Source of the DNA: Fibrobacter sp.
GTDB lineage: Bacteria; Fibrobacterota; Fibrobacteria; Fibrobacterales; Fibrobacteraceae
Length of the DNA stretch: 64,000 bases
Direction of reading: 5' to 3'
Assembly (NCBI GenBank): GCA_017526585.1
Contig: JAFXRC010000019.1
Coordinates: 1 to 64,000, forward strand
Translations under genes and position numbers: made by a program
Notes under the pieces: model-generated
What the model was told of the DNA's origin: nothing
The model's input: the letters and a program-made list of their open reading frames with translations, nothing else
Databases searched by the model: none
Shown here: positions 1 through 64,000 of the stretch, piece after piece
How the letters are laid out: each line of letters opens with the position of its first letter
Numbering within the stretch: the stretch's first letter is position 1

Positions 1-238
1 CCTTATCAGTGACCTTGCCGCTGCTGGAGATTGCTTCGTCCTTATCGTTGGAACGAGAATCACTGGATTCTTCGCGGCTATCGCCGCTCAGAATGACGTT
101 ATTGTCATCGTCACCCGCCGACGAAGAGTCGTCACAGGCGGTCAGGACAAATATTGCCGCGAGCAAGAAGATGGTTAGAGATTGCTTCCCCTGAAACAAG
201 TTCAGGGTCGCAATGACACGCTGGAAAGACTTTCTCAT
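1..238 (-). CDS. Lipoprotein N-terminus, probable FISUMP-family member (partial)
   Basis: Only the first 79 codons lie in the window; the gene runs off the left edge. The protein starts MRKSFQR, has a hydrophobic stretch and ends its signal in a lipobox LTAC at about residue 36, so it should be lipidated and exported. After the cysteine come a DDSSSAGDDD stretch and a serine- and aspartate-rich linker, as in the FISUMP lipoproteins nearby. The FISUMP domain itself is not visible, so family membership is inferred from the signal type, the linker and an upstream region almost identical to that of the 5516-6706 gene. Two REP-like palindromes lie in frame inside it, one within the n-region of the signal peptide. 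Confidence 0.75.
   Translation of the reverse strand, partial: MRKSFQRVIATLNLFQGKQSLTIFLLAAIFVLTACDDSSSAGDDDNNVILSGDSREESSDSRSNDKDEAISSSGKVTDK
61..97 (-). repeat. REP-like palindrome, in frame within a lipoprotein gene
   Basis: On the minus strand the element begins GTCATTCTGA and ends AGAATCCAGTG. It folds as ATTCT, GA, GCGGC, loop GATA, GCCGC, GA, AGAAT. It encodes the NVILSGDSREESSD part of the linker without breaking the frame. The same layout (GTCATT start, GA mismatch, inner stem) is seen at 178-217 and, simplified, at 58592-58619. Confidence 0.6.
178..217 (-). repeat. REP-like palindrome inside a signal peptide
   Basis: On the minus strand it begins GTCATTGCGA and ends GCAATCTC. Outer stem ATTGC/GCAAT and inner stem CCCTGAA/TTCAGGG close on a CTTG loop. 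It encodes about residues 8-20 of the lipoprotein, between MRKSFQR and the hydrophobic core LTIFLLAAIF, so it lengthens the signal peptide n-region in frame. Confidence 0.6.
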
Positions 239-260
239 AAAAAACATCCCTTTGTAAACC

Positions 261-419
261 TTACCCCTAAAAATAACAAAGCACCCCCCTGCACCGCAAG
301 CCTTCAGCGCACATAAAAACAACTTTTTTCAAGATTTTCCGTCAAAATTTCCTATATGACTCATTCTGGGACATATAGGAGATTCTTCCAGGTTACCATG
401 GCGGAGACGGCAATCCTGG
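261..419. repeat. Duplicated FISUMP upstream region, copy 1
   Basis: This stretch is nearly identical to 6728-6889. Both copies contain the run CTAAAAATAACAAAGCAC, then GCACCGCAAGCCTTCAGCG, a T-rich stretch, the 27-bp palindrome and GGAGATTCTTCCAG. Both lie upstream of a minus-strand lipoprotein gene. The two regions must come from a duplication or be held alike by a shared regulatory role. Confidence 0.8.
352..378. promoter_or_regulatory. 27-bp palindromic operator candidate (copy 1)
   Basis: Outer arms CTATATG and CATATAG are perfect and the inner part is imperfect. The near edge lies 114 bp upstream of the lipoprotein start at 238. Same length and outer arms as the sites at 3268-3294 and 6821-6847. 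A dimeric DNA-binding protein site is inferred. Confidence 0.6.
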
Positions 420-591
420 GACAAGACCATCAGCACCACAGGCGACAGGACAAGCCATAAAACCATAGGTTCTTACGTCGATTATTTGTGCAAGGCATTG
501 GCTTTCTACAGTGGCTCTTTACGAGACAAAGGAAAAAGACGGATCTGGCCCCGCCATGGCCGCCCCGCAAGGTTGCCCCTCGCCGAAATTT

Positions 592-915
592 ATGTATATT
601 TCGGGCATGTGCTTGACCAATGTCGATTTCAGCAAGTTCTCGAAGCACCTGTTCTGGGATACGGACAGGAATTCTTTGGACGCCCAAAAGAACAGGGGCT
701 ACATTGTCAAGCAGGTTCTGGAATACGGCTACGACAACGACTGGCGACTTCTCAAGTCCATTTACGGTATCGACGAAATCAAGGACGCCGTCATGGGCAT
801 GAGAACCCTTGAAAAGCGGGCGTTGAGTTTTGTCGCCTGTATCACGCACACCGACATACGCGATTTCCGATGCTATTCTACGAAACAATCGAGCCCAGCA
901 CCCTGGATCTTTTAA
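592..915 (+). CDS. DUF6922-like antitoxin of an AbiEii-type toxin-antitoxin pair
   Basis: A protein of about 107 residues resembling the small DUF6922-type partners encoded just ahead of AbiEii/AbiGii nucleotidyltransferase toxins. The recognisable core runs from DFSKFSKHLFWDTD through YIVKQVLEYGYDNDW to FRCYSTKQSSP near the C-terminus. The frame is open from an ATG at 511, but the residues before 592 look non-coding, and a promoter-like TTGCCC, 16 bp, TATATT lies at 573-600. The true start may be 592 or 607; neither has a clear ribosome site. The gene overlaps the toxin by 46 bp, which suggests translational coupling. The function is inferred from family and context. Confidence 0.7.
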   Translation: MYISGMCLTNVDFSKFSKHLFWDTDRNSLDAQKNRGYIVKQVLEYGYDNDWRLLKSIYGIDEIKDAVMGMRTLEKRALSFVACITHTDIRDFRCYSTKQSSPAPWIF

Positions 916-1481
916 GGCGTATCCAGTCCGAAGCCCTTTTCAAGGAATGCCGCCTTGTCGGCGGGACATCCCTTGCCCTGCAGTTCGGGCACAGAAAATC
1001 CATTGACCTGGATTTCTTCGGAAAATTCGAGCCAGACCCGTTACAGATAAAAGATTTGCTGAAAGGAATCGGTTCCGTTCAGGTCTTACAGGAATCGAAA
1101 TTTATTTTTCAATACGTTGTGAACGACGTAAAGGTCGATTTCGTCAACTATCCCTATGGCTGGATTTCAGAAAGAGTCGATGAAGACAATCTGTATCTCG
1201 CAGGCCCAAGGGACATTGCCGCCATGAAACTTGCGGCCATTACGAACAGGGGGACAAAAAAGGATTTTATCGACCTGTTCGAGTTGCTCGGTCATTTCTC
1301 GCTTGCGCAGATGCTGGACTTCTACAAGGACAAATACGCCGACGGCATTCCTTTCACGACACTGAAAAGCCTGACCTGGTTTGAGGATGCCGAAGACGAC
1401 CCAATGCCCACCATGCTCCGCGACTATTCGTGGGAAAAGGTAAAGGACAGGATTTCAGCCGAAGTCGGCCAGTTGGTGTAA
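870..1481 (+). CDS. AbiEii/AbiGii-type nucleotidyltransferase toxin
   Basis: A 203-residue protein of the AbiEii/AbiGii toxin family (nucleotidyltransferase fold, type IV-like toxin-antitoxin systems). The signature GGTSLALQFGHR followed by SIDLDFF at about residues 31-48 matches the GG(T/S) and DxD nucleotidyltransferase motifs. A second conserved block, DIAAMKLAAITNRGTKKDFIDL, at about 111-133 carries the KxxA and RxxxKD signatures. The N-terminus MLFYETIEPSTLDLL fits the family, which supports this start even though it lies inside the upstream gene. Such toxins modify RNA targets in related systems. The pair sits between two FISUMP genes and looks like an insertion into that cluster. Confidence 0.88.
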   Translation: MLFYETIEPSTLDLLRRIQSEALFKECRLVGGTSLALQFGHRKSIDLDFFGKFEPDPLQIKDLLKGIGSVQVLQESKFIFQYVVNDVKVDFVNYPYGWISERVDEDNLYLAGPRDIAAMKLAAITNRGTKKDFIDLFELLGHFSLAQMLDFYKDKYADGIPFTTLKSLTWFEDAEDDPMPTMLRDYSWEKVKDRISAEVGQLV

Positions 1482-1493
1482 TCCGTCGGCGGG

Positions 1494-3146
1494 TTAGTCA
1501 GAGTCCTTGATGCAGCGGACGGAGTAAGCGGCACTCTTGTCAAGCCTTTCCTTGCCCATTCCATCGGTTCCATAAGCCAAATACTCAGCATCGGTAAAAC
1601 CGTCAAATCGGTCCATGGTAGTATGGAAATAAGTGTAACCTCCGGCAAAGATGAATTCGCCGAAGCTGGCCCTGTAACCAGCAGGAATCCCTGAAAAACC
1701 GAGGGTGTCGGTGCCGATATATTTATAACCACGATATTCCCATCCCATCTGCGACTTGAGAGCCTTGCCTGCCGTTTTTTCGCCCGCTGCAATATACAAG
1801 ATATAGAATTCATCATCATAACCACCTGCATATCTAGGCAAGTGCCAGCCTGAAGGACAAATGCCCCGCACTTTTTTAGGCATAGTGCAGTTAACGCCAT
1901 CACCACAATTCACACCATTGCCATTATCATAGAGTGCAACGGAATCTATTGCCGCCGCCCAGGTGTAAAGGCGACCCGCCACGTCGCAGTTCTCGGTTTT
2001 ATTGTCGTAGCACCAACTGCGTTCCAACAGACTCGGTGTCTTGACGCTGTCAGCGTAGTTCAGGTTCTCCGCCATCCATATCTGGTCACCTATCTGCACC
2101 GTCCTGTAAACCTTGCCGTCGCGTTCATCGGTCATGGTGCCGTAAGTAATATTCGGATTAAAGTGGGCTTCCTTTGGCACATCCCAGTTCCAACTCATTA
2201 GAGAGACCCAACCATTTGCCGTGCAATAATACTTGTTAGTTTCGGTCACAACGCCATTTGTTCTCGTCCCCACTTCTGCGTTGGTGCACGTTTTGCCATA
2301 AGTATCCATGTCAATTTCCTTGGCCTTTTCCCACGAACCATTTTTACAGACAACATAAGACGAAGAATCCTTCTTTCCGATAAATCCATCCCTACTCGCA
2401 TTGCATTCTGGCAACGCCTTTACCGTGTCCTTCACGCAACTCTTTATTTTGTTGTCGTTCCCGCCACCGTCCTTGCAGGTGGACTTTGCGGCATTGAACG
2501 CCATCTCCACGCCCGCTTCGGATTCCATGTTATACATGGAGTAGGTCTTGGAGTTGGTCGTGCCGTCGGCATTCTTGATGGTCACGATAAGGTCCTTGCC
2601 GTCCACCGTGTAGGTGTATTCCGCATCGTCGCCGAAGTTGTCCTTGCGCACGAAGTGCCACGTGCTGATGTCGGTCTTGACCATGGCGTCGCATGCGCCC
2701 ACTTCGGTGCAGGTCTCGTTCACGGTGATTTCCGGTTCAAGGATTTCCGCGGGGCGCGAACTGCTGGACTTGGCGGAACTGCTCGATGTCGCCTCTTCCT
2801 TGTCGTTGCCCGAAGAACCTTCCTTGTCGGCAGTCTTGGAGTCGCTGGAGCCGTCGGTCTTTTTGCTGCTTGACGACTTTGTAGAACTCGGCTTTGTCTG
2901 GTCGTAGGACTTGAACCACGCATCACCATCACACTCATACAGAAGGTCTTCGCTTTCCACGAACACTTTTTCGCCGATGACGCTCATATCGCACTTGTGC
3001 TCTTCAAGTTCCTTCAGGTCCTTGACCTCGGTCGGCAACTTTGTCGCCGGGCTAGATGTGGAACTATCATCGCTGCAGGCGTTGAGCGCAACGGCAAGGG
3101 GAATAACGCTTACAAGCGCCAAAACATTCAACAAACCAAACTTCAT
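1494..3146 (-). CDS. FISUMP-domain lipoprotein (one domain)
   Basis: A 550-residue predicted lipoprotein. A signal peptide ends in the lipobox LNAC at about residue 24. A short cysteine module (EHKCDMSVIGEKVF to ECDGDAWFKSYDQ) follows, then a serine/lysine-rich linker at about 90-135, a middle region of unknown fold with several cysteines, and a C-terminal FISUMP domain from about 330 to 547. The domain shows DERDGKVYRTVQIGDQIWMAENLNY, WCYDN, GRLYTWAAA, GICPSGWHLP and the terminal YSVRCIKD. FISUMP domains are abundant in Fibrobacter and have no proven biochemical role. The N-terminal cysteine module is shared with the 5516-6706 gene, so the two are paralogues. A perfect 27-bp palindrome lies 122 bp upstream. 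Confidence 0.9.
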   Translation of the reverse strand: MKFGLLNVLALVSVIPLAVALNACSDDSSTSSPATKLPTEVKDLKELEEHKCDMSVIGEKVFVESEDLLYECDGDAWFKSYDQTKPSSTKSSSSKKTDGSSDSKTADKEGSSGNDKEEATSSSSAKSSSSRPAEILEPEITVNETCTEVGACDAMVKTDISTWHFVRKDNFGDDAEYTYTVDGKDLIVTIKNADGTTNSKTYSMYNMESEAGVEMAFNAAKSTCKDGGGNDNKIKSCVKDTVKALPECNASRDGFIGKKDSSSYVVCKNGSWEKAKEIDMDTYGKTCTNAEVGTRTNGVVTETNKYYCTANGWVSLMSWNWDVPKEAHFNPNITYGTMTDERDGKVYRTVQIGDQIWMAENLNYADSVKTPSLLERSWCYDNKTENCDVAGRLYTWAAAIDSVALYDNGNGVNCGDGVNCTMPKKVRGICPSGWHLPRYAGGYDDEFYILYIAAGEKTAGKALKSQMGWEYRGYKYIGTDTLGFSGIPAGYRASFGEFIFAGGYTYFHTTMDRFDGFTDAEYLAYGTDGMGKERLDKSAAYSVRCIKDSD

Positions 3147-3267
3147 AAAAATTTCCTCATACTTTTACAACTAAATAGTAGAAAAGAACCAAGCGACTCC
3201 CGACCGCCCGCAGCAACCGCTTTCCCTCAAACGCCCCTCATTTTCCACGCATTTTTAGCCGAATTTT

Positions 3268-3294
3268 CTATATGTAACACTCTGTTACATATAG
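3268..3294. promoter_or_regulatory. 27-bp palindromic operator candidate (copy 2, perfect)
   Basis: Two perfect 12-bp arms, CTATATGTAACA and TGTTACATATAG, separated by 3 bp. It lies 122 bp upstream of the 3146 start. It is the most symmetric of three sites of equal length in the FISUMP cluster and the best guide to the recognised sequence. Confidence 0.7.
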
Positions 3295-3409
3295 GCTGTT
3301 TTCATAGTCAATTCATGAAATTTTACAAGAAACAGCCCAACAAAATGTCTTGCACAATTTATTTGTTCAAACTATATTCCTCCACATCATAATTCTCTAG
3401 AAGCAAAAT

Positions 3410-3549
3410 ATGAAAAAAAACTGATTCTTCTTTCTGCTATTGCCATAGCTGATGTTTTTGACAAATGGGCTTGCAAAACTCACTTTACGGCTCTGCAAAG
3501 CCTGGTTGAACATTTTCCGTTAGTTATATTAGGTGTACTATTGTGCTAG
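3410..3549 (+). pseudogene. Short frame broken at a run of eight adenines
   Basis: An ATG followed by eight A residues reads MKKN then stop. With one extra A it would read MKKKLILLSAIAIADVF and stay open for 46 codons to the TAG at 3547-3549, 17 bp before the next lipoprotein ATG. This could be a decayed secreted-protein start, a slippage-dependent leader peptide, or chance. No homologue is recognised. Confidence 0.3.
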
Positions 3550-3566
3550 ATAAATTTGGAGGCATA

Positions 3567-4985
3567 ATGAAAAAAAACTTGTTCCCGATAACTATGGCTC
3601 TTGGCTTTGCTTTGACGCTAATTGCCTGCGGCGACAGCGGTACCAATTCCGGTAGTGAAGACGAGACTGGCTCCGGCGACAAAAATTCTTTTGAGAATTC
3701 AGGAACAAAAGATGGCGTCGTCAAAATGAGCTCCATGGTTGACCCGCGTGATGGAACAACCTATAAAATTGCTCGGGTCGGTACTCAAGTATGGATGGCC
3801 GAAAATCTAGCTTTCTACGACACGCTGTGGAATCCGAAGATGGCAACAAACAATGTTGAGCAGTCTTCTGATGGTGAGTCTGGACGCAAGTATTCCTATG
3901 AAGTGGCAATGAATTTTGCCTACTATGATGATAGCTTGTATAACGATGGAATATGTCCTCCGGGCTGGCATTTGCCGACCATGGCTGAGTTTGACGAGCT
4001 TAAGACGTTGGTAACCTCTAAATGCGATTCCACTACATTCTGTGGCTTGGCTGAACATGGTTGGGGTGGCTCCAACACTTATTGGACCAGTACATCTACG
4101 GATTATGGTGTTCGCATCGATACGGAGTACGGATACAAATACGAATCCAATTCCCGAATGGCAGTCTGCTATTCCATCGATCTAGGCGGCCGTAAGCCAT
4201 TTGAACCCAATTTTTCAGGAAAGTCTTCTGAAATGTATGTTCGCTGTCTTTTGGGTTCCAAGGCGGATTCCGCCGATGCCATGAAAAAGTTTCAAAGTGT
4301 TCGCCAAAACCGTCTTGATTCCATAAAAATAGCGCAAACTCAATTGGCCCATGACTTGAACGGAGCAAAAAATCATTTCAACGGCGATCTTGAATACAGC
4401 TATTTTACAGATGAGCGCGACAGCAATGTTTACGGATATCTAAAAATCGGCAATTATACCTGGATGGCAGAAAATTTGAGATATGCACCAGGAAAATATC
4501 TGCGTGACCGTCAGGATACAATTGAGTATTATTCAATAGGAAGTGTTTATTATGGCAGCCAGAGAGATTCAATCTGCCCTAGTGGCTGGCATGTGCCGTC
4601 GGTGGCTGAATGGCAAGATTTGTTCACGGTCGCAGATAATATGGGAAACCTCATGGCAACAAATTCCTATTGGGATCCTTCTGAGGTAAAGCCTACGAAT
4701 ACGACCGGTTTTACCATGTTGCCGACTAGGAAGTTTTTGGGGAAAGTGGAAAAGAGTCCCTTCAATGAAACCGAGTTTTGGACAAGCGAAGACTCTTTGG
4801 AGGTAAGAATGGTAATTGATACTGTTTACACCGATTCTGTTGAGGCTGAAAATTTCACCTTGGATACGACATACGTTGATAAGCTCTATAATTTATACTA
4901 TGAATATAGTTGGATATGGAAAAATTTTGATTTAGAGATGGGCAGTTCTACTCATGGGCTCTACGTTCGTTGCGTGAAGGATTGA
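3567..4985 (+). CDS. FISUMP-domain lipoprotein (two domains)
   Basis: A 472-residue predicted lipoprotein. The start chosen is the ATG at 3567, preceded by GGAGG at good spacing and followed by a signal peptide with lipobox LIAC. Two FISUMP domains follow a short acidic linker. The first is at about 53-230 (DPRDGTTYKIARVG, WMAENL, GICPPGWHLP, YVRCLLG) and the second at about 273-472 (DERDSNVYGYLKIGNYTWMAENLRY, SICPSGWHVP, YVRCVKD). It is encoded on the opposite strand to its paralogues on either side and is visibly more AT-rich than them. The downstream small lipoprotein gene follows after 38 bp and is probably in the same transcript. The biochemical role is unknown. Confidence 0.9.
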   Translation: MKKNLFPITMALGFALTLIACGDSGTNSGSEDETGSGDKNSFENSGTKDGVVKMSSMVDPRDGTTYKIARVGTQVWMAENLAFYDTLWNPKMATNNVEQSSDGESGRKYSYEVAMNFAYYDDSLYNDGICPPGWHLPTMAEFDELKTLVTSKCDSTTFCGLAEHGWGGSNTYWTSTSTDYGVRIDTEYGYKYESNSRMAVCYSIDLGGRKPFEPNFSGKSSEMYVRCLLGSKADSADAMKKFQSVRQNRLDSIKIAQTQLAHDLNGAKNHFNGDLEYSYFTDERDSNVYGYLKIGNYTWMAENLRYAPGKYLRDRQDTIEYYSIGSVYYGSQRDSICPSGWHVPSVAEWQDLFTVADNMGNLMATNSYWDPSEVKPTNTTGFTMLPTRKFLGKVEKSPFNETEFWTSEDSLEVRMVIDTVYTDSVEAENFTLDTTYVDKLYNLYYEYSWIWKNFDLEMGSSTHGLYVRCVKD

Positions 4986-5023
4986 TAACCTGGTTGCCAA
5001 TGCTTAAAATAAAAGGACCAAAA

Positions 5024-5398
5024 ATGCTCAAAAAATTTATTATCCCGTTTTCCATTGCCGCCTTGCTAGTTGCCTGCGGCAGCGATTCCAACAGCAGTTC
5101 CGCAACAGATGACTCATCACCGAACAACAAAGGTTCAGGCAGCTGTCCCAAAGATGGCTCAGGGGACAACACAAGCTGCTCCTTTAAAAAGGAATGCGAT
5201 ACCTGGAAGTATTCCGAACAGTTTATGGGCATCCGCGATATTTACATTTGGCAAGACGAAACCACGGTCAAGCATGAAATCTGGATGAACGATTACCACA
5301 TGGATCAAAAAGACGAAGTCTTGACCGACCAGAATCGTGACGACCTTTACAAGGAAGCCATGGAAGACTGCGAATATCACTTGAACTCATCCAAATAG
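5024..5398 (+). CDS. Small lipoprotein of unknown function
   Basis: A 124-residue predicted lipoprotein. The start at 5024 is chosen because AAAGGA precedes it and MLKKFIIPFSIAALLVAC gives a typical signal with lipobox LVAC. The mature part has a serine/asparagine-rich stretch, three cysteines (at SCPKDG, SCSF and ECDTW) and a C-terminal helical region with a fourth cysteine (MEDCEYHL). There is no FISUMP domain. It lies 38 bp after the double-FISUMP lipoprotein gene and probably shares its transcript. No family is recognised. Confidence 0.75.
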   Translation: MLKKFIIPFSIAALLVACGSDSNSSSATDDSSPNNKGSGSCPKDGSGDNTSCSFKKECDTWKYSEQFMGIRDIYIWQDETTVKHEIWMNDYHMDQKDEVLTDQNRDDLYKEAMEDCEYHLNSSK

Positions 5399-5426
5399 AT
5401 TCGTTCTTGTATGGGGCAATGGCTGC

Positions 5427-5476
5427 GTCATCCCCTAAAGGGGACCACGGCCCACTAAGAGCGAAACTCTAAGTGG
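5427..5476. repeat. Double hairpin between convergent lipoprotein genes
   Basis: GTCATCCCC, loop TAAA, GGGGA forms the first hairpin, and CCACTAAGAG with CTCTAAGTGG (one mismatch) forms the second, followed by TTGC. The first has the GTCAT start of the REP-like elements seen elsewhere. It lies between two genes that end towards each other, so it may also stop transcription, although no T-tract is present. Confidence 0.5.
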
Positions 5477-5515
5477 TTGCTGGCCTAACGCGAATGTTCA
5501 GCCACGGAACAGGTT

Positions 5516-6706
5516 TTAGTCCTGGAGGCAACGCAGACTTTGGCCCTTGCCCTTGTTGTCCTCGTTCTGGAGTACCTGGTAGATGTCGTAGTTAAAGCGC
5601 TGGATCCCCGCATTGTAAAATTTGTACTCAGAGGCACTCCACAAGTAGGCGTTGAATCTCTCGAGAGCGAAAAGGCCATTGAAGTCCCTGTAACCGGCGG
5701 GGAGAACCGAGAACCCGTAGTCATCGCTACCGTTGTAACTACCATACCAGCCAGTGGTGGATCTGAGCTTTTTACCGACAGGGGAGGTTCTACCGATGTT
5801 GGCGTACAGGGTACTGTACTCCTCGTTAGTAGGTACATGCCAGCCTTCCGGGCAAATACCGCGGTGGGGGCTATTTGGGGTACAGGTCATGCCATAGCCG
5901 CACTTGGTTCCAGCGTTCTCACTGAACTGGGCCGCGCTATCCATCACGGCGCTCCAGGTATAAAGGCGACCGTACTTGGCGCAACCGTCGGGGGCATTGT
6001 TGTAGCACCAACTGGAGGAGTCACTACCGGTATAGGAGCTGAATTTATAAGGCACGCCAGTGTAGGCGTAGTTCAGATTTTGTGCCATCCAGGTCTGGGT
6101 GCCTATGGTGACTGTCTTATAGACTTGGCCGTCACGGTCATCAGTCAATGTCCCCGTTACAACAGTTGCCGGATCAACAACAGACACGCTACTGCTGGAA
6201 GCGATGCTACCGCTCGATTTCACACTGCTACTGGACGCAACTGAACTACTAGACAGATTCGTACCCGAAGAATTCACATTGTCACGAGAGGAACTAGACA
6301 AATCGCCATTTTTGCTTTCGGAGGAAGCGCCATCGCTCGGAGCGACGCTTGAAGAACTACCCTTCTCGCTATCAGGGGAATTTTCGTCACCGCCTTCGTC
6401 GCCCTTACCATCTGCCCTCGTGCTGCTCGACGACTCTGTCGAACTCGGCTTTGTCTGGTCGTAGGACTTGAACCACTTCTCGCCGTCGCATTCGTAGTTC
6501 TCTTCGAGTTCGGTCACATAGACCTTCTCGCCGATGACATCCATGCCGCACTCGTAGGTTTCAAGTTCCGCCTTGTCAGCCACTTCGGCAGGAAGCCCCG
6601 TCCCCTTCGGCGAAGACGAGTCGTCGTCACCGCAGCCGATAAACGCAGCACCAAGCACCCCCGCAAGGGTGCAAATCGTAAACTTTCTGGAGAATGTATT
6701 TTTCAT
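5516..6706 (-). CDS. FISUMP-domain lipoprotein (one domain)
   Basis: A 396-residue predicted lipoprotein with lipobox FIGC near residue 25. It has the same N-terminal cysteine module as the 1494-3146 protein (CGMDVIGEKVYV, then ECDGEKWFKSYDQTKPSST), a long serine-rich linker at about 88-180, and one FISUMP domain at about 185-396 (DDRDGQVYKTVTIG, TWMAQNLNY, GRLYTWSAVMD, RGICPEGWHVP, LRCLQD). The upstream region duplicates the one at 261-419 and contains a 27-bp palindrome 115 bp before the start. The gene is divergent from a TIGR02147 gene, which is a candidate regulator. FISUMP function is unknown. Confidence 0.9.
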   Translation of the reverse strand: MKNTFSRKFTICTLAGVLGAAFIGCGDDDSSSPKGTGLPAEVADKAELETYECGMDVIGEKVYVTELEENYECDGEKWFKSYDQTKPSSTESSSSTRADGKGDEGGDENSPDSEKGSSSSVAPSDGASSESKNGDLSSSSRDNVNSSGTNLSSSSVASSSSVKSSGSIASSSSVSVVDPATVVTGTLTDDRDGQVYKTVTIGTQTWMAQNLNYAYTGVPYKFSSYTGSDSSSWCYNNAPDGCAKYGRLYTWSAVMDSAAQFSENAGTKCGYGMTCTPNSPHRGICPEGWHVPTNEEYSTLYANIGRTSPVGKKLRSTTGWYGSYNGSDDYGFSVLPAGYRDFNGLFALERFNAYLWSASEYKFYNAGIQRFNYDIYQVLQNEDNKGKGQSLRCLQD

Positions 6707-6727
6707 AGCGAAACCTTTTGAAAATCT

Positions 6728-6889
6728 TTACCCCCTAAAAATAACAAAGCACCTCCCTGCACCGCAAGCCTTCAGCGCACATAAAAACAACTTTTTTCAA
6801 GATTTTCTATCAGAAATTTTCTATATGACTCAAGTTGAGACATATAGGAGATTCTTCCAGATTCCCATGACAGGAACGGCAATCCAGGG
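6728..6889. repeat. Duplicated FISUMP upstream region, copy 2
   Basis: Near-identical to 261-419 and includes the palindrome at 6821-6847. It separates a minus-strand FISUMP lipoprotein gene from a plus-strand TIGR02147 gene. In copy 1 the plus-strand side instead holds a toxin-antitoxin pair. Confidence 0.8.
6821..6847. promoter_or_regulatory. 27-bp palindromic operator candidate (copy 3)
   Basis: Arms CTATATGACTCAA and TTGAGACATATAG are inverted with one mismatch around a single central base. It lies 115 bp upstream of the lipoprotein start at 6706 and 100 bp upstream of the TIGR02147 start at 6947, so it could act on both genes. Confidence 0.65.
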
Positions 6890-6946
6890 GCCTTTCCGGT
6901 TCAAGAAATTGCAAACCCGGGAACAATAAGGTAAATTTAAAGAACG

Positions 6947-7765
6947 ATGAAACCGATTTCCGACTACGACAACTACCGAACCTACATCAGGGATTTTTAC
7001 GAAGAGCGCAAGTTGATGACGGGCCTGTCGTGGCGCGGCTTCAACAAGATGGCCGGATACGCCAGCACAAAGTTCTTGAAACTCGTTTGCGACGGGAAGT
7101 CGAAATTGAGCTGCGTCGGCGCCGCCCGCCTGTCAAAAGTCATGGGCCTTTCCAAGATCCAGACATCCTACTTCTTGGCGCTGGTCACCTACTGCAATTC
7201 CCCCGTAGAAAAGAAAAGGCAGGCCGCCCTTGAACAGATGCACACCCTGGCAAAGGACGACAGGGTCAGGGTCGTAGGGGGCGACGGCTACGAATACTTC
7301 AAGAACTGGTGGAACCCGGTGCTCCGGGAACTTGCCCCCAGGATTGCCAATGCCACGCCGTCAAAAATCGCGAATATGCTCCACGAAAGCGTGACTCCCG
7401 AGAACGTGAAGAAATCCCTGGATTTCCTGGTCCAGGCGGGGTTTCTGAAGGAGCGGCGCAACAGGTATGTCCAATCCGACAAGGCAATCCTTGGCTCGTC
7501 CGAGAAGATTCCACGGGCCATCCGCGGCATGCACAGGCAGATGGCAAGGCTTGCGGAGAAGGCCGTCGAGGCATTCCCCGTAACGGAGCGCAACTTTTCG
7601 GGAATGACGGTCGCCGTAAACCGGGCGGCATACGCGCAGATCGTAAGCGAACTGGATTTCTGCCGCAAGAAGATAGCCGCAATCGTTTCTGCCGCAGAGG
7701 ACTGCGACAGGGTTTACAGGGTGAACCTGCAGTTGTTCCCGCTGACCAAAGAGATAAAAAAATGA
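6947..7765 (+). CDS. TIGR02147-family protein, putative regulator
   Basis: A 272-residue protein matching the TIGR02147 family, described from Fibrobacter succinogenes. The N-terminus ISDYDNYRTYIRDFYEERK and the segment WRGFNKMAGYASTKFLKLVCDGKSKLS look like a helix-turn-helix-type region. The block KKSLDFLVQAGFLKERRNRYVQ resembles a winged-helix segment. The C-terminal part from about 180 is the conserved family domain. No signal peptide or membrane segment is seen. Its stop codon overlaps the start of the next FISUMP lipoprotein gene (ATGA), so the two are translationally coupled. DNA binding is inferred from the segments and the divergent operator-like palindrome, not shown. Confidence 0.85.
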   Translation: MKPISDYDNYRTYIRDFYEERKLMTGLSWRGFNKMAGYASTKFLKLVCDGKSKLSCVGAARLSKVMGLSKIQTSYFLALVTYCNSPVEKKRQAALEQMHTLAKDDRVRVVGGDGYEYFKNWWNPVLRELAPRIANATPSKIANMLHESVTPENVKKSLDFLVQAGFLKERRNRYVQSDKAILGSSEKIPRAIRGMHRQMARLAEKAVEAFPVTERNFSGMTVAVNRAAYAQIVSELDFCRKKIAAIVSAAEDCDRVYRVNLQLFPLTKEIKK

Positions 7766-9561
7766 GATTTTCCCCGAACATTCTATCCATCCCCTGCCTT
7801 GCGTTCCTGTTCTGCACCGCCTGCAGCGATTCGGAAAAGGAAATCGCCAACGGCTACACCGAAGAGCAGAACGCCAGCCTGGACAGCGCCGCCTATGCAA
7901 GGCTGATGACGTGGGAACCCAAGGTCGCCCCGAGGCTCGTGGAAGTCAAGGACAAGGAACGGGGCTTGTCGTGGTTCGATGTCGATTTTACCACAGCCGC
8001 CAAGCCCTACTACGAGCATGCTAGCGAAACCGTCGGCGAAGCCTGCACCGTGAACCTGTATGCCGAACAGAACGGCGTCCGCATGAACTTGACTCGCACC
8101 TACAAGAAGAACATCTATACGGAATTTTTGAATCGGGATTCGCTGGACGCTGTAGTGGAGGATCACCTGGACAATTCTTACGGCGACAGCGCCACAGCAA
8201 GTTGCCGGGCGGATTCTACGGCCTTCGCAGGCTACTGTGCCGAAAACGGCGGGGCCGTGACGGACCTTTTCAAACTGGACCGTTGCAGCGTGCTTCACTT
8301 GACATGCGTCATGAAGTTCACGCCGAAAGTTGCCGCCGATGAATACTTGCAGGCTACGGCCAAGAGAATGAAGGATATCTGCATTGCCGAGTTCTACGCC
8401 CCGGGAGACGACCCCGCAGAAGCCGACTCCACGCTCCTTGTGGACAAGCGGGACGGTCAAGTGTACAGGACGGTAAAAATCGGCGAACAGGTGTGGATGG
8501 CGGAGAACCTGAACTACGCCTATCGGGCTTCTTCGGAAACCATGGATTCCCTCAGTTACTGCCCGGAAGGAAATCCCGCCAACTGCGAAAAATACGGGCG
8601 GCTCTATACATGGGCCGCGGCAGTGGGCTGCACCGACGACCCCTGCGATATAGGCAACAATGTCCAAGGGATATGCCCCGACGGCTGGCGTGTACCGAAC
8701 CTTGACGACTTCGAGATTCTCGAAGAAGAAATGGGCGGGCGCGACGTCGCCGGGAAAAAGGCGGCGGCAGAAGAGTTCATGGGAACGGACGATTACGGGT
8801 TTACGGCACTGTTCCCGGGTTATTCCGTTCTGCCGCCCGAAACGGAAAGGCAGGAAAAGTATTTCGGCTACGGGGCCTTCTTTATCATGGCTTCGACGAA
8901 CATGGGAATCCCGCAGCATTGGAGATTCCTTTTCGGCGATACCAGCTCGAATGTCGAATTGGCTTCGTCATACGCATTCGAATCGCTCCGCTGCATAAAG
9001 GGCGCGGCGACGGAAAATTCAGGGGGAGCCGTGGACCCTGCTCAGGTTGTCGCCGGGACCTTCACGGACGAGCGCGACGGGCGGACTTACGCCACCACGA
9101 CGATAGGTTCGCAGACATGGCTTGCCGAGAACCTGAAATACAAGGGGGATTTCACGAGTTACTGCTACGAAAACGACGACGAGAACTGCGAAAAATACGG
9201 CAGGATGTATTCTCCCGACGACGCCAAGACGGCCTGCCCGGAGGGTTGGCGGCTGCCGTCCGCCCAGGACTTTGTAGACCTGGAGGATAACACCGGGAAG
9301 GACATGACTGCTCTCAGGACGACCGAAGGCTGGGAAAGCGGAAACGGAAGCGATCTTTACGGATTCAGCCTTTACCCGGCAGGACGCTACAGCATCATCG
9401 GGAACACCCTGAAATTCGCGCAAATGGGAGTGGCGGCCTACCTATGGACGGACACGGAAAGCGAATTCGGGACGCTCGTTTTTGACGGACTCAATGTCGG
9501 TTACCCGGCAACGTCCATGACATCGGGCAACTACCTGAATGTCCGATGCCTAAAGGATTGA
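7762..9561 (+). CDS. FISUMP-domain lipoprotein (two domains)
   Basis: A 599-residue predicted lipoprotein. The start is the ATG at 7762 that overlaps the TGA of the preceding TIGR02147 gene; the longer open frame upstream is only antisense-free reading of that gene. A signal peptide ends in lipobox CTAC. Residues about 35-220 have no recognised family. FISUMP domains follow at about 223-413 (DKRDGQVYRTVKIG, WMAENLNYAY, GICPDGWRVP, LRCIKG) and 430-599 (DERDGRTYATTTIG, WLAENLKY, CPEGWRLP, VRCLKD). Coupling to a putative regulator suggests tight co-expression. The biochemical role is unknown. Confidence 0.9.
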   Translation: MRFSPNILSIPCLAFLFCTACSDSEKEIANGYTEEQNASLDSAAYARLMTWEPKVAPRLVEVKDKERGLSWFDVDFTTAAKPYYEHASETVGEACTVNLYAEQNGVRMNLTRTYKKNIYTEFLNRDSLDAVVEDHLDNSYGDSATASCRADSTAFAGYCAENGGAVTDLFKLDRCSVLHLTCVMKFTPKVAADEYLQATAKRMKDICIAEFYAPGDDPAEADSTLLVDKRDGQVYRTVKIGEQVWMAENLNYAYRASSETMDSLSYCPEGNPANCEKYGRLYTWAAAVGCTDDPCDIGNNVQGICPDGWRVPNLDDFEILEEEMGGRDVAGKKAAAEEFMGTDDYGFTALFPGYSVLPPETERQEKYFGYGAFFIMASTNMGIPQHWRFLFGDTSSNVELASSYAFESLRCIKGAATENSGGAVDPAQVVAGTFTDERDGRTYATTTIGSQTWLAENLKYKGDFTSYCYENDDENCEKYGRMYSPDDAKTACPEGWRLPSAQDFVDLEDNTGKDMTALRTTEGWESGNGSDLYGFSLYPAGRYSIIGNTLKFAQMGVAAYLWTDTESEFGTLVFDGLNVGYPATSMTSGNYLNVRCLKD

Positions 9562-9727
9562 CGAAGCGGGAAACGGCGCAAGACACGCCAAGACGCCCAC
9601 TTCCAGAAGTTCACTGAATTCGCGGAGACGCGGCAAGTCTTCGGGAATGCGGTTGATACCAAAATACTTCATGAACTCCTGCGTGGTCACGTAGGTGTAA
9701 GGGTTCCCCACCGTGTCGGCTCGGGGA
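9550..9727 (-). pseudogene. Remnant of the C-terminus of ScpB
   Basis: On the minus strand this stretch translates to DTVGNPYTYVTTQEFMKYFG followed by INRIPEDLPRLREFSELL, which matches the C-terminal end of the chromosome segregation protein ScpB (GxPxxYxTTxEFLxxFGL, DLPxL). There is no start codon or upstream part; proB lies immediately upstream. The end overlaps the 3' end of the FISUMP gene on the other strand. It is therefore a truncated relic, not a working gene. A GTCATCCCCGAG fragment at its upstream junction resembles half of a REP-like element. Confidence 0.75.
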
Positions 9728-9739
9728 TGACATTCTAAG

Positions 9740-10879
9740 CTAGAACACGACCAGGTCGTTCTTGTGAATCAGTTCGTCGGCGACATCCTTGCCCAAGAGT
9801 TCATGAATCTGGGCGGTCTTCTTGTGAAGCACAAGTTTCAAGGTTTCGCTGTCGAACTTCGCGACACCGCGTGCCACCGGCTCGCCGGTCTCGCTCAAGA
9901 CTTCAATCAGGTCGCCCTTGTCAAAGTGCTTCTTGACGGCGCAAACACCTACGGGGAGCAGGCTGGAATGCTTTTCGCGCAGAGCCTTCACGCCACCTTC
10001 GTCCACCACCACGGCCCCGCGCGGAGTCGTAATGAAGCTGAGCCAGCGCTGACGGCTGTTGAGCTTTTTCTTGGAACCTACAAAGAGCGTCCCCTGCGCA
10101 TTTTCAAAAATCACCTGGTGCGGCAACACCTTCATGCCGCTCGCGAGGAATGCGTTGCAACCACTCTTGGTCACGTTGCGAATCGCTTCGAGCTTGCTGC
10201 GCATGCCGCCGGTACTTACAGCGGAGCCCGTCTCGCCGGGCTTACCCGCGAGCGCAAGCACTGCAGGCGTAATTTCAGGCACAAAGCGGAGCAGTCGGGC
10301 GTTCGGATTCTTCTTCGGATTGTCATCGAAGAGGCCGTCTTCGTCGGTGAAAATCAAAAGCAAGTCGGCATCGAGGAACAATGCCACGTCGCTCGAAAGC
10401 TTGTCGTTATCGCCCACCTTGATTTCGGCAACGGCGAGCGAATCGTTCTCGTTGATGATCGGAACAATTTTACGGGCAAGCATCGCCTTGATGGTGTTCT
10501 GCAAATTCTTGTAGCGATTGCGGTCGCGGAAGTCTTCGGCAGACAGAAGAATCTGACCCACCGAAAGCTGCATCCAGCGGAACATTTCGCGGTAGGCATA
10601 CATCAAGTCAATCTGTCCCACGGCAGCGCAGGCCTGCTTTTCTGCAAGAACCGTCGGTTTTTCCTTGTAGCCGAGCTGGCTCATGCCCGTACCTACGGCA
10701 CCGCTCGTCACAATCACGACTTCCTTGCCCGCTTCCATCAAGCGTGCGACCGAGTCAGCAAGCTTCTGGATGTAACGGGTGCGAACGCCACCCTTCTCGG
10801 AATCCACCAAGATGCGGGATCCAATTTTTACAACAATACGATGCGCTTCATCGAGAATATTCTTGCGTAATTCACTCAT
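9740..10879 (-). CDS. proB: Glutamate 5-kinase
   Basis: A 379-residue glutamate 5-kinase, which phosphorylates glutamate at the gamma position in the first step of proline synthesis, in the cytoplasm. The amino acid kinase domain covers about residues 12-260 (VVKIGSRIL, VTSGAVGTGM, NENDSLAVAEIKVGDNDKLS, FTDEDGLFDDNP, STGGMRSKLEA). A C-terminal PUA domain (RGAVVVDEGGVKAL to VLHKK) completes the usual two-domain form. proA is not adjacent. The gene follows rapA on the same strand after 3 bp, so the two are probably one operon. Confidence 0.97.
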   Translation of the reverse strand: MSELRKNILDEAHRIVVKIGSRILVDSEKGGVRTRYIQKLADSVARLMEAGKEVVIVTSGAVGTGMSQLGYKEKPTVLAEKQACAAVGQIDLMYAYREMFRWMQLSVGQILLSAEDFRDRNRYKNLQNTIKAMLARKIVPIINENDSLAVAEIKVGDNDKLSSDVALFLDADLLLIFTDEDGLFDDNPKKNPNARLLRFVPEITPAVLALAGKPGETGSAVSTGGMRSKLEAIRNVTKSGCNAFLASGMKVLPHQVIFENAQGTLFVGSKKKLNSRQRWLSFITTPRGAVVVDEGGVKALREKHSSLLPVGVCAVKKHFDKGDLIEVLSETGEPVARGVAKFDSETLKLVLHKKTAQIHELLGKDVADELIHKNDLVVF

Positions 10880-10882
10880 AAA

Positions 10883-13800
10883 TTACCTACACACCAAAAG
10901 CCTAATTGCATCGAGGCGTAGCTGCGGGTTCGAAATGACCTTCTTCCATTCCTGCGCGTTCTTGCGAAGCTGCTGCAGCTGAGCGTTGTTGCCCGCCTTG
11001 CCACGCATGCTCAGCAAATGGTTCATACGCTGGTATTCCTGCTCGGCGCGAGCTTCCACCGCAGCGGCCGCCTTTTCTGCAATCTCCTTTGCCTGCGCGC
11101 CCACGACGCGGCGGGCAATCGCCAAGCCTTCCTTACCGAAATACTTGAGCGTCATGTTCACGGCGGCATTACCCTGCGGAACAGGCACATCCTTGAAGCA
11201 GGCCTTCTTCAGCTCATCGAGCTTCGCCGACATATCCTCGCCCATCGGATTCACCAGGGCGCTAATGTAATGCGGACCGGCAAGATCCGACACGCCCCAT
11301 TCATCAGAGACAGAGAAGTCGACTGCAAAGTTATACTGCATCAACAATCCGCGCATTCCCGAATTCGGCCAGATTTCGCAGGCGACCGCGCCATTTTCAA
11401 GCGAGGTCTCGTAGTCCACCACGCCCTGCGAAAGCGGGTGTTCCAAGCTCACGAAATCCACTTCGTCGTGGAGCATCGCCACATTGCGGTCAAAGGTCAC
11501 CGTCAAGCTCGCCGAATCACAAACACGACCATCGTCTTCACTATCATAAGAGACAAACCGGCTCGACTGCTTTGCACTGCCAGACGAAGCGGCACCATCT
11601 TCAGATTCGCTCATGTCTACATTAAACTTTTCAACATTCTGAGTCACGCGACCGCTAATTTCCGTCGTGCCGTAGAAATCAGGCATACCGGGAATAGAGC
11701 CCGACTCCATGTGAGAGCCCATGGTAATCGTGTAGCAGCCCTTGATGTTGCTCTTCTCGATTTCAAGACCACGGTCCATCAGCGACGAGAACACCAGCGT
11801 CTGCAAATCCGGATCCGCATCGACCTTCAAAATTTCGTCGATGATTTCCTTCGCCTTTTCCGGGTTCCTAGAGTTGAATTCCAGCAAGCGGTCGCGCCCC
11901 TTCTCGATATTTTTGCGCATGGACTCGCAGTCCTTTTTCACCTGCGGAATTACCTTGTCGACAAAGTCCTTCAACAAGGTCTGCGGGTAAGCGAGCGCTT
12001 CAATCAGTTCATCGGTGTACTTGAGGAACAGTTCACCGCCACTCATCATCGGAGTACCGAAGGCGTTCAAGCCATTGTGGTACCAGCGGAACATGACTTC
12101 CTGACCGGAGCCCTTCACATACGGCACATGCACAATGATGTTTTCGGTCTGACCGATACGGTCAAGACGGCCGATACGCTGTTCTACGAGAGCCGCATCG
12201 AGAGGCAAGTCGAATAGAACCAGGTGGTGCGCGAACTGGAAGTTACGACCTTCGGAACCGATTTCGGAGGCAATCAAAAGGTTTGCACCATTTTCCTTGC
12301 TGAAGTTAGCAGCGGCCTTGTCGCGCGCCATGATCGTCATGTTCTCGTGGAACATCGAGAAGGCGCCCTTACCCATGTAATCGTTCAGAAGCGATTCAAG
12401 AGCCAAAACCACCTGTATCGATTCGCAAATCAGAAGCACCTTGTCTTTGGCGTGTTCCTTCAGGAACTTCGTAAGCCACACGAAACGTTCGTCGAGCGCC
12501 CACGCATCGGAATAGTTCGTGCAAAGAAGACCGTTCTCCTGGATGTCGGTCGACATATCCAAGTCGTTCGCGGCGGCAGCATTCACCATCTCGCGATATT
12601 CAGGATTCGGTTCCAGCGGAACTTCATCGAGCACGCGTTTGGGGAATCCACCCACGCCCTTGCGGGTATTGCGGAACACCACCGAACCCGTACCCACGGC
12701 ATCCACGATGCGGCGAATCCATTCGTCGGCGGGCATGCTCTTCGCACTTTCCTGTTCAAGCCAGGGGCGAATCATCGACTTCTTCGGGACACATTCGTTC
12801 AAGTCGTCCCAGCTCATCTGCTGTCCCGGTTCGGTCGGGAGTTTGTTCAATTCGTTCACCAGCTTGCGGTAAGCGTCCTGATCCTTGATAAAGCTGTTAT
12901 AGTCCGCGAAGCGAACGGGGTCGAGCATCTTGAGGCGGTTGAACTGCGATTCCGGATGGAACTGCAACGGCGTACCCGTCAAAAGCAGTACACCCTTGGA
13001 ACGCTGGATGATTGCATTGGCAAGCGAGTATTCCGCGCTCGTAAAGCCGTCTTCGCAAACCAGGTGGTGTGCCTCGTCGATAATCACCATATCCCATTTC
13101 GTCTTGAGCAAGTCCTCAATCAAAGCAGGCTGCTTTATCAAGAAGTCAATCGAGCAGATGATGTCGTTTGAAATCAGGAACGGATTCGGACAGCCCTCAT
13201 CTTCGTTCGCTACAAAAAGTCCCTTGACGAAGCCTTCATCCACCAGCGTAAACAGGTGGTTGAAGCGGCGCTTCATTTCGACAAGCCACTGATGCTTAAG
13301 AGTTTCGGGAACAATAATCAAGGTGCGGGTCAGGCGGCCGCGAGACTTGAGCGCATGCCATATCATGCCCGCTTCGATTGTCTTTCCAAGACCCACTTCG
13401 TCCGAAAGCATCAGACGCGGAAGCGAGGAAGAAGAACAGGCACGCTGGCACAGGTAATACTGGTGCGGGATCATCGATGTACGCGGACCAATCATGCCGC
13501 GGACCGGCGAAGAGATCCACTTGCAGGAAAGCTCCATGGCCGATTCACGACGCTGGAACTGGTTGATATTGGAAACCCGGTTTTCCATGAGAGCCTTGAA
13601 CAGGTCAGATGGACGCGCAATCGATATCTTGGCGTTAAGTTCCGATTCCTTCATCGAGCGACCGGCACGGCCCTTGTAAACAAGCAGACCATCGACTTCA
13701 CTCACCGAATCAACCGTGAAGGACACGCCCTTTTCGCTTTTGGCGGTATCACCCACCGAAAGTTCAAAACGATCCACGGGAGCTCCCATGGAACGGTAAC

Positions 13801-13924
13801 AACGGACGTCTTTAACAGCAGGGAAAGAAATTTTCACAATACGGTCCTGCACCTCGGTGACTATCCCAAGCCCGAGTGTAGGTTCCGATTGACTTACATA
13901 GCGTTGGCCAACCTTAAAATTCAT
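10883..13924 (-). CDS. rapA: RNA polymerase-associated SNF2-family ATPase RapA
   Basis: A 1013-residue protein like RapA, the Swi2/Snf2 ATPase that recycles stalled RNA polymerase. The start chosen is the second of two adjacent ATGs, because GGGAGG lies just upstream and MNFKVGQRYVSQSEPTLGLG aligns with the RapA N-terminus. Visible motifs are SDEVGLGKTIEAG (Walker A, about 175-187), IIDEAHHL (DEAH box), LLTGTPLQF (motif III), SEIGSEGRNFQFAHHLVLFD and QRIGRLDRIGQ (helicase C-terminal motifs V and VI). The length is close to the E. coli protein (968). A long C-terminal region follows with an acidic, serine-rich insert (DMSESEDGAASSGSA). Confidence 0.93.
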   Translation of the reverse strand: MNFKVGQRYVSQSEPTLGLGIVTEVQDRIVKISFPAVKDVRCYRSMGAPVDRFELSVGDTAKSEKGVSFTVDSVSEVDGLLVYKGRAGRSMKESELNAKISIARPSDLFKALMENRVSNINQFQRRESAMELSCKWISSPVRGMIGPRTSMIPHQYYLCQRACSSSSLPRLMLSDEVGLGKTIEAGMIWHALKSRGRLTRTLIIVPETLKHQWLVEMKRRFNHLFTLVDEGFVKGLFVANEDEGCPNPFLISNDIICSIDFLIKQPALIEDLLKTKWDMVIIDEAHHLVCEDGFTSAEYSLANAIIQRSKGVLLLTGTPLQFHPESQFNRLKMLDPVRFADYNSFIKDQDAYRKLVNELNKLPTEPGQQMSWDDLNECVPKKSMIRPWLEQESAKSMPADEWIRRIVDAVGTGSVVFRNTRKGVGGFPKRVLDEVPLEPNPEYREMVNAAAANDLDMSTDIQENGLLCTNYSDAWALDERFVWLTKFLKEHAKDKVLLICESIQVVLALESLLNDYMGKGAFSMFHENMTIMARDKAAANFSKENGANLLIASEIGSEGRNFQFAHHLVLFDLPLDAALVEQRIGRLDRIGQTENIIVHVPYVKGSGQEVMFRWYHNGLNAFGTPMMSGGELFLKYTDELIEALAYPQTLLKDFVDKVIPQVKKDCESMRKNIEKGRDRLLEFNSRNPEKAKEIIDEILKVDADPDLQTLVFSSLMDRGLEIEKSNIKGCYTITMGSHMESGSIPGMPDFYGTTEISGRVTQNVEKFNVDMSESEDGAASSGSAKQSSRFVSYDSEDDGRVCDSASLTVTFDRNVAMLHDEVDFVSLEHPLSQGVVDYETSLENGAVACEIWPNSGMRGLLMQYNFAVDFSVSDEWGVSDLAGPHYISALVNPMGEDMSAKLDELKKACFKDVPVPQGNAAVNMTLKYFGKEGLAIARRVVGAQAKEIAEKAAAAVEARAEQEYQRMNHLLSMRGKAGNNAQLQQLRKNAQEWKKVISNPQLRLDAIRLLVCR

Positions 13925-13967
13925 CATACCTCCCAAATTTAGTTTTTTTTCTAAATTATGACTCATC

Positions 13968-14738
13968 ATGATTTGGTATTATATCGATGAAACGATCACC
14001 GAAGGTGAACGACGCAAGGGTCCTTTTAATATCGACGAAATCCGCGATTTTGTAAAACAGGGCACCATAAAAGACGAAACTCTCGTTTGGCACACCGGCA
14101 TGGAAGCCTGGGTGGAATGGAAAGACACCGAAGAATCCAAGGAAATCCCCCTTTCCGAAGAAGATGAAATCCGCAAGGCGCTCGAAACGATCATCGCCGA
14201 GCACAACAAGGACAAAAGGTATGCCGGATTCTTTGTCAGGGGGGCAGCCTACTTCATCGACAATTTTATTTTGTCTGTAGTCGGTGTCCTTATCATCATG
14301 GTCATGAGTGCCATGCAGTTTATCGACCTGAGCGCCGTTGAAAGCGCCATGAACATCTATATCAACGACCCCACATCCGACAAGGCCCTGATGGATGTGC
14401 TGAACATTCCTGGGATGCACACATTTCTTGTCATCTGGGGAATTGCCCAGGCAATTTACTTTGTCCTATTCACGAAGCTCAAGGCGGCAACCCCCGGCAA
14501 GTTGCTGATGAAGGTTCATGTCGAAACATCGCAGGGAGAAAATCTCAGTTGGTTCGAATCTCTCGCACGCTTCTTAGCGAGTCTCTTCACGCAAATTACA
14601 CTCATGTTCTACGGACTTGGCTACCTGATCGTGATGGTCGACCCCAAGCGCCGCGCCCTGCACGACTGGATTGCACATACAAGAGTTGTGCACGACAAGA
14701 TTAGACGAGAGCCGAAAGAAGGAAAACAAAAGAATTAA
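13968..14738 (+). CDS. GYF_2 and RDD domain membrane protein
   Basis: A 256-residue protein. The N-terminus MIWYYIDETITEGERRKGPF to WHTGMEAWVEW is a GYF_2 domain (about 1-55). It is followed by an RDD-family membrane domain from about 83 (RYAGFFVRGAAYFIDNFILS) with three or four hydrophobic segments and the conserved KAATPGKLLMKVHV and VDPKRRALHDWIAHTRVV blocks. It should lie in the inner membrane with the GYF_2 part in the cytoplasm. It is divergent from rapA across 43 bp. A perfect palindrome follows its stop codon. The exact role is unknown. Confidence 0.85.
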   Translation: MIWYYIDETITEGERRKGPFNIDEIRDFVKQGTIKDETLVWHTGMEAWVEWKDTEESKEIPLSEEDEIRKALETIIAEHNKDKRYAGFFVRGAAYFIDNFILSVVGVLIIMVMSAMQFIDLSAVESAMNIYINDPTSDKALMDVLNIPGMHTFLVIWGIAQAIYFVLFTKLKAATPGKLLMKVHVETSQGENLSWFESLARFLASLFTQITLMFYGLGYLIVMVDPKRRALHDWIAHTRVVHDKIRREPKEGKQKN

Positions 14739-14752
14739 ATTTTTCTATAATT

Positions 14753-14776
14753 CAGCTTGAAAAATTTTTCAAGCTG
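14753..14776. promoter_or_regulatory. Perfect 24-bp palindrome just before murA
   Basis: CAGCTTGAAAAA and TTTTTCAAGCTG form a perfect 12-bp inverted repeat followed by TTTTATT. It starts 2 bp after a TATAAT box at 14746-14751 and ends 8 bp before the murA start codon. It could be the terminator of the RDD gene, an operator, or a hairpin in the first bases of the murA message. Confidence 0.6.
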
Positions 14777-14783
14777 TTTTATT

Positions 14784-16061
14784 ATGTACCAGTTTATTGT
14801 ACCTCAGGTTAAAAAGCCGCTCGACGGCGAAGTTGAAATTTCCGGCGCAAAGAACGCCGTACTCGCCGTGATGGCAGCAGCCCTCTTGGCCGACGGCGTT
14901 TCCGAAATAACGAATGTCCCACACCTCAAGGACATGAAAACCATGTCCGATGTGCTGCGCGTCATCGGTTGCCACATCAGCGGCGAAGTCCACTGCCTAA
15001 AGATCGACACCCGTAACGCAGACCACCTGGAAGCCCCCTACGAACTCGTGAAGACCATGCGCGCAAGCTTTTACGTACTCGGTCCTCTCGTTGCCCGTTT
15101 CGGGCGCTGCCGCGTCTCGCTCCCCGGAGGATGCGCCTGGGGCCCGCGCCCCGTTGACCTGCACCTGAAAGGGCTCGAGGCGCTCGGTGCAAAGATCACG
15201 GTGACGCACGGATACGTGGAAGCCACCTGTGACGGGCGCCTCCCCGGCGGAACGTTCCACTTTCCAATTTCTAGCGTCGGCGCCACGGTAAACGTGCTCA
15301 TGGCGGCAACGCTCGCCAAGGGCACAAGCGTATTGCAGAACGCGGCCCTGGAACCTGAAATTGACAACCTCGTCGATTACCTCATCGGCATGGGCGCCAA
15401 GATTCAGGGGCGCGGCACGCGCACCCTTACGGTGCAGGGCGTAGAGACCCTACGCCCGGGTAATGGCGTCACCATTCCCGACCGCATCGAAGCAGGAACA
15501 TTCCTCTGCGGCGCCGCCATTACGCGTGGCCGCGTCAAAGTCACTAAAATTATCCCCGAGCACATCGCCTCCACCCTCGACGCCTTCCGCGACATGAACT
15601 GCAAGGTGACCGTCGGCCCCGACTGGGCGGAAGTCGACGCCCGCGGCGTAGAACTCAAGCCAATCACCATCCAGACGCTTCCCTTCCCGGGCTACCCCAC
15701 CGATATGCAGGCGCCACTCATGGCAACGCTCCTCTCAGTTCCCGGCAACAGCGTCATCCAGGACACCGTCTACAACGACCGCTTCAAACACGTGGCTGAA
15801 ATGGAACGCCTGGGCGCAAACATTACGCTCAGCGGCAACACCGCCACCATCAAGGGCGGGCTCCCGCTCGAAGGCGCCGACGTGATGGGCTCCGACCTGC
15901 GTGCAAGCGCCGCACTCGTCCTCGCCGCGTTAATCGCCGAAGGTGAAACCAAGATTAGCCGCATCTACCACCTGGACCGCGGCTACGAAGATTTCGAAGC
16001 AAAGATGGCTAAGCTCGGCGCCGAAGTCAAGCGCGTCATCATCGACGCCGACGAACCGTAA
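14784..16061 (+). CDS. murA: UDP-N-acetylglucosamine 1-carboxyvinyltransferase
   Basis: A 425-residue MurA, which transfers enolpyruvate from PEP to UDP-GlcNAc in the first committed step of peptidoglycan synthesis. The start at 14784 gives MYQFIVPQVKKPLDGEVEIS, matching the family N-terminus. ISGAKNAVLAVMAAALL near the start, the active-site loop LPGGCAWGPRPVDLHLKGLE with the catalytic cysteine that fosfomycin targets, and the later PTDMQAPLMA and DLRASAALVLAAL motifs are all present. The length is normal. A bidirectional terminator follows at 16091-16119. Confidence 0.97.
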   Translation: MYQFIVPQVKKPLDGEVEISGAKNAVLAVMAAALLADGVSEITNVPHLKDMKTMSDVLRVIGCHISGEVHCLKIDTRNADHLEAPYELVKTMRASFYVLGPLVARFGRCRVSLPGGCAWGPRPVDLHLKGLEALGAKITVTHGYVEATCDGRLPGGTFHFPISSVGATVNVLMAATLAKGTSVLQNAALEPEIDNLVDYLIGMGAKIQGRGTRTLTVQGVETLRPGNGVTIPDRIEAGTFLCGAAITRGRVKVTKIIPEHIASTLDAFRDMNCKVTVGPDWAEVDARGVELKPITIQTLPFPGYPTDMQAPLMATLLSVPGNSVIQDTVYNDRFKHVAEMERLGANITLSGNTATIKGGLPLEGADVMGSDLRASAALVLAALIAEGETKISRIYHLDRGYEDFEAKMAKLGAEVKRVIIDADEP

Positions 16062-16090
16062 GGTTGCGCCCCCCCCCTATTTTAACAACG

Positions 16091-16119
16091 AAAAAGCCCG
16101 GCAAACGCCGGACTTTTTT
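16091..16119. terminator. Bidirectional rho-independent terminator
   Basis: CCGGC, loop AAAC, GCCGG with A5 before and T6 after. It lies between murA and the convergent lipoprotein gene and can serve both. Confidence 0.85.
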
Positions 16120-16140
16120 GCGTTACAACTTGTTTATCAA

Positions 16141-17616
16141 CTACCTTATTTCGCAGGTATTGTAGCGGCCCACAGCCATCACGTTGAAGGATCCGACATC
16201 TCCAGATCTTCCCGAAATCTTGAACTTCAAGGAAACCAATTCCTTGGCAGCATCGTCACCAGACATAACGACACCCTTACCCCAACCGGCCTGTTGGAAA
16301 TCTTCCCATTTAAAGTTCGCTACATAACCAGTGGTCTTTTTCGGGAGAGAAATCGAATGAACGTCGTATCCCATTGCCGTTTCCAAGGAATCGGTAAAGC
16401 CCATTTCCAGGTGCCCTGGGTGGTCTAGGACATATACAACGCAAATTCCTTCCCAAGACGAAACGTCTGCAGGTTCCGGTGCAGCCCCAATGGTCTTGCT
16501 GCCTGCAATATTGAAGCCTATCCCGACGAACGGATAATTAGACCCGTCTTTCAGTTCATAGTTTCCGCAAATACCCCCGCAGGCATCGATAATGGGGTCA
16601 AAAGCATCTTCGTCATAGTCATTGCCGCGGGGAACGGGCCATTCTATCTCAGAAGTTCCATAATCAGGGCTATCATTGTATTCAAACCAGCGACCAGCAT
16701 TTTCACCACCGGCATCAACTCCCGTATTTACAGAGTATTCAGAAGCCCATCCGCTCCACATGTCAGCGTATGCAGACACCGTGACAATGGAAATCGAGCT
16801 GGAAGATCCCGCAGCGCTAGACAAGTTAGCCGAACTAGAAGAACCTATGGAGCTGGAGGACACATCGGGATCCGACAATTCTTCCGAACTCGACGATTCT
16901 TCCGAACTCGACGATTCTTCCGAATCGGAGGAATCCGGTCCTATTATAATGATATCCATGCTGGAGCTGCTTTCCGAATCAGATGCAATCGGATCGTCGG
17001 AGTCATTTTCAGATTCGCTGGAAGAGGACTCTTCTTCCGCATCGACTTCCTGCCATTCGCCATCGCTGCAAAGGTACGTCTTGTTCTCGGATTCGACAAC
17101 CCATTCCTTGCCTTCGCGTCTCTTGGAGCAAAGCGGCAATTCGTCTTCTTCCTCTTCTTCGACTTCGCTTTCGTTGTCGTCATCATCGTCTTCTTCACTC
17201 GAAGATGACGAAATTTCGATTTCGTTCCAGCTGCGGCGATCGCATTTGAACGCCTTTGAAACATCCTTCACCCATATAATGTCGCCATCGTTCTTGGGAA
17301 AACATTCCGGAAGATCGTCTTCTTTTTCAACCGATTCAAGGATGTCTCGCACAAACTTCCATTCGCCGCCGCTGCAGGTATAGGCTTCACGGTCGTCGAG
17401 GACAACCGCCACATCACCGGAACGGTTCGAAGTGCAGCTCGGCAGAGAATCGTAGGTTTCCGCCTGCAGCGTATAGTCGATATCAAACGATATTTCCTTT
17501 TCGGCAATAAGTTCCTGGACGTGCGTACTGATATTCGCTTCATCCGTTTCCGAACAGGCGGCAAGAGCCAAGAGCAGTGCCGAGCCCATGGCCATTTTCA
17601 AGGCAAATTTTTTCAT
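16141..17616 (-). CDS. Lipoprotein with three cysteine repeats, serine-rich linker and C-terminal beta-type domain
   Basis: A 491-residue predicted lipoprotein (lipobox LAAC) starting at 17616, where AGGAG precedes the ATG. Three related modules of about 35 residues follow: LPSCTSNRSGDVAVV..YTCSGGEWKFV, LPECFPKNDGDIIWV..FKCDRRSWNEI and LPLCSKRREGKEWVV..YLCSDGEWQEV, each with two cysteines. Acidic and serine-rich linkers join them and extend to about residue 280. The C-terminal 200 residues (WSGWASEYSVNTGVDAGGE onward, with WFEYND and GIGFNIAGSK) resemble a carbohydrate-binding beta-sandwich, but this is a guess. It lies 23 bp after the CpoB-like gene and is probably the last gene of the Tol-Pal operon. 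Confidence 0.8.
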   Translation of the reverse strand: MKKFALKMAMGSALLLALAACSETDEANISTHVQELIAEKEISFDIDYTLQAETYDSLPSCTSNRSGDVAVVLDDREAYTCSGGEWKFVRDILESVEKEDDLPECFPKNDGDIIWVKDVSKAFKCDRRSWNEIEISSSSSEEDDDDDNESEVEEEEEDELPLCSKRREGKEWVVESENKTYLCSDGEWQEVDAEEESSSSESENDSDDPIASDSESSSSMDIIIIGPDSSDSEESSSSEESSSSEELSDPDVSSSSIGSSSSANLSSAAGSSSSISIVTVSAYADMWSGWASEYSVNTGVDAGGENAGRWFEYNDSPDYGTSEIEWPVPRGNDYDEDAFDPIIDACGGICGNYELKDGSNYPFVGIGFNIAGSKTIGAAPEPADVSSWEGICVVYVLDHPGHLEMGFTDSLETAMGYDVHSISLPKKTTGYVANFKWEDFQQAGWGKGVVMSGDDAAKELVSLKFKISGRSGDVGSFNVMAVGRYNTCEIR

Positions 17617-17639
17617 AAATTCTCCTAACACTTAAAAGA

Positions 17640-18587
17640 CTAAGGAGCAGCCGGAGCCTGCGGCGCAGGAGCCGCAGCATCGCTCACCGGAGCAGGCGTA
17701 GGTGCCGGCGCAGGAGCCGCTTCGCGAACGACAGGCACGCAGGCATCCACCGGTTCACCGGCAGCCTTCTTGTCTTCCTTTTCCAAAATTTCCTGCAGCA
17801 TTTCAGCAGCCTGCTCGAACTCGGCAGACTTTTCGCAGGACTTCGTCGAAAGGATTTTCTGCAGGTACTGCTTCTGCATGTCGATATCGCAATCTTCGCC
17901 ATACAGGTTAGCCAGCTTGAACAGTGCAGGGCAAGTCTTGGCTCCGTCGGGGAAGGCTTCCGACATGCGCGCAAAGACCTTTTTCGCCTTGTCCACCTGG
18001 TTCACGTCAATCAGGCAAAGCGCCATCCAATAAAGAGAATTCTCGGCAAGTTCGCCCTGCTTCATCTGCTCGTAGACCTGCTTGAATCCGCTGTAGGCAA
18101 GCTTGAATTCGCCACGATGATAATCGGAACGTGCCGTATTGAACATCGCTTCGGCTTCGACCAGCTTTTCGGCTTCGCGTTCCAGGCTATCCATCGACAC
18201 CGGAGCCGGAGCGCCACTCACAACCACTTTCTTCGCCAAGATCTTGTCGGACTTGCCGAGCAGCATATCGAGGCGGTAGATGATTTCTTCCTGTCTGGAA
18301 TCGTTGCGTTCAGACTCGTCGGAAACGCGACGGGAAAGCATGGTAATTTCAGCCTGCATACGCTTCTGCGCAAGCGAAGATGCTTCGAGGAGCGCCTTGG
18401 TTGAATCGAGTTCGGCACGCAGGGAATCATTCTGCTGAGCAAGCTGCGCGGCTACAGAATCCAGCCGCATTTCAACTTCGCTTCCAACAGCCTTCATTTC
18501 CTGTGTACGGAGCACCGTCATCTGGCTGCAACCCGTAAAGACGAGCGATGTCAAACCTGCTATTAAGAGAATTCGTTTCATATTCAT
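17640..18587 (-). CDS. CpoB/YbgF-like Tol-Pal accessory lipoprotein
   Basis: A 315-residue protein with lipobox FTGC near residue 20. A coiled-coil-like stretch (about 35-110, LRAELDSTKALLEASSLAQK and similar) comes before a tetratricopeptide-like C-terminal part (about 140-265, with FNTARSDYHRGEFKLAYSGF and SLYWMALCLIDVNQVDKAKK). This order, and the place directly after pal, match CpoB/YbgF, which links Tol-Pal to peptidoglycan synthesis during division. A proline/alanine-rich tail (APAPAPTPAP) is unusual for that family. Being lipidated also differs from the E. coli protein, which is soluble in the periplasm. Confidence 0.8.
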   Translation of the reverse strand: MNMKRILLIAGLTSLVFTGCSQMTVLRTQEMKAVGSEVEMRLDSVAAQLAQQNDSLRAELDSTKALLEASSLAQKRMQAEITMLSRRVSDESERNDSRQEEIIYRLDMLLGKSDKILAKKVVVSGAPAPVSMDSLEREAEKLVEAEAMFNTARSDYHRGEFKLAYSGFKQVYEQMKQGELAENSLYWMALCLIDVNQVDKAKKVFARMSEAFPDGAKTCPALFKLANLYGEDCDIDMQKQYLQKILSTKSCEKSAEFEQAAEMLQEILEKEDKKAAGEPVDACVPVVREAAPAPAPTPAPVSDAAAPAPQAPAAP

Positions 18588-18632
18588 GATTTTGCAGCTA
18601 TGCCGCAGTTAGTTGAACTTTGTTGGTAGAGC

Positions 18633-19232
18633 TTATTCCTTGATGTTCACGCGGAAGTTCGCGCGACGGTTCTGGGAGTAGGCTTCTTCGGTAGCACCTT
18701 CAACCTTCGGGGCTTCCTTACCGTAACTCACCGATTCCATGCGCTTGTTGTCGATACCGTAGGCAACGAGGAATTCCTTCACCTTCATGGCGCGCTTTGC
18801 ACCGAGAGTGAAGTTATAATCTTCGGTACCGCGAGCATCGGTATGACCTTCAATGGTAATCGTAAAGCGGTTTTCCTTGATCAGGAGCTCACCCACCTGG
18901 GCAAGGAGTTCCTTAGCCTTTTCGGTGAGTTCGGAACGGTCAAAGTCAAAGTACACATCTTCGCTCATGATCTGGTTGATCAAAGCTTCAAGACGAGCGC
19001 GTTCAGCTTCGAGGCGGGCGCGTTCGGCAGCGATGCGTTCTGCTTCCAAGCGAGCCTGTTCCGCAGCGAGGGAATCCGCATTCGGGGCAGCCTGTTCGGC
19101 AGCAGGAGCCGCTTCAGCAGCAGGGGCGGGTTCAGCCGTCGGTTCAGTTTTCGGCGGTTCCTTCTTCGCGCAAGCGACAAGGCAGAGTGCGGCTGCAGAA
19201 GCCACAAGAGCGAGTTTCACAAGGTTCTTCAT
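18633..19232 (-). CDS. pal: Peptidoglycan-associated lipoprotein
   Basis: A 199-residue outer-membrane lipoprotein. The signal ends in lipobox LVAC. A glutamate/alanine/arginine-rich helical stretch (about 45-85, repeated LEAERARLEA units) precedes the OmpA-like peptidoglycan-binding domain (about 92-198) with VYFDFDRSELTEKAKELL, ITIEGHTDARGTEDYN, LGAKRAMKVKEFL and NRRANFRV. Pal anchors the outer membrane to peptidoglycan and works with TolB. Its ATG overlaps the tolB stop by 4 bp, so the two are translationally coupled. Confidence 0.95.
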   Translation of the reverse strand: MKNLVKLALVASAAALCLVACAKKEPPKTEPTAEPAPAAEAAPAAEQAAPNADSLAAEQARLEAERIAAERARLEAERARLEALINQIMSEDVYFDFDRSELTEKAKELLAQVGELLIKENRFTITIEGHTDARGTEDYNFTLGAKRAMKVKEFLVAYGIDNKRMESVSYGKEAPKVEGATEEAYSQNRRANFRVNIKE

Positions 19233-20557
19233 TTTTCACCTTCCTTTTTTTGTTGTTTAATATCGTCGTAGAAGAAAGACCAAGTCGGAGACGTGTTCTC
19301 ACCGGAATTGGTAATACGTGTCACGTTCGAGCCGTCCTTTCTCATAATGTAAATCTGGTAAGAGCCGCTGCGATTGCTCGCAAAAGCAATCAGCTTACCG
19401 TCGGGCGACCAGGTCGGATGTTCATTGTTACCCGCGTTGTTCGTGAGCTGCACAATGTCGGAGCCATCGAGGGCACAGGTGTAGATGTTCATGTGACCGG
19501 CATCCATCGAGGTGTAAGCGATGCGGTCCCCTTCGGGCGACCAGGCGGCGCGTTCATTGTAGCGGCCCATAAAGGTCACGCGGCGCAAATCGGAGCCGTC
19601 CTTCCCCATCACGAAAATCTGCGGTCCACCGCCACGGTCGCTGGTGAACATGACTTCAGAAGCGAACGGGCTCCAGGCGGGGCTCGTCTGGTTGGACTTC
19701 AAATAAGCAAATTTTCTCGCGCTACCCGTAGCAGGGTTTCCAATGTACAGGTCGGTCTTTCCGTCGACCGTACTCGAAAACAGGAGCTCTCCAGTCTTCG
19801 GATTCACTGCGGGACTGTAAGTCTGGTCAAGCTGCGGGAAAACCGACTTTTCGGAACCGCCAAAGGGCTTGGAATAAAGCTTCGGACGATGCGTCTTGAA
19901 GTTCACATAGTAAAGTCCCGCATTACCCTTCATCCACACCGGCATCATGCTGATGGTCGAATCCTTGGTAATCTGGCTGCGATGGAATCCGTCGTAGTCG
20001 GAGACCACCACCTGTTTGATTCCATCAATCTTCGAGACATAGGCAAGCTTCGTCGAGGCTACGCCGCGCTCGCCCCACAGCCTATAAATCACTTCGTCGA
20101 AGAACAGGTGCATCGCGCGGCGCAAATCCTTCTGTTCCACCGTGTAGGATTCACCGAGCAGCATATCCTTGGTCTGCGCCACATACAGGAAGCATTCCAG
20201 TTTGAGCTTGCCGCCCACCGGAGTCACCTTGCCCGTCACATAGTGCTTGGCGTGCGCCTTACTGAAAAGCGGCAGGTTGAACTTATCCGAGGCAATCACC
20301 TCGAAGCGTCCCGAAAGGTTTGCATCGCGCGTCACAATCTGGTGCGGTTTTTCTTCAATCCACTCGATGGCACCCTTGGGTTCGGCAAACGGAACAACGC
20401 CAATGGGCATCGTCTTAAAAACCGAGATTCCCACATCGACCGCAATCGTGTCGATGGTCGCATGCGTTGCCGACGGCACCAATGCTACAGCAAGTGCCAT
20501 AGCCGCCATACGCACCAAGAAATTCTGTCCAAAGCTTTTAATCTTCACAAAGTTCAT
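19229..20557 (-). CDS. tolB: Tol-Pal system beta-propeller protein TolB
   Basis: A 442-residue periplasmic protein with a signal peptide. The N-terminal TolB domain (about 35-170) is followed by a six-bladed WD40-like beta propeller built from repeats such as FKTHRPKLYSKPFGGS, DLYIGNPATGSARKFA, QTSPAWSPFASEVMFTSDR, ERAAWSPEGDRIAYTS, EHPTWSPDGKLIAFASNR and TSPTWSFF. TolB links Pal in the outer membrane with the TolQRA complex. Order and strand fit the Tol-Pal operon. Confidence 0.95.
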   Translation of the reverse strand: MNFVKIKSFGQNFLVRMAAMALAVALVPSATHATIDTIAVDVGISVFKTMPIGVVPFAEPKGAIEWIEEKPHQIVTRDANLSGRFEVIASDKFNLPLFSKAHAKHYVTGKVTPVGGKLKLECFLYVAQTKDMLLGESYTVEQKDLRRAMHLFFDEVIYRLWGERGVASTKLAYVSKIDGIKQVVVSDYDGFHRSQITKDSTISMMPVWMKGNAGLYYVNFKTHRPKLYSKPFGGSEKSVFPQLDQTYSPAVNPKTGELLFSSTVDGKTDLYIGNPATGSARKFAYLKSNQTSPAWSPFASEVMFTSDRGGGPQIFVMGKDGSDLRRVTFMGRYNERAAWSPEGDRIAYTSMDAGHMNIYTCALDGSDIVQLTNNAGNNEHPTWSPDGKLIAFASNRSGSYQIYIMRKDGSNVTRITNSGENTSPTWSFFYDDIKQQKKEGEK

Positions 20558-20593
20558 AATACAATTTTCTGCTTTCCTAAACCACCCATCCCG

Positions 20594-21343
20594 TTAATTT
20601 GGCGTAAAATTAAAATGCAAAACCAGCGATGGCGCCCTGAAATTCGGCGGAAGTTCCGGCACCTTGGAAATCTGCACCGCACGAACCGACAAATGATCCC
20701 AGGTCTTGTTACCGGAGCTACGCTTCAAGGTAATCGCCGTAATGCCGCCAAAGCGGTCTACCGTGAACTGCACCGTAGTCTTCACATCGCGACGCACATT
20801 CAAGTTCGAAGGCGGATTGAAGTTGCTCATGATAATTTGTTTCAAACGTTCCAGATAAACTTGCATCAGGGGGTCCATGTCCACGGACCCGACAGGATTA
20901 AGGCTCGGGGCTTCCACCGATGTCGGCAGGTCCAAGTCATCCACGGCAAAATCATCCACCGGCTCCGGTTCGGGTTCAGGTTCCGGCTGCGGTTCTTCGA
21001 CCGGTTCCGGTTCAGGCGGTTTTTCCTCGACCTTGGGTTCCGGCGGAAGTTCCTTGTTCACCTTGGGCTTAGGTTCCGGCTTGGGTTTAGGCTCAATAGG
21101 CTTGGGTTCCGGCTTAGGTTCTACCGGTTTGGGTTTAGGCGGCTGCGGGCGCGGCATAGCCTGCTGCACCTGCACCATTTCAAATACAGGAATCGGTTCG
21201 GGTTCGTGTTTGAAATTCACAAAATGGAACGCAACACAAATACCGATCACTAGCAAATGGAACACCACCGCACAGGCGATGATCTTTACCATCATCCCGT
21301 CATCGTCAGACGAAAAATAGTGGATGTTTCTCTCTGTGCTCAC
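20594..21343 (-). CDS. TonB/TolA-type energy transducer
   Basis: A 249-residue protein with one N-terminal membrane helix (about 17-40, IIACAVVFHLLVIGICVAF), a long proline-rich spacer with PKPEPKP-type repeats (about 60-135) and a C-terminal TonB-like domain (about 160-249, VYLERLKQIIMSNFNPPSNL, TVQFTVDRFGGI). By position after tolR it fills the TolA role, carrying force from TolQR across the periplasm; its C-terminal domain is of the TonB class. It begins with GTG directly after the tolR stop codon. Confidence 0.88.
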   Translation of the reverse strand: MSTERNIHYFSSDDDGMMVKIIACAVVFHLLVIGICVAFHFVNFKHEPEPIPVFEMVQVQQAMPRPQPPKPKPVEPKPEPKPIEPKPKPEPKPKVNKELPPEPKVEEKPPEPEPVEEPQPEPEPEPEPVDDFAVDDLDLPTSVEAPSLNPVGSVDMDPLMQVYLERLKQIIMSNFNPPSNLNVRRDVKTTVQFTVDRFGGITAITLKRSSGNKTWDHLSVRAVQISKVPELPPNFRAPSLVLHFNFTPN

Positions 21344-21754
21344 CTAGTTCTGTCCCGGCTTTTCCTTGGGATTCATCGTCAGGAATCCAAGCTTTGTCAC
21401 ACCCAGCTTTTGCACCTGGGTCACCACCTTCATCACAAGGCCGTAATTCACCGACTCGTCGGCATTGATGACCACAGCCATCTCGCCGTTCCAAAGCGAC
21501 TTGAACACATTGTTGAAGCTTCCAAAATCAACCATCATGTCGGCGATGTAGAGTTCCTCGTTCTTGGTGATAGACACCTTCAAGAGCTTTTCCTGTTCCA
21601 TGGTCGGAGCTTCCGCCTTGGGCAAGTCGACCTTGACCCCCTGACTCATCAGAGGCGCAGAAATGATGAACACGATAAGGATCGCGAACACGATGTCGAT
21701 CATGTTCGTTAAGTTCATCTCCTGCTTGAGTTCTTTTCCGCGACTACGCTTCAC
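21344..21754 (-). CDS. tolR: Biopolymer transport protein TolR/ExbD
   Basis: A 136-residue inner-membrane protein of the ExbD/TolR family. The membrane segment LTNMIDIVFAILIVFIIS at about 15-32 contains the conserved aspartate needed for proton use. The rest is a periplasmic domain (VSITKNEELYIADMMVDF). The start is GTG with AGGAGG four bases upstream. It sits between tolQ and the tolA-type gene. Confidence 0.93.
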   Translation of the reverse strand: MKRSRGKELKQEMNLTNMIDIVFAILIVFIISAPLMSQGVKVDLPKAEAPTMEQEKLLKVSITKNEELYIADMMVDFGSFNNVFKSLWNGEMAVVINADESVNYGLVMKVVTQVQKLGVTKLGFLTMNPKEKPGQN

Positions 21755-21762
21755 AAAGCCTC

Positions 21763-22455
21763 CTAGCCAGCCACTTCTTCGAGGGCGAGCAAGTCGCCGC
21801 GCTTAAAGAGGCTAAGCACCTGGGAGCCGAAGTTGAAGTACGAAATTTCGTTCTGTCCGTTGCGGGAAGTGAAATAGTTGTAACCGGCAGAAGCAGGGAT
21901 TGCGACCACAAGGCCGGCCACCGTCGTAATCAAAGCCATAGCGATACCCGGTGCCACCACGGTCAGGTCTGCAGAACCATGCTGACCAATCTGGAAGAAC
22001 GCCACCATAATGCCCCACACCGTGCCCAAAAGTCCAAAGAACGGGGCAAGGTTCGAGCAGGTCGCCAAGAAGCCCAGGTAACGGTCTTCGGTAAGGCGCA
22101 ACCCTTCAATCGAGCGCTGAATCGTATCTTCCAGAAGCGATGCGCGGTGCTGGATGGAGTCGTAGCTCACAAAGTTACTGAACTTGGAGGCTTCCTTAAG
22201 CACTTCCGAAGTAAGGCTCTTCAGAGCGCTTTCGTCTGCCGTTTCGCAAAGTCCCTGCAGTTCCACGAACTGTCGCACATCCACAAACTTGCGGAAGAAC
22301 ACGACATTGGCGCGCTGGTTCTTCGTATTGACGATATACTTGACAATGATGATTCCCCAGGAACCGAGCGACATGACCGCCAGAATGCCCAAAATTACAA
22401 GCGTCGTAATATCGGACTGCGTAAGCATTTGGACAAAAGGAACCGAGTTATTCAA
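21763..22455 (-). CDS. tolQ: Biopolymer transport protein TolQ/ExbB
   Basis: A protein of about 230 residues with three membrane helices, of the MotA/TolQ/ExbB proton-channel family. The family block LATCSNLAPFFGLLGTVWGI at about 130-149 and ALITTVAGLVVAIPA at about 175-190 are present. GGGAGG lies so close to the GTG at 22461 that it would overlap it, whereas it is five bases from the TTG at 22455, so TTG is the likelier start. The gene opens the Tol-Pal operon, with a TATATT box about 45 bp upstream. Confidence 0.92.
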   Translation of the reverse strand: MNNSVPFVQMLTQSDITTLVILGILAVMSLGSWGIIIVKYIVNTKNQRANVVFFRKFVDVRQFVELQGLCETADESALKSLTSEVLKEASKFSNFVSYDSIQHRASLLEDTIQRSIEGLRLTEDRYLGFLATCSNLAPFFGLLGTVWGIMVAFFQIGQHGSADLTVVAPGIAMALITTVAGLVVAIPASAGYNYFTSRNGQNEISYFNFGSQVLSLFKRGDLLALEEVAG

Positions 22456-22590
22456 AATCACCTCCCGTTACAGAAATAGAATCGTAACTTGTTGTTTGGC
22501 AACAATATACAAAAAGTCGTCGGGCAGATATTACCGCCATGACGAAATCAAAGCAGAAATCGGCACCAAAAGCCGAAACCGCAACTTTGT

Positions 22591-23175
22591 TTACAATACG
22601 CCCTTACTGCTCGGGATACCCTTCACCGTGCGGCTCGGGGAAACCGCCATCGCAACGGCACGCGCAAACGCCTTGAAGATGCTTTCTAGGCAATGGTGGT
22701 TGTCGTTACCGTAGAACAGTTCCACATGCAGATTCATGCGGGCATTTTCGCAAAGGCTCTTAAAGAAGTGTTCGAACATGGAAGCCTCGATACCGCCAGC
22801 CGTGGCAGCCGGAAGCTTTACGTTCCACACAAAACCGATGCGGTTGCTGAAGTCAATGCACACGCGGCTGAGCGCCTCGTCCATCGGGACAAAGTAGAAA
22901 CCGTAGCGCTCGATTCCCTTCTTGTCGCCAAGGCATTCCACCAGCGCCTGGCCAAGCACGATTGCAATGTCTTCCATGCTGTGGTGCATATCGACATGGA
23001 TATCACCATTGCAGGTCAAGTCCAGGTGGATTCCGCCGTGGACTTGGAACAAATTAAGCATGTGATCCAAGAAACCGTTGCCAGAGCTGATTTGACCGGG
23101 CGTCGAATCGTCCAGGTTCAGGGACAGCGTGATATCGGTTTCATTCGTCTTGCGGGTAATCGTCGAGCTACGCAT
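22591..23175 (-). CDS. hisB: Imidazoleglycerol-phosphate dehydratase
   Basis: A 194-residue single-function HisB, which dehydrates imidazoleglycerol phosphate in histidine synthesis. The two metal-binding signatures are clear: NGFLDHMLNLFQVHGGIHL with DMHHSMEDIAIVLGQAL, and FYGNDNHHCLESIFKAFARA. Length is normal for the monofunctional enzyme. No other his gene is nearby; it follows the rodZ-like gene after 9 bp and is probably carried in that transcript. Confidence 0.97.
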   Translation of the reverse strand: MRSSTITRKTNETDITLSLNLDDSTPGQISSGNGFLDHMLNLFQVHGGIHLDLTCNGDIHVDMHHSMEDIAIVLGQALVECLGDKKGIERYGFYFVPMDEALSRVCIDFSNRIGFVWNVKLPAATAGGIEASMFEHFFKSLCENARMNLHVELFYGNDNHHCLESIFKAFARAVAMAVSPSRTVKGIPSSKGVL

Positions 23176-23184
23176 AAGAGACCT

Positions 23185-24183
23185 TTACTTTACAATGCGA
23201 CCACCATACACGCGGAAGCGCGTCACGCGGCCAAATTTCATTTCAGGAAGCGCCGTTTCCTTACCATTCAGGTACATCTTGGCAATCGCCTTGGGTTCGC
23301 CAATAGTCACGCACAGGGTATCGTTCGTGTTGTAGACCATCTTGACGCCTGCCCTAGAAATGTTCGCTTCCTTCAGGAAGGAATTTGCATCTTCACGGCG
23401 CTTGAGCCCAACCCAAGAAAGCGCTTCACCGGAACCGACCAGCAAGAAGTTCGTCTTCGTGGTCTTTGGAGCATCGGCCGGTACTTCAACCGTAGCGGAA
23501 TCCTTCTTGGAGTCCGAAGAAATGAAGATGGTCGCAGAAGCTGGCAAATCGGATTTTTTCACCGCCTCGTCAACCACGGCCTGGCTCACCGTCGCATTCA
23601 CCGAGAACAGCTTTTCGGCGCTATCCTTTGCAGAAGAATCGGCCACCAGGGAATCGGCAGGCACCGCTTCGGCACCGTCAGGTATTTCCTGGGTCATCGA
23701 AGCTTCAACAGCGACAGGCTCGGCTTCAGCGGGCTGCTGTTCCTGCATCTGCTTCAAAGCAAGGGATTCCAAATCAAGGAAATGAGACGCGACTAGGAAT
23801 GCCAGTACGAGAAGCACGATGACCACGGGGACAGCCATGCTCTTTTTCTTGGTTTCGCCTTCCTTTAGCGGAGAAATTTTCTTGCCAGAAGAAACATCTT
23901 CAAAATCGTTGTGCTTCGGGGCTCCAATTTCCCTATTGTACGCCTTGAGCACCTGATCCACATCCAAATTCAACTTGTTGGCAACCGAGCGCAAGTAACC
24001 GCGCACATAGGCTGCCACCGGGAAAGCCCGCCAGTCAGAAGCTTCAATAGACTTGATATTTGCAACCGAGAGCTTGGTTGCGGCAGACATATCTTCAACC
24101 GTCATTCCGCGCGCTTCGCGGGCTCTCGCAATATATTCACCCAGTTTTTCGTCGGGCCGTTTTTCTTCAACCGGATTCGACAT
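23185..24183 (-). CDS. RodZ-like helix-turn-helix membrane protein
   Basis: A 332-residue protein with a RodZ layout. The N-terminal helix-turn-helix domain (about 12-80: LGEYIARAREARGMTVEDMSAA, VRGYLRSVANKLNLD) is in the cytoplasm. One membrane helix (about 115-135, MAVPVVIVLLVLAFLVASHF) is followed by a periplasmic part whose end (about 245-332, ALSWVGLKRREDANSFL) resembles the DUF4115 domain. RodZ links the MreB cytoskeleton to the wall machinery. No mreB is in the window. Its ATG overlaps the maf stop codon (TAATG). Confidence 0.82.
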   Translation of the reverse strand: MSNPVEEKRPDEKLGEYIARAREARGMTVEDMSAATKLSVANIKSIEASDWRAFPVAAYVRGYLRSVANKLNLDVDQVLKAYNREIGAPKHNDFEDVSSGKKISPLKEGETKKKSMAVPVVIVLLVLAFLVASHFLDLESLALKQMQEQQPAEAEPVAVEASMTQEIPDGAEAVPADSLVADSSAKDSAEKLFSVNATVSQAVVDEAVKKSDLPASATIFISSDSKKDSATVEVPADAPKTTKTNFLLVGSGEALSWVGLKRREDANSFLKEANISRAGVKMVYNTNDTLCVTIGEPKAIAKMYLNGKETALPEMKFGRVTRFRVYGGRIVK

Positions 24184-24755
24184 TATACCTCTACCTTCAA
24201 TTCACCCAACATCTGGAGCATTCGCGCCACAGGCAGCCCCACCACATTGTAATAGCACCCCCGAATTTCCTTGATAAGCCTAGCCCCTGCGGTCTGAATC
24301 CCATAGGCGCCCGCCTTATCCATCGGGTCCTTAGAATTTACATAATTTTCGAGTTCCTGTAAGGAGCAGTTTCTAAAAACAACCTCGGTTTCTTCGTTTT
24401 CCGCAGAAATAATTTGTCCGCCATGGGCGATTGCCACGCCGGTAATTACTTTGTGCGCTCTTCCGTTCAAGCTCTTGAGCATATCGAGCGCTTCGGCTTC
24501 ACTGTGCGGCTTTCCAAGGGGGCGCCCATCCAAGAACACCAGCGTATCGAAGCCAAGCACAATCTCGGCAGGGAGTTTTTTCGAAACGGCAAGCGCCTTG
24601 ATAGAGGCATTTTCAATCGGGAAATCCTGCGGATTGGTCGAGGTCGGCTTTTCTTCTTCGTTCGAGACAACGACTTCAAAGTTCACGCCAATCTGCGTCA
24701 AGATTTCTCTGCGTCGCGGAGAACCACTTGCAAGAATTAACTTTTCAATTTTCAT
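24183..24755 (-). CDS. maf: Maf-like nucleoside triphosphate pyrophosphatase
   Basis: A 190-residue Maf protein, a house-cleaning pyrophosphatase acting on non-canonical or methylated nucleotides. LILASGSPRRREIL at the N-terminus, the catalytic VLGFDTLVFLDGRPLGKP region at about 66-83 and KAGAYGIQTAGARLI at about 142-156 are diagnostic. It lies between lptD (2 bp upstream) and the rodZ-like gene (overlapping), so the three are likely one transcript. Confidence 0.95.
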   Translation of the reverse strand: MKIEKLILASGSPRRREILTQIGVNFEVVVSNEEEKPTSTNPQDFPIENASIKALAVSKKLPAEIVLGFDTLVFLDGRPLGKPHSEAEALDMLKSLNGRAHKVITGVAIAHGGQIISAENEETEVVFRNCSLQELENYVNSKDPMDKAGAYGIQTAGARLIKEIRGCYYNVVGLPVARMLQMLGELKVEV

Positions 24756-24757
24756 TT

Positions 24758-27226
24758 TTAGTTATTCGTCTCCGTGCTGCCTGCGTTAAGCTTGATGTCC
24801 GGCAAATCCCTCACGTAAATTGAGAAGCTCCAGCCCGCAGCGGGGCCCGTGGGAGTCCAGCTGAAGTCAAGCTGCCAGCAATGCAGCGTCCGGTTAAAGG
24901 TAAAGCTATGCGTCACGAAACGGCCTTCGTTGTAGTTGTAGCGAGTGCTGTACGACATTTCCCAGTTGCGGGTCGGCTGTAGCGTGGCGCTGATACCCGT
25001 CGAGTGCGTCACCTTGTCCTGGAACAGGTCGCGCGCCACACGGGTGCTGCTGAAGCTGTAGCTATAGTCGAAGCCGAAGGTCCACTTGAGCATTTCGTAC
25101 TTGCCCATCTGCGACGGAAGTCCCCCGTTGAAATCGCCACTCCAGCTGAAGCGCTTCGAGAAATCGTAGCCCCAGTAGATGAGTTCGGGCATCTGCACCT
25201 TGTTCGGGTCGTCGGTGAACTTGTGGTACACGCTATGCCGCGTATTGATGGTGAACAGGTAGTCCGGCAAAATCTGGAAGCCGAACGAAGACGTGATATC
25301 CGAGAACTGCAGCGAGTCTGCCGCAAAGTTGTACGACACATTGTGTCTTGTCGTCAAAAGGCGGCGCGTACCATACTGGTCTTCGACCGACTTCGCCGTA
25401 TCGCCCTTACTTGTGTCGGCGACATGTCCCACGACCTTCAGGTACTTGATGTCGAAATCGTTGTTGAGTCCAAAGCCCACCGTCTTCTGTTCAATCTGGT
25501 AAGGAGTCTGGCCGAGCAACGGATGCGGAGCGAACTTTTTCACTGTATCAATTTCAGGCGCGTATGTATAAGAAATACTCGGAGAAAGCACATGCCTTGC
25601 ACCCGTAAAGCGTCCAATTTCAGGCACCCAAATACCATAGAGCTTGGTATCGGCGGTAATGCTGTAGTTGTGGTTGTACGCCACCTGACCGTATTCATCA
25701 TGCTCGGGGTCGAGACTCATGTAGCGCTTACGGTACTTGAGCGAATCGTTGGGATTGACCCAGCCCGTTCCGGTCCAGTAGCCAGTGAATGTTGCACGCG
25801 GAGTCAAGTTGATCACATCGAACAGCGAGCCAGAATAGTCCAAAGAATATGTGCCTGTATAGCCCACATACTCCGCCGTAGTGTCCTTCACGTTCACCGT
25901 GTCACGGGCACGCTTGGTGTAGTAGTTGAAGCGGTTGTTGAAGCTGTAGTTGAACTTCTCCATGTAGCTAATGAACGAACCGTCTTCGTAGGCTTCATCG
26001 TCTTCGTCTAACTCAAACGTAAACAGCTGACCACTCATGCGGTACTGCACGTCGGGAAGTTCACGTTCAAGCATGTCGGTCACCAGGTTGTGGCTCTGGC
26101 GCGCCTTGACCGTCAAGCTCTTGTTCGTCCCAAAGCGCCCCGAATAGGTCAGCTGCGCGTTCGCCTGCTGGTTCAAGATGGTCTCTGCATCGAGCGCCTT
26201 ATCCTTACGAATACTCTGGCTAGATACGAACGAGCCCGAACCACTCAAAGTCTGCTTTCCATCGGGTGTCAGGTTCTGGTTGTGCGTAAAGCGGATATCG
26301 TAGCCGCTGTTTGCCATGTCGAATTCTTCAAGGTAAGACGTATAGGAGACGTTTCCATCGAGCACGTAGCGTTTCTTGTAGCGCACCTCCCCCGTCAGCG
26401 TAGTGCGTTCAAAGCGAGCCTCATCACCTTCGATAATGTCGCCCTTGATCGTTCCGTCCCAGTAGTCGTTGGGCGCATAGTAGAAGCCGATGTTGCTCAT
26501 GTAGTAGCCCTGCTTCTGGTCACCGCCGAACTTGGGCGTCAAAAGGCCCGACTTGCGTCCACTCTTCAAGGGCGCGACAATCATCGGGAGTACTGCCACC
26601 GGCACATCGGCAATGTTCAAGACCACCGGTCGCGCGGTAATCGTCTCCTTGGGTTTCACCACCATGCGCCGTCCGTAGAAATAGAAGTGCTGGTGCGTCG
26701 AATCGTTACAGGTACTAAAGTCACCACGCGCAATCTGGATTCGCTGGTCAGGGAGCCTGCGGACTTCCATGCCGTTGAGTTGCTGGTTGTCCTGGTAGGT
26801 CGTTGCGTAATAGATTTCGCCGATGCGGCTCTTCATGTTGTACTTGAGCCGCATGCCCGAAAGCGAAGGGTTCTTGGTTTCGCGCAACACCGGGTCGCCC
26901 GTCGCCGCCAAGATACTGTTCTCCTGGTCGAACAGGATAGTATCCGCATCAAGCGTTGCCGTGCGGTACTTAAGCTGGGCACTGTTGTTCAAGTTGAAAG
27001 TCGACTTATCCACATCATAGACTAGGTCCACGGCGCGGTATTCAATCGTGTCTACACCGGTCGTGTCGTTCATCCAGTCCACTTCGGTCGTATCTTCTTC
27101 GACCTGTTCCCGTTCTTCGAGCTCAAAGCGAGTCATCTCCTGACCGAAAGCGGCAGGAGTGGCAACGGCAAACAGCCATAATGCCCAAAAAGCCCAAAGG
27201 AAGCTATGGGTTCTAGATAAAATCAC
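24758..27226 (-). CDS. lptD: LPS-assembly protein LptD
   Basis: An 822-residue outer-membrane protein with a signal peptide ending near PAAFG. The N-terminal OstA/LptA-like part (about 60-210: TATLDADTILFDQENSILAA, LKYNMKSRIGEIYYATTYQD) precedes a long beta-barrel rich in aromatic strand ends, such as YYMSNIGFYYAPNDYW and VSYTSYLEEF. LptD inserts lipopolysaccharide into the outer leaflet. The start appears to be GTG. The C-terminal residues lack the usual terminal phenylalanine. LptD in this form implies an LPS-type outer membrane. Confidence 0.9.
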   Translation of the reverse strand: MILSRTHSFLWAFWALWLFAVATPAAFGQEMTRFELEEREQVEEDTTEVDWMNDTTGVDTIEYRAVDLVYDVDKSTFNLNNSAQLKYRTATLDADTILFDQENSILAATGDPVLRETKNPSLSGMRLKYNMKSRIGEIYYATTYQDNQQLNGMEVRRLPDQRIQIARGDFSTCNDSTHQHFYFYGRRMVVKPKETITARPVVLNIADVPVAVLPMIVAPLKSGRKSGLLTPKFGGDQKQGYYMSNIGFYYAPNDYWDGTIKGDIIEGDEARFERTTLTGEVRYKKRYVLDGNVSYTSYLEEFDMANSGYDIRFTHNQNLTPDGKQTLSGSGSFVSSQSIRKDKALDAETILNQQANAQLTYSGRFGTNKSLTVKARQSHNLVTDMLERELPDVQYRMSGQLFTFELDEDDEAYEDGSFISYMEKFNYSFNNRFNYYTKRARDTVNVKDTTAEYVGYTGTYSLDYSGSLFDVINLTPRATFTGYWTGTGWVNPNDSLKYRKRYMSLDPEHDEYGQVAYNHNYSITADTKLYGIWVPEIGRFTGARHVLSPSISYTYAPEIDTVKKFAPHPLLGQTPYQIEQKTVGFGLNNDFDIKYLKVVGHVADTSKGDTAKSVEDQYGTRRLLTTRHNVSYNFAADSLQFSDITSSFGFQILPDYLFTINTRHSVYHKFTDDPNKVQMPELIYWGYDFSKRFSWSGDFNGGLPSQMGKYEMLKWTFGFDYSYSFSSTRVARDLFQDKVTHSTGISATLQPTRNWEMSYSTRYNYNEGRFVTHSFTFNRTLHCWQLDFSWTPTGPAAGWSFSIYVRDLPDIKLNAGSTETNN

Positions 27227-27294
27227 GTCGGGGCATAATGTAGAAAAATAAGGCGCAAACGAAATACGTTTACAAATCTATGATAGATATTCCA

Positions 27295-27321
27295 AATAAA
27301 AAAAGGAGCCCGAGGGCCCCT
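27295..27321 (-). terminator. Rho-independent terminator after the PDZ gene
   Basis: Read on the minus strand: GGGGCCC, loop TC, GGGCTCC, then a run of T. It separates the PDZ gene from lptD. Confidence 0.85.
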
Positions 27322-27344
27322 TCTGTTAGTTTGTTAAAAACCGA

Positions 27345-28154
27345 TTACTTCAGCACGGCATTCTTACCAGAGACCGAGCCGTTATGGTCAATGCGAACCA
27401 AGTAGCGGCCGCTCGGGATGTTCTCGCCGTTCCAGCGAACAGTGTTGAAACCTGGTTGGGCGTTGTCTACACGGAGGCTAGCCACTTCAGCACCATCGGA
27501 GTTGAGCACGGTGACGATAGCCGTACCAGCAGAAGAAAGGTTGAAGCTGATGGCCTTGCGGGTAAAGCCCTTGAGCGAAGACGAAGAGTGCTTGTTCAGC
27601 GTCTTGGTCATCTTGGGGCCGAATTCGTTGGCGCGTTCCACATAGACGCCGTTCAGGTTCGTCGCCTTTACGCTCTGGTCAGCTGCGACCAGCGACCCCT
27701 GTTGAAGCACAGCAACGAGCTGCTTGTTGTTGCTTTCTGTAGCGCTTGCGAATGTTTCGAGTTCCTGGGCGTTGAATTCGGACTTGTTGTACCAGGATTC
27801 CACCTTGGCACCTTCGATATCCTTCACGGTAATCTGCGCACGGCGAAGCGTCGCGGTATAGGTTTCACCTTCGCTTATGTAGGTGATTTCGAGCGGCTTG
27901 TTCACCACGCCGCGGAGCATGGACTTGGAAGTCTCAATGTCATTGCCCTTGAGGCTCACACCGTCAACAGCGGTAATCACGTCGCCAGCCTGCAGCTTGG
28001 TTTCGGCTGCGGGAGTGCCGGGAATCACTTCAGCCACCTTGACACCGTCGCGCATCTGGTAGATGGTCACGCCAATGCCGCCGAATTCTTCATCGGCCAT
28101 GATCGGGGCAGCTAAGAGTGCTGCAACAAGAGAAGCCTTGATAAACTTGTTCAT
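27345..28154 (-). CDS. Secreted PDZ-domain protein with C-terminal FlgD/sorting-like domain
   Basis: A 269-residue protein with a signal peptide (cleavage near PIMADEE). A PDZ domain covers about 22-108 (GIGVTIYQMRDGVKVAEVIPGTPAAETKLQAGDVITAVDGVSLKG). A middle part lacks a recognised family. The last 80 residues (ISFNLSSAGTAIVTVLNSDG, GFNTVRWNGENIPSGRYLVRI) match the FlgD-Ig-like or type IX secretion-like tails common in this phylum. There is no protease domain, so it is not a DegP-type enzyme. Function is unknown. Confidence 0.82.
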   Translation of the reverse strand: MNKFIKASLVAALLAAPIMADEEFGGIGVTIYQMRDGVKVAEVIPGTPAAETKLQAGDVITAVDGVSLKGNDIETSKSMLRGVVNKPLEITYISEGETYTATLRRAQITVKDIEGAKVESWYNKSEFNAQELETFASATESNNKQLVAVLQQGSLVAADQSVKATNLNGVYVERANEFGPKMTKTLNKHSSSSLKGFTRKAISFNLSSAGTAIVTVLNSDGAEVASLRVDNAQPGFNTVRWNGENIPSGRYLVRIDHNGSVSGKNAVLK

Positions 28155-28249
28155 AAATTCTCCTTATAAATCCATTCACTCTAAATATATATTATTTAAT
28201 CGTTTCGGCAACAGCATTTGTCAAGAAATCATTCCAAAATGGCTAACCC

Positions 28250-28278
28250 TTGACAAAAACGGCAAAATTTACTATATA
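28250..28278 (+). promoter_or_regulatory. Island promoter P1 (TTGACA, 17 bp, TATATA)
   Basis: TTGACA at 28250-28255 and TATATA at 28273-28278 with 17 bp between. The spacer and the ACTATAT junction match four minus-strand promoters further along the island. Transcription would start near 28286, giving a leader of about 155 nt before the AAA+ gene. Confidence 0.8.
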
Positions 28279-28285
28279 TGGGCTA

Positions 28286-28440
28286 TGATGGCACAAGATT
28301 CTGTGCTCTATTTGATTTAAAATATTTGAAAATTTTCCATAAAATTCTTTGAGTCCCCCCATGAAAAAATTTTTGGGGATATTGTACCCTCTCGAAACCG
28401 GGTATGAGTTTCCAAAATTTTTTTCAAAAAAAGGTAACTC
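28286..28440 (+). promoter_or_regulatory. Long AT-rich leader of the AAA+ gene with T7-C-A7 hairpin
   Basis: A leader of about 155 nt between P1 and the ATG at 28441. At 28413-28434 it has four A, seven T, one C, seven A and GG, a self-complementary stretch that can pair near the start codon. The same stretch occurs at 32954-32974 and 36068-36088. Other hairpins are possible (CCCCCC and GGGG around 28357-28377). The function is unknown. Confidence 0.55.
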
Positions 28441-30726
28441 ATGAATAAGAAAAACTATTTCCAAAACATCGCCCAACAACTCAACCGCAAAGTAGCCCCC
28501 GCAGAAAGCGAGGGGCCGAGTTTCGCTCTGCTCAAAATCATGGAGTACTGGGTCCGTTTTTTGCAAGCGGATTCCGACTACCTGAACATCGAGCCGATCG
28601 TCACTCTTATGAATTTTGAGACGCAGACCGAACTCGTCTACACTCTCGCCAAGATCGAAGAGGAAAATCTGCGGCTCCCCGCCGCCGTTGCATCTAGGGT
28701 AAACTACTGCGGTCCCCACGGACGACAGTTTCTGAAAAAATATCCGAATGCGGACTACCATTTCGAAGTAAAGCACTGCATCAACAACATCAGGCATCTC
28801 ACCCGCGATGTGTTCTCTGAAGAAGAATGGAAAAAATTCAAGAACATCATCACTCCACTGTTCATGAAGTTCGCATGGAACGAACTGAACAAGGGCGTAT
28901 CCGAAAACGACATCACGCTGGAACGAATCGAGAAATTGCAGAATTTGTCTCACCTGCAGGATGACGAAATCGAGGTCATCCTATATCTCTGGCTGCAGGA
29001 ATACGACGAAATGGACGTTTCCTCTAAAAAGAAGGGTCCCTCCACGGGAAACCGCAGTCGCTATATGGAAAAGGATTTCGATCTGATTTCCATCGCGACC
29101 GGACTCTCCAAGCAGAGAGTGTCCGATTTGCTCAACGGCGAATCGCTCCTCGCAAAGCTCGGTCTCATTAACGAAGAAGTCGATCTCGAACGCGACATCA
29201 TTTTCCATTTGAATGGACAAAGCGAAATCACCAGGATTAGCAACGTCGAAATGGCCGAAGCACCCCAAATTCCGTTCAAGACACTCGCCAAGGACCGCCC
29301 CGAAGCAGAAACGCTTGTGTATCTGCTCAAGAATCACGACTACAAGAAGCCACTCAACATTCTATTCTACGGTCGTGCGGGTACAGGCAAGTCGGAACTC
29401 GCGAAAGCTCTCGCCAAGGAAGTAGGACTTCCGATGTACGTCACCAAGGTGAGCGACAAGAGCGAACGCTACGGCAATGATCTCACCAATCTTTCCGACA
29501 CCCTACTCCGTCGCCGCGTGCGCGCGATTCGTTTCATCGCCATCAACAACGAAAATGCAAAGACCATCATCTTGGTCGACGAAGCGGACCAGATGCTGAA
29601 CAGTTTTGAAAAGGGCGCGCTCAATATGCTCATGGAAGATGTACACACGCCAATCATTTGGATATCAAACTCCATGGAACATGTCGAAGAAAGCACCTGC
29701 CGTCGTTTCGACTATTCGATGGAATTCCAGAATTTCACGGCAGAAAAACGCGCCGTGCAGTTGCAGTCTGTGCTGGAAACATTCCACGTTCCGCATCTGA
29801 TCAGCGAAGAAGAAGTGAAGTCCATTGCCGCGGAATACCCCGTGACGGTCGGCGGCTACACCAAGGCCGTCCAAAACGCCATTCCCGCGGCAAAGCAGAA
29901 AAAAGTCAATCCCGTAGACATTATCCGCAGGACGCTCGACGCCCACGCCAATCTGCTGAACATCTCCTGCGACAACACCCGCGACAAGACAACACACGCC
30001 CCCGCATACACACTCTCCGGACTCAACATAGACCAGAATATCACCGACATTTTGGAAATCGCCACAAATTTCAACGGAATCTGGGACCATCTCGACGGGA
30101 GTTCCGCCGCACAGTCGCTCAACATTCTCCTGTATGGCGCTCCGGGTACCGGCAAGACCGAATTCGTACGGTATCTCGCCCGCAATCTGAACAGAAATCT
30201 GGTCATCAAGCGAGCAAGCGATTTGCTCGGAAAGTACGTCGGCGAAACCGAAGCAAACATCAAGGCGGCATTCAGCGAAGCCGAAGAGAGCAAGGCGATT
30301 CTCTTCTTCGACGAAGCGGACAGTTTTCTCAACAACCGCAATAACGCCGAGCGCAATTTCGAAGTGCAGCAGGTCAACGAACTGCTGACGCAGATGGAAA
30401 ATTTCAACGGCATTTTCATTGCCGCGACAAATTTCAACGGACGTCTCGACAATGCATCTCGTCGCCGGTTCGCCATCAAGGTCAAGTTCGACTATCTCAC
30501 CCGCGAAAGCATCGAAACTGTTTGGGCTTCGTTCTTTCCGAAGCTCTGCTGCCCCGAGCGAATCAAGCGAATGACGACTCTCGCTCCGGGCGATTTCGGC
30601 GCCGTCTATAACCAACTGCGCTACATGCCCGAATACAGGCTCACAGCAGACTATGTCGCAAACGTTCTCGAACGAGAAATCGAAGCGAAGGAAGGTATCG
30701 AAAACAAGAGAAGGATGGGATTTTAA
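28441..30726 (+). CDS. Double AAA+ ATPase of the accessory island
   Basis: A 761-residue protein with two AAA+ modules. Module 1 has Walker A GRAGTGKS at 311-318 and Walker B VDEAD ending near 383, followed by a CRRFDY arginine segment. Module 2 has Walker A GAPGTGKT at 566-573 and Walker B FFDEAD at about 622-627, followed by NFNGRLDNASRRRF, which fits the second region of homology with arginine fingers. Residues 1-300 are a mostly helical region of unknown family and may bind the partner or target. No signal peptide or membrane segment is seen. It is the only plus-strand gene driven by the shared island promoter. An unfoldase or remodelling ATPase is inferred; the substrate is unknown. Confidence 0.88.
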   Translation: MNKKNYFQNIAQQLNRKVAPAESEGPSFALLKIMEYWVRFLQADSDYLNIEPIVTLMNFETQTELVYTLAKIEEENLRLPAAVASRVNYCGPHGRQFLKKYPNADYHFEVKHCINNIRHLTRDVFSEEEWKKFKNIITPLFMKFAWNELNKGVSENDITLERIEKLQNLSHLQDDEIEVILYLWLQEYDEMDVSSKKKGPSTGNRSRYMEKDFDLISIATGLSKQRVSDLLNGESLLAKLGLINEEVDLERDIIFHLNGQSEITRISNVEMAEAPQIPFKTLAKDRPEAETLVYLLKNHDYKKPLNILFYGRAGTGKSELAKALAKEVGLPMYVTKVSDKSERYGNDLTNLSDTLLRRRVRAIRFIAINNENAKTIILVDEADQMLNSFEKGALNMLMEDVHTPIIWISNSMEHVEESTCRRFDYSMEFQNFTAEKRAVQLQSVLETFHVPHLISEEEVKSIAAEYPVTVGGYTKAVQNAIPAAKQKKVNPVDIIRRTLDAHANLLNISCDNTRDKTTHAPAYTLSGLNIDQNITDILEIATNFNGIWDHLDGSSAAQSLNILLYGAPGTGKTEFVRYLARNLNRNLVIKRASDLLGKYVGETEANIKAAFSEAEESKAILFFDEADSFLNNRNNAERNFEVQQVNELLTQMENFNGIFIAATNFNGRLDNASRRRFAIKVKFDYLTRESIETVWASFFPKLCCPERIKRMTTLAPGDFGAVYNQLRYMPEYRLTADYVANVLEREIEAKEGIENKRRMGF

Positions 30727-30745
30727 AAATGTTCGGACATAGCAC

Positions 30746-30779
30746 AAAAGCCGCCGGCATTTTCGCCGACGGCTTTTTT
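30746..30779. terminator. Bidirectional terminator between convergent island genes
   Basis: GCCGCCGGC, loop ATTTTC, GCCGACGGC (one mismatch), with A4 before and T6 after. Confidence 0.88.
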
Positions 30780-30813
30780 CGTATTCCAATTTCACCCGCA
30801 ACTTGTGCGAGCA

Positions 30814-31950
30814 TCATCCTTTAATATGGCGGATTTTTTCTTCAGTTCGCAGTCCCTGGTAATCGCCATCGAACTTTTTGCCACCCACATTCTTCTTGGA
30901 AAAAAAGACAGAATCGTTTCGGTTCATTTCAGCCATATCGCTCGTGTGATACCCCTGAAGAGCGGAATCATGCTGCAACACAAACTCCACCTTCTCCTGG
31001 TAAGTATACATATTCGTAAACTTTTCCGGATTACACAGATGCAGAAGCCCGTTGCGGACCTGTGCCGAAGAATCCTTTCTGACTTTCAAGATAAAATCCA
31101 CCAGAGCGGCTTTCACTTCGGCCACCGTGTTGAACTTCGGGCGCCTCGGCCAGGACAAGATGCGTTCAAAAATGGAATAAATCAACTTCAGGTCCTTCCG
31201 CATTCCAAGCACCTGAACTTTCCACAACCCCATATCAGGGAAGATCGGAGCTTCAAGCGCCATCAACTTTCCATACGGACCACAACCGACAGCAACATTA
31301 TTCGCCCCTAAAGACCAAAGCCAATAAAGATGGAACGCAATCATCAAATAGACCTTGTTCTTTTCGATGAACGAATTATGCCATTCCTGATAGGCCGTCA
31401 ACTTTTCCGGATACTGCGCAGCAAGCTTCTCATACTCCTTCAGACGGGAGCCGTGGCGCTCCATGTATTCGTTATACCTCTTTTCAAAATTTTCCATGCG
31501 AACCCGATTCTTTTCATCGCGTTCTTTGACATCCTGCTCATATTTGAGCATTTTCGCCTGGTATTCTTCGTCCGTATCCTTCTTTTTGCGCTTGGGAACC
31601 TTGATTTCCTTATAGTCCCCCGGTCTTTCCGGCGGATTCAAATCCCTGGGCTTGGCAGGCTCTTCAGGCATTTCAAGCAACGGTTCGTCCAGAAATTCGT
31701 ACACAGAGGCAACCGGTTGCCCCAAAATCAACTGCGAAAAAGACGGAAGCGAGGCACCATCGTCAGCATTCAAAGTTTCAAATTCAACAGAGCCATCGTC
31801 ATGTTCAACGAGCGGTTTCGAGAAGTCAATCAGACGATCTTCCAAAACAGTCTTCGACAAAAAAGCATCGAACAGCTTATAGACCATCTCCTGCCCCGGA
31901 ACAGCAAATCGTCCCAACATTTTAGCATTAATATTGTTTGAATCGTCCAT
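30814..31950 (-). CDS. Island protein A, paralogue of island protein B, with charged insert
   Basis: A 378-residue protein of no recognised family. It is paralogous to the next gene upstream: the N-termini match (QEMVYKLFDAFLSKTVLEDR against REVVYNLFDAFIAKTILEGK) and the C-terminal thirds match (VDFILKVRKDSSAQVRNGLLHLC against VDFVFKTRIDLNAPVRNGMLHLC). It differs by a charged, proline-rich and coiled-coil-like insert at about 95-195. The RNGLLHLCNPEKF segment resembles the RNxLxxLxxPDxxEPI segment in N-terminal domains of McrB-type proteins; this is a weak hint. It lies 62 bp after protein B, with a weak hairpin and AT-rich spacer between, so co-transcription is likely but not certain. Confidence 0.7.
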   Translation of the reverse strand: MDDSNNINAKMLGRFAVPGQEMVYKLFDAFLSKTVLEDRLIDFSKPLVEHDDGSVEFETLNADDGASLPSFSQLILGQPVASVYEFLDEPLLEMPEEPAKPRDLNPPERPGDYKEIKVPKRKKKDTDEEYQAKMLKYEQDVKERDEKNRVRMENFEKRYNEYMERHGSRLKEYEKLAAQYPEKLTAYQEWHNSFIEKNKVYLMIAFHLYWLWSLGANNVAVGCGPYGKLMALEAPIFPDMGLWKVQVLGMRKDLKLIYSIFERILSWPRRPKFNTVAEVKAALVDFILKVRKDSSAQVRNGLLHLCNPEKFTNMYTYQEKVEFVLQHDSALQGYHTSDMAEMNRNDSVFFSKKNVGGKKFDGDYQGLRTEEKIRHIKG

Positions 31951-32012
31951 TTTGACCTCTCATTTGAAACATATATAATTTTTTCGAGAAAAAACAAGAG
32001 AAAAAGGGGCGG

Positions 32013-32933
32013 CTACCCCATATCAACTCCGCAGAGTCGATCCATAATGTAACGGATCTTGTCCTCGGTGCGGTCTGCACGATAGACAATATTGTCTTCC
32101 GCACGGCCAATGCGCTTAGAATAGTAGACACTATCTTGTTCCTGCAGCGTACTGAAACTGCTTGACTTATAATAGCGCAGCAACGATGAATGATGCTCAA
32201 TCCATTCCATTTTCATTTCGTAATCATAGATATTGATATACTTGTCAGGATCGCACAGATGCAGCATGCCGTTTCGAACCGGTGCGTTCAAATCAATTCG
32301 CGTTTTGAAGACGAAGTCAACCATAGCGGACTTGATTTCGTCTACACTCTTGAATTCCGGCTTATTCGGCCATGTCATAAAACGATGCAGAATGGAATAA
32401 ACCAGCAACAGTTCCTTTTTCAGACCCATCGCAGAAATATGGGCATACCACAGACCGTCCTCCAGATTATAGCCATTCAGAGCGCCCGTCCAATCCTCCT
32501 TGATATCGGCAGACTTGCCAAACTTACCGCAAGACGTCTTGACCCCAGACAATCCCAGAGACCACAGCCAGTGCAGATGAGCGACCAAAACAAGCTCTCC
32601 CTTATGAGCGGCCTTCCAATCGGTATTCTTGAGAAGTTCCCTCAGAACGGCAGCCGGAGCATTGATGATATACTCGATGCACTTTTTATAGTCACCATCG
32701 CCCTTTTTACCGCAGAGCAGTTCCGAAAACAAAATCGGCTGACCGTTTTCGTCTTCGAGCGTTGCGAACTCAACCTGACCGTAGTAGTCAACAGCGAATT
32801 TTGAGAAATCTATCGCCTTACCTTCGAGAATGGTCTTTGCGATAAACGCATCGAACAAATTGTAGACGACTTCCCTGTCTTCGTCGAAGAAGCGCTGAAA
32901 AGAACGGTTGATAGTGGTGTTTGTCATTTCCAT
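32013..32933 (-). CDS. Island protein B, paralogue of island protein A
   Basis: A 306-residue protein of no recognised family. It has the same N- and C-terminal blocks as protein A but lacks the charged insert. The middle contains HLHWLWSLGLSGVKTSCGKFG, which matches HLYWLWSLGANNVAVGCGPYG in A. The C-terminal RNGMLHLCDPDKYINIYDYE segment is McrB-N-terminus-like, as in A. AAGGAG seven bases before the first ATG supports the start. The gene has the shared island promoter at 33096-33124 and a leader of about 156 nt, almost the same length as that of the AAA+ gene. Together these suggest that A, B and the AAA+ protein work together. Confidence 0.72.
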   Translation of the reverse strand: MEMTNTTINRSFQRFFDEDREVVYNLFDAFIAKTILEGKAIDFSKFAVDYYGQVEFATLEDENGQPILFSELLCGKKGDGDYKKCIEYIINAPAAVLRELLKNTDWKAAHKGELVLVAHLHWLWSLGLSGVKTSCGKFGKSADIKEDWTGALNGYNLEDGLWYAHISAMGLKKELLLVYSILHRFMTWPNKPEFKSVDEIKSAMVDFVFKTRIDLNAPVRNGMLHLCDPDKYINIYDYEMKMEWIEHHSSLLRYYKSSSFSTLQEQDSVYYSKRIGRAEDNIVYRADRTEDKIRYIMDRLCGVDMG

Positions 32934-32953
32934 AATGGATCTCCTTAAAAAAA

Positions 32954-32974
32954 CTTTTTTTGAAAAAAATTTTG
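32954..32974 (-). promoter_or_regulatory. T7-C-A7 leader element before island gene B
   Basis: On the minus strand: C, four A, seven T, C, seven A, G, ending 21 bp before the ATG. The same as at 28413-28434 and 36068-36088. Confidence 0.6.
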
Positions 32975-33095
32975 AGAATTTTAAGGGGTTTTGAGTAGAT
33001 ATAGTGGTAAAACCCCGAAATTTTCAAATTTCAGATAAATTAAAAAGCAGAAATTTTTATTAAAAAATTAAAATACCAAACCCATAAGCTAGATA

Positions 33096-33124
33096 AATAT
33101 AGTAAAAATTGCCATATTTGTAAA
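33096..33124 (-). promoter_or_regulatory. Island promoter P2 with upstream GTCA-N5-TGTC site
   Basis: On the minus strand TTTACA (33124-33119), 17 bp, TATATT (33101-33096). A site GTCA-N5-TGTC (one base off GTCA-N5-TGAC) lies at 33136-33148, 11 bp upstream of the -35 box. A TTGTC-N5-GACAA inverted repeat at 33144-33158 lies between this promoter and the divergent caspase-like gene. Confidence 0.8.
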
Positions 33125-33200
33125 GGGGGCTAATTGTCAGGAATTGTCATTTAGACAAAATCTCCATTTATAACGATATAGAAAAAAAATGGAGATTATT

Positions 33201-33761
33201 ATGGATTCATGTACAGTCATTTTTTCTAACATGGGCGACACAGACACTCTGGTTCTCAAGCACATCTGGGAAGGCCTCCCGAATGTGAAAGTCGTTGAGG
33301 TCAACAACCACAACGGTCCCTGGGCCAAAAAAGTAGATTCCGCCATTCTCGCCGAAAAAGACACACTTATATTATGTGGCCACGGCTACCCCAGCGGACT
33401 TCTGTCGCCGCAAATGCACGGCGAACAATTTCTCGTTTCCGAAAGGAACGTACGCTACATCAAGGCGAAACGCGTCATCGGAATCTGGTGTTACGCATCG
33501 TCGTTCGCCAAGAGTGTCAATCTGAACGGATTTTTCTCGTCGATGTTCATCAGCAACCCCATCGAAGCGCACATCAATGGTTGCACCCGCTCCGACGCGG
33601 CAACCATCACCCGCGAAGAAATTCTATTCGGCCAGCGTCTGAACCAGCTCATCGCAAGTGACATTCCCATGGGCGAATGGAAGGACAAGCTGATCGACCA
33701 GGCCGATACGAACATCGATATCGTGAGGTTCAATTACAAGGGACTGACGTTTTTGGGGTAA
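33201..33761 (+). CDS. Caspase-like (clan CD) cysteine peptidase candidate
   Basis: A 186-residue single-domain protein. GGAG six bases before the ATG at 33201 supports that start over the in-frame ATG at 33189. Two blocks fit clan CD peptidases: a hydrophobic strand then His-Gly (DTLILCGHG, His61) and a second hydrophobic strand then Cys (VIGIWCYASS, Cys97). The 36-residue spacing is within the range of that clan. No signal peptide or membrane segment is seen, so it should act in the cytoplasm. It is divergent from island gene B and shares its control region. A protease effector role is inferred from the dyad and the island; no family match can be confirmed here. Confidence 0.62.
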   Translation: MDSCTVIFSNMGDTDTLVLKHIWEGLPNVKVVEVNNHNGPWAKKVDSAILAEKDTLILCGHGYPSGLLSPQMHGEQFLVSERNVRYIKAKRVIGIWCYASSFAKSVNLNGFFSSMFISNPIEAHINGCTRSDAATITREEILFGQRLNQLIASDIPMGEWKDKLIDQADTNIDIVRFNYKGLTFLG

Positions 33762-33800
33762 AATACTCCTGCAACATTCTGGCCTAAACAGCCGGAATAA

Positions 33801-33833
33801 AAAAAGCCCGCTGGAATGAGCGCCAGCGGGTTT
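33801..33833. terminator. Terminator after the caspase-like gene
   Basis: CCCGCTGG, loop AATGAGCG, CCAGCGGG, then TTT; A-rich on the other side, so it can also serve the minus-strand remnant. Confidence 0.85.
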
Positions 33834-33855
33834 ATAGTATTATATATAATGTTAG

Positions 33856-34071
33856 TTAAAAATCATAATCACTGCCGAACATATACTCTTTACTAACCAC
33901 TTTCGACATATTCCACTTGCTGATATCACCCTTGAAATGTGAATTATAGAACATAGATCTCATACTTGTCACGTTCGACACATCCCACTTACTGATATCG
34001 CCGTTAAAACACGAATTTTCTCCCAAAAGCCGAGCAAATATAGTAAAAAAAGCCCTCCCTGTAAAGGGGGC
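33856..34071 (-). pseudogene. DUF285 (BspA-like) repeat-protein remnant
   Basis: On the minus strand an open frame with no good start translates to [20 protein letters not shown], then [20 protein letters not shown] and [10 protein letters not shown] and stop. This is two units of the DUF285/BspA-like leucine-rich-type repeat seen in surface proteins. Upstream the frame runs into the promoter region at 34037-34065, so the rest of the gene is missing. It is either a relic or a very short product. The remaining bases of 33762-34094 hold a terminator and promoter P5. Confidence 0.65.
34037..34065 (-). promoter_or_regulatory. Island promoter P5 with upstream GTCA-N5-TGAC site
   Basis: TTTACA (34065-34060), 17 bp, TATATT (34042-34037) on the minus strand. 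GTCA-ATAGA-TGAC lies at 34077-34089, 11 bp upstream of the -35 box, as in P2. It now faces only the DUF285 remnant. Confidence 0.75.
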
Positions 34072-34094
34072 TTACTGTCAATAGATGACACTCT

Positions 34095-35609
34095 CTAGTT
34101 TGAGAAGGCCATCTGTTTCCAGTTGGGCATATTCGCATAACGCGCCTTGTACGCCTTGATGAACACTCGGAAATCTATCGCCTTGTTACGCATGCGACGA
34201 TCGTTCAAGAATGTCGGCGAACTGATCCAGCGGAATACTTCCTTTTTCAATCCCGATTTCGAAATGTTCTTGCCGTTCGCATCGTAAATCTTGATTTCGG
34301 GGAGCAGATAGCGGATGCGAGTCAGCACCTCGTCGCGCGAAACCTTGATATCCACCAGGTCGCAGCGGGTCAGAAGCGCAGAATCCTTCGAAGCGAGTTC
34401 CTTGCGTGTCATATTCGAGACAAAGATGACACTTCCCTCAAACTGGAAATGATTCGGCACGCCAGCCTTTCCATTGTGATCCTTGCTCCATTCCTTCAGA
34501 CGGGCAAGCACCTCCTTGCGCGTCTCGCAATCGAACGTATCGACCATGTCGGCGCGTTTCGTATTCCAGGAAATCTCACGAGAGCGCCCCGAATCGAGCG
34601 CACCCTTGAGCACTGCGATGCCCTCCTTGCTAGAAAGCACCGAATCGCAGTCATCGAACACGCAAATTTTGTCGTAATTCTTAAAGAGGAATTCAAACAT
34701 CGCGCTGGGCGTACACTTGCCCTTCATAATGACAAAATCCTTGTTCTTCTTGCCAAAATGCGAGAGAATCTTCTCGACCGAGAACGACTTACCGATACCG
34801 CCCGGACCAGTTACCAGAAGAGCGGGCGAAAGCCCCTTGCCCACCACCATCACATGGGCATTCAGCGTACTGAAAATCGGGAGAGCATCCGTAATCAACT
34901 TTTTCTCTTCGCGATTCATCTTCACACTGTCATCGACATATTCCGGCAGGGGTTCGTCGAAATCAACTTCGGGCAAATCTTCGCTATCGTCATCGGTATC
35001 CACCGCGGAGGCTTCCCGCCCCTTCGCGGATGAACGCGAGCCAGATTTTGCGACAGACTTCGCACCACCAACAGGACCTTCGAGCAGTTCAATATCCGTG
35101 AAATTAAAAGACTCACCCTTTTTCTTCAAATCAAGATAAATCTTAATCAGTTTCTTGATTCGCGCCGTCGTGTAGCTATGAATTCCCGCTTCACGCAGGA
35201 ATTTCAGCGTTCGATCCACAGAAACATTAGAGTGGTAACATTCAATTACCGCTTCCACGACACCATACCGTTGACATTTGAAAGGCAGACTCAGTTCGTA
35301 CGGTTCGTATGTTCCATCGGAATGACGCGCCGTGGGTTCTGCCAATTCAACATCACGCGCCTGGTGCGGTTCATCCTTTTGCTTCATATCCTTATAGATT
35401 TTCAAAAGAGAGATGATGCGATCGCGGTTGTAGCCGTGAACTTCGGAATCAAGGAACGCATTTACCGTCTGCTGAATCGGATGGTTACCATTATACATCT
35501 TAATAATAGCTTCAACCGGCTCATACCTCCCGCAATAATTTTCAAGACGCACCAGGCCATCCGGCGCAGGCTTTGACGTTTCTTTCTTTCCGAACCACAG
35601 AAATCCCAT
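34095..35609 (-). CDS. Phage-type AAA ATPase with duplicated N-terminal module
   Basis: A 504-residue protein. Two related segments of about 55 residues open it: CGRYEPVEAIIKMYNGNHPI onward at 26-80 and CQRYGVVEAVIECYHSNVSV onward at 112-165, both ending in a helical (R)I(I/K)xLxKIYxDxKxK stretch. A low-complexity acidic linker (about 180-230) follows. The ATPase domain has Walker A GPGGIGKS at 268-275 and Walker B CVFDDCDS at 316-323, with LKGALDSGRSREISWNTK after it, a pattern I associate with AAA proteins in tailed-phage genomes. The duplicated module may bind nucleic acid (inferred). It follows the 35714-36058 gene after 104 bp. No phage structural genes are nearby. Confidence 0.75.
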   Translation of the reverse strand: MGFLWFGKKETSKPAPDGLVRLENYCGRYEPVEAIIKMYNGNHPIQQTVNAFLDSEVHGYNRDRIISLLKIYKDMKQKDEPHQARDVELAEPTARHSDGTYEPYELSLPFKCQRYGVVEAVIECYHSNVSVDRTLKFLREAGIHSYTTARIKKLIKIYLDLKKKGESFNFTDIELLEGPVGGAKSVAKSGSRSSAKGREASAVDTDDDSEDLPEVDFDEPLPEYVDDSVKMNREEKKLITDALPIFSTLNAHVMVVGKGLSPALLVTGPGGIGKSFSVEKILSHFGKKNKDFVIMKGKCTPSAMFEFLFKNYDKICVFDDCDSVLSSKEGIAVLKGALDSGRSREISWNTKRADMVDTFDCETRKEVLARLKEWSKDHNGKAGVPNHFQFEGSVIFVSNMTRKELASKDSALLTRCDLVDIKVSRDEVLTRIRYLLPEIKIYDANGKNISKSGLKKEVFRWISSPTFLNDRRMRNKAIDFRVFIKAYKARYANMPNWKQMAFSN

Positions 35610-35639
35610 TTTAACCTACCTTTTTAATTTTTGTGAGAG

Positions 35640-35712
35640 ACAGGATACAATAAACCCCTCCCATATTATCGCTAAACGGGAGGGAATTGTAAAAGCCCGA
35701 TTAGGGGCACAC
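35640..35712 (-). terminator. Weak hairpins between two island genes
   Basis: On the minus strand GCCC, loop CTAAT, GGGC, TTTT is followed by CCCTCCC and GGGAGGG around a 15-base loop and then GTTTATTG. These could partly stop transcription from the 35714-36058 gene or form an attenuator ahead of the phage-type AAA gene. Confidence 0.4.
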
Positions 35713-35713
35713 A

Positions 35714-36058
35714 CTAATAATCTATCGTCTGAGTAATCCATTGACGGAAACACAGCGACCTATTCTCGCTTTTAACGTCAACGAAATCAGAGCAGCCGAT
35801 TTCGATATGAGTTTTACTTTCATCAGATGTTTTTGCCCTAACGACATTCCTGTTTATCGCGCCTGCCGGGACAACAACCAACCTAATTTTCCGTTCATCT
35901 GGATCGTTCAGAATGATATTCCATTCGTCCTGCAAGAACGAGAATTCAGAATTGATCCAGTAAACGTCTTTTCCTGCATTTCGCGACGCAAACGTAACGT
36001 TGCCTCCAACGTTGATACCATTTTGACGGAGCAATTCGATAGCTTCTTTTTTATTCAT
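35714..36058 (-). CDS. Small island protein of unknown function (114 residues)
   Basis: A 114-residue protein starting MNKKEAIELLRQNGINVGG, with a helical N-terminus and a mostly beta-like remainder (VYWINSEFSFLQDEWNIILN, IRLVVVPAGAI). No family is recognised. It has the shared island promoter P3 at 36212-36240 and a leader of about 147 nt with the T7-C-A6 hairpin, in common with the AAA+ gene and gene B, so it is probably part of the same regulon. The N-terminal helix followed by GINVGGNVTFAS is like SAP-type or HTH-adjacent segments, but this is not reliable. Confidence 0.65.
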   Translation of the reverse strand: MNKKEAIELLRQNGINVGGNVTFASRNAGKDVYWINSEFSFLQDEWNIILNDPDERKIRLVVVPAGAINRNVVRAKTSDESKTHIEIGCSDFVDVKSENRSLCFRQWITQTIDY

Positions 36059-36067
36059 AGTGTTTGT

Positions 36068-36088
36068 CCTTTTTTGAAAAAAATTTTG
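36068..36088 (-). promoter_or_regulatory. T7-C-A6 leader element before the small island gene
   Basis: On the minus strand: C, four A, seven T, C, six A, GG, nine bases before the ATG at 36058. Third copy of the leader hairpin found at 28413-28434 and 32954-32974. Confidence 0.6.
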
Positions 36089-36211
36089 AAGTAAAGAGAT
36101 TGAATTTTAGGGTATATAAGGAAAAACTCAAAAAATCCTAAAATTTTTCTCTAACAAAAACCAACAATTTATATTAAACAATTAAAAAATCAAACTCATA
36201 AAAGCCGAACA

Positions 36212-36240
36212 AATATAGTAAAAAAAGCCATATTTGTCAA
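36212..36240 (-). promoter_or_regulatory. Island promoter P3 with upstream GTCA-N5-TGAC site
   Basis: TTGACA (36240-36235), 17 bp, TATATT (36217-36212) on the minus strand. GTCA-GAAAC-TGAC at 36242-36254 lies 1 bp upstream of the -35 box. Spacer sequence matches P2 and P4 closely. Confidence 0.8.
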
Positions 36241-36291
36241 GGTCAGAAACTGACACTCCACACCCCTCACAAAATAAAAGAAAGAATGGTT

Positions 36292-36555
36292 TTAGAAACG
36301 AAACCTGCGGAAGGACATACGGAAACGACGCTTGCGATCGGCAAACGCAGTGACTGCCTTGAGAATGTCAGATTTTTTGTTCTTGATATCACCATCCATC
36401 AATTTGGTGTAGATTTCAGCCTGTAATTCGCGGGCATATGTAGCGACATTTAGAGAAAACTCACGTTCAATGTTGGTTCCTGGATAATATTTGAATATTT
36501 CGAGAATTTCAGAATAATAGCGAGAAAACCAACTGCAATCTTGCATGTTGTACAT
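36292..36555 (-). CDS. Small island protein of unknown function (87 residues)
   Basis: An 87-residue, mostly helical protein ending in a basic arginine/phenylalanine tail (DRKRRFRMSFRRFRF). The start may be the ATG at 36555 or the one at 36546 (MQDCSW). No family is recognised. It has its own shared-type promoter P4 at 36694-36722 and a leader of about 130 nt, but that leader lacks the T7-C-A7 hairpin. The short size and basic tail would allow a nucleic-acid binding or toxin/antitoxin role; this is a guess. Confidence 0.55.
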   Translation of the reverse strand: MYNMQDCSWFSRYYSEILEIFKYYPGTNIEREFSLNVATYARELQAEIYTKLMDGDIKNKKSDILKAVTAFADRKRRFRMSFRRFRF

Positions 36556-36693
36556 AGATACCTCTATGGAAAAATGTTGATTTTTATGTGATGTTTAAAT
36601 GAAAATGAGATATAAAGGGATAATAAAATAAAACCAAGGACTACAATCCTTCAAAAATTCCCTCAATCATCTATTTTTCAAAAAAGCCGAACA

Positions 36694-36722
36694 AATATAG
36701 TAAAAAACGGCATATTTGTAAA
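36694..36722 (-). promoter_or_regulatory. Island promoter P4 with abutting GTCA-N5-TGAC site
   Basis: TTTACA (36722-36717), 17 bp, TATATT (36699-36694) on the minus strand. GTCA-TAATT-TGAC at 36723-36735 touches the -35 box. Confidence 0.8.
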
Positions 36723-36740
36723 GTCATAATTTGACATTAG

Positions 36741-36764
36741 AAAAGGCCCCTGCATAGAGGGGCC
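36741..36764 (-). terminator. Terminator after the GmrSD-like gene
   Basis: On the minus strand GGCCCCT, loop CTATGC, AGGGGCC, then TTTTCT. It lies just upstream of promoter P4 and isolates the two units. Confidence 0.85.
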
Positions 36765-36821
36765 ATTGATTCTTCCGACGAGTCGGCTATTCTCTTACCT
36801 TACACCAAGACGGAAGAGAAT

Positions 36822-38747
36822 TTACCAATTATTGAATTCTCCTTCAGTGGGAGTCTTAAGAATTTCATCAACGTTATCGAGATTCCCTAGTTCATCGATT
36901 TCTTGATCCGTTAAATCTCGGATTCCTTTTTGTTCATCAGAATCCTCTTTATGAAGAAGCTTTTCAAGTTCTGTTCTCAAAAATGCTTTGCGCATTTCAA
37001 AGAATGTTCCAAAATTACTTAAATTAAGATCTGTATCTGGAATAAAGTGATGCAGTTTGTATTTACACTGTTCTGAGGCACTTTTTTGTTGAATGTATTC
37101 GTTTAAAGGCAAATCGTTTTTCACATCTCTATTTTCAGAAGAATTTAGCATAGAAAGGTTCGGCATTTCTTCACATAGCCGGCCCCATTTCTCCCATAAG
37201 TCACTTCGAACTCCTTCAGGAGCTTTGCCTTCAAATCTTTTCCTTGGATGGATGTGGTCTACATCATATTCAAGTTCGCTATTAAAGGATAATTCACTGT
37301 CAATTCGTTCAGAACTAATCAGTCGAAGAGCCAATTCGCAGACAACATTGCCTTTTTGCAGCTCAAGGAGATTGTCTATTTTTTCATCAGTCACCCTTAA
37401 TTCAGGAATTTCATTTAACATACGGAATGTTATACAGGGAAGACCTTTTTGCTTGAAAGCATTCATTTGTTTTTTCAGATGAGTTAACTTCCCTGTAGTT
37501 CCACTACTATAATACTTAAAGAGGATCGCTCTGCTTAAATAAGCTTCTACAGATTGTTTATGCAATTTATATCTTTCGTCAATCAAAAAGTTTTCACCGT
37601 CAGGCCTAATATGTTCATAAATAAGATAAATTACAGGAATTAAAATATTCCAGCGGTTGTTAAAATCTTCAACATGAATTTTCCTGATATCAGAAAGAAA
37701 CTCTTCCGTTTCTTTTAAAGCAACCTTTATTGTCTCCCAATTACGTCTCATTCGCCTAGCGAGTTGTGAGTTAATATTTGCATTAATGTTATCTTCAAAC
37801 AAGACCTTACTCAATCTGATTATAAAGTCAAGACCGAAATTATGATAAGACTTAAGCGTTTTATCAAGATATTTGTCATAGCTTTTATTTCTTTTATAAT
37901 AGCAAACCTGAGACAAGTACTTATATGCTTCAGGCCAGAAAGTCTCTATCATAGCTTCGCCTATTTCACTTTTTGTAAGACGAGTTCCGCCATTATTAAA
38001 GCGAATAAACATATCTAATGCAGCATCTTCATTATCGGAAATTTCCTGATATTGAATTATTTTATCATCGTCATAGATTTTTTCGCAAAGTTTATTTAGT
38101 ACTGCTCGTGCATAATCTCGACTTGCTGTCGGAACACCTTGAAGAATATTTTCTATTTCTTCTTCTCTTTTTTTCGAAGGAATTTGAAAATTCGATTTAA
38201 AAATATCTTTTATTCTAAACAGTGTTGGGGAAAGATTTTTATTTTCATAAAAAGCAATATCATATTTAGTTTGTACTTCACTATCATTTTCATCCCTAAG
38301 CGCATCTTTATTCAATTGAATGCATAAGTCAATATCATTTCCTGCATATTTAGCTTTTCTTCCTTTTATTAGCGAACAAAATCCATTAAGCGTTATATAT
38401 AACGACGTAAGTCTTTGCTGTCCATCTAAAACGGCACTATCCAAGCCCGGAATATTTTGCCAGCTAACAATCTGCGCGTCATTCGTATGTTCAGACAGAT
38501 TCCTTCCATTTCTAAATTCAGCTTCATGAATAAATTGGTAAAAAACAGTACGCTCTGCAACATATTCTTCATTGATTTTCCAAAACAAAAAAGTCGATAT
38601 CGGGTAATCTGACAAAATTGAATCCCAAAGACACGCGACTTGATCAGTGGTCCAAACATAGCTTCTTTGAAAAGCAGGGATTACAAGACAATTGTGAGAT
38701 ATTTTTTTTACAGCTTCATAAATAGACATATGTTTGTAGGTTATCAT
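36822..38747 (-). CDS. GmrSD-like DUF262/DUF1524 restriction nuclease
   Basis: A 641-residue single-chain protein. The N-terminal DUF262 domain has IPAFQRSYVW at 23-32 and LDGQQRLTSL at 107-116, the nucleotide-binding and ParB-like motifs of GmrS. The C-terminal DUF1524 HNH nuclease domain has DVDHIHPRKRF at about 495-505 and NLSMLNSSENRDVKN at about 534-548. This is the architecture of type IV restriction enzymes that cut modified phage DNA and of related SspE/BrxU proteins. AGAGGAT before the ATG supports the start. The gene is clearly more AT-rich than the flanking housekeeping genes, which suggests transfer. No modification genes are beside it. Confidence 0.88.
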   Translation of the reverse strand: MITYKHMSIYEAVKKISHNCLVIPAFQRSYVWTTDQVACLWDSILSDYPISTFLFWKINEEYVAERTVFYQFIHEAEFRNGRNLSEHTNDAQIVSWQNIPGLDSAVLDGQQRLTSLYITLNGFCSLIKGRKAKYAGNDIDLCIQLNKDALRDENDSEVQTKYDIAFYENKNLSPTLFRIKDIFKSNFQIPSKKREEEIENILQGVPTASRDYARAVLNKLCEKIYDDDKIIQYQEISDNEDAALDMFIRFNNGGTRLTKSEIGEAMIETFWPEAYKYLSQVCYYKRNKSYDKYLDKTLKSYHNFGLDFIIRLSKVLFEDNINANINSQLARRMRRNWETIKVALKETEEFLSDIRKIHVEDFNNRWNILIPVIYLIYEHIRPDGENFLIDERYKLHKQSVEAYLSRAILFKYYSSGTTGKLTHLKKQMNAFKQKGLPCITFRMLNEIPELRVTDEKIDNLLELQKGNVVCELALRLISSERIDSELSFNSELEYDVDHIHPRKRFEGKAPEGVRSDLWEKWGRLCEEMPNLSMLNSSENRDVKNDLPLNEYIQQKSASEQCKYKLHHFIPDTDLNLSNFGTFFEMRKAFLRTELEKLLHKEDSDEQKGIRDLTDQEIDELGNLDNVDEILKTPTEGEFNNW

Positions 38748-38896
38748 ATTTATCCTCTTTCATTCAAAATATGCTCCTAATATACATTCTTTTCTATAAA
38801 AAAACAAAAAAAACGCCTACTTTCCACAGAATTACACCATCCCCTTTACAAGTTCCCCATAAAAACCGATATTATAGGTGTAAAATAGGAGAATTT

Positions 38897-39712
38897 ATGA
38901 TAGGTGCAATTATCGGTGATACGGTGGGGTCGATTTACGAATTCGACAACATCAAGACAAAGGATTTCGAACTGATCAAGGACGGAATCTCGCCCACAGA
39001 CGATAGCATTTTGACATTCGCGACGGCGGACTGGATTATGCGCGGGGGCGAAGCCTGGAAATACTATGTGGCATACGCGAGCAAGTACGATTGTCCAGTT
39101 GGTGGGTACGGCGGCGGTTTCACCAGGTATGTCATCGACGCCCGCGCTACGGGACAGGGCAAGCCCTACGACAGTTGCGGTAACGGTTCTGCGATGCGCA
39201 TTTCACCGGTAGGTTGGGCGTTCGACACCAAGGAAGAAGTTCTTGCCAAGGCGAAGGAATCCGCGGAATGCACGCACAATCATCCCGAAGGAATCAAGGG
39301 TGCACAGGCGACGGCTCTTGCCATTTTCATGGCACGCAAGGGGGCCAGCAAAGACGAAATCAAGGCGACCATCGAAAGCGAATTCGGCTACGATTTGAAT
39401 TTTACGCTTGACGAATTACGTCCAGAATACAGTTGGACTTACCCGGGTGCTGCACTTTGCCAAGGAACAGTCCCGCAGGCGATCCGCTGCGTACTCGAAG
39501 CGACGGACTACGAAGATGCCATCCGTAACGCCGTTTCACTCGGTGGCGACAGCGATACGCTCGCCTGCATCGCTGGGGGAATCGCGGAACCCGTATTCGG
39601 TGTTCCGAAAAAGCTATACACTATCGGGATGAATATTCTAAAGCATTACTTCCCGGAGCCGCACGAGCTCGTAACGGATTTCGAGAACAAATTCGGGAAC
39701 CGGGTGCTGTAA
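38897..39712 (+). CDS. ADP-ribosylglycohydrolase (DraG/ARH) family protein
   Basis: A 271-residue protein of the ADP-ribosylglycohydrolase family, which removes ADP-ribose from targets in a magnesium-dependent way. AGGAG before the ATG at 38897 gives MIGAIIGDTVGSIYEFDN, the family N-terminus. The metal-binding motifs TDDSILTFATADW at about 36-48 and GGDSDTLACIAGG near 220 are present, as is SCGNGSAMRISPVGW. It stands divergent from the GmrSD-like gene. Members act in nitrogenase control, in metabolism or in conflict systems; which applies here is not shown by the sequence. Its stop codon abuts that of the convergent next gene. Confidence 0.93.
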   Translation: MIGAIIGDTVGSIYEFDNIKTKDFELIKDGISPTDDSILTFATADWIMRGGEAWKYYVAYASKYDCPVGGYGGGFTRYVIDARATGQGKPYDSCGNGSAMRISPVGWAFDTKEEVLAKAKESAECTHNHPEGIKGAQATALAIFMARKGASKDEIKATIESEFGYDLNFTLDELRPEYSWTYPGAALCQGTVPQAIRCVLEATDYEDAIRNAVSLGGDSDTLACIAGGIAEPVFGVPKKLYTIGMNILKHYFPEPHELVTDFENKFGNRVL

Positions 39713-40825
39713 CTATTCGAACATGGTGCCGTCGTTTTCTTCTTCACCATCATCGTAATCCTCGATGGTCTTGTCGCCGCCGGGGACGATGATGAGCCCA
39801 AGCGTCACGGGTTCGCCCTTCATGTTCAGGTAGGCTTCCAGGTAAAGTTTCGTCGAAAGGCGCAGCAGGCGAAGGTCGAGCATGGTGCCGCCCTTGTGGA
39901 TGCTTTTGGGATTCAGGTTGAAGAAAAGGAACTTCTTGTTGATGTACTCGAAGCGGTCCTGCTCGTAGTTGATTGCCCATTCGGAGTTGCCGTCGTTTTC
40001 TTGGCGATAGGTGCAGCGGTCATTATCGATGTCGCATTCGAAGCTTGCGCTTTCCTGGTAGCGTTTGTTCCATTCGCGGCTAAAGGCGCAGCTCTGCACG
40101 CGGCCAGCCCCGTTGCGTTGCTTGTTCAGCTGGTCGTTAATGACCACATAGTCCATCTTCTGATTTTTAACTTGTTCGTAAACATTCATCAGGATGATAT
40201 ACGCTTCGATATCCTTGGGGCATTTGCCGGTCAAGTTCACGTCTTCGTGGGCCTTCAAAAGCGTCTGCTGCAAGTCAACATCAATGGCATCGGGAATTTC
40301 GCTTTCCTTGATCTTGTCGAGCACCTTCTTGGGCGGAACAAAGACGACCTTGTCGCCCTTTTTGATGGCGTAACCTAGTTCGTCGCGCACATAGTCTAGG
40401 CACTGCTGCACGTGGATATGCACCGTGTTGGAGCCGCCCGACACAAAGTCCACGCCAATGCGCACGTTCCATTCGCCAGCGCTGTTGCCCGAATTCTTGT
40501 CAATTTCACAGAAGGGGTCTTCGCGGATACCGTCGATAAAGATGACCTTCGCATTCAGTTTTGTCACCAGGGACTCTTCCTTGTCGAGCGCACCACCCAG
40601 GCTCCAGAAATTCGGATTCAGGCGAAGCACTTCGGCAAACGCCTTGTCGCCATCGAGGGCAGGCAAAAGAGAATCGTTGCGGGCGTTCTTTTCTTTCAAC
40701 AGCTCGGAATACTCCGTCACGACGGTCATATTGTTAAAGCCGTTACGCTTCGCGGGTTCAGGCATCGCGGCGGCAAATGACACCGCCAAAAGGCAAATTA
40801 CAGCAAATAGTGCAGAAATTTTCAT
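39713..40825 (-). CDS. Secreted protein of unknown function
   Basis: A 370-residue protein with a clear signal peptide (MKISALFAVICLLAVSFAAA, cleavage near AMP). No lipobox cysteine follows, so it is probably periplasmic or secreted. It has eight or so cysteines spread through the chain (FCEIDK, VQQCLDY, GKCPKD, SCAFSRE, ECDIDNDRCTY) and an acidic tail (EDYDDGEEENDG). A stretch VNLTGKCPKDIEAYIILMNV is helix-like. No family is recognised. It lies 22 bp after the HAD phosphatase gene on the same strand. Confidence 0.7.
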   Translation of the reverse strand: MKISALFAVICLLAVSFAAAMPEPAKRNGFNNMTVVTEYSELLKEKNARNDSLLPALDGDKAFAEVLRLNPNFWSLGGALDKEESLVTKLNAKVIFIDGIREDPFCEIDKNSGNSAGEWNVRIGVDFVSGGSNTVHIHVQQCLDYVRDELGYAIKKGDKVVFVPPKKVLDKIKESEIPDAIDVDLQQTLLKAHEDVNLTGKCPKDIEAYIILMNVYEQVKNQKMDYVVINDQLNKQRNGAGRVQSCAFSREWNKRYQESASFECDIDNDRCTYRQENDGNSEWAINYEQDRFEYINKKFLFFNLNPKSIHKGGTMLDLRLLRLSTKLYLEAYLNMKGEPVTLGLIIVPGGDKTIEDYDDGEEENDGTMFE

Positions 40826-40847
40826 ACAGGAAATAAAATACTAAAAA

Positions 40848-41504
40848 TTAAATCTTTAAATCCGCCAAATCCATTAGATGCGGAATGTGAAAATCCATCC
40901 AATTGGGAGTGTCGGTAGCCGGATTTACAAAAATAGTGGTCCAGCCGCGGGCGTGAGCCGGTTCCAGGTTTCGAAGGGAATCCTCCAGCAGCACAATTTC
41001 GCGCTTGTTCTCGGGCATTTCAAGCCCCATGGACGGGAGTTTCTCCGCAAGCCATTTTTCCATTTTATCGTATGCGCTTTCGTGAGGTTTCCCTTCCCAG
41101 CCAAGCAACTTCAAGTCAAAAACGCCGTCAATCGCCGAATCAATCCCCATGTGCGCCATTCCCGCTTCGCTCCAATCGTGGCGACCGTTCGTAAACACGA
41201 AATGCGGTCCCTTGAGGCTTTGCAAAAGAGCCAACTTTTCAGGAGACTTCTTGGGGTAAATCAGGAATTCCGGCTCATGGATGAAATCGAAAAATTCATC
41301 CGGATCCGTCTGGTGCATCGCCATAAGCCCCGAAAGGGTCGTGCCAAAGCGTTCGAGGTAATCGGTGCGGATTTTATGCGCCGATTCAAAGTCGCCACCG
41401 ACCGTTTTTTGGACAAAGAGCGAAATACGATGGTCCAAGGAATTCAGGACACAGCGTTCCTCCGGTCCGTACAGGGTCAGGTCATAGTCAAAGAGCCAGA
41501 CCAT
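40848..41504 (-). CDS. HAD-superfamily pyrimidine 5'-nucleotidase-like phosphatase
   Basis: A 218-residue HAD phosphatase of the SDT1/PPM1-like pyrimidine 5'-nucleotidase class. WLFDYDLTLYGPEE near the N-terminus carries the DxD nucleophile motif (here DYDLT), FVFTNGRHDW is motif II and VLLEDSLRNLEPAHARGW is motif IV. The ATG at 41504 shares bases with the dgt stop codon (TGATG), so the pair is translationally coupled; both would act on nucleotide pools. Confidence 0.88.
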   Translation of the reverse strand: MVWLFDYDLTLYGPEERCVLNSLDHRISLFVQKTVGGDFESAHKIRTDYLERFGTTLSGLMAMHQTDPDEFFDFIHEPEFLIYPKKSPEKLALLQSLKGPHFVFTNGRHDWSEAGMAHMGIDSAIDGVFDLKLLGWEGKPHESAYDKMEKWLAEKLPSMGLEMPENKREIVLLEDSLRNLEPAHARGWTTIFVNPATDTPNWMDFHIPHLMDLADLKI

Positions 41505-42811
41505 CAATATCCCATAGCAAGGCCACCAATTTGGCGAGCCAGGTAAGTCGCATAGTTGTCCGTCATGCCACTCACGAAGTCGAGCACCTGGTGGTAGGCT
41601 TCAGCCACGGTGACACTCTGACCAATTTTTGCCTGTCCGATGAGTCGCACAATGCGATCGGCGCGGTAGGAATTGTTGCCATTTCTGCGGAAGTCGTAAA
41701 CACCGTTGATAAAGGCGTCTAGCACCGTTGCAAGCGTCGTGTAGCTACCGACTTCGAGCTCGGTCTTGCGGCGGTCAGGATAAATGCGTTCGACACCCAG
41801 GCGTTTTGCGATGCGGATGCCTTCCATCACGTCAGACTTGGAAAGGTTCGTCAGGTGCTTGACGCGCTCACCCGCCATAATCGCTTCATAATTGTTCACG
41901 AAGGTGATAGCCACATCGTCAATCAGGTTCTGAATGGCAAGGCCGCGCACGCTGCTCAAGAAGTCGCGGAAGTTCTGTCCGTTCTCTTCGTATTCCTTGT
42001 CGATGTTCACATCGGGACCGCACAGGTAACTGAACATGCCGCGGACATCGCCGTAACTCAAAATACCAAGTTCAATGGCGTCCTCGACATCCAAAATACT
42101 GTAGCAGATATCATCTGCCGCTTCCATCAGATAAACCAACGGGTGGCGCACCCACTGTCCAGTCTGCACCTCGGGAATGCCCAGCGTATAGGCGGTTACG
42201 CGGTAAAGGTCCGCTTCGGTCGCAAAAAGGCTCGTCGGCGAACCGAACTTTGCAAGCTGCGGATACTTAATCATCGCACCAATGGTCGCGTAAGTCAGGC
42301 GCATTCCACCGTCAAGAAAGTGGTACTCGAGCTTGCTCAAGATGCGGTGTCCCTGGGCATTGCCATCAAAGTTTTCAAAGTCCGCCATTTCGGTGTCGTT
42401 CAAGTCGCGCAGTGGCGCCGAGTTGCGGTTCTTGCGGAACCATTCGCGAATGGCTGCTTCACCGGCATGTCCAAAGGGCGGGTTTCCGATATCGTGCGCA
42501 AGGCATGCGGACTGGACAATCGTTCCAAAATGGTATTCGTTGATGTACTTGGGCAGATACTTTTTAATCAGGTGGTACACCGTGATGGCAAGGCTTCTGC
42601 CCACGCTCGAAACTTCAATACTGTGCGTAAGACGGCTGTGTACATGGTCGTTCACCGAGAACGGATGCACCTGGGTTTTACGACCAAGGCGCCTAAACGC
42701 CGTCGAAAAAACAATGCGGTCGTAGTCGCGATGAAAGTCAGAACGATTCGGGTCCAAATCGGCGGGGTGCCCGTATCGTGTCGCAGAAAGCAAAGTATCC
42801 CATTGAAGCAT
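41504..42811 (-). CDS. dgt: Deoxyguanosinetriphosphate triphosphohydrolase-like protein
   Basis: A 435-residue HD-domain dNTPase that splits dGTP (or other dNTPs) into the nucleoside and triphosphate. RLTHSIEVSSVGRSLA at about 61-76 and SACLAHDIGNPPFGHAGE at about 104-121 supply the H...HD metal motif, and FDGNAQGHRIL and ADDICYSILDVEDAIELG complete the family pattern. The length fits type-1 dGTPase-like proteins. It is coupled to the HAD phosphatase. Confidence 0.95.
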   Translation of the reverse strand: MLQWDTLLSATRYGHPADLDPNRSDFHRDYDRIVFSTAFRRLGRKTQVHPFSVNDHVHSRLTHSIEVSSVGRSLAITVYHLIKKYLPKYINEYHFGTIVQSACLAHDIGNPPFGHAGEAAIREWFRKNRNSAPLRDLNDTEMADFENFDGNAQGHRILSKLEYHFLDGGMRLTYATIGAMIKYPQLAKFGSPTSLFATEADLYRVTAYTLGIPEVQTGQWVRHPLVYLMEAADDICYSILDVEDAIELGILSYGDVRGMFSYLCGPDVNIDKEYEENGQNFRDFLSSVRGLAIQNLIDDVAITFVNNYEAIMAGERVKHLTNLSKSDVMEGIRIAKRLGVERIYPDRRKTELEVGSYTTLATVLDAFINGVYDFRRNGNNSYRADRIVRLIGQAKIGQSVTVAEAYHQVLDFVSGMTDNYATYLARQIGGLAMGY

Positions 42812-42868
42812 GAACCGAAAGATAGAAAACGGAAGCTAGAGTCTAAAAAACAGACCTAGAAAAAATCG

Positions 42869-44938
42869 TTAAAAAGAGGATAGCTTTCCTCTCACCGCAA
42901 GCGCAATAATCACGAGCAAGTCCGCCACCACAAACGTGGCAAGCCAAATGACGGAACCCCTTTCGAAGCCGTAGCTGTGAAGCCCCACGCCAAGCAGGTT
43001 CACCCCGAACCAGCAAAGGAATGTGACTATAACATTAAAGCAATTCAGAAGCGCAAATACATACGGCGATATGAGCTTCCCTGCCCACAAATGAAGTACA
43101 AGAAGCGCCCAGATAATCACAAAAAGAGCGCCGCATTCCTTGGGATCGAAGCCCCAGAAACGCCCCCATGCAAAATCCGCCCACACACCGCCGAGAAGCG
43201 TGCCCAAAACCGTAAACACCATGCCAAAGACAAGCGTTCCGTACATCAGCGAAAAAATTGGAGTCATCTTCGATTTTCTGTACAGCACCAGATGCGCGAC
43301 CACCCCCGACAAAATCATCGCCGCAAAGCCAAGCGCAATCGTGAATACATGAATCGTTAAAAACACCGACGAGTTCAACACCGTAGGAATAGGCTGGAAT
43401 GTATCACCCGGTTCCAAAACGAACTTGGCAAAGAACAATAATGTTGCCGCCATCAGGGTCACGGGAATCATCAAGGTATAGGTACGACGCTTGCAGAATA
43501 CAAATGCGCCCGATTCAAAGACCATGAGCAAAAACGCCACCAGCAGCACGATTTCGTACAAACTAGACATCGGGGGGCGCGTAGCGACATAAATACGCAA
43601 AGCAAACATCGCCGAGAGAACAACCGCTGTGACCATACACAGGATATTGGCAACCGCATCCAGCCTTAACGAACGGAACGCCACATTAAGCGAAGCAAGC
43701 AAGCAGGCAAACAATGCCGTCGCAAAGGCAATCAAAGCAAAGTTCAGCCAATGATACACGACTTCTACCTTTAAGCGATGTGGGTTCACATCGGAAATCA
43801 TGATCGAATTTTTGGAGACTATCGAAAAAGCTTCGCGGTTCGCCACCGATTCGTACAACAGCACTTTCGAATACAGCCGCCTAATTTCAGCCGTCACTGG
43901 ATGATTATCGCTACGAGTCGCATAGAGCCTTAGGATGTCCTTCAGCGGAGCAAGCTCGGCATAGCTTACATACCGTTTTTCCAGCGGCAAGCGAAGAACC
44001 ACCGAGACATCGCTACGAAACACCTTGAATATGTCGTAATTTCGCGCCGACTCGGGAGCAACCAAAATCTGCCGCACCACATCTGTCGCAGCAAGCTTTT
44101 TGTACTTCACACGTCCACTCAACTCGTCAAGAAATCCACGCGCAAAAGAGTCGAACGGGCGCACCGAAGATTCCACCAGAACGGGAGTATCCGAATGAAG
44201 CGCCTCCCAAATCGGTATAGCGCGCTCCGATGCACGAGCATCCATCGGTAACGCCGCAAGGATAACAGCAAAAGGCAAGACGAGCAGCTTGTCTCCCTTC
44301 GGGACAGCCAACTTGCACCGAACCTTCACCGCGTAGTGAATCACCGCCCCCAAAAGGAATAGCACCATGAACGCATACGGCACAAAGCGCAGAGGATCGT
44401 ATGTAGCCTTGTACAGATCAACCGACTTTCCCATCACACCATCTACCCTACCCTGATAATGGACTGAATAGGCGTAGTCCCTTTCATCTACGGCAACAGG
44501 AGTCACCCTAAGGCTGTCATCGACAGCAAAGAAAGAGACCGTCTCATTGACCGTCGACACATCGCGATAGCCGTTGTATTCACGCTTGATCCCACTTTCG
44601 GCAATCCCCCCCACAAGCAAAAAAAGGAGTGCCAAATGCATGAGCCAAAGCCCGATATTCCTAAATCCTCGCGGCATGCGGAAAAACATCGACAAGGCTA
44701 CATTCAGGGCGGCAAGTACGACAAGCGTCTTGAACGCTGGCAACGGGATGACACCCAGAATTAAAATGAAAAAGCTGCCAAAAAAACGATCAACCGCAAC
44801 AGCCGCGGGCACCCCCGCCGACTCGGCGTTCACCTGCGCCAGTACTCCCCAAAAAAGCAGCAGCATAAAGGCAACCAGAAGCACCGCCGTGAACTTCAGC
44901 GACGCAAGCTTTTTTAAAACGACAACGCATCTACCCAT
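42869..44938 (-). CDS. Fused ResB-CcsA cytochrome c biogenesis protein
   Basis: A 689-residue inner-membrane protein. The N-terminal part has ResB/CcsB-like helices (KFTAVLLVAFMLLLFWGVLA, GLWLMHLALLFLLVGG) and a periplasmic section. The C-terminal part is CcsA, with the heme-handling WGRFWGFDPKECGALFVI segment at about 600-617 and RPPMSSLYEIVLL. Such CcsBA fusions export heme and attach it to c-type cytochromes. The start overlaps the end of the metallophosphoesterase gene by 25 bp. No thioredoxin-like ResA or cytochrome gene is adjacent. A c-type cytochrome pathway is implied, which is notable in a presumed fermentative anaerobe. Confidence 0.9.
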   Translation of the reverse strand: MGRCVVVLKKLASLKFTAVLLVAFMLLLFWGVLAQVNAESAGVPAAVAVDRFFGSFFILILGVIPLPAFKTLVVLAALNVALSMFFRMPRGFRNIGLWLMHLALLFLLVGGIAESGIKREYNGYRDVSTVNETVSFFAVDDSLRVTPVAVDERDYAYSVHYQGRVDGVMGKSVDLYKATYDPLRFVPYAFMVLFLLGAVIHYAVKVRCKLAVPKGDKLLVLPFAVILAALPMDARASERAIPIWEALHSDTPVLVESSVRPFDSFARGFLDELSGRVKYKKLAATDVVRQILVAPESARNYDIFKVFRSDVSVVLRLPLEKRYVSYAELAPLKDILRLYATRSDNHPVTAEIRRLYSKVLLYESVANREAFSIVSKNSIMISDVNPHRLKVEVVYHWLNFALIAFATALFACLLASLNVAFRSLRLDAVANILCMVTAVVLSAMFALRIYVATRPPMSSLYEIVLLVAFLLMVFESGAFVFCKRRTYTLMIPVTLMAATLLFFAKFVLEPGDTFQPIPTVLNSSVFLTIHVFTIALGFAAMILSGVVAHLVLYRKSKMTPIFSLMYGTLVFGMVFTVLGTLLGGVWADFAWGRFWGFDPKECGALFVIIWALLVLHLWAGKLISPYVFALLNCFNVIVTFLCWFGVNLLGVGLHSYGFERGSVIWLATFVVADLLVIIALAVRGKLSSF

Positions 44939-45915
44939 ACGAACTTTCTTTCATCCAGTTTCTGTTCGCCATCAAAGCGATATGCCACCAGGCGACCATT
45001 CCCGCGGTACCCCGCCACACTAAAATCCAAACAGCACACATTGCCCCGAATTAATTTCGGAAGCCCCGTCAGCCAGTAATGTCCAAAGAACACAGGGCGT
45101 TCGCCTTCGCCGTAGAAATTTCTCGAACGTACATCCGAAGGGACTTTCGCCTTCACATCCATCGACACACCCGGCTGAAAACTCAGTTCCCTAAAGCTCG
45201 CCTTGCTTGGGTCCAGCCACCAGGCGAGTCGTGTCTTGACACGGCGTACTCCTTCGGCATCGGTGAAATGCGCCCCCGAAGGCATCAGCATTTCAGGACC
45301 TTTCAGAATCGTACTCATCGGTACAAAAAGACTGTCCTCGTATTCAAAATCTTCATCGTTGGCACGCGCAATCAGTTCATCGAAATTGCCATCGGCAAAG
45401 CAGGTTATCCCTTCTCGCCTAAGTGCAGCGACCGCATCGGCATCAAAACAGGCATGCTGAGCCCTAAACGAATCCGATTCCAAATAGAAGGGCAAGGTCT
45501 TCACAAATTCGAGAGCATCCAAAAATTCCTGCTTACGCCCCACAAAACTCGAGACCGTTCTTGAGTGAATCGCCACCTTGTTAAAGGAATGTTCGCGTAA
45601 GAAACCGTCTTTAAAACGATGCAAGAAATGCCCGCCGTGGGCACCGTTCTTCTGCCAGAACGAAAGCATGTTGAATTCGTGGTTCCCCATCAAGGCAATC
45701 GCCGTACCCGCATCTCGCATGGCACGCACCAAGTTCAAGGTTTCACGCACCTTGGGACCGCGATCTACATAGTCCCCTAAAAACACCACCGACCGTTCGC
45801 CTCCCGGATACCGGAACGCACCCACAGACTCCACGTAACCGAGCTTTTGCAGCAAGATGCGGAGTTCATCGCAGTGCCCGTGAACATCGCCGATAAAATC
45901 AAGGGAATTATTCAT
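44914..45915 (-). CDS. Calcineurin-like metallophosphoesterase
   Basis: A 333-residue phosphoesterase of the PrpA/ApaH-like class. The start at 45915 (MNNSLDFIGDVHGH) places the first motif at the N-terminus. The metal-binding motifs are all present: DFIGDVHGHCDEL, VVFLGDYVDRGPKVRETL, ALMGNHEFNML and later FFGHYWLTG. It could act on phosphoproteins or dinucleoside polyphosphates; the sequence does not decide. It overlaps the ResB-CcsA gene by 25 bp and is divergent from the methyltransferase gene. Confidence 0.9.
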   Translation of the reverse strand: MNNSLDFIGDVHGHCDELRILLQKLGYVESVGAFRYPGGERSVVFLGDYVDRGPKVRETLNLVRAMRDAGTAIALMGNHEFNMLSFWQKNGAHGGHFLHRFKDGFLREHSFNKVAIHSRTVSSFVGRKQEFLDALEFVKTLPFYLESDSFRAQHACFDADAVAALRREGITCFADGNFDELIARANDEDFEYEDSLFVPMSTILKGPEMLMPSGAHFTDAEGVRRVKTRLAWWLDPSKASFRELSFQPGVSMDVKAKVPSDVRSRNFYGEGERPVFFGHYWLTGLPKLIRGNVCCLDFSVAGYRGNGRLVAYRFDGEQKLDERKFVWVDALSF

Positions 45916-45958
45916 GCACTGCAATATAACTAAATTCAAAAAAAGTATCTTTGCTGCT

Positions 45959-47251
45959 ATGAATTTCTGGGACCTGCTCACCTCTGCAAAGATTCAAGGC
46001 TTTATCGAAGAAGCCTTTTCTAAGCGGCTAGACGCCCTGCAGGTTTCTACACGCCTCGCCAAAGAGGGGTTCAGCAACGAAGAACGAGCCGCCATCATGG
46101 ACTACATGGCACTAGTTCCCAAGTTCCGCGAAAAATTCTTCGACGAAAAAAACAGCAAGGGTAAATTCCTACTTTGCGACAAGCTTGCATTAGAGCAAAG
46201 TACCGCCCAGGATATCGGACGATGGAAAGCCGGGCTCTGGCCAGCTGATGGTTCCGTAAACGACCTTTGCTGCGGTATGGGCGGCGACAGCCTCTTTCTG
46301 CCCGAAAGCTTAAAAATTACTGGTGTGGACCTCGACGAGAACCGACTCGCCATGTACCGTTACAACATGCAGACCGTCGGGAAAAACACCGACACGCTCT
46401 GCGCAGATGTGCGCTCGGTCGATAATTCGGCAGACTATTTCACTATCGACCCGGCACGGCGTGCCATCGAAGGCGAAAACCAGCGTGACTTGCGTAACTT
46501 GACACCCACGCTCGAAGAAGTCATCGAAATCAGCAAGCACTACAAGGGCGGCATGGCGAAACTTCCGCCCGGATACCCGACGGCAGAAATTCCCGACGGC
46601 ACCGAGATTCTTTACATAGGTGGACACGGCGACTGCCGCGAATGCCTTGTGCTTTTTGGAGGCCTCGTCAAAGCTCCTAATACCATTCGCGCAGTCATCG
46701 TGGACAAATCCGGCGAAACGCTTGCCGAATGGAGCCGGAAGCGCGACCGCGAGAGCGAGACACTGGACGACGAGCTACAGGAAAAACTCGACAAGAACGA
46801 CACCCTCGAAGGCAAGGACCGCACCTACCGCACCGCAACAAGCAAGAGCGACCTTCCGCTCGGGGAACTCGACAAATATATCGCCGAGCCCGCACCGGTC
46901 CTAATCCGCAGTCACCTTTTTAACGCGGCAGCACTCGCCCACGACTCGAATGCGCACCTGATTTCAGAAGGTATCGCCTATGTGGCAAGCGAAAAGCCTC
47001 TCGCCGCACCGGGTTTCGCCTGCTACGAAGTCATCGCACACGCTGAAATCGCAACGGGAGCCGTACGCGCCATGCTCAGGGAGCATAACATCGGCAAAAT
47101 AACGCTCAAGCTCCGCGGCGTAAAACTCGACCCCGACGCCGAAATCAAACGTTTAAAACCCAAGGGCAAGAATTCCGCAATCCTTTTCTACACCCGCGCT
47201 TATGGGGAAAAGGTGGCGATACTTGCAAAGAAGGTAACAAATGTCCGTTAA
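45959..47251 (+). CDS. SAM-dependent methyltransferase with THUMP-like domain
   Basis: A 430-residue protein. The start at 45959 gives MNFWDLLTSAKIQGFIEEAF; the longer frame would overlap the divergent promoter. The Rossmann methyltransferase core at about 95-190 has VNDLCCGMGGDSLFLP (motif I), KITGVDLDENRLAMYRYN and DYFTIDPARRA. The C-terminal part (about 340-430, APGFACYEVIAHAEI, LKLRGVKLDPDAEI, GKNSAILFYTRAYG) matches the THUMP-like domain of this family. An RNA methyltransferase role is likely. It overlaps ung by 11 bp. Confidence 0.85.
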   Translation: MNFWDLLTSAKIQGFIEEAFSKRLDALQVSTRLAKEGFSNEERAAIMDYMALVPKFREKFFDEKNSKGKFLLCDKLALEQSTAQDIGRWKAGLWPADGSVNDLCCGMGGDSLFLPESLKITGVDLDENRLAMYRYNMQTVGKNTDTLCADVRSVDNSADYFTIDPARRAIEGENQRDLRNLTPTLEEVIEISKHYKGGMAKLPPGYPTAEIPDGTEILYIGGHGDCRECLVLFGGLVKAPNTIRAVIVDKSGETLAEWSRKRDRESETLDDELQEKLDKNDTLEGKDRTYRTATSKSDLPLGELDKYIAEPAPVLIRSHLFNAAALAHDSNAHLISEGIAYVASEKPLAAPGFACYEVIAHAEIATGAVRAMLREHNIGKITLKLRGVKLDPDAEIKRLKPKGKNSAILFYTRAYGEKVAILAKKVTNVR

Positions 47252-47918
47252 ACTCGAAGAATCCTGGCTGAACCTGCTCGCCGACCAATTCGAGCAGCCC
47301 TACTTCAAGCAAATCAAGGAAAAACTGCTGCAAGAAAAGGCGGAGCACCATGTGGTGTACCCTCCGGGAAGCCAAATTTTTGCGGCGCTCGACTTCTGCC
47401 CTGTCGACAAGGTCAAGGCGGTCATTATCGGGCAGGACCCCTACCACAATCCGGGGCAGGCCCACGGGCTATGCTTCTCAGTTCCCATGGGAATCGAGCC
47501 TCCCCCTTCGCTGATCAACATTTTCCAGGAACTCCACGACGACCTGGGCATTAACCCACCCCCGCACGGGAACCTGGAAAGCTGGGCACACCAGGGAATT
47601 CTTCTACTGAACGCATCGCTCACGGTGCGCGCGCACATGGCGGCAAGCCACGCCGGAATCGGCTGGCAACAGTTCACCGACACCATCATCAAACGTTTGT
47701 CCGAAACCCGCGAAAACCTGGTATTCTTGCTTTGGGGCAGTTTTGCCATCAAGAAGCAAGAACTCGTGGCAAAGAATCGTGGGCACCTGATTCTAACAGC
47801 ACCCCACCCGAGCCCGCTTTCCGCCTATCGCGGTTTCTTTGGATGTAAACATTTCAGCAAGGCGAACGAATACTTAAAAAGCAAGGGACTCGAACCCATT
47901 GACTGGAGCATCAAGTAA
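47241..47918 (+). CDS. ung: Uracil-DNA glycosylase
   Basis: A 225-residue family 1 uracil-DNA glycosylase, which removes uracil from DNA. VIIGQDPYHNPGQAHGLCFSV at about 62-82 is the catalytic water-activating loop, LLLNASLTVRAHMA is the uracil-binding block and APHPSPLSAYRGFFGCKHF is the minor-groove loop with the conserved histidine. Length is normal. It overlaps the methyltransferase gene by 11 bp. Confidence 0.97.
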   Translation: MSVKLEESWLNLLADQFEQPYFKQIKEKLLQEKAEHHVVYPPGSQIFAALDFCPVDKVKAVIIGQDPYHNPGQAHGLCFSVPMGIEPPPSLINIFQELHDDLGINPPPHGNLESWAHQGILLLNASLTVRAHMAASHAGIGWQQFTDTIIKRLSETRENLVFLLWGSFAIKKQELVAKNRGHLILTAPHPSPLSAYRGFFGCKHFSKANEYLKSKGLEPIDWSIK

Positions 47919-47941
47919 CCCTTTTTTCTATATTAACAACT

Positions 47942-48265
47942 ATGAATCGCAAGAATACTTTTGGTCGTCTACTGCTCTTTGTTGTGCTAGGACTGATTAT
48001 TGGTGGCATCCTGGGCGAATGCCTGGGCGTGCTTTTCGGTCAGCTCGGCGAATTGATGAACGCGGGTGGATACAACAATGTGGTCCACAACTTCTTCGTG
48101 TCATCGTTTAACTTCAACATCGGTTTTGGCGACAAGCCCGAACCCGTGGTCCTTGACCTCTATCTGCTCAAGCTTGCCCTCGGTTTCGGAATCAAGCTGA
48201 ACGTGGTGAGCGTCATCGGCATGATTATCGGCATCTACATTATGAAATGGTCCGGAGAAAGGTAA
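47942..48265 (+). CDS. DUF4321 membrane protein
   Basis: A 107-residue protein matching the small DUF4321 family. Two membrane helices are clear: LLLFVVLGLIIGGILGECLG at about 9-28 and VVSVIGMIIGIYIM near the end. The segment between (FFVSSFNFNIGFGDKP, VVLDLYLLKLALGFGIKLN) is conserved in the family. Function is unknown. A TATATT box lies 8 bp upstream of the ATG, so the leader would be very short. The stop overlaps the gatA start (TAATG). Confidence 0.85.
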   Translation: MNRKNTFGRLLLFVVLGLIIGGILGECLGVLFGQLGELMNAGGYNNVVHNFFVSSFNFNIGFGDKPEPVVLDLYLLKLALGFGIKLNVVSVIGMIIGIYIMKWSGER

Positions 48266-49680
48266 TGTTTACTATTGACGAACTTCAAGCCAAGCTCGCT
48301 GGCGGTGCAACTGCAGTTTCGCTCGCCGAAGAATCGCTTGCAAAGATTGAATCTACCAAGAATTTAAACGCCTATATCAGTGTTTTGAACGAACGCGCCC
48401 TTGAAAAGGCCGCAGAATCCGACAAGCGCCGCGCCGAAGGCAAGACTCTCGGTGCCCTCGACGGTATTCCGGTTGCCGTCAAGGACAACATGTGCATCGA
48501 AGGCACACGTACCACAGCCGCTTCCAAGATTCTTGAAAACTTTGTTGCCCCCTACACCGCTACCGCCATCGAAAAGCTCGAAGCCGCCGGTGCAGTGATC
48601 GTGGGCAAGACCAACATGGACGAATTCGCGATGGGCTCTAGCAACGAAACCTCTTACTTCGGTAAGGTCGTGAACCCCCTCGACGAAACCCGCGTTCCGG
48701 GCGGTTCCAGTGGCGGTTCAGCCGTAGCCGTGGCCAGTGGCACGGTCGCCTGTGCGCTCGGCTCCGACACCGGTGGATCTATTCGTCAGCCCGCCGCCTG
48801 CACAGGCGTTGTGGGCCTCAAGCCCACCTACGGCCGTGTATCCCGTTACGGCCTGTTGGCTTACGCTAGCTCTTTGGACCAGATCGGTCCCTTCGGTGCA
48901 ACGGTTAAAGATACCGCCACCCTCCTCGGCGCTATCTGCGGCATCGACCCCCACGACAACACCACCAGCACTCGCCCGACCGAAGACTTTACCGCTAAGC
49001 TCAATGCCGGCGTAAAAGGCAAGGTGATCGGCGTTCCGAAGGAATACTTCGGCGAAGGCCTCGATGCCGAATGCAAGGCCGCTATCGAAGGCATGCTGAA
49101 AAAGCTCGAAGCCGAAGGTGCGACCCTCAAGGAAATCAGCCTTCCGCACATCAGCTACGCCGTGTCCAGCTACTACATCATCGCAACCGCCGAAGCAAGC
49201 TCGAACCTTTCCCGCTACGACGGCGTTCGCTACGGCTACCGCAGCAAAGAAGCCCGCAAGCTCTTTGACCTGTACGCCAAGTCCCGCAGCGAAGGTTTCG
49301 GCAAGGAAGTCCAGCGCCGTATTCTTCTCGGCAGCTACGTGCTTTCCGCAGGCTTCTACGACGCCTACTACGTGCAGGCCCAGAAGGTACGTCGCCTGAT
49401 TACCGACGACTTCAACAAGGCATTCGAAAGCTGCGACGTGATCGCAAGCCCCACGATGCCGGGTCTCCCGCTCAAGTGCGGCATGAACGAATCCGACCCG
49501 ATGGCAGTGTACCTCAGCGACATCTACACCGTAAGCCTGAACCTTTCCGGCTTACCGGGCGTAAGCGTGCCATGTGGCATGGCTGGCGGACTCCCCGTGG
49601 GTCTCCAGTGGATCGGCAAGCCGTTTATGGAAGCCGACCTGCTCAGCGTCGCCGCCGCAACAGAGCGCTTGAACAAGTAG
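48265..49680 (+). CDS. gatA: Glutamyl-tRNA(Gln) amidotransferase subunit A
   Basis: A 471-residue amidase subunit that supplies ammonia from glutamine to Glu-tRNA(Gln) or Asp-tRNA(Asn). The start at 48265 is chosen because it overlaps the DUF4321 stop codon and gives MFTIDELQAKLAGG. The Lys-cis-Ser-Ser triad is visible: VAVKDNMCIEG at about 71-81, then GGSSGGSAVAVASG and GSDTGGSIRQPA. Length is normal. gatB and gatC are not adjacent. A strong terminator follows. Confidence 0.96.
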   Translation: MFTIDELQAKLAGGATAVSLAEESLAKIESTKNLNAYISVLNERALEKAAESDKRRAEGKTLGALDGIPVAVKDNMCIEGTRTTAASKILENFVAPYTATAIEKLEAAGAVIVGKTNMDEFAMGSSNETSYFGKVVNPLDETRVPGGSSGGSAVAVASGTVACALGSDTGGSIRQPAACTGVVGLKPTYGRVSRYGLLAYASSLDQIGPFGATVKDTATLLGAICGIDPHDNTTSTRPTEDFTAKLNAGVKGKVIGVPKEYFGEGLDAECKAAIEGMLKKLEAEGATLKEISLPHISYAVSSYYIIATAEASSNLSRYDGVRYGYRSKEARKLFDLYAKSRSEGFGKEVQRRILLGSYVLSAGFYDAYYVQAQKVRRLITDDFNKAFESCDVIASPTMPGLPLKCGMNESDPMAVYLSDIYTVSLNLSGLPGVSVPCGMAGGLPVGLQWIGKPFMEADLLSVAAATERLNK

Positions 49681-49703
49681 TCGCAATTAAAAGCTATTAC
49701 AAC

Positions 49704-49733
49704 AAAGCCTGCCCGAATTCGGGCAGGCTTTTA
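49704..49733. terminator. Strong bidirectional terminator after gatA
   Basis: AAGCCTGCCCG and CGGGCAGGCTT form a perfect inverted repeat followed by TTT; it lies between gatA and the convergent FISUMP gene. Confidence 0.9.
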
Positions 49734-49737
49734 AACT

Positions 49738-52062
49738 TTAATCCTTGACGCAGCGAACAGAGCGCCCCGCAGTTTTGTCTCGACCATATATGGCCACTTT
49801 GGTACTTTGGCTAAACATGATCGTGTAAGCATCTGATTTGTCTTCTTCCGTAGCCGTCCAAAGATAAGCCAACATTCCTTCATACTCTAAATTTGAAGGG
49901 CTTGAAGAAATCCCGATTGGCAAAACAGAGAATCCAAAATCGTCCGAGCCATTGCCATAACGGCTCGGCTCAGTCCAACCAGTTACGGTTCTCAAAGTTT
50001 CACATGTTTTTTCGTTGCAACCAGTATTTTCTAGAAGACGTTCACTTTCTGCCTTGGAGGGCAAATGCCATCCGTCAGGGCAAATATCCTGCATGGCCGT
50101 AGCCCAAGTGTACAATCTTCCGCCGACATCACAACGGGAAGGTTCATTTCCTGGGCACCAGGAATCATTTGGAGTCATCGAATCGTCGTAGTAGTTCAGA
50201 TTTTCAGCCATCCATACCTGCGCGCTATCACCTTCCCCAATAACAACTGTCTTATAGACATGGCCATCGCGGGAATCCTCCAACCTACCATAACTGATTT
50301 TCGAATTCATTCGCGATTCCTTGGGAACATCCCAACTCCAGACATCCCAAGAAGCTTCGCCTTCGGGAATTTTTAAGCAACGAACATAGGCTCCGCCGTC
50401 CGCCTTAAGCAAGGAGCTTCGTACGAGATTATTATCGTAATCATGTTTGAAAATCCATGTATCTGCCTGTTTTTTAGCCACATCGTCTAGATAGTATAAC
50501 GTGGATTGCCAAAAATGAATATACCATCCGGCATCAGTGTATAATTTGCTGGAATAGCGATAGCCCGCAGGAATTGCAGAGAATCCGTACACATCTTCCC
50601 CATTTCCCCCTTTCCGCCAACCAGTTTTAGATTTCAGTTTTGCACTTGCATGGTCCTTGCCTATAATTACTTCCAGTTTTTCCCAATCTGCTTCAGAGGG
50701 TAAATACCAACCATCAGGGCAAACTCCTTGCGTCACATACGGAACATCGCAGCTTACACCAACGCCGCATGTAATATGCTTATCATTTGCAAGGGCCACG
50801 GAATCGACCGCCGCAGTCCATGAATAAAGTCTACCCGCAAGTTCGCAATTTTCAGCAATGTTATCGTAGCACCAAGAATGCCCTGCCAGATACGGAGTTT
50901 TTGCCGAATCACTATAATTCAAGTTCTCTGCCATCCAAATCTGCTTCATGACCCCTTCTCCAATAGTCACTGTCTTATAGGTCTTGCCATCACGCTTGTC
51001 AGTCAAGGTCTCATATTGAATGGATTTATTGAAATAGATTTCCTTGTCATCGTCCCAGCTCCACTCCTTGGTGATTGTAGGAACCGGCGTTGCAGCTAGC
51101 GTTGCGGAATCCGTCACACAGCGAACAGAGAACAATTCCATCTTCGCAAGGTAATCTAGCCCCCCGATGTCCGATTCAGACTTAAATCCTGCTGCATAGG
51201 CCTGCGTATAGGGACTTATATTGTATGGGGTGCTCGTCCAGAAATCAGTCCGTGAACCAACTTCGCCAAAGCTCAAAAGTTTCGTGAAAGGCATTGCGCT
51301 GCCGGCCGGCAATGCAGAAAAGCCATAATCATCCAATCCGTTTCCATTTTGGTTCCATCCGGAGCGGGCCTTCAGCACCTTGCCCGCAGATTCTTTGCCG
51401 CCGACCGTTGAGTAAAGGGTTTCCCATTCCTTTTTGCTGGGAAGATGCCAGCCATCAGGACAAACCCCCTTGATCTTTTCAGGCATGTCGCAAGAAATTT
51501 GCAATCCACATTCGACGGGCGTATCCCGCTGGGCCAAGGCAACGGAATCAATCGCCATTTTCCATGAATAAAGGGCCCCGGCAACATCGCAGTAGGCACT
51601 TTCATAACCCCAGCAGACTCCCGCGCCACCAGCAGTGTAGTTCAAGTTTTCGGCCATCCAAAGCTGAGCATCTTTACCTTTACCGATAGAGACGTATTTA
51701 TACGTTTTCATGTCGCGGCCATCAATAAACGTACCGTACTTTATATTCGCATTAAAATACTCATCCTTGGTAACATCCCAACTCCAACCCACAGAAACCA
51801 CGCTAGAACTGCTAACGGATGAATCTACCTTGCTAGAATCAGAGGAACTAGAAGAAAGGCTTGTAGAGGATACCAAATCATTGACGGAACTAGAAGAAAG
51901 GACTTCATTATCTATAGACGAAACATTCTCAGAAGAATACACATCATCTTGAGATGACGAATACTCGACATCATCATTATCGCTGGACGCCGACTGATCA
52001 TCGCCGCAAGCAACAAAGAATACAGACAACAAAAAACTGTAGGTAAAAAGAGCTTTCTTCAT
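49738..52062 (-). CDS. FISUMP-domain lipoprotein (three domains)
   Basis: A 774-residue predicted lipoprotein. The ATG at 52062 is chosen over the longer frame because MKKALFTYSFLLSVFFVAC gives a standard lipoprotein signal. A serine-rich linker (about 25-85) is followed by three FISUMP domains, each opened by a short W(S/D)WDVxKE-type linker. They start near 107 (GRDMKTYKYVSIG), 340 (DKRDGKTYKTVTIG) and 590 (DSRDGHVYKTVVIG). All have WMAENLNY, (V/I)CPDGW(H/Y)LPS and a final VRC. It is more AT-rich than gatA and guaB on either side. It lacks the N-terminal cysteine module and the palindrome found in the 1-9.6 kb cluster. Role unknown. Confidence 0.9.
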   Translation of the reverse strand: MKKALFTYSFLLSVFFVACGDDQSASSDNDDVEYSSSQDDVYSSENVSSIDNEVLSSSSVNDLVSSTSLSSSSSDSSKVDSSVSSSSVVSVGWSWDVTKDEYFNANIKYGTFIDGRDMKTYKYVSIGKGKDAQLWMAENLNYTAGGAGVCWGYESAYCDVAGALYSWKMAIDSVALAQRDTPVECGLQISCDMPEKIKGVCPDGWHLPSKKEWETLYSTVGGKESAGKVLKARSGWNQNGNGLDDYGFSALPAGSAMPFTKLLSFGEVGSRTDFWTSTPYNISPYTQAYAAGFKSESDIGGLDYLAKMELFSVRCVTDSATLAATPVPTITKEWSWDDDKEIYFNKSIQYETLTDKRDGKTYKTVTIGEGVMKQIWMAENLNYSDSAKTPYLAGHSWCYDNIAENCELAGRLYSWTAAVDSVALANDKHITCGVGVSCDVPYVTQGVCPDGWYLPSEADWEKLEVIIGKDHASAKLKSKTGWRKGGNGEDVYGFSAIPAGYRYSSKLYTDAGWYIHFWQSTLYYLDDVAKKQADTWIFKHDYDNNLVRSSLLKADGGAYVRCLKIPEGEASWDVWSWDVPKESRMNSKISYGRLEDSRDGHVYKTVVIGEGDSAQVWMAENLNYYDDSMTPNDSWCPGNEPSRCDVGGRLYTWATAMQDICPDGWHLPSKAESERLLENTGCNEKTCETLRTVTGWTEPSRYGNGSDDFGFSVLPIGISSSPSNLEYEGMLAYLWTATEEDKSDAYTIMFSQSTKVAIYGRDKTAGRSVRCVKD

Positions 52063-52090
52063 GCCTTCAAAAATAAAAAAGACTTCGTAC

Positions 52091-52123
52091 AAAAAATCCC
52101 CGACAATCGAAGAATTGTCGAGG
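52091..52123 (-). terminator. Terminator after guaB
   Basis: On the minus strand CCTCGACAAT, loop, ATTGTCGGGG, then ATTTTTT. It lies between guaB and the triple-FISUMP gene. Confidence 0.85.
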
Positions 52124-52172
52124 AATTTCCATTTTTCAGAACAAGTCGTTCTTTAGAACTTTTTGTTCAAAG

Positions 52173-53678
<1,506 letters not shown>

Positions 53679-53702
53679 CTAGTTATTAGTTGCTAGAAAA
53701 GT

Positions 53703-53742
53703 ACAAAAAAAGAACCAAGTTGACGGCAAAATCAACTTGGAA
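53703..53742 (-). terminator. Terminator after the GLUG/InlB-type surface protein gene
   Basis: On the minus strand CCAAGTTGA, short loop, TCAACTTGG, then TTC and T7. Confidence 0.88.
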
Positions 53743-53778
53743 TCTGTAAAAAAGGGATTAAGCGCGGAAAATAGTCGA

Positions 53779-56700
53779 CTAACGGACAATCACGCGCCCG
53801 ACTTCATCCCCGATTCGGATCAGATAACCGCCCGCACGCGGAACCATGACCGAGAAGTTCGATTTGCCGACCGTACCCGTACGCAGGACGCGTCCCTGCA
53901 TGTCAAGTAGCGCAAACGACGCACCGACGCGCGCTCCTGCCACCTGCAGTTCACGCCCCATGACCGTAACGCGGAACGAAGGGGCCATCGTAAGCTCAGG
54001 CAGGGCATCCTTGCAGTTCTTGCCCTTGCATTCGGAACTACTCGATTTCGCTTCACTGGAGCTAGACTTCGCATCACTAGAACTAGATGCAACGCTAGAG
54101 GACGAAGTCTCGCTGCTGCTAGAAACTTCCGAGCTGGAACTGGATTTCGGTACAGCAAGAATCGGGTGATCCTTGCCCTGCATCCAGACATCGCCAGTAA
54201 TATCTTCCTTGAGGAATACGCCATCAGCCTTCTTTACATAGGAGCGCAGCGCCTTTGCTACCGTAGAATCCTTGAATTCGGTAGCCGTTGCAGGCAGGCC
54301 GTATTCATTGCCAAGGGAGTCATAGTTGGGGATTGGGTCAGGAGTTCTTTGCAAGAAGAAATTGTTTTCAAAAGTCGCATTCCCTTTGTATGCATGATTT
54401 ATTGTGGGATGTATAAAGTAGTCGCTCATACTGTCCGAGAGGGTAAAGGAGCACATGCTATAGTTGTTTACGATAAAGACACTGTCCAGCGTTAAACTGT
54501 CAACATCATACAACCACACATCGGCAATTCCAGCGACTCTCCCGAGATACTCACCCGCACTTCTAAGATCACCCAAATTGTAATTATTAGCAATGATTGT
54601 TGGATAGTTGATTACACCAACAAGCCCTACTGCTTGACCACTTGTCGCATAGACGTTACCCGTATTGTAGCTCCGCGTCAAGGACAAATAACTTTCACCG
54701 CTATCATCTCGACCGTCACCGAGCAAGCCTCCAACATCATCCCACCCCTCAACATTTCCGGTATTGTAGCAGTTGTCTACCCTAGTGTTTCCGGAAAAAT
54801 TAGCAACAAGGCCACCCGCATAACCCGATGCAACTATATTAGCGTTATTATAGCTGTCGGTAATAACAGCATCTCGGGCAGTTCCTACAAGCCCCCCGAC
54901 AGAATATCCAGACAGAGAGCCTTTCACATAGGAATTGTGAATTGCCAGTTCTCCAGACCCAACAAGACCGCCTACAGTAGTACCACCTTCCAAGATACCT
55001 TCAAAATGACAGTTCTCAATACTCAGATAACTGCCAGGAAGCACATAGTCAGAGCCATACACAGGTCTTACCAATTCTCCCGAAGCTACATCCGTTACAA
55101 TGCCCCCAATATCGTACTTGGACTTTAGATAAGAATCTTCTATTCCCAGATTCTTGATAACAGCATATCCCTTTTCTTCACCATTCCGGTCCGCCTTATA
55201 AATAAAGCCACTTACACCTCTCAATCTACTCGTATTCACAGGATTTGTATTAAGCAAGTCCCCATACTTGCCGCCAAAGTAGAGTCCCGATATCGTATGC
55301 CCCTGACCATCGAAGGTTCCCGTAAAAGACGTAATGGGTTCCCAGACCAGGAACTTGGCCGTATCCGCCGTATTGAGCTTACCATTCTTAATCACATTCT
55401 CGTTTACCACGATATCCTTGGTAAGCTTAGCGCACACATTGGTGACACGACCATTATGCATGCCATGGGCGCCATTGACATAAGCCGCAAATCCGTAGAG
55501 TTCAGCAGCATCCGAAATGGCAAAGCATGAATCCGCATTGACCTCAGGCATTTTTAGCTTGTACCAAGCCGCATAGAAAGTCTTAGCCCCCCTTTCGCTT
55601 GAGTCAACCGCAAACTTCGGAGTTCCCGTAAGATCCTCGTTTTCGTACCAGCCCGCAAAGAAGAAGGAGTCGCGGAGAACCTTAACAGGAAGGTCCGCGC
55701 CGATACGTTCCTGGTAGTGGTCTATCGCCTCTTCTTTAATTTCGCCACCATTCGTATTGAACGTGACCGGATAATGGTTCAGCAGATATGCCCAATATTC
55801 CTTGTCGCCCGTCTCCGTAGCTTCGATGGTTCTTCTTAAGTTTTCATCTCCAAACTCACGGCTAGTCGACCAGCAGCAAAAAGTCGTATTTTCCTTGACC
55901 ACTTCTTCAGGAAGGATTTTTCGCAGACCGGAAATATAACTGTCAAAATAGGTCGCCGTATCGCCTTCAAACGTATGGAATATCACCTTGTACTTTTGCG
56001 AAGCAGAATTTTTGACTTCGCCCGAGTAATTCGGCCAACTATCCGTCCCGACATTCTGCCCCCAAACAGAACCGTTCACGCCTTCGTGCAAAGCGACCGC
56101 AACAGCGCCGTTCTGGAACTGTTCCAACGTAACAGCCTGTTCCAACATTGCAAGATCACTGTAGGTTTGCGGACCTTGCGATTCAAGAAAATAAGCATTA
56201 GAAATTTCGATTCGCTCTTCGGAAAACTTTCCCTTAAAAGGGCCAAATCTAGTCGGCACATCCGCATTCAGGTTCCACACGCTGAAGCAATTTGAAATTT
56301 TGGCATAGCCAAGAAGCACATAACCCACTAAGCCGCCTGCGCTAGATATGTTATCTCCGAGAATGGCTCCCCTGTTATAGCTATTCTCCATTTCTAGGAT
56401 TCCGTTAGATTTTCCGATAAGCCCACCCGCATCCGACATCCTATAACCATAGAGCGTCGAAGTGCTGTAGACCCCAGAAATTTTCGCATAGGTCTTATCT
56501 TCAGACGAGATATAAGCCAATTCGCCAGCAACCACACCCGCAGTTTCCACATACACGCCAAAATAGGAATCAACGATTCCGAAATTCTTGAGTTCGGCAT
56601 ATTCGGTAGAGGTGCCGACAAGACTGCGGATGAATCCGAAAACATCGTCTTCTTGTTCTTCGGGATCGTCAAAGAAAAGTCCAGAAATCGTATGCCCGTT

Positions 56701-57015
56701 TCCATCGAACTTTCCCGAGAAAACGTTAATCGGAGTCCAGGGAACAAAGTCTGCCGAGGCTTCCGTATTGAGAGTTCCGTCCTCGTTCAGCACGTTCTTG
56801 TTCACCACGATATCGTTTGCAAGCGTTGCGCAGGCAGACTTTTCGGCGGCATTACCATTGGCTCCGTTCACGACAGCGGCAAAACCGTAAAGTTCCGCGG
56901 CATCACTAATGACATAGCAGCCAGCCGACGACTTGGCCGGGGTTTTCGGCGTAATGGTCGCGGCAAAGGTCATTGTGCACAAAGCACACAAAATGCCCAT
57001 AGGTAATAATTTCAT
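53779..57015 (-). CDS. Large secreted protein with GLUG-type repeats, InlB B-repeat-like segment and C-terminal sorting-like domain
   Basis: A 1078-residue protein with a signal peptide (cleavage near TFAA). Its first half and second half each start with the same module: CYVISDAAELYGFAAVVNGA near 32 and CFAISDAAELYGFAAYVNGA near 500, then DIVVNKNVL, W(T/E)PI, F(S/T)GxFDGxGHTISGL. Each module is followed by GLUG-like repeats such as SAGGLVGYV, VGGLVGSGEL, VGGLVGTARD and VGGLLGDGRD. Between the halves lies a Listeria-Bacteroides-type InlB B repeat (VTFNTNGGEIKEEAID, FFFAGWYENED). A serine-rich linker (about 975-1005) precedes a C-terminal domain (LLDMQGRVLRTGTVG, GGYLIRIG) typical of type IX-like sorting tails. 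A surface or extracellular adhesin-like role is likely. Confidence 0.88.
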   Translation of the reverse strand: MKLLPMGILCALCTMTFAATITPKTPAKSSAGCYVISDAAELYGFAAVVNGANGNAAEKSACATLANDIVVNKNVLNEDGTLNTEASADFVPWTPINVFSGKFDGNGHTISGLFFDDPEEQEDDVFGFIRSLVGTSTEYAELKNFGIVDSYFGVYVETAGVVAGELAYISSEDKTYAKISGVYSTSTLYGYRMSDAGGLIGKSNGILEMENSYNRGAILGDNISSAGGLVGYVLLGYAKISNCFSVWNLNADVPTRFGPFKGKFSEERIEISNAYFLESQGPQTYSDLAMLEQAVTLEQFQNGAVAVALHEGVNGSVWGQNVGTDSWPNYSGEVKNSASQKYKVIFHTFEGDTATYFDSYISGLRKILPEEVVKENTTFCCWSTSREFGDENLRRTIEATETGDKEYWAYLLNHYPVTFNTNGGEIKEEAIDHYQERIGADLPVKVLRDSFFFAGWYENEDLTGTPKFAVDSSERGAKTFYAAWYKLKMPEVNADSCFAISDAAELYGFAAYVNGAHGMHNGRVTNVCAKLTKDIVVNENVIKNGKLNTADTAKFLVWEPITSFTGTFDGQGHTISGLYFGGKYGDLLNTNPVNTSRLRGVSGFIYKADRNGEEKGYAVIKNLGIEDSYLKSKYDIGGIVTDVASGELVRPVYGSDYVLPGSYLSIENCHFEGILEGGTTVGGLVGSGELAIHNSYVKGSLSGYSVGGLVGTARDAVITDSYNNANIVASGYAGGLVANFSGNTRVDNCYNTGNVEGWDDVGGLLGDGRDDSGESYLSLTRSYNTGNVYATSGQAVGLVGVINYPTIIANNYNLGDLRSAGEYLGRVAGIADVWLYDVDSLTLDSVFIVNNYSMCSFTLSDSMSDYFIHPTINHAYKGNATFENNFFLQRTPDPIPNYDSLGNEYGLPATATEFKDSTVAKALRSYVKKADGVFLKEDITGDVWMQGKDHPILAVPKSSSSSEVSSSSETSSSSVASSSSDAKSSSSEAKSSSSECKGKNCKDALPELTMAPSFRVTVMGRELQVAGARVGASFALLDMQGRVLRTGTVGKSNFSVMVPRAGGYLIRIGDEVGRVIVR

Positions 57016-57102
57016 GATCGCCTCCTTAATTCATTTTTTAAATATAACATAAAACGCACTCTCGAAAATCACACGAGTATGGAAAAAACTATCTTTTAAA
57101 CA

Positions 57103-59499
57103 ATGCCCGACTTTATTTCCATACGCGGCTGTAGGCTGCACAATCTCAAAAATGTAGACGCCCAGTTCCCGCTGGGCAAAATTACGGTAGTGTGCGGACC
57201 TTCGGGCTGCGGAAAGTCGACGCTTGTGCTTGACACCCTGCACGGGGAATCCAAGCGGCGTTACCTAGAGACGCTTTCTCCGTTTGCGGCTGAATTGCTC
57301 GGCGGTCGGCGCATTATTCCGCTGGATAGTGCAGAAGGTTTACCCGCAAGCCTCGCCGTAGGTCCCAGCCACGGTGAAACGCCCACGAAAGCTTATGCGT
57401 TGAGCATTTCGGAATGCGATTCTACATTGCGAGCCTTGTTTGCAGCGTATGCGAAGCCCGCTTGCCCCGTTTGCGGAAAGCCCATGGAAAGCATGAGTCG
57501 CGAAGACATGATTCGCGAAATTGCGAGCCTGCCGCAAGGGAGTAAGCTGCAGTTTTTTGCAAGAGTGGACGCCGAGAAGCGCGCGAATCTTGACAAGTTG
57601 GCAGCGGTGTTCCTGGCGCAAGGTTTTACGCGAGCCATGGCAGATGACGTCAGCTATTCTCTTGCCGACTTGACTGAAAACGAAAAGACGATTGTCCCGA
57701 AGGAATTCTTTATTGTCGTGGACCGCGTGATTGTCCGCGAGAATACGCGCACCCGCATTGCAGAAGCGGTAGACGGAGTCCTGAAGCTTACGCACGGCGA
57801 ATTGATACTGGATATCAACGGGAACCGTAAACTTTTCAGCACGGTGCCGCGCTGCCCGGAACATGGAGCGCAGCTTTCGAGACCGCTCGCACCAGAAGAC
57901 TTGTCGCCGTATTCCCGCACGAGCATTTGCGAAAAATGTGGCGGTACCGGAATCATCGAAGATGGTGACAGCAGCGAAGATTGCCCCGATTGCAAGGGTC
58001 TTCGACTCAAGCAAAATTTTTTGAATGCCGTTATTGAAAGTATTTCAAGTGAAGATGAACCGCGCAAAATCCGTACCACCTGGCAAGATATCTTATGCAC
58101 GCCTTTTGCGGAACTCGAAAGCCGGCTACACGCCCTGTTCGATGATCGACTGACGGCAAAGCAGCAGCCCGCATTCCGCACGCTCGTAGACCGCATCCAG
58201 GCAATTGTCGATTTAGATATCGGTTACCTCACGGCAGGGCGTGCAGGTGCCACCCTATCGGGTGGCGAAGTCCAGAGACTTCGGCTTTCGAGCCTCAGCA
58301 CAGGTCACCTGAACAACCTCCTGATTGTCCTCGACGAACCCGCCAGCGGACTCCACCAGAGCGATGTCGATGCCCTCTGGAAAGTCCTCAAGAAGGTACA
58401 ATCTCGAGGAAACACGCTGGTCCTCATCGACCACAATCCCGCCCTCATCAAGAAAGCCGACTGGATTATTGAAATGGGACCTGGCGCCGGCGAAAAGGGC
58501 GGCGAAATATTGTTGCAGGGAACCGCGAAAGAAGTTCTCGGGAATCCGGCATCACCCACGGGGAATTGGATCCACTTGCTCGACGAGAAAAGGAGATTCC
58601 CGGTCGAGCCGGGAATGACAAAGGGCAAGTCGGGAAAGACATCCGCAAAGAAAGCAGCGACTATCGATGTCGAAGACTTCGCAATGTTCGACATGAAGTC
58701 GGTCACCGCACATTTCCCGGTGCAAAAGTTCAGCGTCATCACGGGTCAGAGCGGTAGTGGCAAGTCCACGATTTTCTTCAGGAACCTCGCCCCACGTGCA
58801 TCCAAGGGTGAATTCGAAAGCCTCGGCATCCAAGCTCTATCGATTCTTTCGACAGGTGATTTCCACGGGAACCGCCGCAGTACCGTCGCCTCGGCCATCA
58901 ACCTGAACACGATTCTCCGCGACCTTTTCGCGAAGCTCCCCGAAAGCAAGGTCCGCGGCTACACCGCTAGCAAATTCGCGACGCACGCCCCCGGGGGCCG
59001 CTGCGAAAACTGCAAGGGCGAAGGCGTTATTCTCGACCCCGCGGGCTACGAAGAATCCGAATGCCCCGTGTGCCTCGGCAGACGCTTCAAGGACGAAATT
59101 CTCGAAGTCCGCTTCAAGTCGCTTTCCATCGCCGACATCTATGACTTAGAAGTCGGCGACGCCTACAAATTGTTCATTAACATGAAGCCTTTCGCCGACA
59201 AGCTCAAGCCGCTTGTAGATACGGGCCTCGACTACCTGAAACTCGGGCAGACTACGACGCACCTTTCCGGCGGTGAACGCGCCCGCTTGCGCCTTTCCAT
59301 CGCCCTCGCTCGCGCGAAGGCTCCGAATACGCTTTTCCTTTTCGACGAGCCTGCCCGTGGTCTCCATCAAAAGGACATCCAGCATCTACTCGATCTGATT
59401 CGCGGCCTCACCGAAGCGGGCCACACCGTCATTGCCATCGAGCACGCACAAGACTTCGTAAACGCCGCCGATTACGCCGTGGAACTTTCGCGTAAGTAG
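57103..59499 (+). CDS. UvrA-family excinuclease ATPase (short paralogue)
   Basis: A 798-residue ABC ATPase of the UvrA family. ATPase I has GPSGCGKSTLVLD at 33-45 and LSGGEVQRLRLSSL near 386. ATPase II has TGQSGSGKSTIFF near 548 and HLSGGERARLRLSIALA near 723. Three zinc-type cysteine sets are present: CPVCGK near 124, CEKCGGTG with CPDCKG near 287-305, and CENCKGEG with CPVCLG near 637-660. UvrA proper is about 940 residues, so this is a shorter form, perhaps UvrA2-like; whether it is the only UvrA cannot be seen from this window. A REP-like palindrome lies in frame at residues 497-506, in the linker between the two ATPase halves. Confidence 0.87.
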   Translation: MPDFISIRGCRLHNLKNVDAQFPLGKITVVCGPSGCGKSTLVLDTLHGESKRRYLETLSPFAAELLGGRRIIPLDSAEGLPASLAVGPSHGETPTKAYALSISECDSTLRALFAAYAKPACPVCGKPMESMSREDMIREIASLPQGSKLQFFARVDAEKRANLDKLAAVFLAQGFTRAMADDVSYSLADLTENEKTIVPKEFFIVVDRVIVRENTRTRIAEAVDGVLKLTHGELILDINGNRKLFSTVPRCPEHGAQLSRPLAPEDLSPYSRTSICEKCGGTGIIEDGDSSEDCPDCKGLRLKQNFLNAVIESISSEDEPRKIRTTWQDILCTPFAELESRLHALFDDRLTAKQQPAFRTLVDRIQAIVDLDIGYLTAGRAGATLSGGEVQRLRLSSLSTGHLNNLLIVLDEPASGLHQSDVDALWKVLKKVQSRGNTLVLIDHNPALIKKADWIIEMGPGAGEKGGEILLQGTAKEVLGNPASPTGNWIHLLDEKRRFPVEPGMTKGKSGKTSAKKAATIDVEDFAMFDMKSVTAHFPVQKFSVITGQSGSGKSTIFFRNLAPRASKGEFESLGIQALSILSTGDFHGNRRSTVASAINLNTILRDLFAKLPESKVRGYTASKFATHAPGGRCENCKGEGVILDPAGYEESECPVCLGRRFKDEILEVRFKSLSIADIYDLEVGDAYKLFINMKPFADKLKPLVDTGLDYLKLGQTTTHLSGGERARLRLSIALARAKAPNTLFLFDEPARGLHQKDIQHLLDLIRGLTEAGHTVIAIEHAQDFVNAADYAVELSRK
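58592..58619. repeat. REP-like palindrome in frame within the UvrA-family gene
   Basis: Arms ATTCCCGG and CCGGGAAT around a short loop, flanked by GGAG and GAC; read on the minus strand it starts GTCATTCCCGG. It encodes RRFPVEPGMT in the inter-domain linker. Same family layout as the elements at 61-97 and 178-217. Confidence 0.65.
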
Positions 59500-59519
59500 C
59501 ACGCGATTTATTTTCAAAA

Positions 59520-60536
59520 TTACTTCAGAGATTTCTTCGCGGCTTCCAGCGTCGCAATCACCTTGTCGCACCAGGCGTCAAATTCAGGGTCTTCCTTCTG
59601 GAATTCTGAATGAGCAAGCACATAGTCAATCGTGCGGCGAATTCCTTGGTCAAAACGAACCTCGGTGCGGAAAGTCGGCACAGCGCGCTTGAGTTTGGAA
59701 TTGTCAAACACCACGGAATTCGCCTTGTCGCCAATTAGACTCCCCAGCAAGTCGTAATCGCTTACATCTGCAAGGAACTGCGAAGACACATAGTAGGGCT
59801 TAAGTTCGACGCCGAGCGCATCGGCAACCGCCTTGTAAATCTGATTCCAAGTGAGAGTTTCATCGCTTGTAATCTGGAACGATTCTCCGATGGCGTGCAC
59901 ATTGCCCATCAGTCCCACAAAGCCGCGAGCAAAGTCGGTATTGAAAGTCATCGTCCAAAGGCTCGTGCCATCGCCATGAATAATGACAGGCTTACCTTCG
60001 AGCATGCGCTTTGCAACCTGCCAGCTGCCGTTCTTGCCGTGGACGCCCAGCGGGATGCTGCGCTCGTCGTAAGTGTGGCTCGGGCGAACGATGGTAATCG
60101 GGAAGCCTTCTTCGCGGTACTTGCGCATCAAGAATTCCTCCCCCGCAATCTTGTTGCGGGAGTATTCCCAATAGGGGTTCGCGAGAGGCGTGCCCTCCGT
60201 AATGCGGTAGTCCGAAAGCGGCTTCTGGTAGGCGCTCGCAGAACTGATGTACATGAACTGCTTGGTTTTACCCTTAAACAGGCGGTAATCGCGTTCAAGT
60301 GCACTCGGATGGAATACGATAAAGTCGCAGACTACATCGAACTCCATGCCCTTGATTTTTTCTGCAACGGCTGCTTCGTCGTAGATATCCGCCTGAATGA
60401 TTTCGACACCTGCAGGGATGTCTTCTGCGGGGCGATTCCCGCGATTGAGCAAGTAAAGTTTCCAGCCCTGGGATGCAGCAAGGCGCGTAATCGCCATGCT
60501 GATGGTTCCCGTACCGCCGATGAAGAGCGCTTTCAC
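59520..60536 (-). CDS. NAD-dependent epimerase/dehydratase family protein
   Basis: A 338-residue extended short-chain dehydrogenase. The cofactor site is GGTGTISMAI at 7-16 (GxxGxxS rather than GxxGxxG). YISSASAYQ at about 97-105 and YSRNKIAGEE at about 124-133 give the Ser and YxxxK catalytic residues. FNTDFARGFVGLM lies further on. A nucleotide-sugar epimerase or CSP41-like role is possible; the substrate cannot be read from sequence. It follows the alcohol dehydrogenase gene after 4 bp and is probably in the same operon. Confidence 0.88.
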   Translation of the reverse strand: MKALFIGGTGTISMAITRLAASQGWKLYLLNRGNRPAEDIPAGVEIIQADIYDEAAVAEKIKGMEFDVVCDFIVFHPSALERDYRLFKGKTKQFMYISSASAYQKPLSDYRITEGTPLANPYWEYSRNKIAGEEFLMRKYREEGFPITIVRPSHTYDERSIPLGVHGKNGSWQVAKRMLEGKPVIIHGDGTSLWTMTFNTDFARGFVGLMGNVHAIGESFQITSDETLTWNQIYKAVADALGVELKPYYVSSQFLADVSDYDLLGSLIGDKANSVVFDNSKLKRAVPTFRTEVRFDQGIRRTIDYVLAHSEFQKEDPEFDAWCDKVIATLEAAKKSLK

Positions 60537-60540
60537 GGGG

Positions 60541-61719
60541 CTACTCCAGCGTGGCGTGGGCGGCGATGGTGTAAATCGCGGTCACGTCCTTCGCCTTGAG
60601 CGGCACGAAGCCCCAGCCGTCGCCCGGATTCAGTTTTTCCACCATCTTCGGGATATCCTCTTCCTTCGCGCCGAGTTCTGCAAAGTTAATCGGCATACCG
60701 ATGGAATGCAAGAAGCGGCGGAATGCCTTGATGCCTTCGAGGGCGGTGGCCTTCGGGTTCTCGAAATTCATCTCGCAGCCGAATACGCGCGTCGCCATCT
60801 GAGCAAAGCGCATCACGTTGTGGTCCACCACGTATTCCATCCAGGCGGGCATGATGACCGCAAGGCCCGCGCCATGGGCGCAGTCGTAAAGCGCAGAAAG
60901 TTCATGTTCGATGGCGTGGCTATTCCAGTCCTGACTGCGCCCGCAGCCCACAACACCGTTGTGGGCTACCGTCCCCGCCCACATGATGTTTGCACGCACC
61001 TGGTAGTTGGCGGGGTCGGCAATGGCGCGCGGGCCCTCCTTCACCATCGTTAAAAGCACTGCTTCGCACAGGCGGTCGGTGATTTCCACTTCGAGCGTAT
61101 TCGTGAAGTAGCGTTCAAAAACGTGAGCCATGATATCGGTAATGCCGCAAGCCGTCTGGTAAGCAGGCAACGTGCAAAGGAGCGCCGGATTCTGCACCGC
61201 GAACTTCGGGCGAATATGTTCGCTACTTGCACCGCGCTTGAGCATGCCGTCTTCCTTGGTAATCACGGAGTCGCCGCTACCTTCGGAACCGGCAGCCGCA
61301 ATCGTCTGCACCACGCCAATCGGGAGCGCACATGCAGCAGAAGCCTTTCCTTCGTAAAAGTCCCAGAAATCGCCCTTGTAAGGAACACCCATGGCAATGG
61401 CCTTGGAGCTATCGATCGTAGAGCCACCGCCCACCGCCAAAATAAAATCGATGCCATTTTCACGGACAATTTCGATGCCCTTGTACACGAGCGAATCGTG
61501 CGGATTCGGCTTCACACCGCCGAGTTCCACATGGGCAATTCCAGCAGCATCAAGCGATGCCTTCACGCGGTCAATCAAGCCCGAACGCACCGCAGAGCCC
61601 CCACCGTAATGAATCAGCACCTTGGTGCCGCCATACTTTTTAACGAGTCCACCGCATTCATTTTCGCGGTTCATGCCAAATACGAATTCTGTGGGGCTGT
61701 AAAAGTTGAAATTATCCAT
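60541..61719 (-). CDS. Iron-containing alcohol dehydrogenase
   Basis: A 392-residue group III iron-dependent alcohol dehydrogenase, of the NADPH-dependent butanol dehydrogenase/YqhD type. GGGSTIDSSKAIAMG at about 96-110 binds the cofactor. The metal site is carried by AYQTACGITDIMAHVFERYF (Asp and His), HAIEHELSALYDCAHGAGLA and further histidines. It would reduce aldehydes to alcohols during fermentation. Operon partner of the epimerase-like gene. Confidence 0.94.
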   Translation of the reverse strand: MDNFNFYSPTEFVFGMNRENECGGLVKKYGGTKVLIHYGGGSAVRSGLIDRVKASLDAAGIAHVELGGVKPNPHDSLVYKGIEIVRENGIDFILAVGGGSTIDSSKAIAMGVPYKGDFWDFYEGKASAACALPIGVVQTIAAAGSEGSGDSVITKEDGMLKRGASSEHIRPKFAVQNPALLCTLPAYQTACGITDIMAHVFERYFTNTLEVEITDRLCEAVLLTMVKEGPRAIADPANYQVRANIMWAGTVAHNGVVGCGRSQDWNSHAIEHELSALYDCAHGAGLAVIMPAWMEYVVDHNVMRFAQMATRVFGCEMNFENPKATALEGIKAFRRFLHSIGMPINFAELGAKEEDIPKMVEKLNPGDGWGFVPLKAKDVTAIYTIAAHATLE

Positions 61720-61740
61720 GTTTTATCCTCTTATTTTTCT

Positions 61741-61780
61741 ATAAAAATAAAAGAAAATCCCGCCCGAAAGCAGGATTTTC
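61741..61780 (-). terminator. Terminator upstream of the alcohol dehydrogenase gene (for argJ)
   Basis: On the minus strand AAAATCCTGC, loop, GCGGGATTTT (one mismatch), then a T-rich run. It ends transcripts coming from argJ. Confidence 0.8.
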
Positions 61781-61813
61781 ACAAGAATTCCGTTCACAAA
61801 AGGAACCAAACAC

Positions 61814-61938
61814 GCCGAGCGGTCTACCGTGAGAGCCGAACGGTCTCCGTGAGCAACAAACGCCTAGTATTAACTAGGCGTGGTTGCGAGAGCGAGGCGA
61901 TATCACATTCTTGTTTATGCGATAGAGCCGAGCGGTCT
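61814..61938. repeat. GCCGAGCGGTCT repeats with a perfect hairpin
   Basis: GCCGAGCGGTCT occurs at 61814-61825 and 61927-61938, and GCCGAACGGTCT at 61835-61846. Between them CGCCTAGT, loop ATTA, ACTAGGCG forms a perfect hairpin at 61861-61880 followed by TGGTTGC, like the hairpin plus TGGTTGC at 5452-5480. No gene is seen in 61720-61940. It may be a dispersed intergenic repeat. Confidence 0.55.
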
Positions 61939-61940
61939 TA

Positions 61941-63158
61941 TTAGGTTGTATACTCGGCGTTGATCTTAACGTAGTCGTAACTCAAGTCGCAAGTGAAAGC
62001 GCTTGCGCTAGCATGACCGATGTTAAGAACGAGCGTTACTTTGTATTCACGCTGGCGGACTACCGCACGCAGAGCCTTGGTCTGTTCTTCGTCGAGCTGC
62101 ACCGGGCGGCCATTGGAAAGCACCTGCACGTCGCCAAAGAAAAGGTCCGTCTGTTCGGCGACCATGTTACAACCGCTGCTGCCTGCACTGCTCAAAATGC
62201 GGCCCCAGTTCGGGTCTTCACCGAACATAGCGCACTTGGCCAAGTTAGACGTGCCAATAAAGCGGGCCATGCGCAAAGCCTCTTCGTGGCTTTCGGCCTT
62301 TTCGATGCAAAGTTCAATCAGCTTGGTTGCACCTTCACCGTCGCGAACGATGTCCTTCGCAAGTTCCTTCATCACAAGCATGAGAGCCGCACGGAATTCA
62401 CCCTGTTCAGTGAGGGTCAGGTCTTCGTACTTGAGACCACTCATGCCGTTAGCCAGGAGAATGCAGGTGTCGTTCGTGCTGGTGTCGCCATCGACCGTAA
62501 TCGCATTGAAGGAGTCGGCGATATCGGCGCGGAATTCAGCAAAGAAGTCTATCGGCAAGGCAAGGTCTGTCGTAATAAAGGCAAGCATCGTCGCCATATT
62601 CGGGTGAATCATGCCCGAACCCTTGCAGGCGCCACCAATCGTCACCACACCCTTTTCGGTCTGGATTTCAACGGCATGGCTCTTGAGCGCAAGGTCCGTC
62701 GTGAGGATAGCGCGACCAAATTCTTCGGAAGCATCGGCATGGAGCTTTTCCACCAGCTTCGGAATACCAGCTTCAATCTTGTCCATCGGCATCAGGTGGC
62801 CGATTACACCGGTGCTGCAAACGAGCACGCTCTTCGGAGTGAGCTTCAAGGCTTCTTCGGTAAGAGTGGCCATGCGTTCTGCATCGCGGAGACCCTGTTC
62901 GCCGGTACAGGCATTTGCGTTACCGCTGTTCACTACAACAGCAGAGGCAAAGTGGGCATGTTCAAGAGCGGCTTTGTCATAAAGCACCGGAGCAGCCTTC
63001 ACCTTGTTCGTTGTAAACACGGCAAAGCAGCGTGCGGCCTTTTCGCTCTTCAAAAGAGCCATGTCAGCGTTACCGCTGGCCTTGATACCTGCGCAAATTC
63101 CAGACGCGGTGAACCCTTTCGGGGAGCAGACGCCGCCTTTTTCCAATACAGTGTACAT
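61941..63158 (-). CDS. argJ: Bifunctional ornithine acetyltransferase/N-acetylglutamate synthase
   Basis: A 405-residue ArgJ, which moves the acetyl group between acetylornithine and glutamate in arginine synthesis. GACKGSGMIHPNMATMLAF at about 176-194 is the self-cleavage site that makes the alpha and beta chains, with the catalytic Thr. VNSGNANACTG, STGVIGHLMP, TVDGDTSTNDT and DPNWGRILSS are all family blocks. The start MYTVLEKGGVCSPKGF fits. A TATAAT box lies at 63188-63193 on the minus strand. It is divergent from greA. Confidence 0.96.
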   Translation of the reverse strand: MYTVLEKGGVCSPKGFTASGICAGIKASGNADMALLKSEKAARCFAVFTTNKVKAAPVLYDKAALEHAHFASAVVVNSGNANACTGEQGLRDAERMATLTEEALKLTPKSVLVCSTGVIGHLMPMDKIEAGIPKLVEKLHADASEEFGRAILTTDLALKSHAVEIQTEKGVVTIGGACKGSGMIHPNMATMLAFITTDLALPIDFFAEFRADIADSFNAITVDGDTSTNDTCILLANGMSGLKYEDLTLTEQGEFRAALMLVMKELAKDIVRDGEGATKLIELCIEKAESHEEALRMARFIGTSNLAKCAMFGEDPNWGRILSSAGSSGCNMVAEQTDLFFGDVQVLSNGRPVQLDEEQTKALRAVVRQREYKVTLVLNIGHASASAFTCDLSYDYVKINAEYTT

Positions 63159-63258
63159 AGAATCTCCTATTGTTTTCTACGTCCTAAATTATAGCAAAAA
63201 AGCGACAATGTTGAGCACCTACTGTTCCTGCCCCGCAAAAAAATTCTAATTTAAGGAT

Positions 63259-63723
63259 ATGGCAAAAACACCCTGTACTAAAGAAACTTACGACAAAATG
63301 GTTGAACGTTACACCTTCCTCAAAAAGGTTGAACGTCCCCGCGTTGTCGACGAAATGGAAGAAGCCCGCAAGCAAGGCGACCTGAGCGAAAATGCTGAAT
63401 ACCATGCCGCCAAGGAAATGCTGGCTCATATCGATCTGGAAATTCCCAAGCTGGAAGACCAGATTTCGAACGCAATTATCGTGGAATTTGACGCAAACTC
63501 TGACACCATCCGCTTTGGCGCCACCGTCACCGCCAAAAACCTCGCTACCAAGAGGGAAGTGGTTTACCAGTTGGTGAGCCCCGAAGGCGTCGATCCGATG
63601 AATGGCAAAATCAGTTTCAAGAGCCCCATGGGTTCCGCTTTCATGGGGAAAAAGAAGGGCGATATCGTCGAAGTTGTGACCCCAAAGGGCAAGAACCGCT
63701 TCGAAATCGTTGACTTCAAGTAA
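63259..63723 (+). CDS. greA: Transcription elongation factor GreA
   Basis: A 154-residue GreA, which enters the RNA polymerase secondary channel and stimulates cleavage of backtracked RNA. The N-terminal coiled coil holds EEARKQGDLSENAEYHAAKE at about 36-55, including the acidic DLSENAEY tip. The C-terminal FKBP-like domain has SPMGSAFMGKKKGDIVEV. AAGGAT precedes the ATG. Confidence 0.97.
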   Translation: MAKTPCTKETYDKMVERYTFLKKVERPRVVDEMEEARKQGDLSENAEYHAAKEMLAHIDLEIPKLEDQISNAIIVEFDANSDTIRFGATVTAKNLATKREVVYQLVSPEGVDPMNGKISFKSPMGSAFMGKKKGDIVEVVTPKGKNRFEIVDFK

Positions 63724-63726
63724 GCT

Positions 63727-64000
63727 ATGATTGTAGCCCTCATCGGCAACGATAAATTCTCTAAGGATAATCGCATCCAGAAATTCCTGGACGAATCCCT
63801 TGGAGAAAACCAGAACGATCCGCTGTCCAAGCAGATTGTCTACGGAACAGACCCGAACGTCTCTTCTGTCGCGGCAATCATCATGGAAAGCTGCGGCTCG
63901 GTTTCGATGTTTGCACCGGAACAGGCCGTAGTCGTTCATAACGCCGAAGCAATGAAGGCTGACGACACCAAAGCTCTTGCACGGTGGCTGAAAGATGCAC
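63727..64000 (+). CDS. holA: DNA polymerase III delta subunit, N-terminal part (partial)
   Basis: The first 91 codons of a gene cut by the right edge. It starts 3 bp after greA, probably in the same transcript. MIVALIGNDKFSKDNRIQKF, QIVYGTDPNVSSVAAIIMES and VVVHNAEAMKADDTKALARW match the N-terminal domain of HolA, the clamp-loader subunit (first strand, then the sensor-like FxxxxxVVVxNAExxK block). The ATPase-like fold lacks a Walker motif, as normal for HolA. Assignment rests on the N-terminus only. Confidence 0.72.
   Translation, partial: MIVALIGNDKFSKDNRIQKFLDESLGENQNDPLSKQIVYGTDPNVSSVAAIIMESCGSVSMFAPEQAVVVHNAEAMKADDTKALARWLKDA

Follow-up and report, generated by a model that had tools for sequence, protein, structure and literature searches.

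The window, i.e. the whole stretch of 64,000 nucleotides analysed here, is the beginning of contig C23 of a Fibrobacter genome of 2.85 Mb in 75 contigs, about 81% complete (G000, hereafter the source genome). Its first nucleotides carry the 5' part of a gene for a FISUMP lipoprotein (Table 1), whose ATG lies at 238-236 and which is truncated by the end of the window, this being also the end of the contig. The gene is completed on contig C74, by an overlap of 141 nt (window 1-141; L269), and the completed lipoprotein—346 aa, counted from an in-frame ATG nine bases upstream of the one at 238-236—has a single FISUMP domain (TIGR02145, E 7e-58). Ser/Asp-rich linkers are characteristic of these FISUMP lipoproteins; at least one further FISUMP paralogue adjoins the gene on C74. 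The second gene of interest encodes a UvrA-like protein, which scores 558.9 bits against TIGR00630, under the cut-off of 729.8, and whose closest named relatives are found in Fibrobacter genomes, many of them of rumen origin.

Table 1. Genes and palindromic elements of the window
Feature	Positions	Strand	Remarks
FISUMP (Fib_succ_major) lipoprotein gene, 5' part	1..238	-	TIGR02145, E 7e-58
Eroded third element, type GTCATTGCGAG...CGAAGCAATC	29..57	-	inside DSRSNDKDEAIS; from alignment with paralogues
Element A, type GTCATTCTGAGCG...CGAAGAATC	66..97	-	GTCATTCTGAGCGGCGATAGCCGCGAAGAATC, read 97-66; encodes VILSGDSREES, Ser/Asp-rich linker
Element B, type GTCATTGCGA...GAAGCAATC	180..217	-	GTCATTGCGACCCTGAACTTGTTTCAGGGGAAGCAATC, read 217-180; encodes VIATLNLFQGKQS, signal peptide n-region
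UvrA-like two-ATPase protein, 798 aa	57103..59499	+	best NCBIfam match TIGR00630
Element C, 8-bp stem + 5-nt loop, GTCATTCCCGG...CCGGGAATC	58595..58619	-	antisense to UvrA-like gene

An earlier note on this DNA had described two palindromes lying in frame in the lipoprotein gene, one of them adding about 13 residues to the signal peptide after MRKSFQR, and a further copy in the linker of the UvrA-family protein. Elements A and B are both in frame, B directly 3' of the MRKSFQR codons and 13 codons long, and element C is found at the expected place, where it encodes RFPVEPGMT on the coding strand of the gene, in the linker that joins the two ATPase halves. Two is nevertheless not the full number for the lipoprotein gene: a third, eroded element had been overlooked, of which paralogues keep an intact version (RHCEDCKDEAIS / SRHCEDCKDEAIS), and which, folded as a slightly longer stretch, does no better than its shuffles (z -0.31).

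As single-stranded DNA, elements A, B and C fold with -9.1, -9.4 and -8.5 kcal/mol respectively (z from -3.8 to -4.2). The fold of A is made of 5 bp, a GA/GA step (2x2 internal loop), 5 bp and a loop of 4, that of B of 5 bp, a GA/GAA step, 7 bp and a loop of 5, while C has an uninterrupted stem of 8 bp closed by a loop of 5 nt; the plan with GA mismatches, which the earlier note took to be common to all three, thus applies to A and B only. The stem of C is presumably that of Neisseria dRS3, ATTCCC...GGGAAT. In the 64-kb window the generic pattern GTCATYSYSRN{7,37}RSRATC matches exactly A, B and C, and in 100 shuffles of the window it found 0.34 matches on average and never reached three. A search of Rfam with window positions 1-5000 gave no match at the gathering threshold.

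The same pattern finds 139, 404 and 79 matches in three genomes, the first being the source genome, as compared with 2, 2 and 3 for the reversed control; a separate abundance count gave 36 matches against 1 for the reversed control. A strict type-A pattern is present in 17 of 19 genomes of the genus and in none of 12 outside it, its reversed control being absent throughout. Each Fibrobacter genome examined thus has tens to hundreds of repeats, and copies of the same sequence types lie mostly outside genes. In 19 elements of 40 nt, chosen by length from the genome pattern matches, all 190 stem cells are paired, with changes on both sides in 25 of them; none of 500 shuffles came as high, and controls slid along the sequence paired at 18-47%. 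The stems therefore covary. The tag and the outer stem are constant, whereas the inner hairpin is free in length and in sequence. The generic pattern with its reversed control took the place of a covariance model, since the MAFFT alignment of the seed set did not place the long inner hairpins correctly.

Genes are strongly depleted of these repeats in a second genome, G004: in 40 stretches of 20 kb only 18 of 109 matches lie within ORFs, about 4 of these 18 looking non-palindromic, despite an ORF coverage of 87%. Yet some copies do lie in frame in genes, as was found when Fibrobacter genomes were scanned for them, a check that the earlier note had proposed. The stretches taken from the source genome account for 105 distinct matches, counting nested and truncated ones, out of the 139 genome-wide; a palindrome filter and the removal of nested matches left 95. 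For 27 of the 95 both flanks score as coding on one strand, in the same frame in 23 cases and in a changed frame in 4. Of the 23, about 18 can be taken as clear repeats; the other 5 have by eye no inner stem and are probably ordinary coding sequence. Element B comes in addition to the 23, its upstream flank being too short for scoring. Among the hosts recognised by Pfam are SecA (copy in the tail, before the SEC-C motif), an HhH-GPD glycosylase, MutY-like by reading of its sequence, a UvrD helicase, a TrpC-TrpF fusion (copy between the domains), an HrpB helicase (two copies), ScpA (tail), an ABC protein, a glycosyltransferase, an aminotransferase and the FISUMP lipoprotein L155, with a copy within the signal peptide; by reading alone, the FISUMP lipoprotein L019, a restriction-modification-like protein with two copies and others are added.

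From 82 loci of the UvrA-like gene (L199, outside the genus, being omitted), 2 unparsed ones and 18 duplicates were set aside, leaving 62 distinct coding sequences. A strict match falls in the inter-ATPase linker of 32 of them, over 2,280 linker codons, with none for the reversed control. The other 48,774 codons have 10 matches: 7 fall on a single conserved coding stretch, not a repeat, and 3 are true copies that occupy a second site, which precedes the second Walker A motif by about 400 codons. The UvrA-like linker is therefore a hot spot for repeat copies. These linker counts with their controls, the shuffles and the stem covariation rule out that we are dealing with chance palindromes. We do not rely on a codon-shuffle hairpin scan of the linkers, which was weak for types with a G·A interruption.

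The linker copies are of several types and in both orientations, and give different peptides from different frames. The exchange of type and orientation has been repeated: on a FastTree tree of 61 rows, computed with the linker excluded (L197, without anchor, was omitted), we count at least 25 changes among nine states and at least 18 of presence or absence, 14 of the 58 forks being weakly supported and such counts being unable to separate linker transfer from insertion. Even L077 and L203, sisters with 96.2% identity, differ in repeat type and carry their copies in opposite orientation. When orthologues with and without an insert were compared, another check proposed beforehand, an exact 24-bp in-frame insert was found in L181 and L073 and an empty site in their near relatives L157, L071 and L075, with near-identical flanks and no target duplication beyond about 1 bp. 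This insert is of a short type (peptide ARPEPVEG) and has no GTCAT tag, so that the clearest case of an empty site does not involve precisely type A, B or C. L073 and L075 also carry a longer insert at the second site, EIPDQVREDK / EIPDQVRDDK, which the 7 other sequences of the alignment lack.

Two side observations concern the same gene. A second, rarer insertion site lies near codon 160, in L073, L075, L172 and L207. Tandem repeats (GACGAGA-like, GGAATTC-like, GAGGCAC-like) are present in the linkers of L071, L086, L163, L205 and others; hence not all turnover of the linker is due to palindromes.

Very probably, elements A, B and C are copies of a dispersed, non-autonomous family of the kind of the CGTC-REPs and of the Rickettsia palindromic elements RPE-4, RPE-6 and RPE-7, inserted in genes and tolerated in frame as peptide. 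The members are built on a tag GTC and a stem starting with AT, which continues either as a plain 8-bp stem or, after about 5 bp, as a G·A step with a freely varying inner hairpin. These short units may insert as folded single strands close to the replication fork, and an enzyme acting in trans may mobilise them. Most insertions in genes would be lost because they break the frame or the fold; copies with an open frame that fall in a flexible linker, a tail or an n-region would persist as nearly neutral peptide. The likeness to Rickettsia, that is DNA inserted into genes and tolerated as peptide, was already drawn in the earlier note, and the genome-wide family, the compensatory changes in the stems and the exact 24-bp insert with its empty sites bear it out, as does the occupation of the same protein position by unrelated repeat types.

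One may ask whether it is the peptide that is selected rather than the DNA, the residues of the linker and n-region being functional and the palindrome a by-product of codon choice. The near identity of element A across many lipoprotein paralogues and the fact that Ser/Asp-rich linkers are typical of these proteins go in this direction. However, the same sequence types exist in tens to hundreds of copies, mostly extragenic, with compensatory changes in their stems, and the UvrA-like linkers hold different peptides, drawn from different frames, orientations and types and differing even between sister species. Conservation of the residues with unrelated codons was what the earlier note had named as speaking against inserted DNA: in the UvrA-like linker the peptide is clearly not conserved, and conservation at the peptide level is ruled out there; in the lipoprotein, the copies are nearly identical at the DNA level. 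We consider this explanation highly improbable.

That copies in genes spread chiefly through the exchange of whole linker modules between paralogues and strains, by homologous recombination or gene conversion, instead of transposition of the repeat, is a more serious, if still doubtful, alternative, and one that may combine with insertion. Element A is almost base-for-base common to the paralogues, including those with other signal peptides, adjacent FISUMP genes have modules in common, and the changes counted on the UvrA-like tree could be transfers as well as insertions. On the other hand, the exact 24-bp insertion between near-identical flanks needs the insertion of the short unit itself, and so does the presence of repeats in genes as unrelated as those of SecA, the MutY-like glycosylase and ScpA. 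For the lipoprotein we keep to the insertion of a dispersed repeat, with recombination among FISUMP paralogues as the process that would spread the linker module: element A being near-identical in every copy, its insertion event itself is not seen, and it has probably spread by recombination since.

In the signal peptide, the N-terminus M[RK]KSFQR followed by VIATLNLFQGKQS is shared by the window with L043 (the same gene in L063), L046, L047, L048, L049 and L062; L050 has at the same n-region position a different repeat-derived peptide, APRSLSLPKGR, and L065 an n-region without repeat. Repeat-derived peptides also occur in the signal peptide n-region of two further lipoproteins, L155 and L066. 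Judging from these sequences, insertion into the signal peptide appears to have its best support in L155 and in the alternative repeat of L050. Element B extends the n-region and leaves the hydrophobic core and the lipobox (LTAC) intact, so that export of the lipoprotein would be expected to go on.

Element B might also not be translated. The true start could be downstream, at a TTG inside the element, in which case the repeat would be an mRNA hairpin only; N-terminal REPs carry this caveat, as noted in the sections of PMC3733652 drawn on here. The in-frame TTG would leave a short n-region with one lysine, and the hairpin is stable. Nevertheless the M[RK]KSFQR N-terminus is kept in six further genes, although the residues upstream of its Met differ between some of them, there is no in-frame ATG from the repeat to the hydrophobic core, and no ribosome-binding site is seen before the TTG. 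A start inside the element seems to us unlikely, and we retain element B as an inserted repeat that forms part of the predicted signal peptide.

How do these repeats compare with those already described? CGTC-REPs were defined by Di Nocera, De Gregorio and Rocco in 2013 to include RPE-4 and RPE-6; copies are reported inside genes, uvrA and other repair genes among them, and no dedicated transposase is described in the sections of the paper drawn on here (PMC3733652). Our repeats share with them a GTC tag (CGTC or TGTC), a stem starting with AT, perhaps a short tail, many dispersed copies and a presence in some genes (PMC3733652, same sections). The unpaired tag of CGTC-REPs is CGTC, TGTC or CCTC, and on the element strand A has CGTC, B and C TGTC; their short unpaired tails are mostly CCA, with which A ends, B and C ending with CTC. 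Like CGTC-REPs, the Fibrobacter repeats are dispersed, multicopy and without linked transposase. Element C has the uninterrupted stem of 8-9 bp, starting A-T, T-A, with a loop of 4-5. By contrast, A and B with their G·A step and variable inner hairpins depart from the published stems of 8-9 bp and loops of 4-5 nt (PMC3733652, as far as these sections go), and since their stems are interrupted we file them as a variant and do not name them CGTC family. The tag GTC and the lack of a flanking Y1 transposase separate the repeats from the RAYT-mobilised (GTAG) REPs. Neisseria dRS3, which is CGTC-1, forms mostly large clusters in Neisseria (PMC3733652, same sections), whereas the repeats are scattered in Fibrobacter.

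With RPE-4, RPE-6 and RPE-7 the likeness lies in the ATGAC/GTCAT motif, in the in-frame position in conserved genes, with orthologues devoid of the repeat, and in the presence of different groups at or near one site of Rickettsia orthologues; whether such sites are hot spots is left open in the part of PMC3767692 used here. The differences are the inserts of 84-192 nt among the table rows listed there, against mostly single units of about 24-50 nt in Fibrobacter, the unrelated host, and the clean empty sites and opposite orientations of Fibrobacter (PMC3767692, same part). A mobile repeat contributing to a signal peptide is known from the Yersinia MITE YPAL/RU-2, which belongs to a different family and, in the portion of PMC2229807 consulted, is described as giving rise to a putative new exported protein, not as having inserted into a lipoprotein family that already existed.

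Precedents thus exist for copies in genes, for copies in uvrA and for a signal peptide made partly from a mobile repeat. Among the matches listed in openly licensed papers we found no Fibrobacter report with palindromic or repetitive extragenic palindromic elements and, for the nucleotide strings of the repeats, no evident repeat study; Fibrobacter is absent from the main text of two REP papers searched by term, PMC3733652 included. What appears new is the genus Fibrobacter, stems interrupted by a G·A step, rapid turnover at a single hinge and the leading-strand bias examined below. The evidence supports the earlier reading in substance: a known kind of repeat, in a new genus. An unrelated genus is found to turn palindromic DNA into predicted protein on a scale fit for comparative tests, and one gene, the UvrA-like one, supplies dozens of orthologues whose inserts differ, and clean empty sites as well. 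Fibrobacter moreover has cultivable members. For annotation, it is a warning that many Fibrobacter linker peptides are derived from repeats.

A bias of strand bears on the way these repeats may move. In G004 the repeat strand that reads GTCAT coincides with the G-rich strand, as given by the local GC skew, in 71 of 98 cases (71:27; p 1e-5; loci L270-L309), 11 of the 109 matches, in stretches of weak skew, being left uncounted; for the repeats outside ORFs it is 55 of 81 (p 0.0017). The source genome, where stretches are shorter and noisier, gives 62 of 95 (p 0.004), and 36 of 57 (p 0.06) in the stretches with a skew of at least 0.05. The G-rich strand is presumably the leading strand. A direction relative to the fork, together with the hairpins, suggests insertion of single-stranded DNA, which is how IS200/IS605-type elements insert. 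A RAYT or IS200-type enzyme was rejected as the obvious resident mover: PF01797 (Y1 transposase) was not found in the source genome, about 81% complete, and, while it is present in 20 of 61 genomes of the genus, a repeat is nearby in only 1 of 12 Y1 loci (L098-L109), about 190 bp downstream. The Y1-type transposases of these loci, about 130-150 aa where read, are without consistent link to the repeats.

We may tentatively go further and suppose that the CGTC-type repeats of Fibrobacter are still mobile, inserting as folded single strands in a direction set by the fork, and that re-insertion at tolerated hinges—the UvrA-like linker, lipoprotein linkers, n-regions—supplies new linker peptides; this we hold as a possibility, not as the likelier case. 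If it were true, such steady re-insertion would decide, in the question raised for RPE-4, RPE-6 and RPE-7, for real hot spots against one old diverged insert. The leading-strand bias, if it holds in other genomes, would be a handle on how CGTC-REPs move. In the first 20 stretches of G004, the genes themselves are about evenly divided between the two strands.
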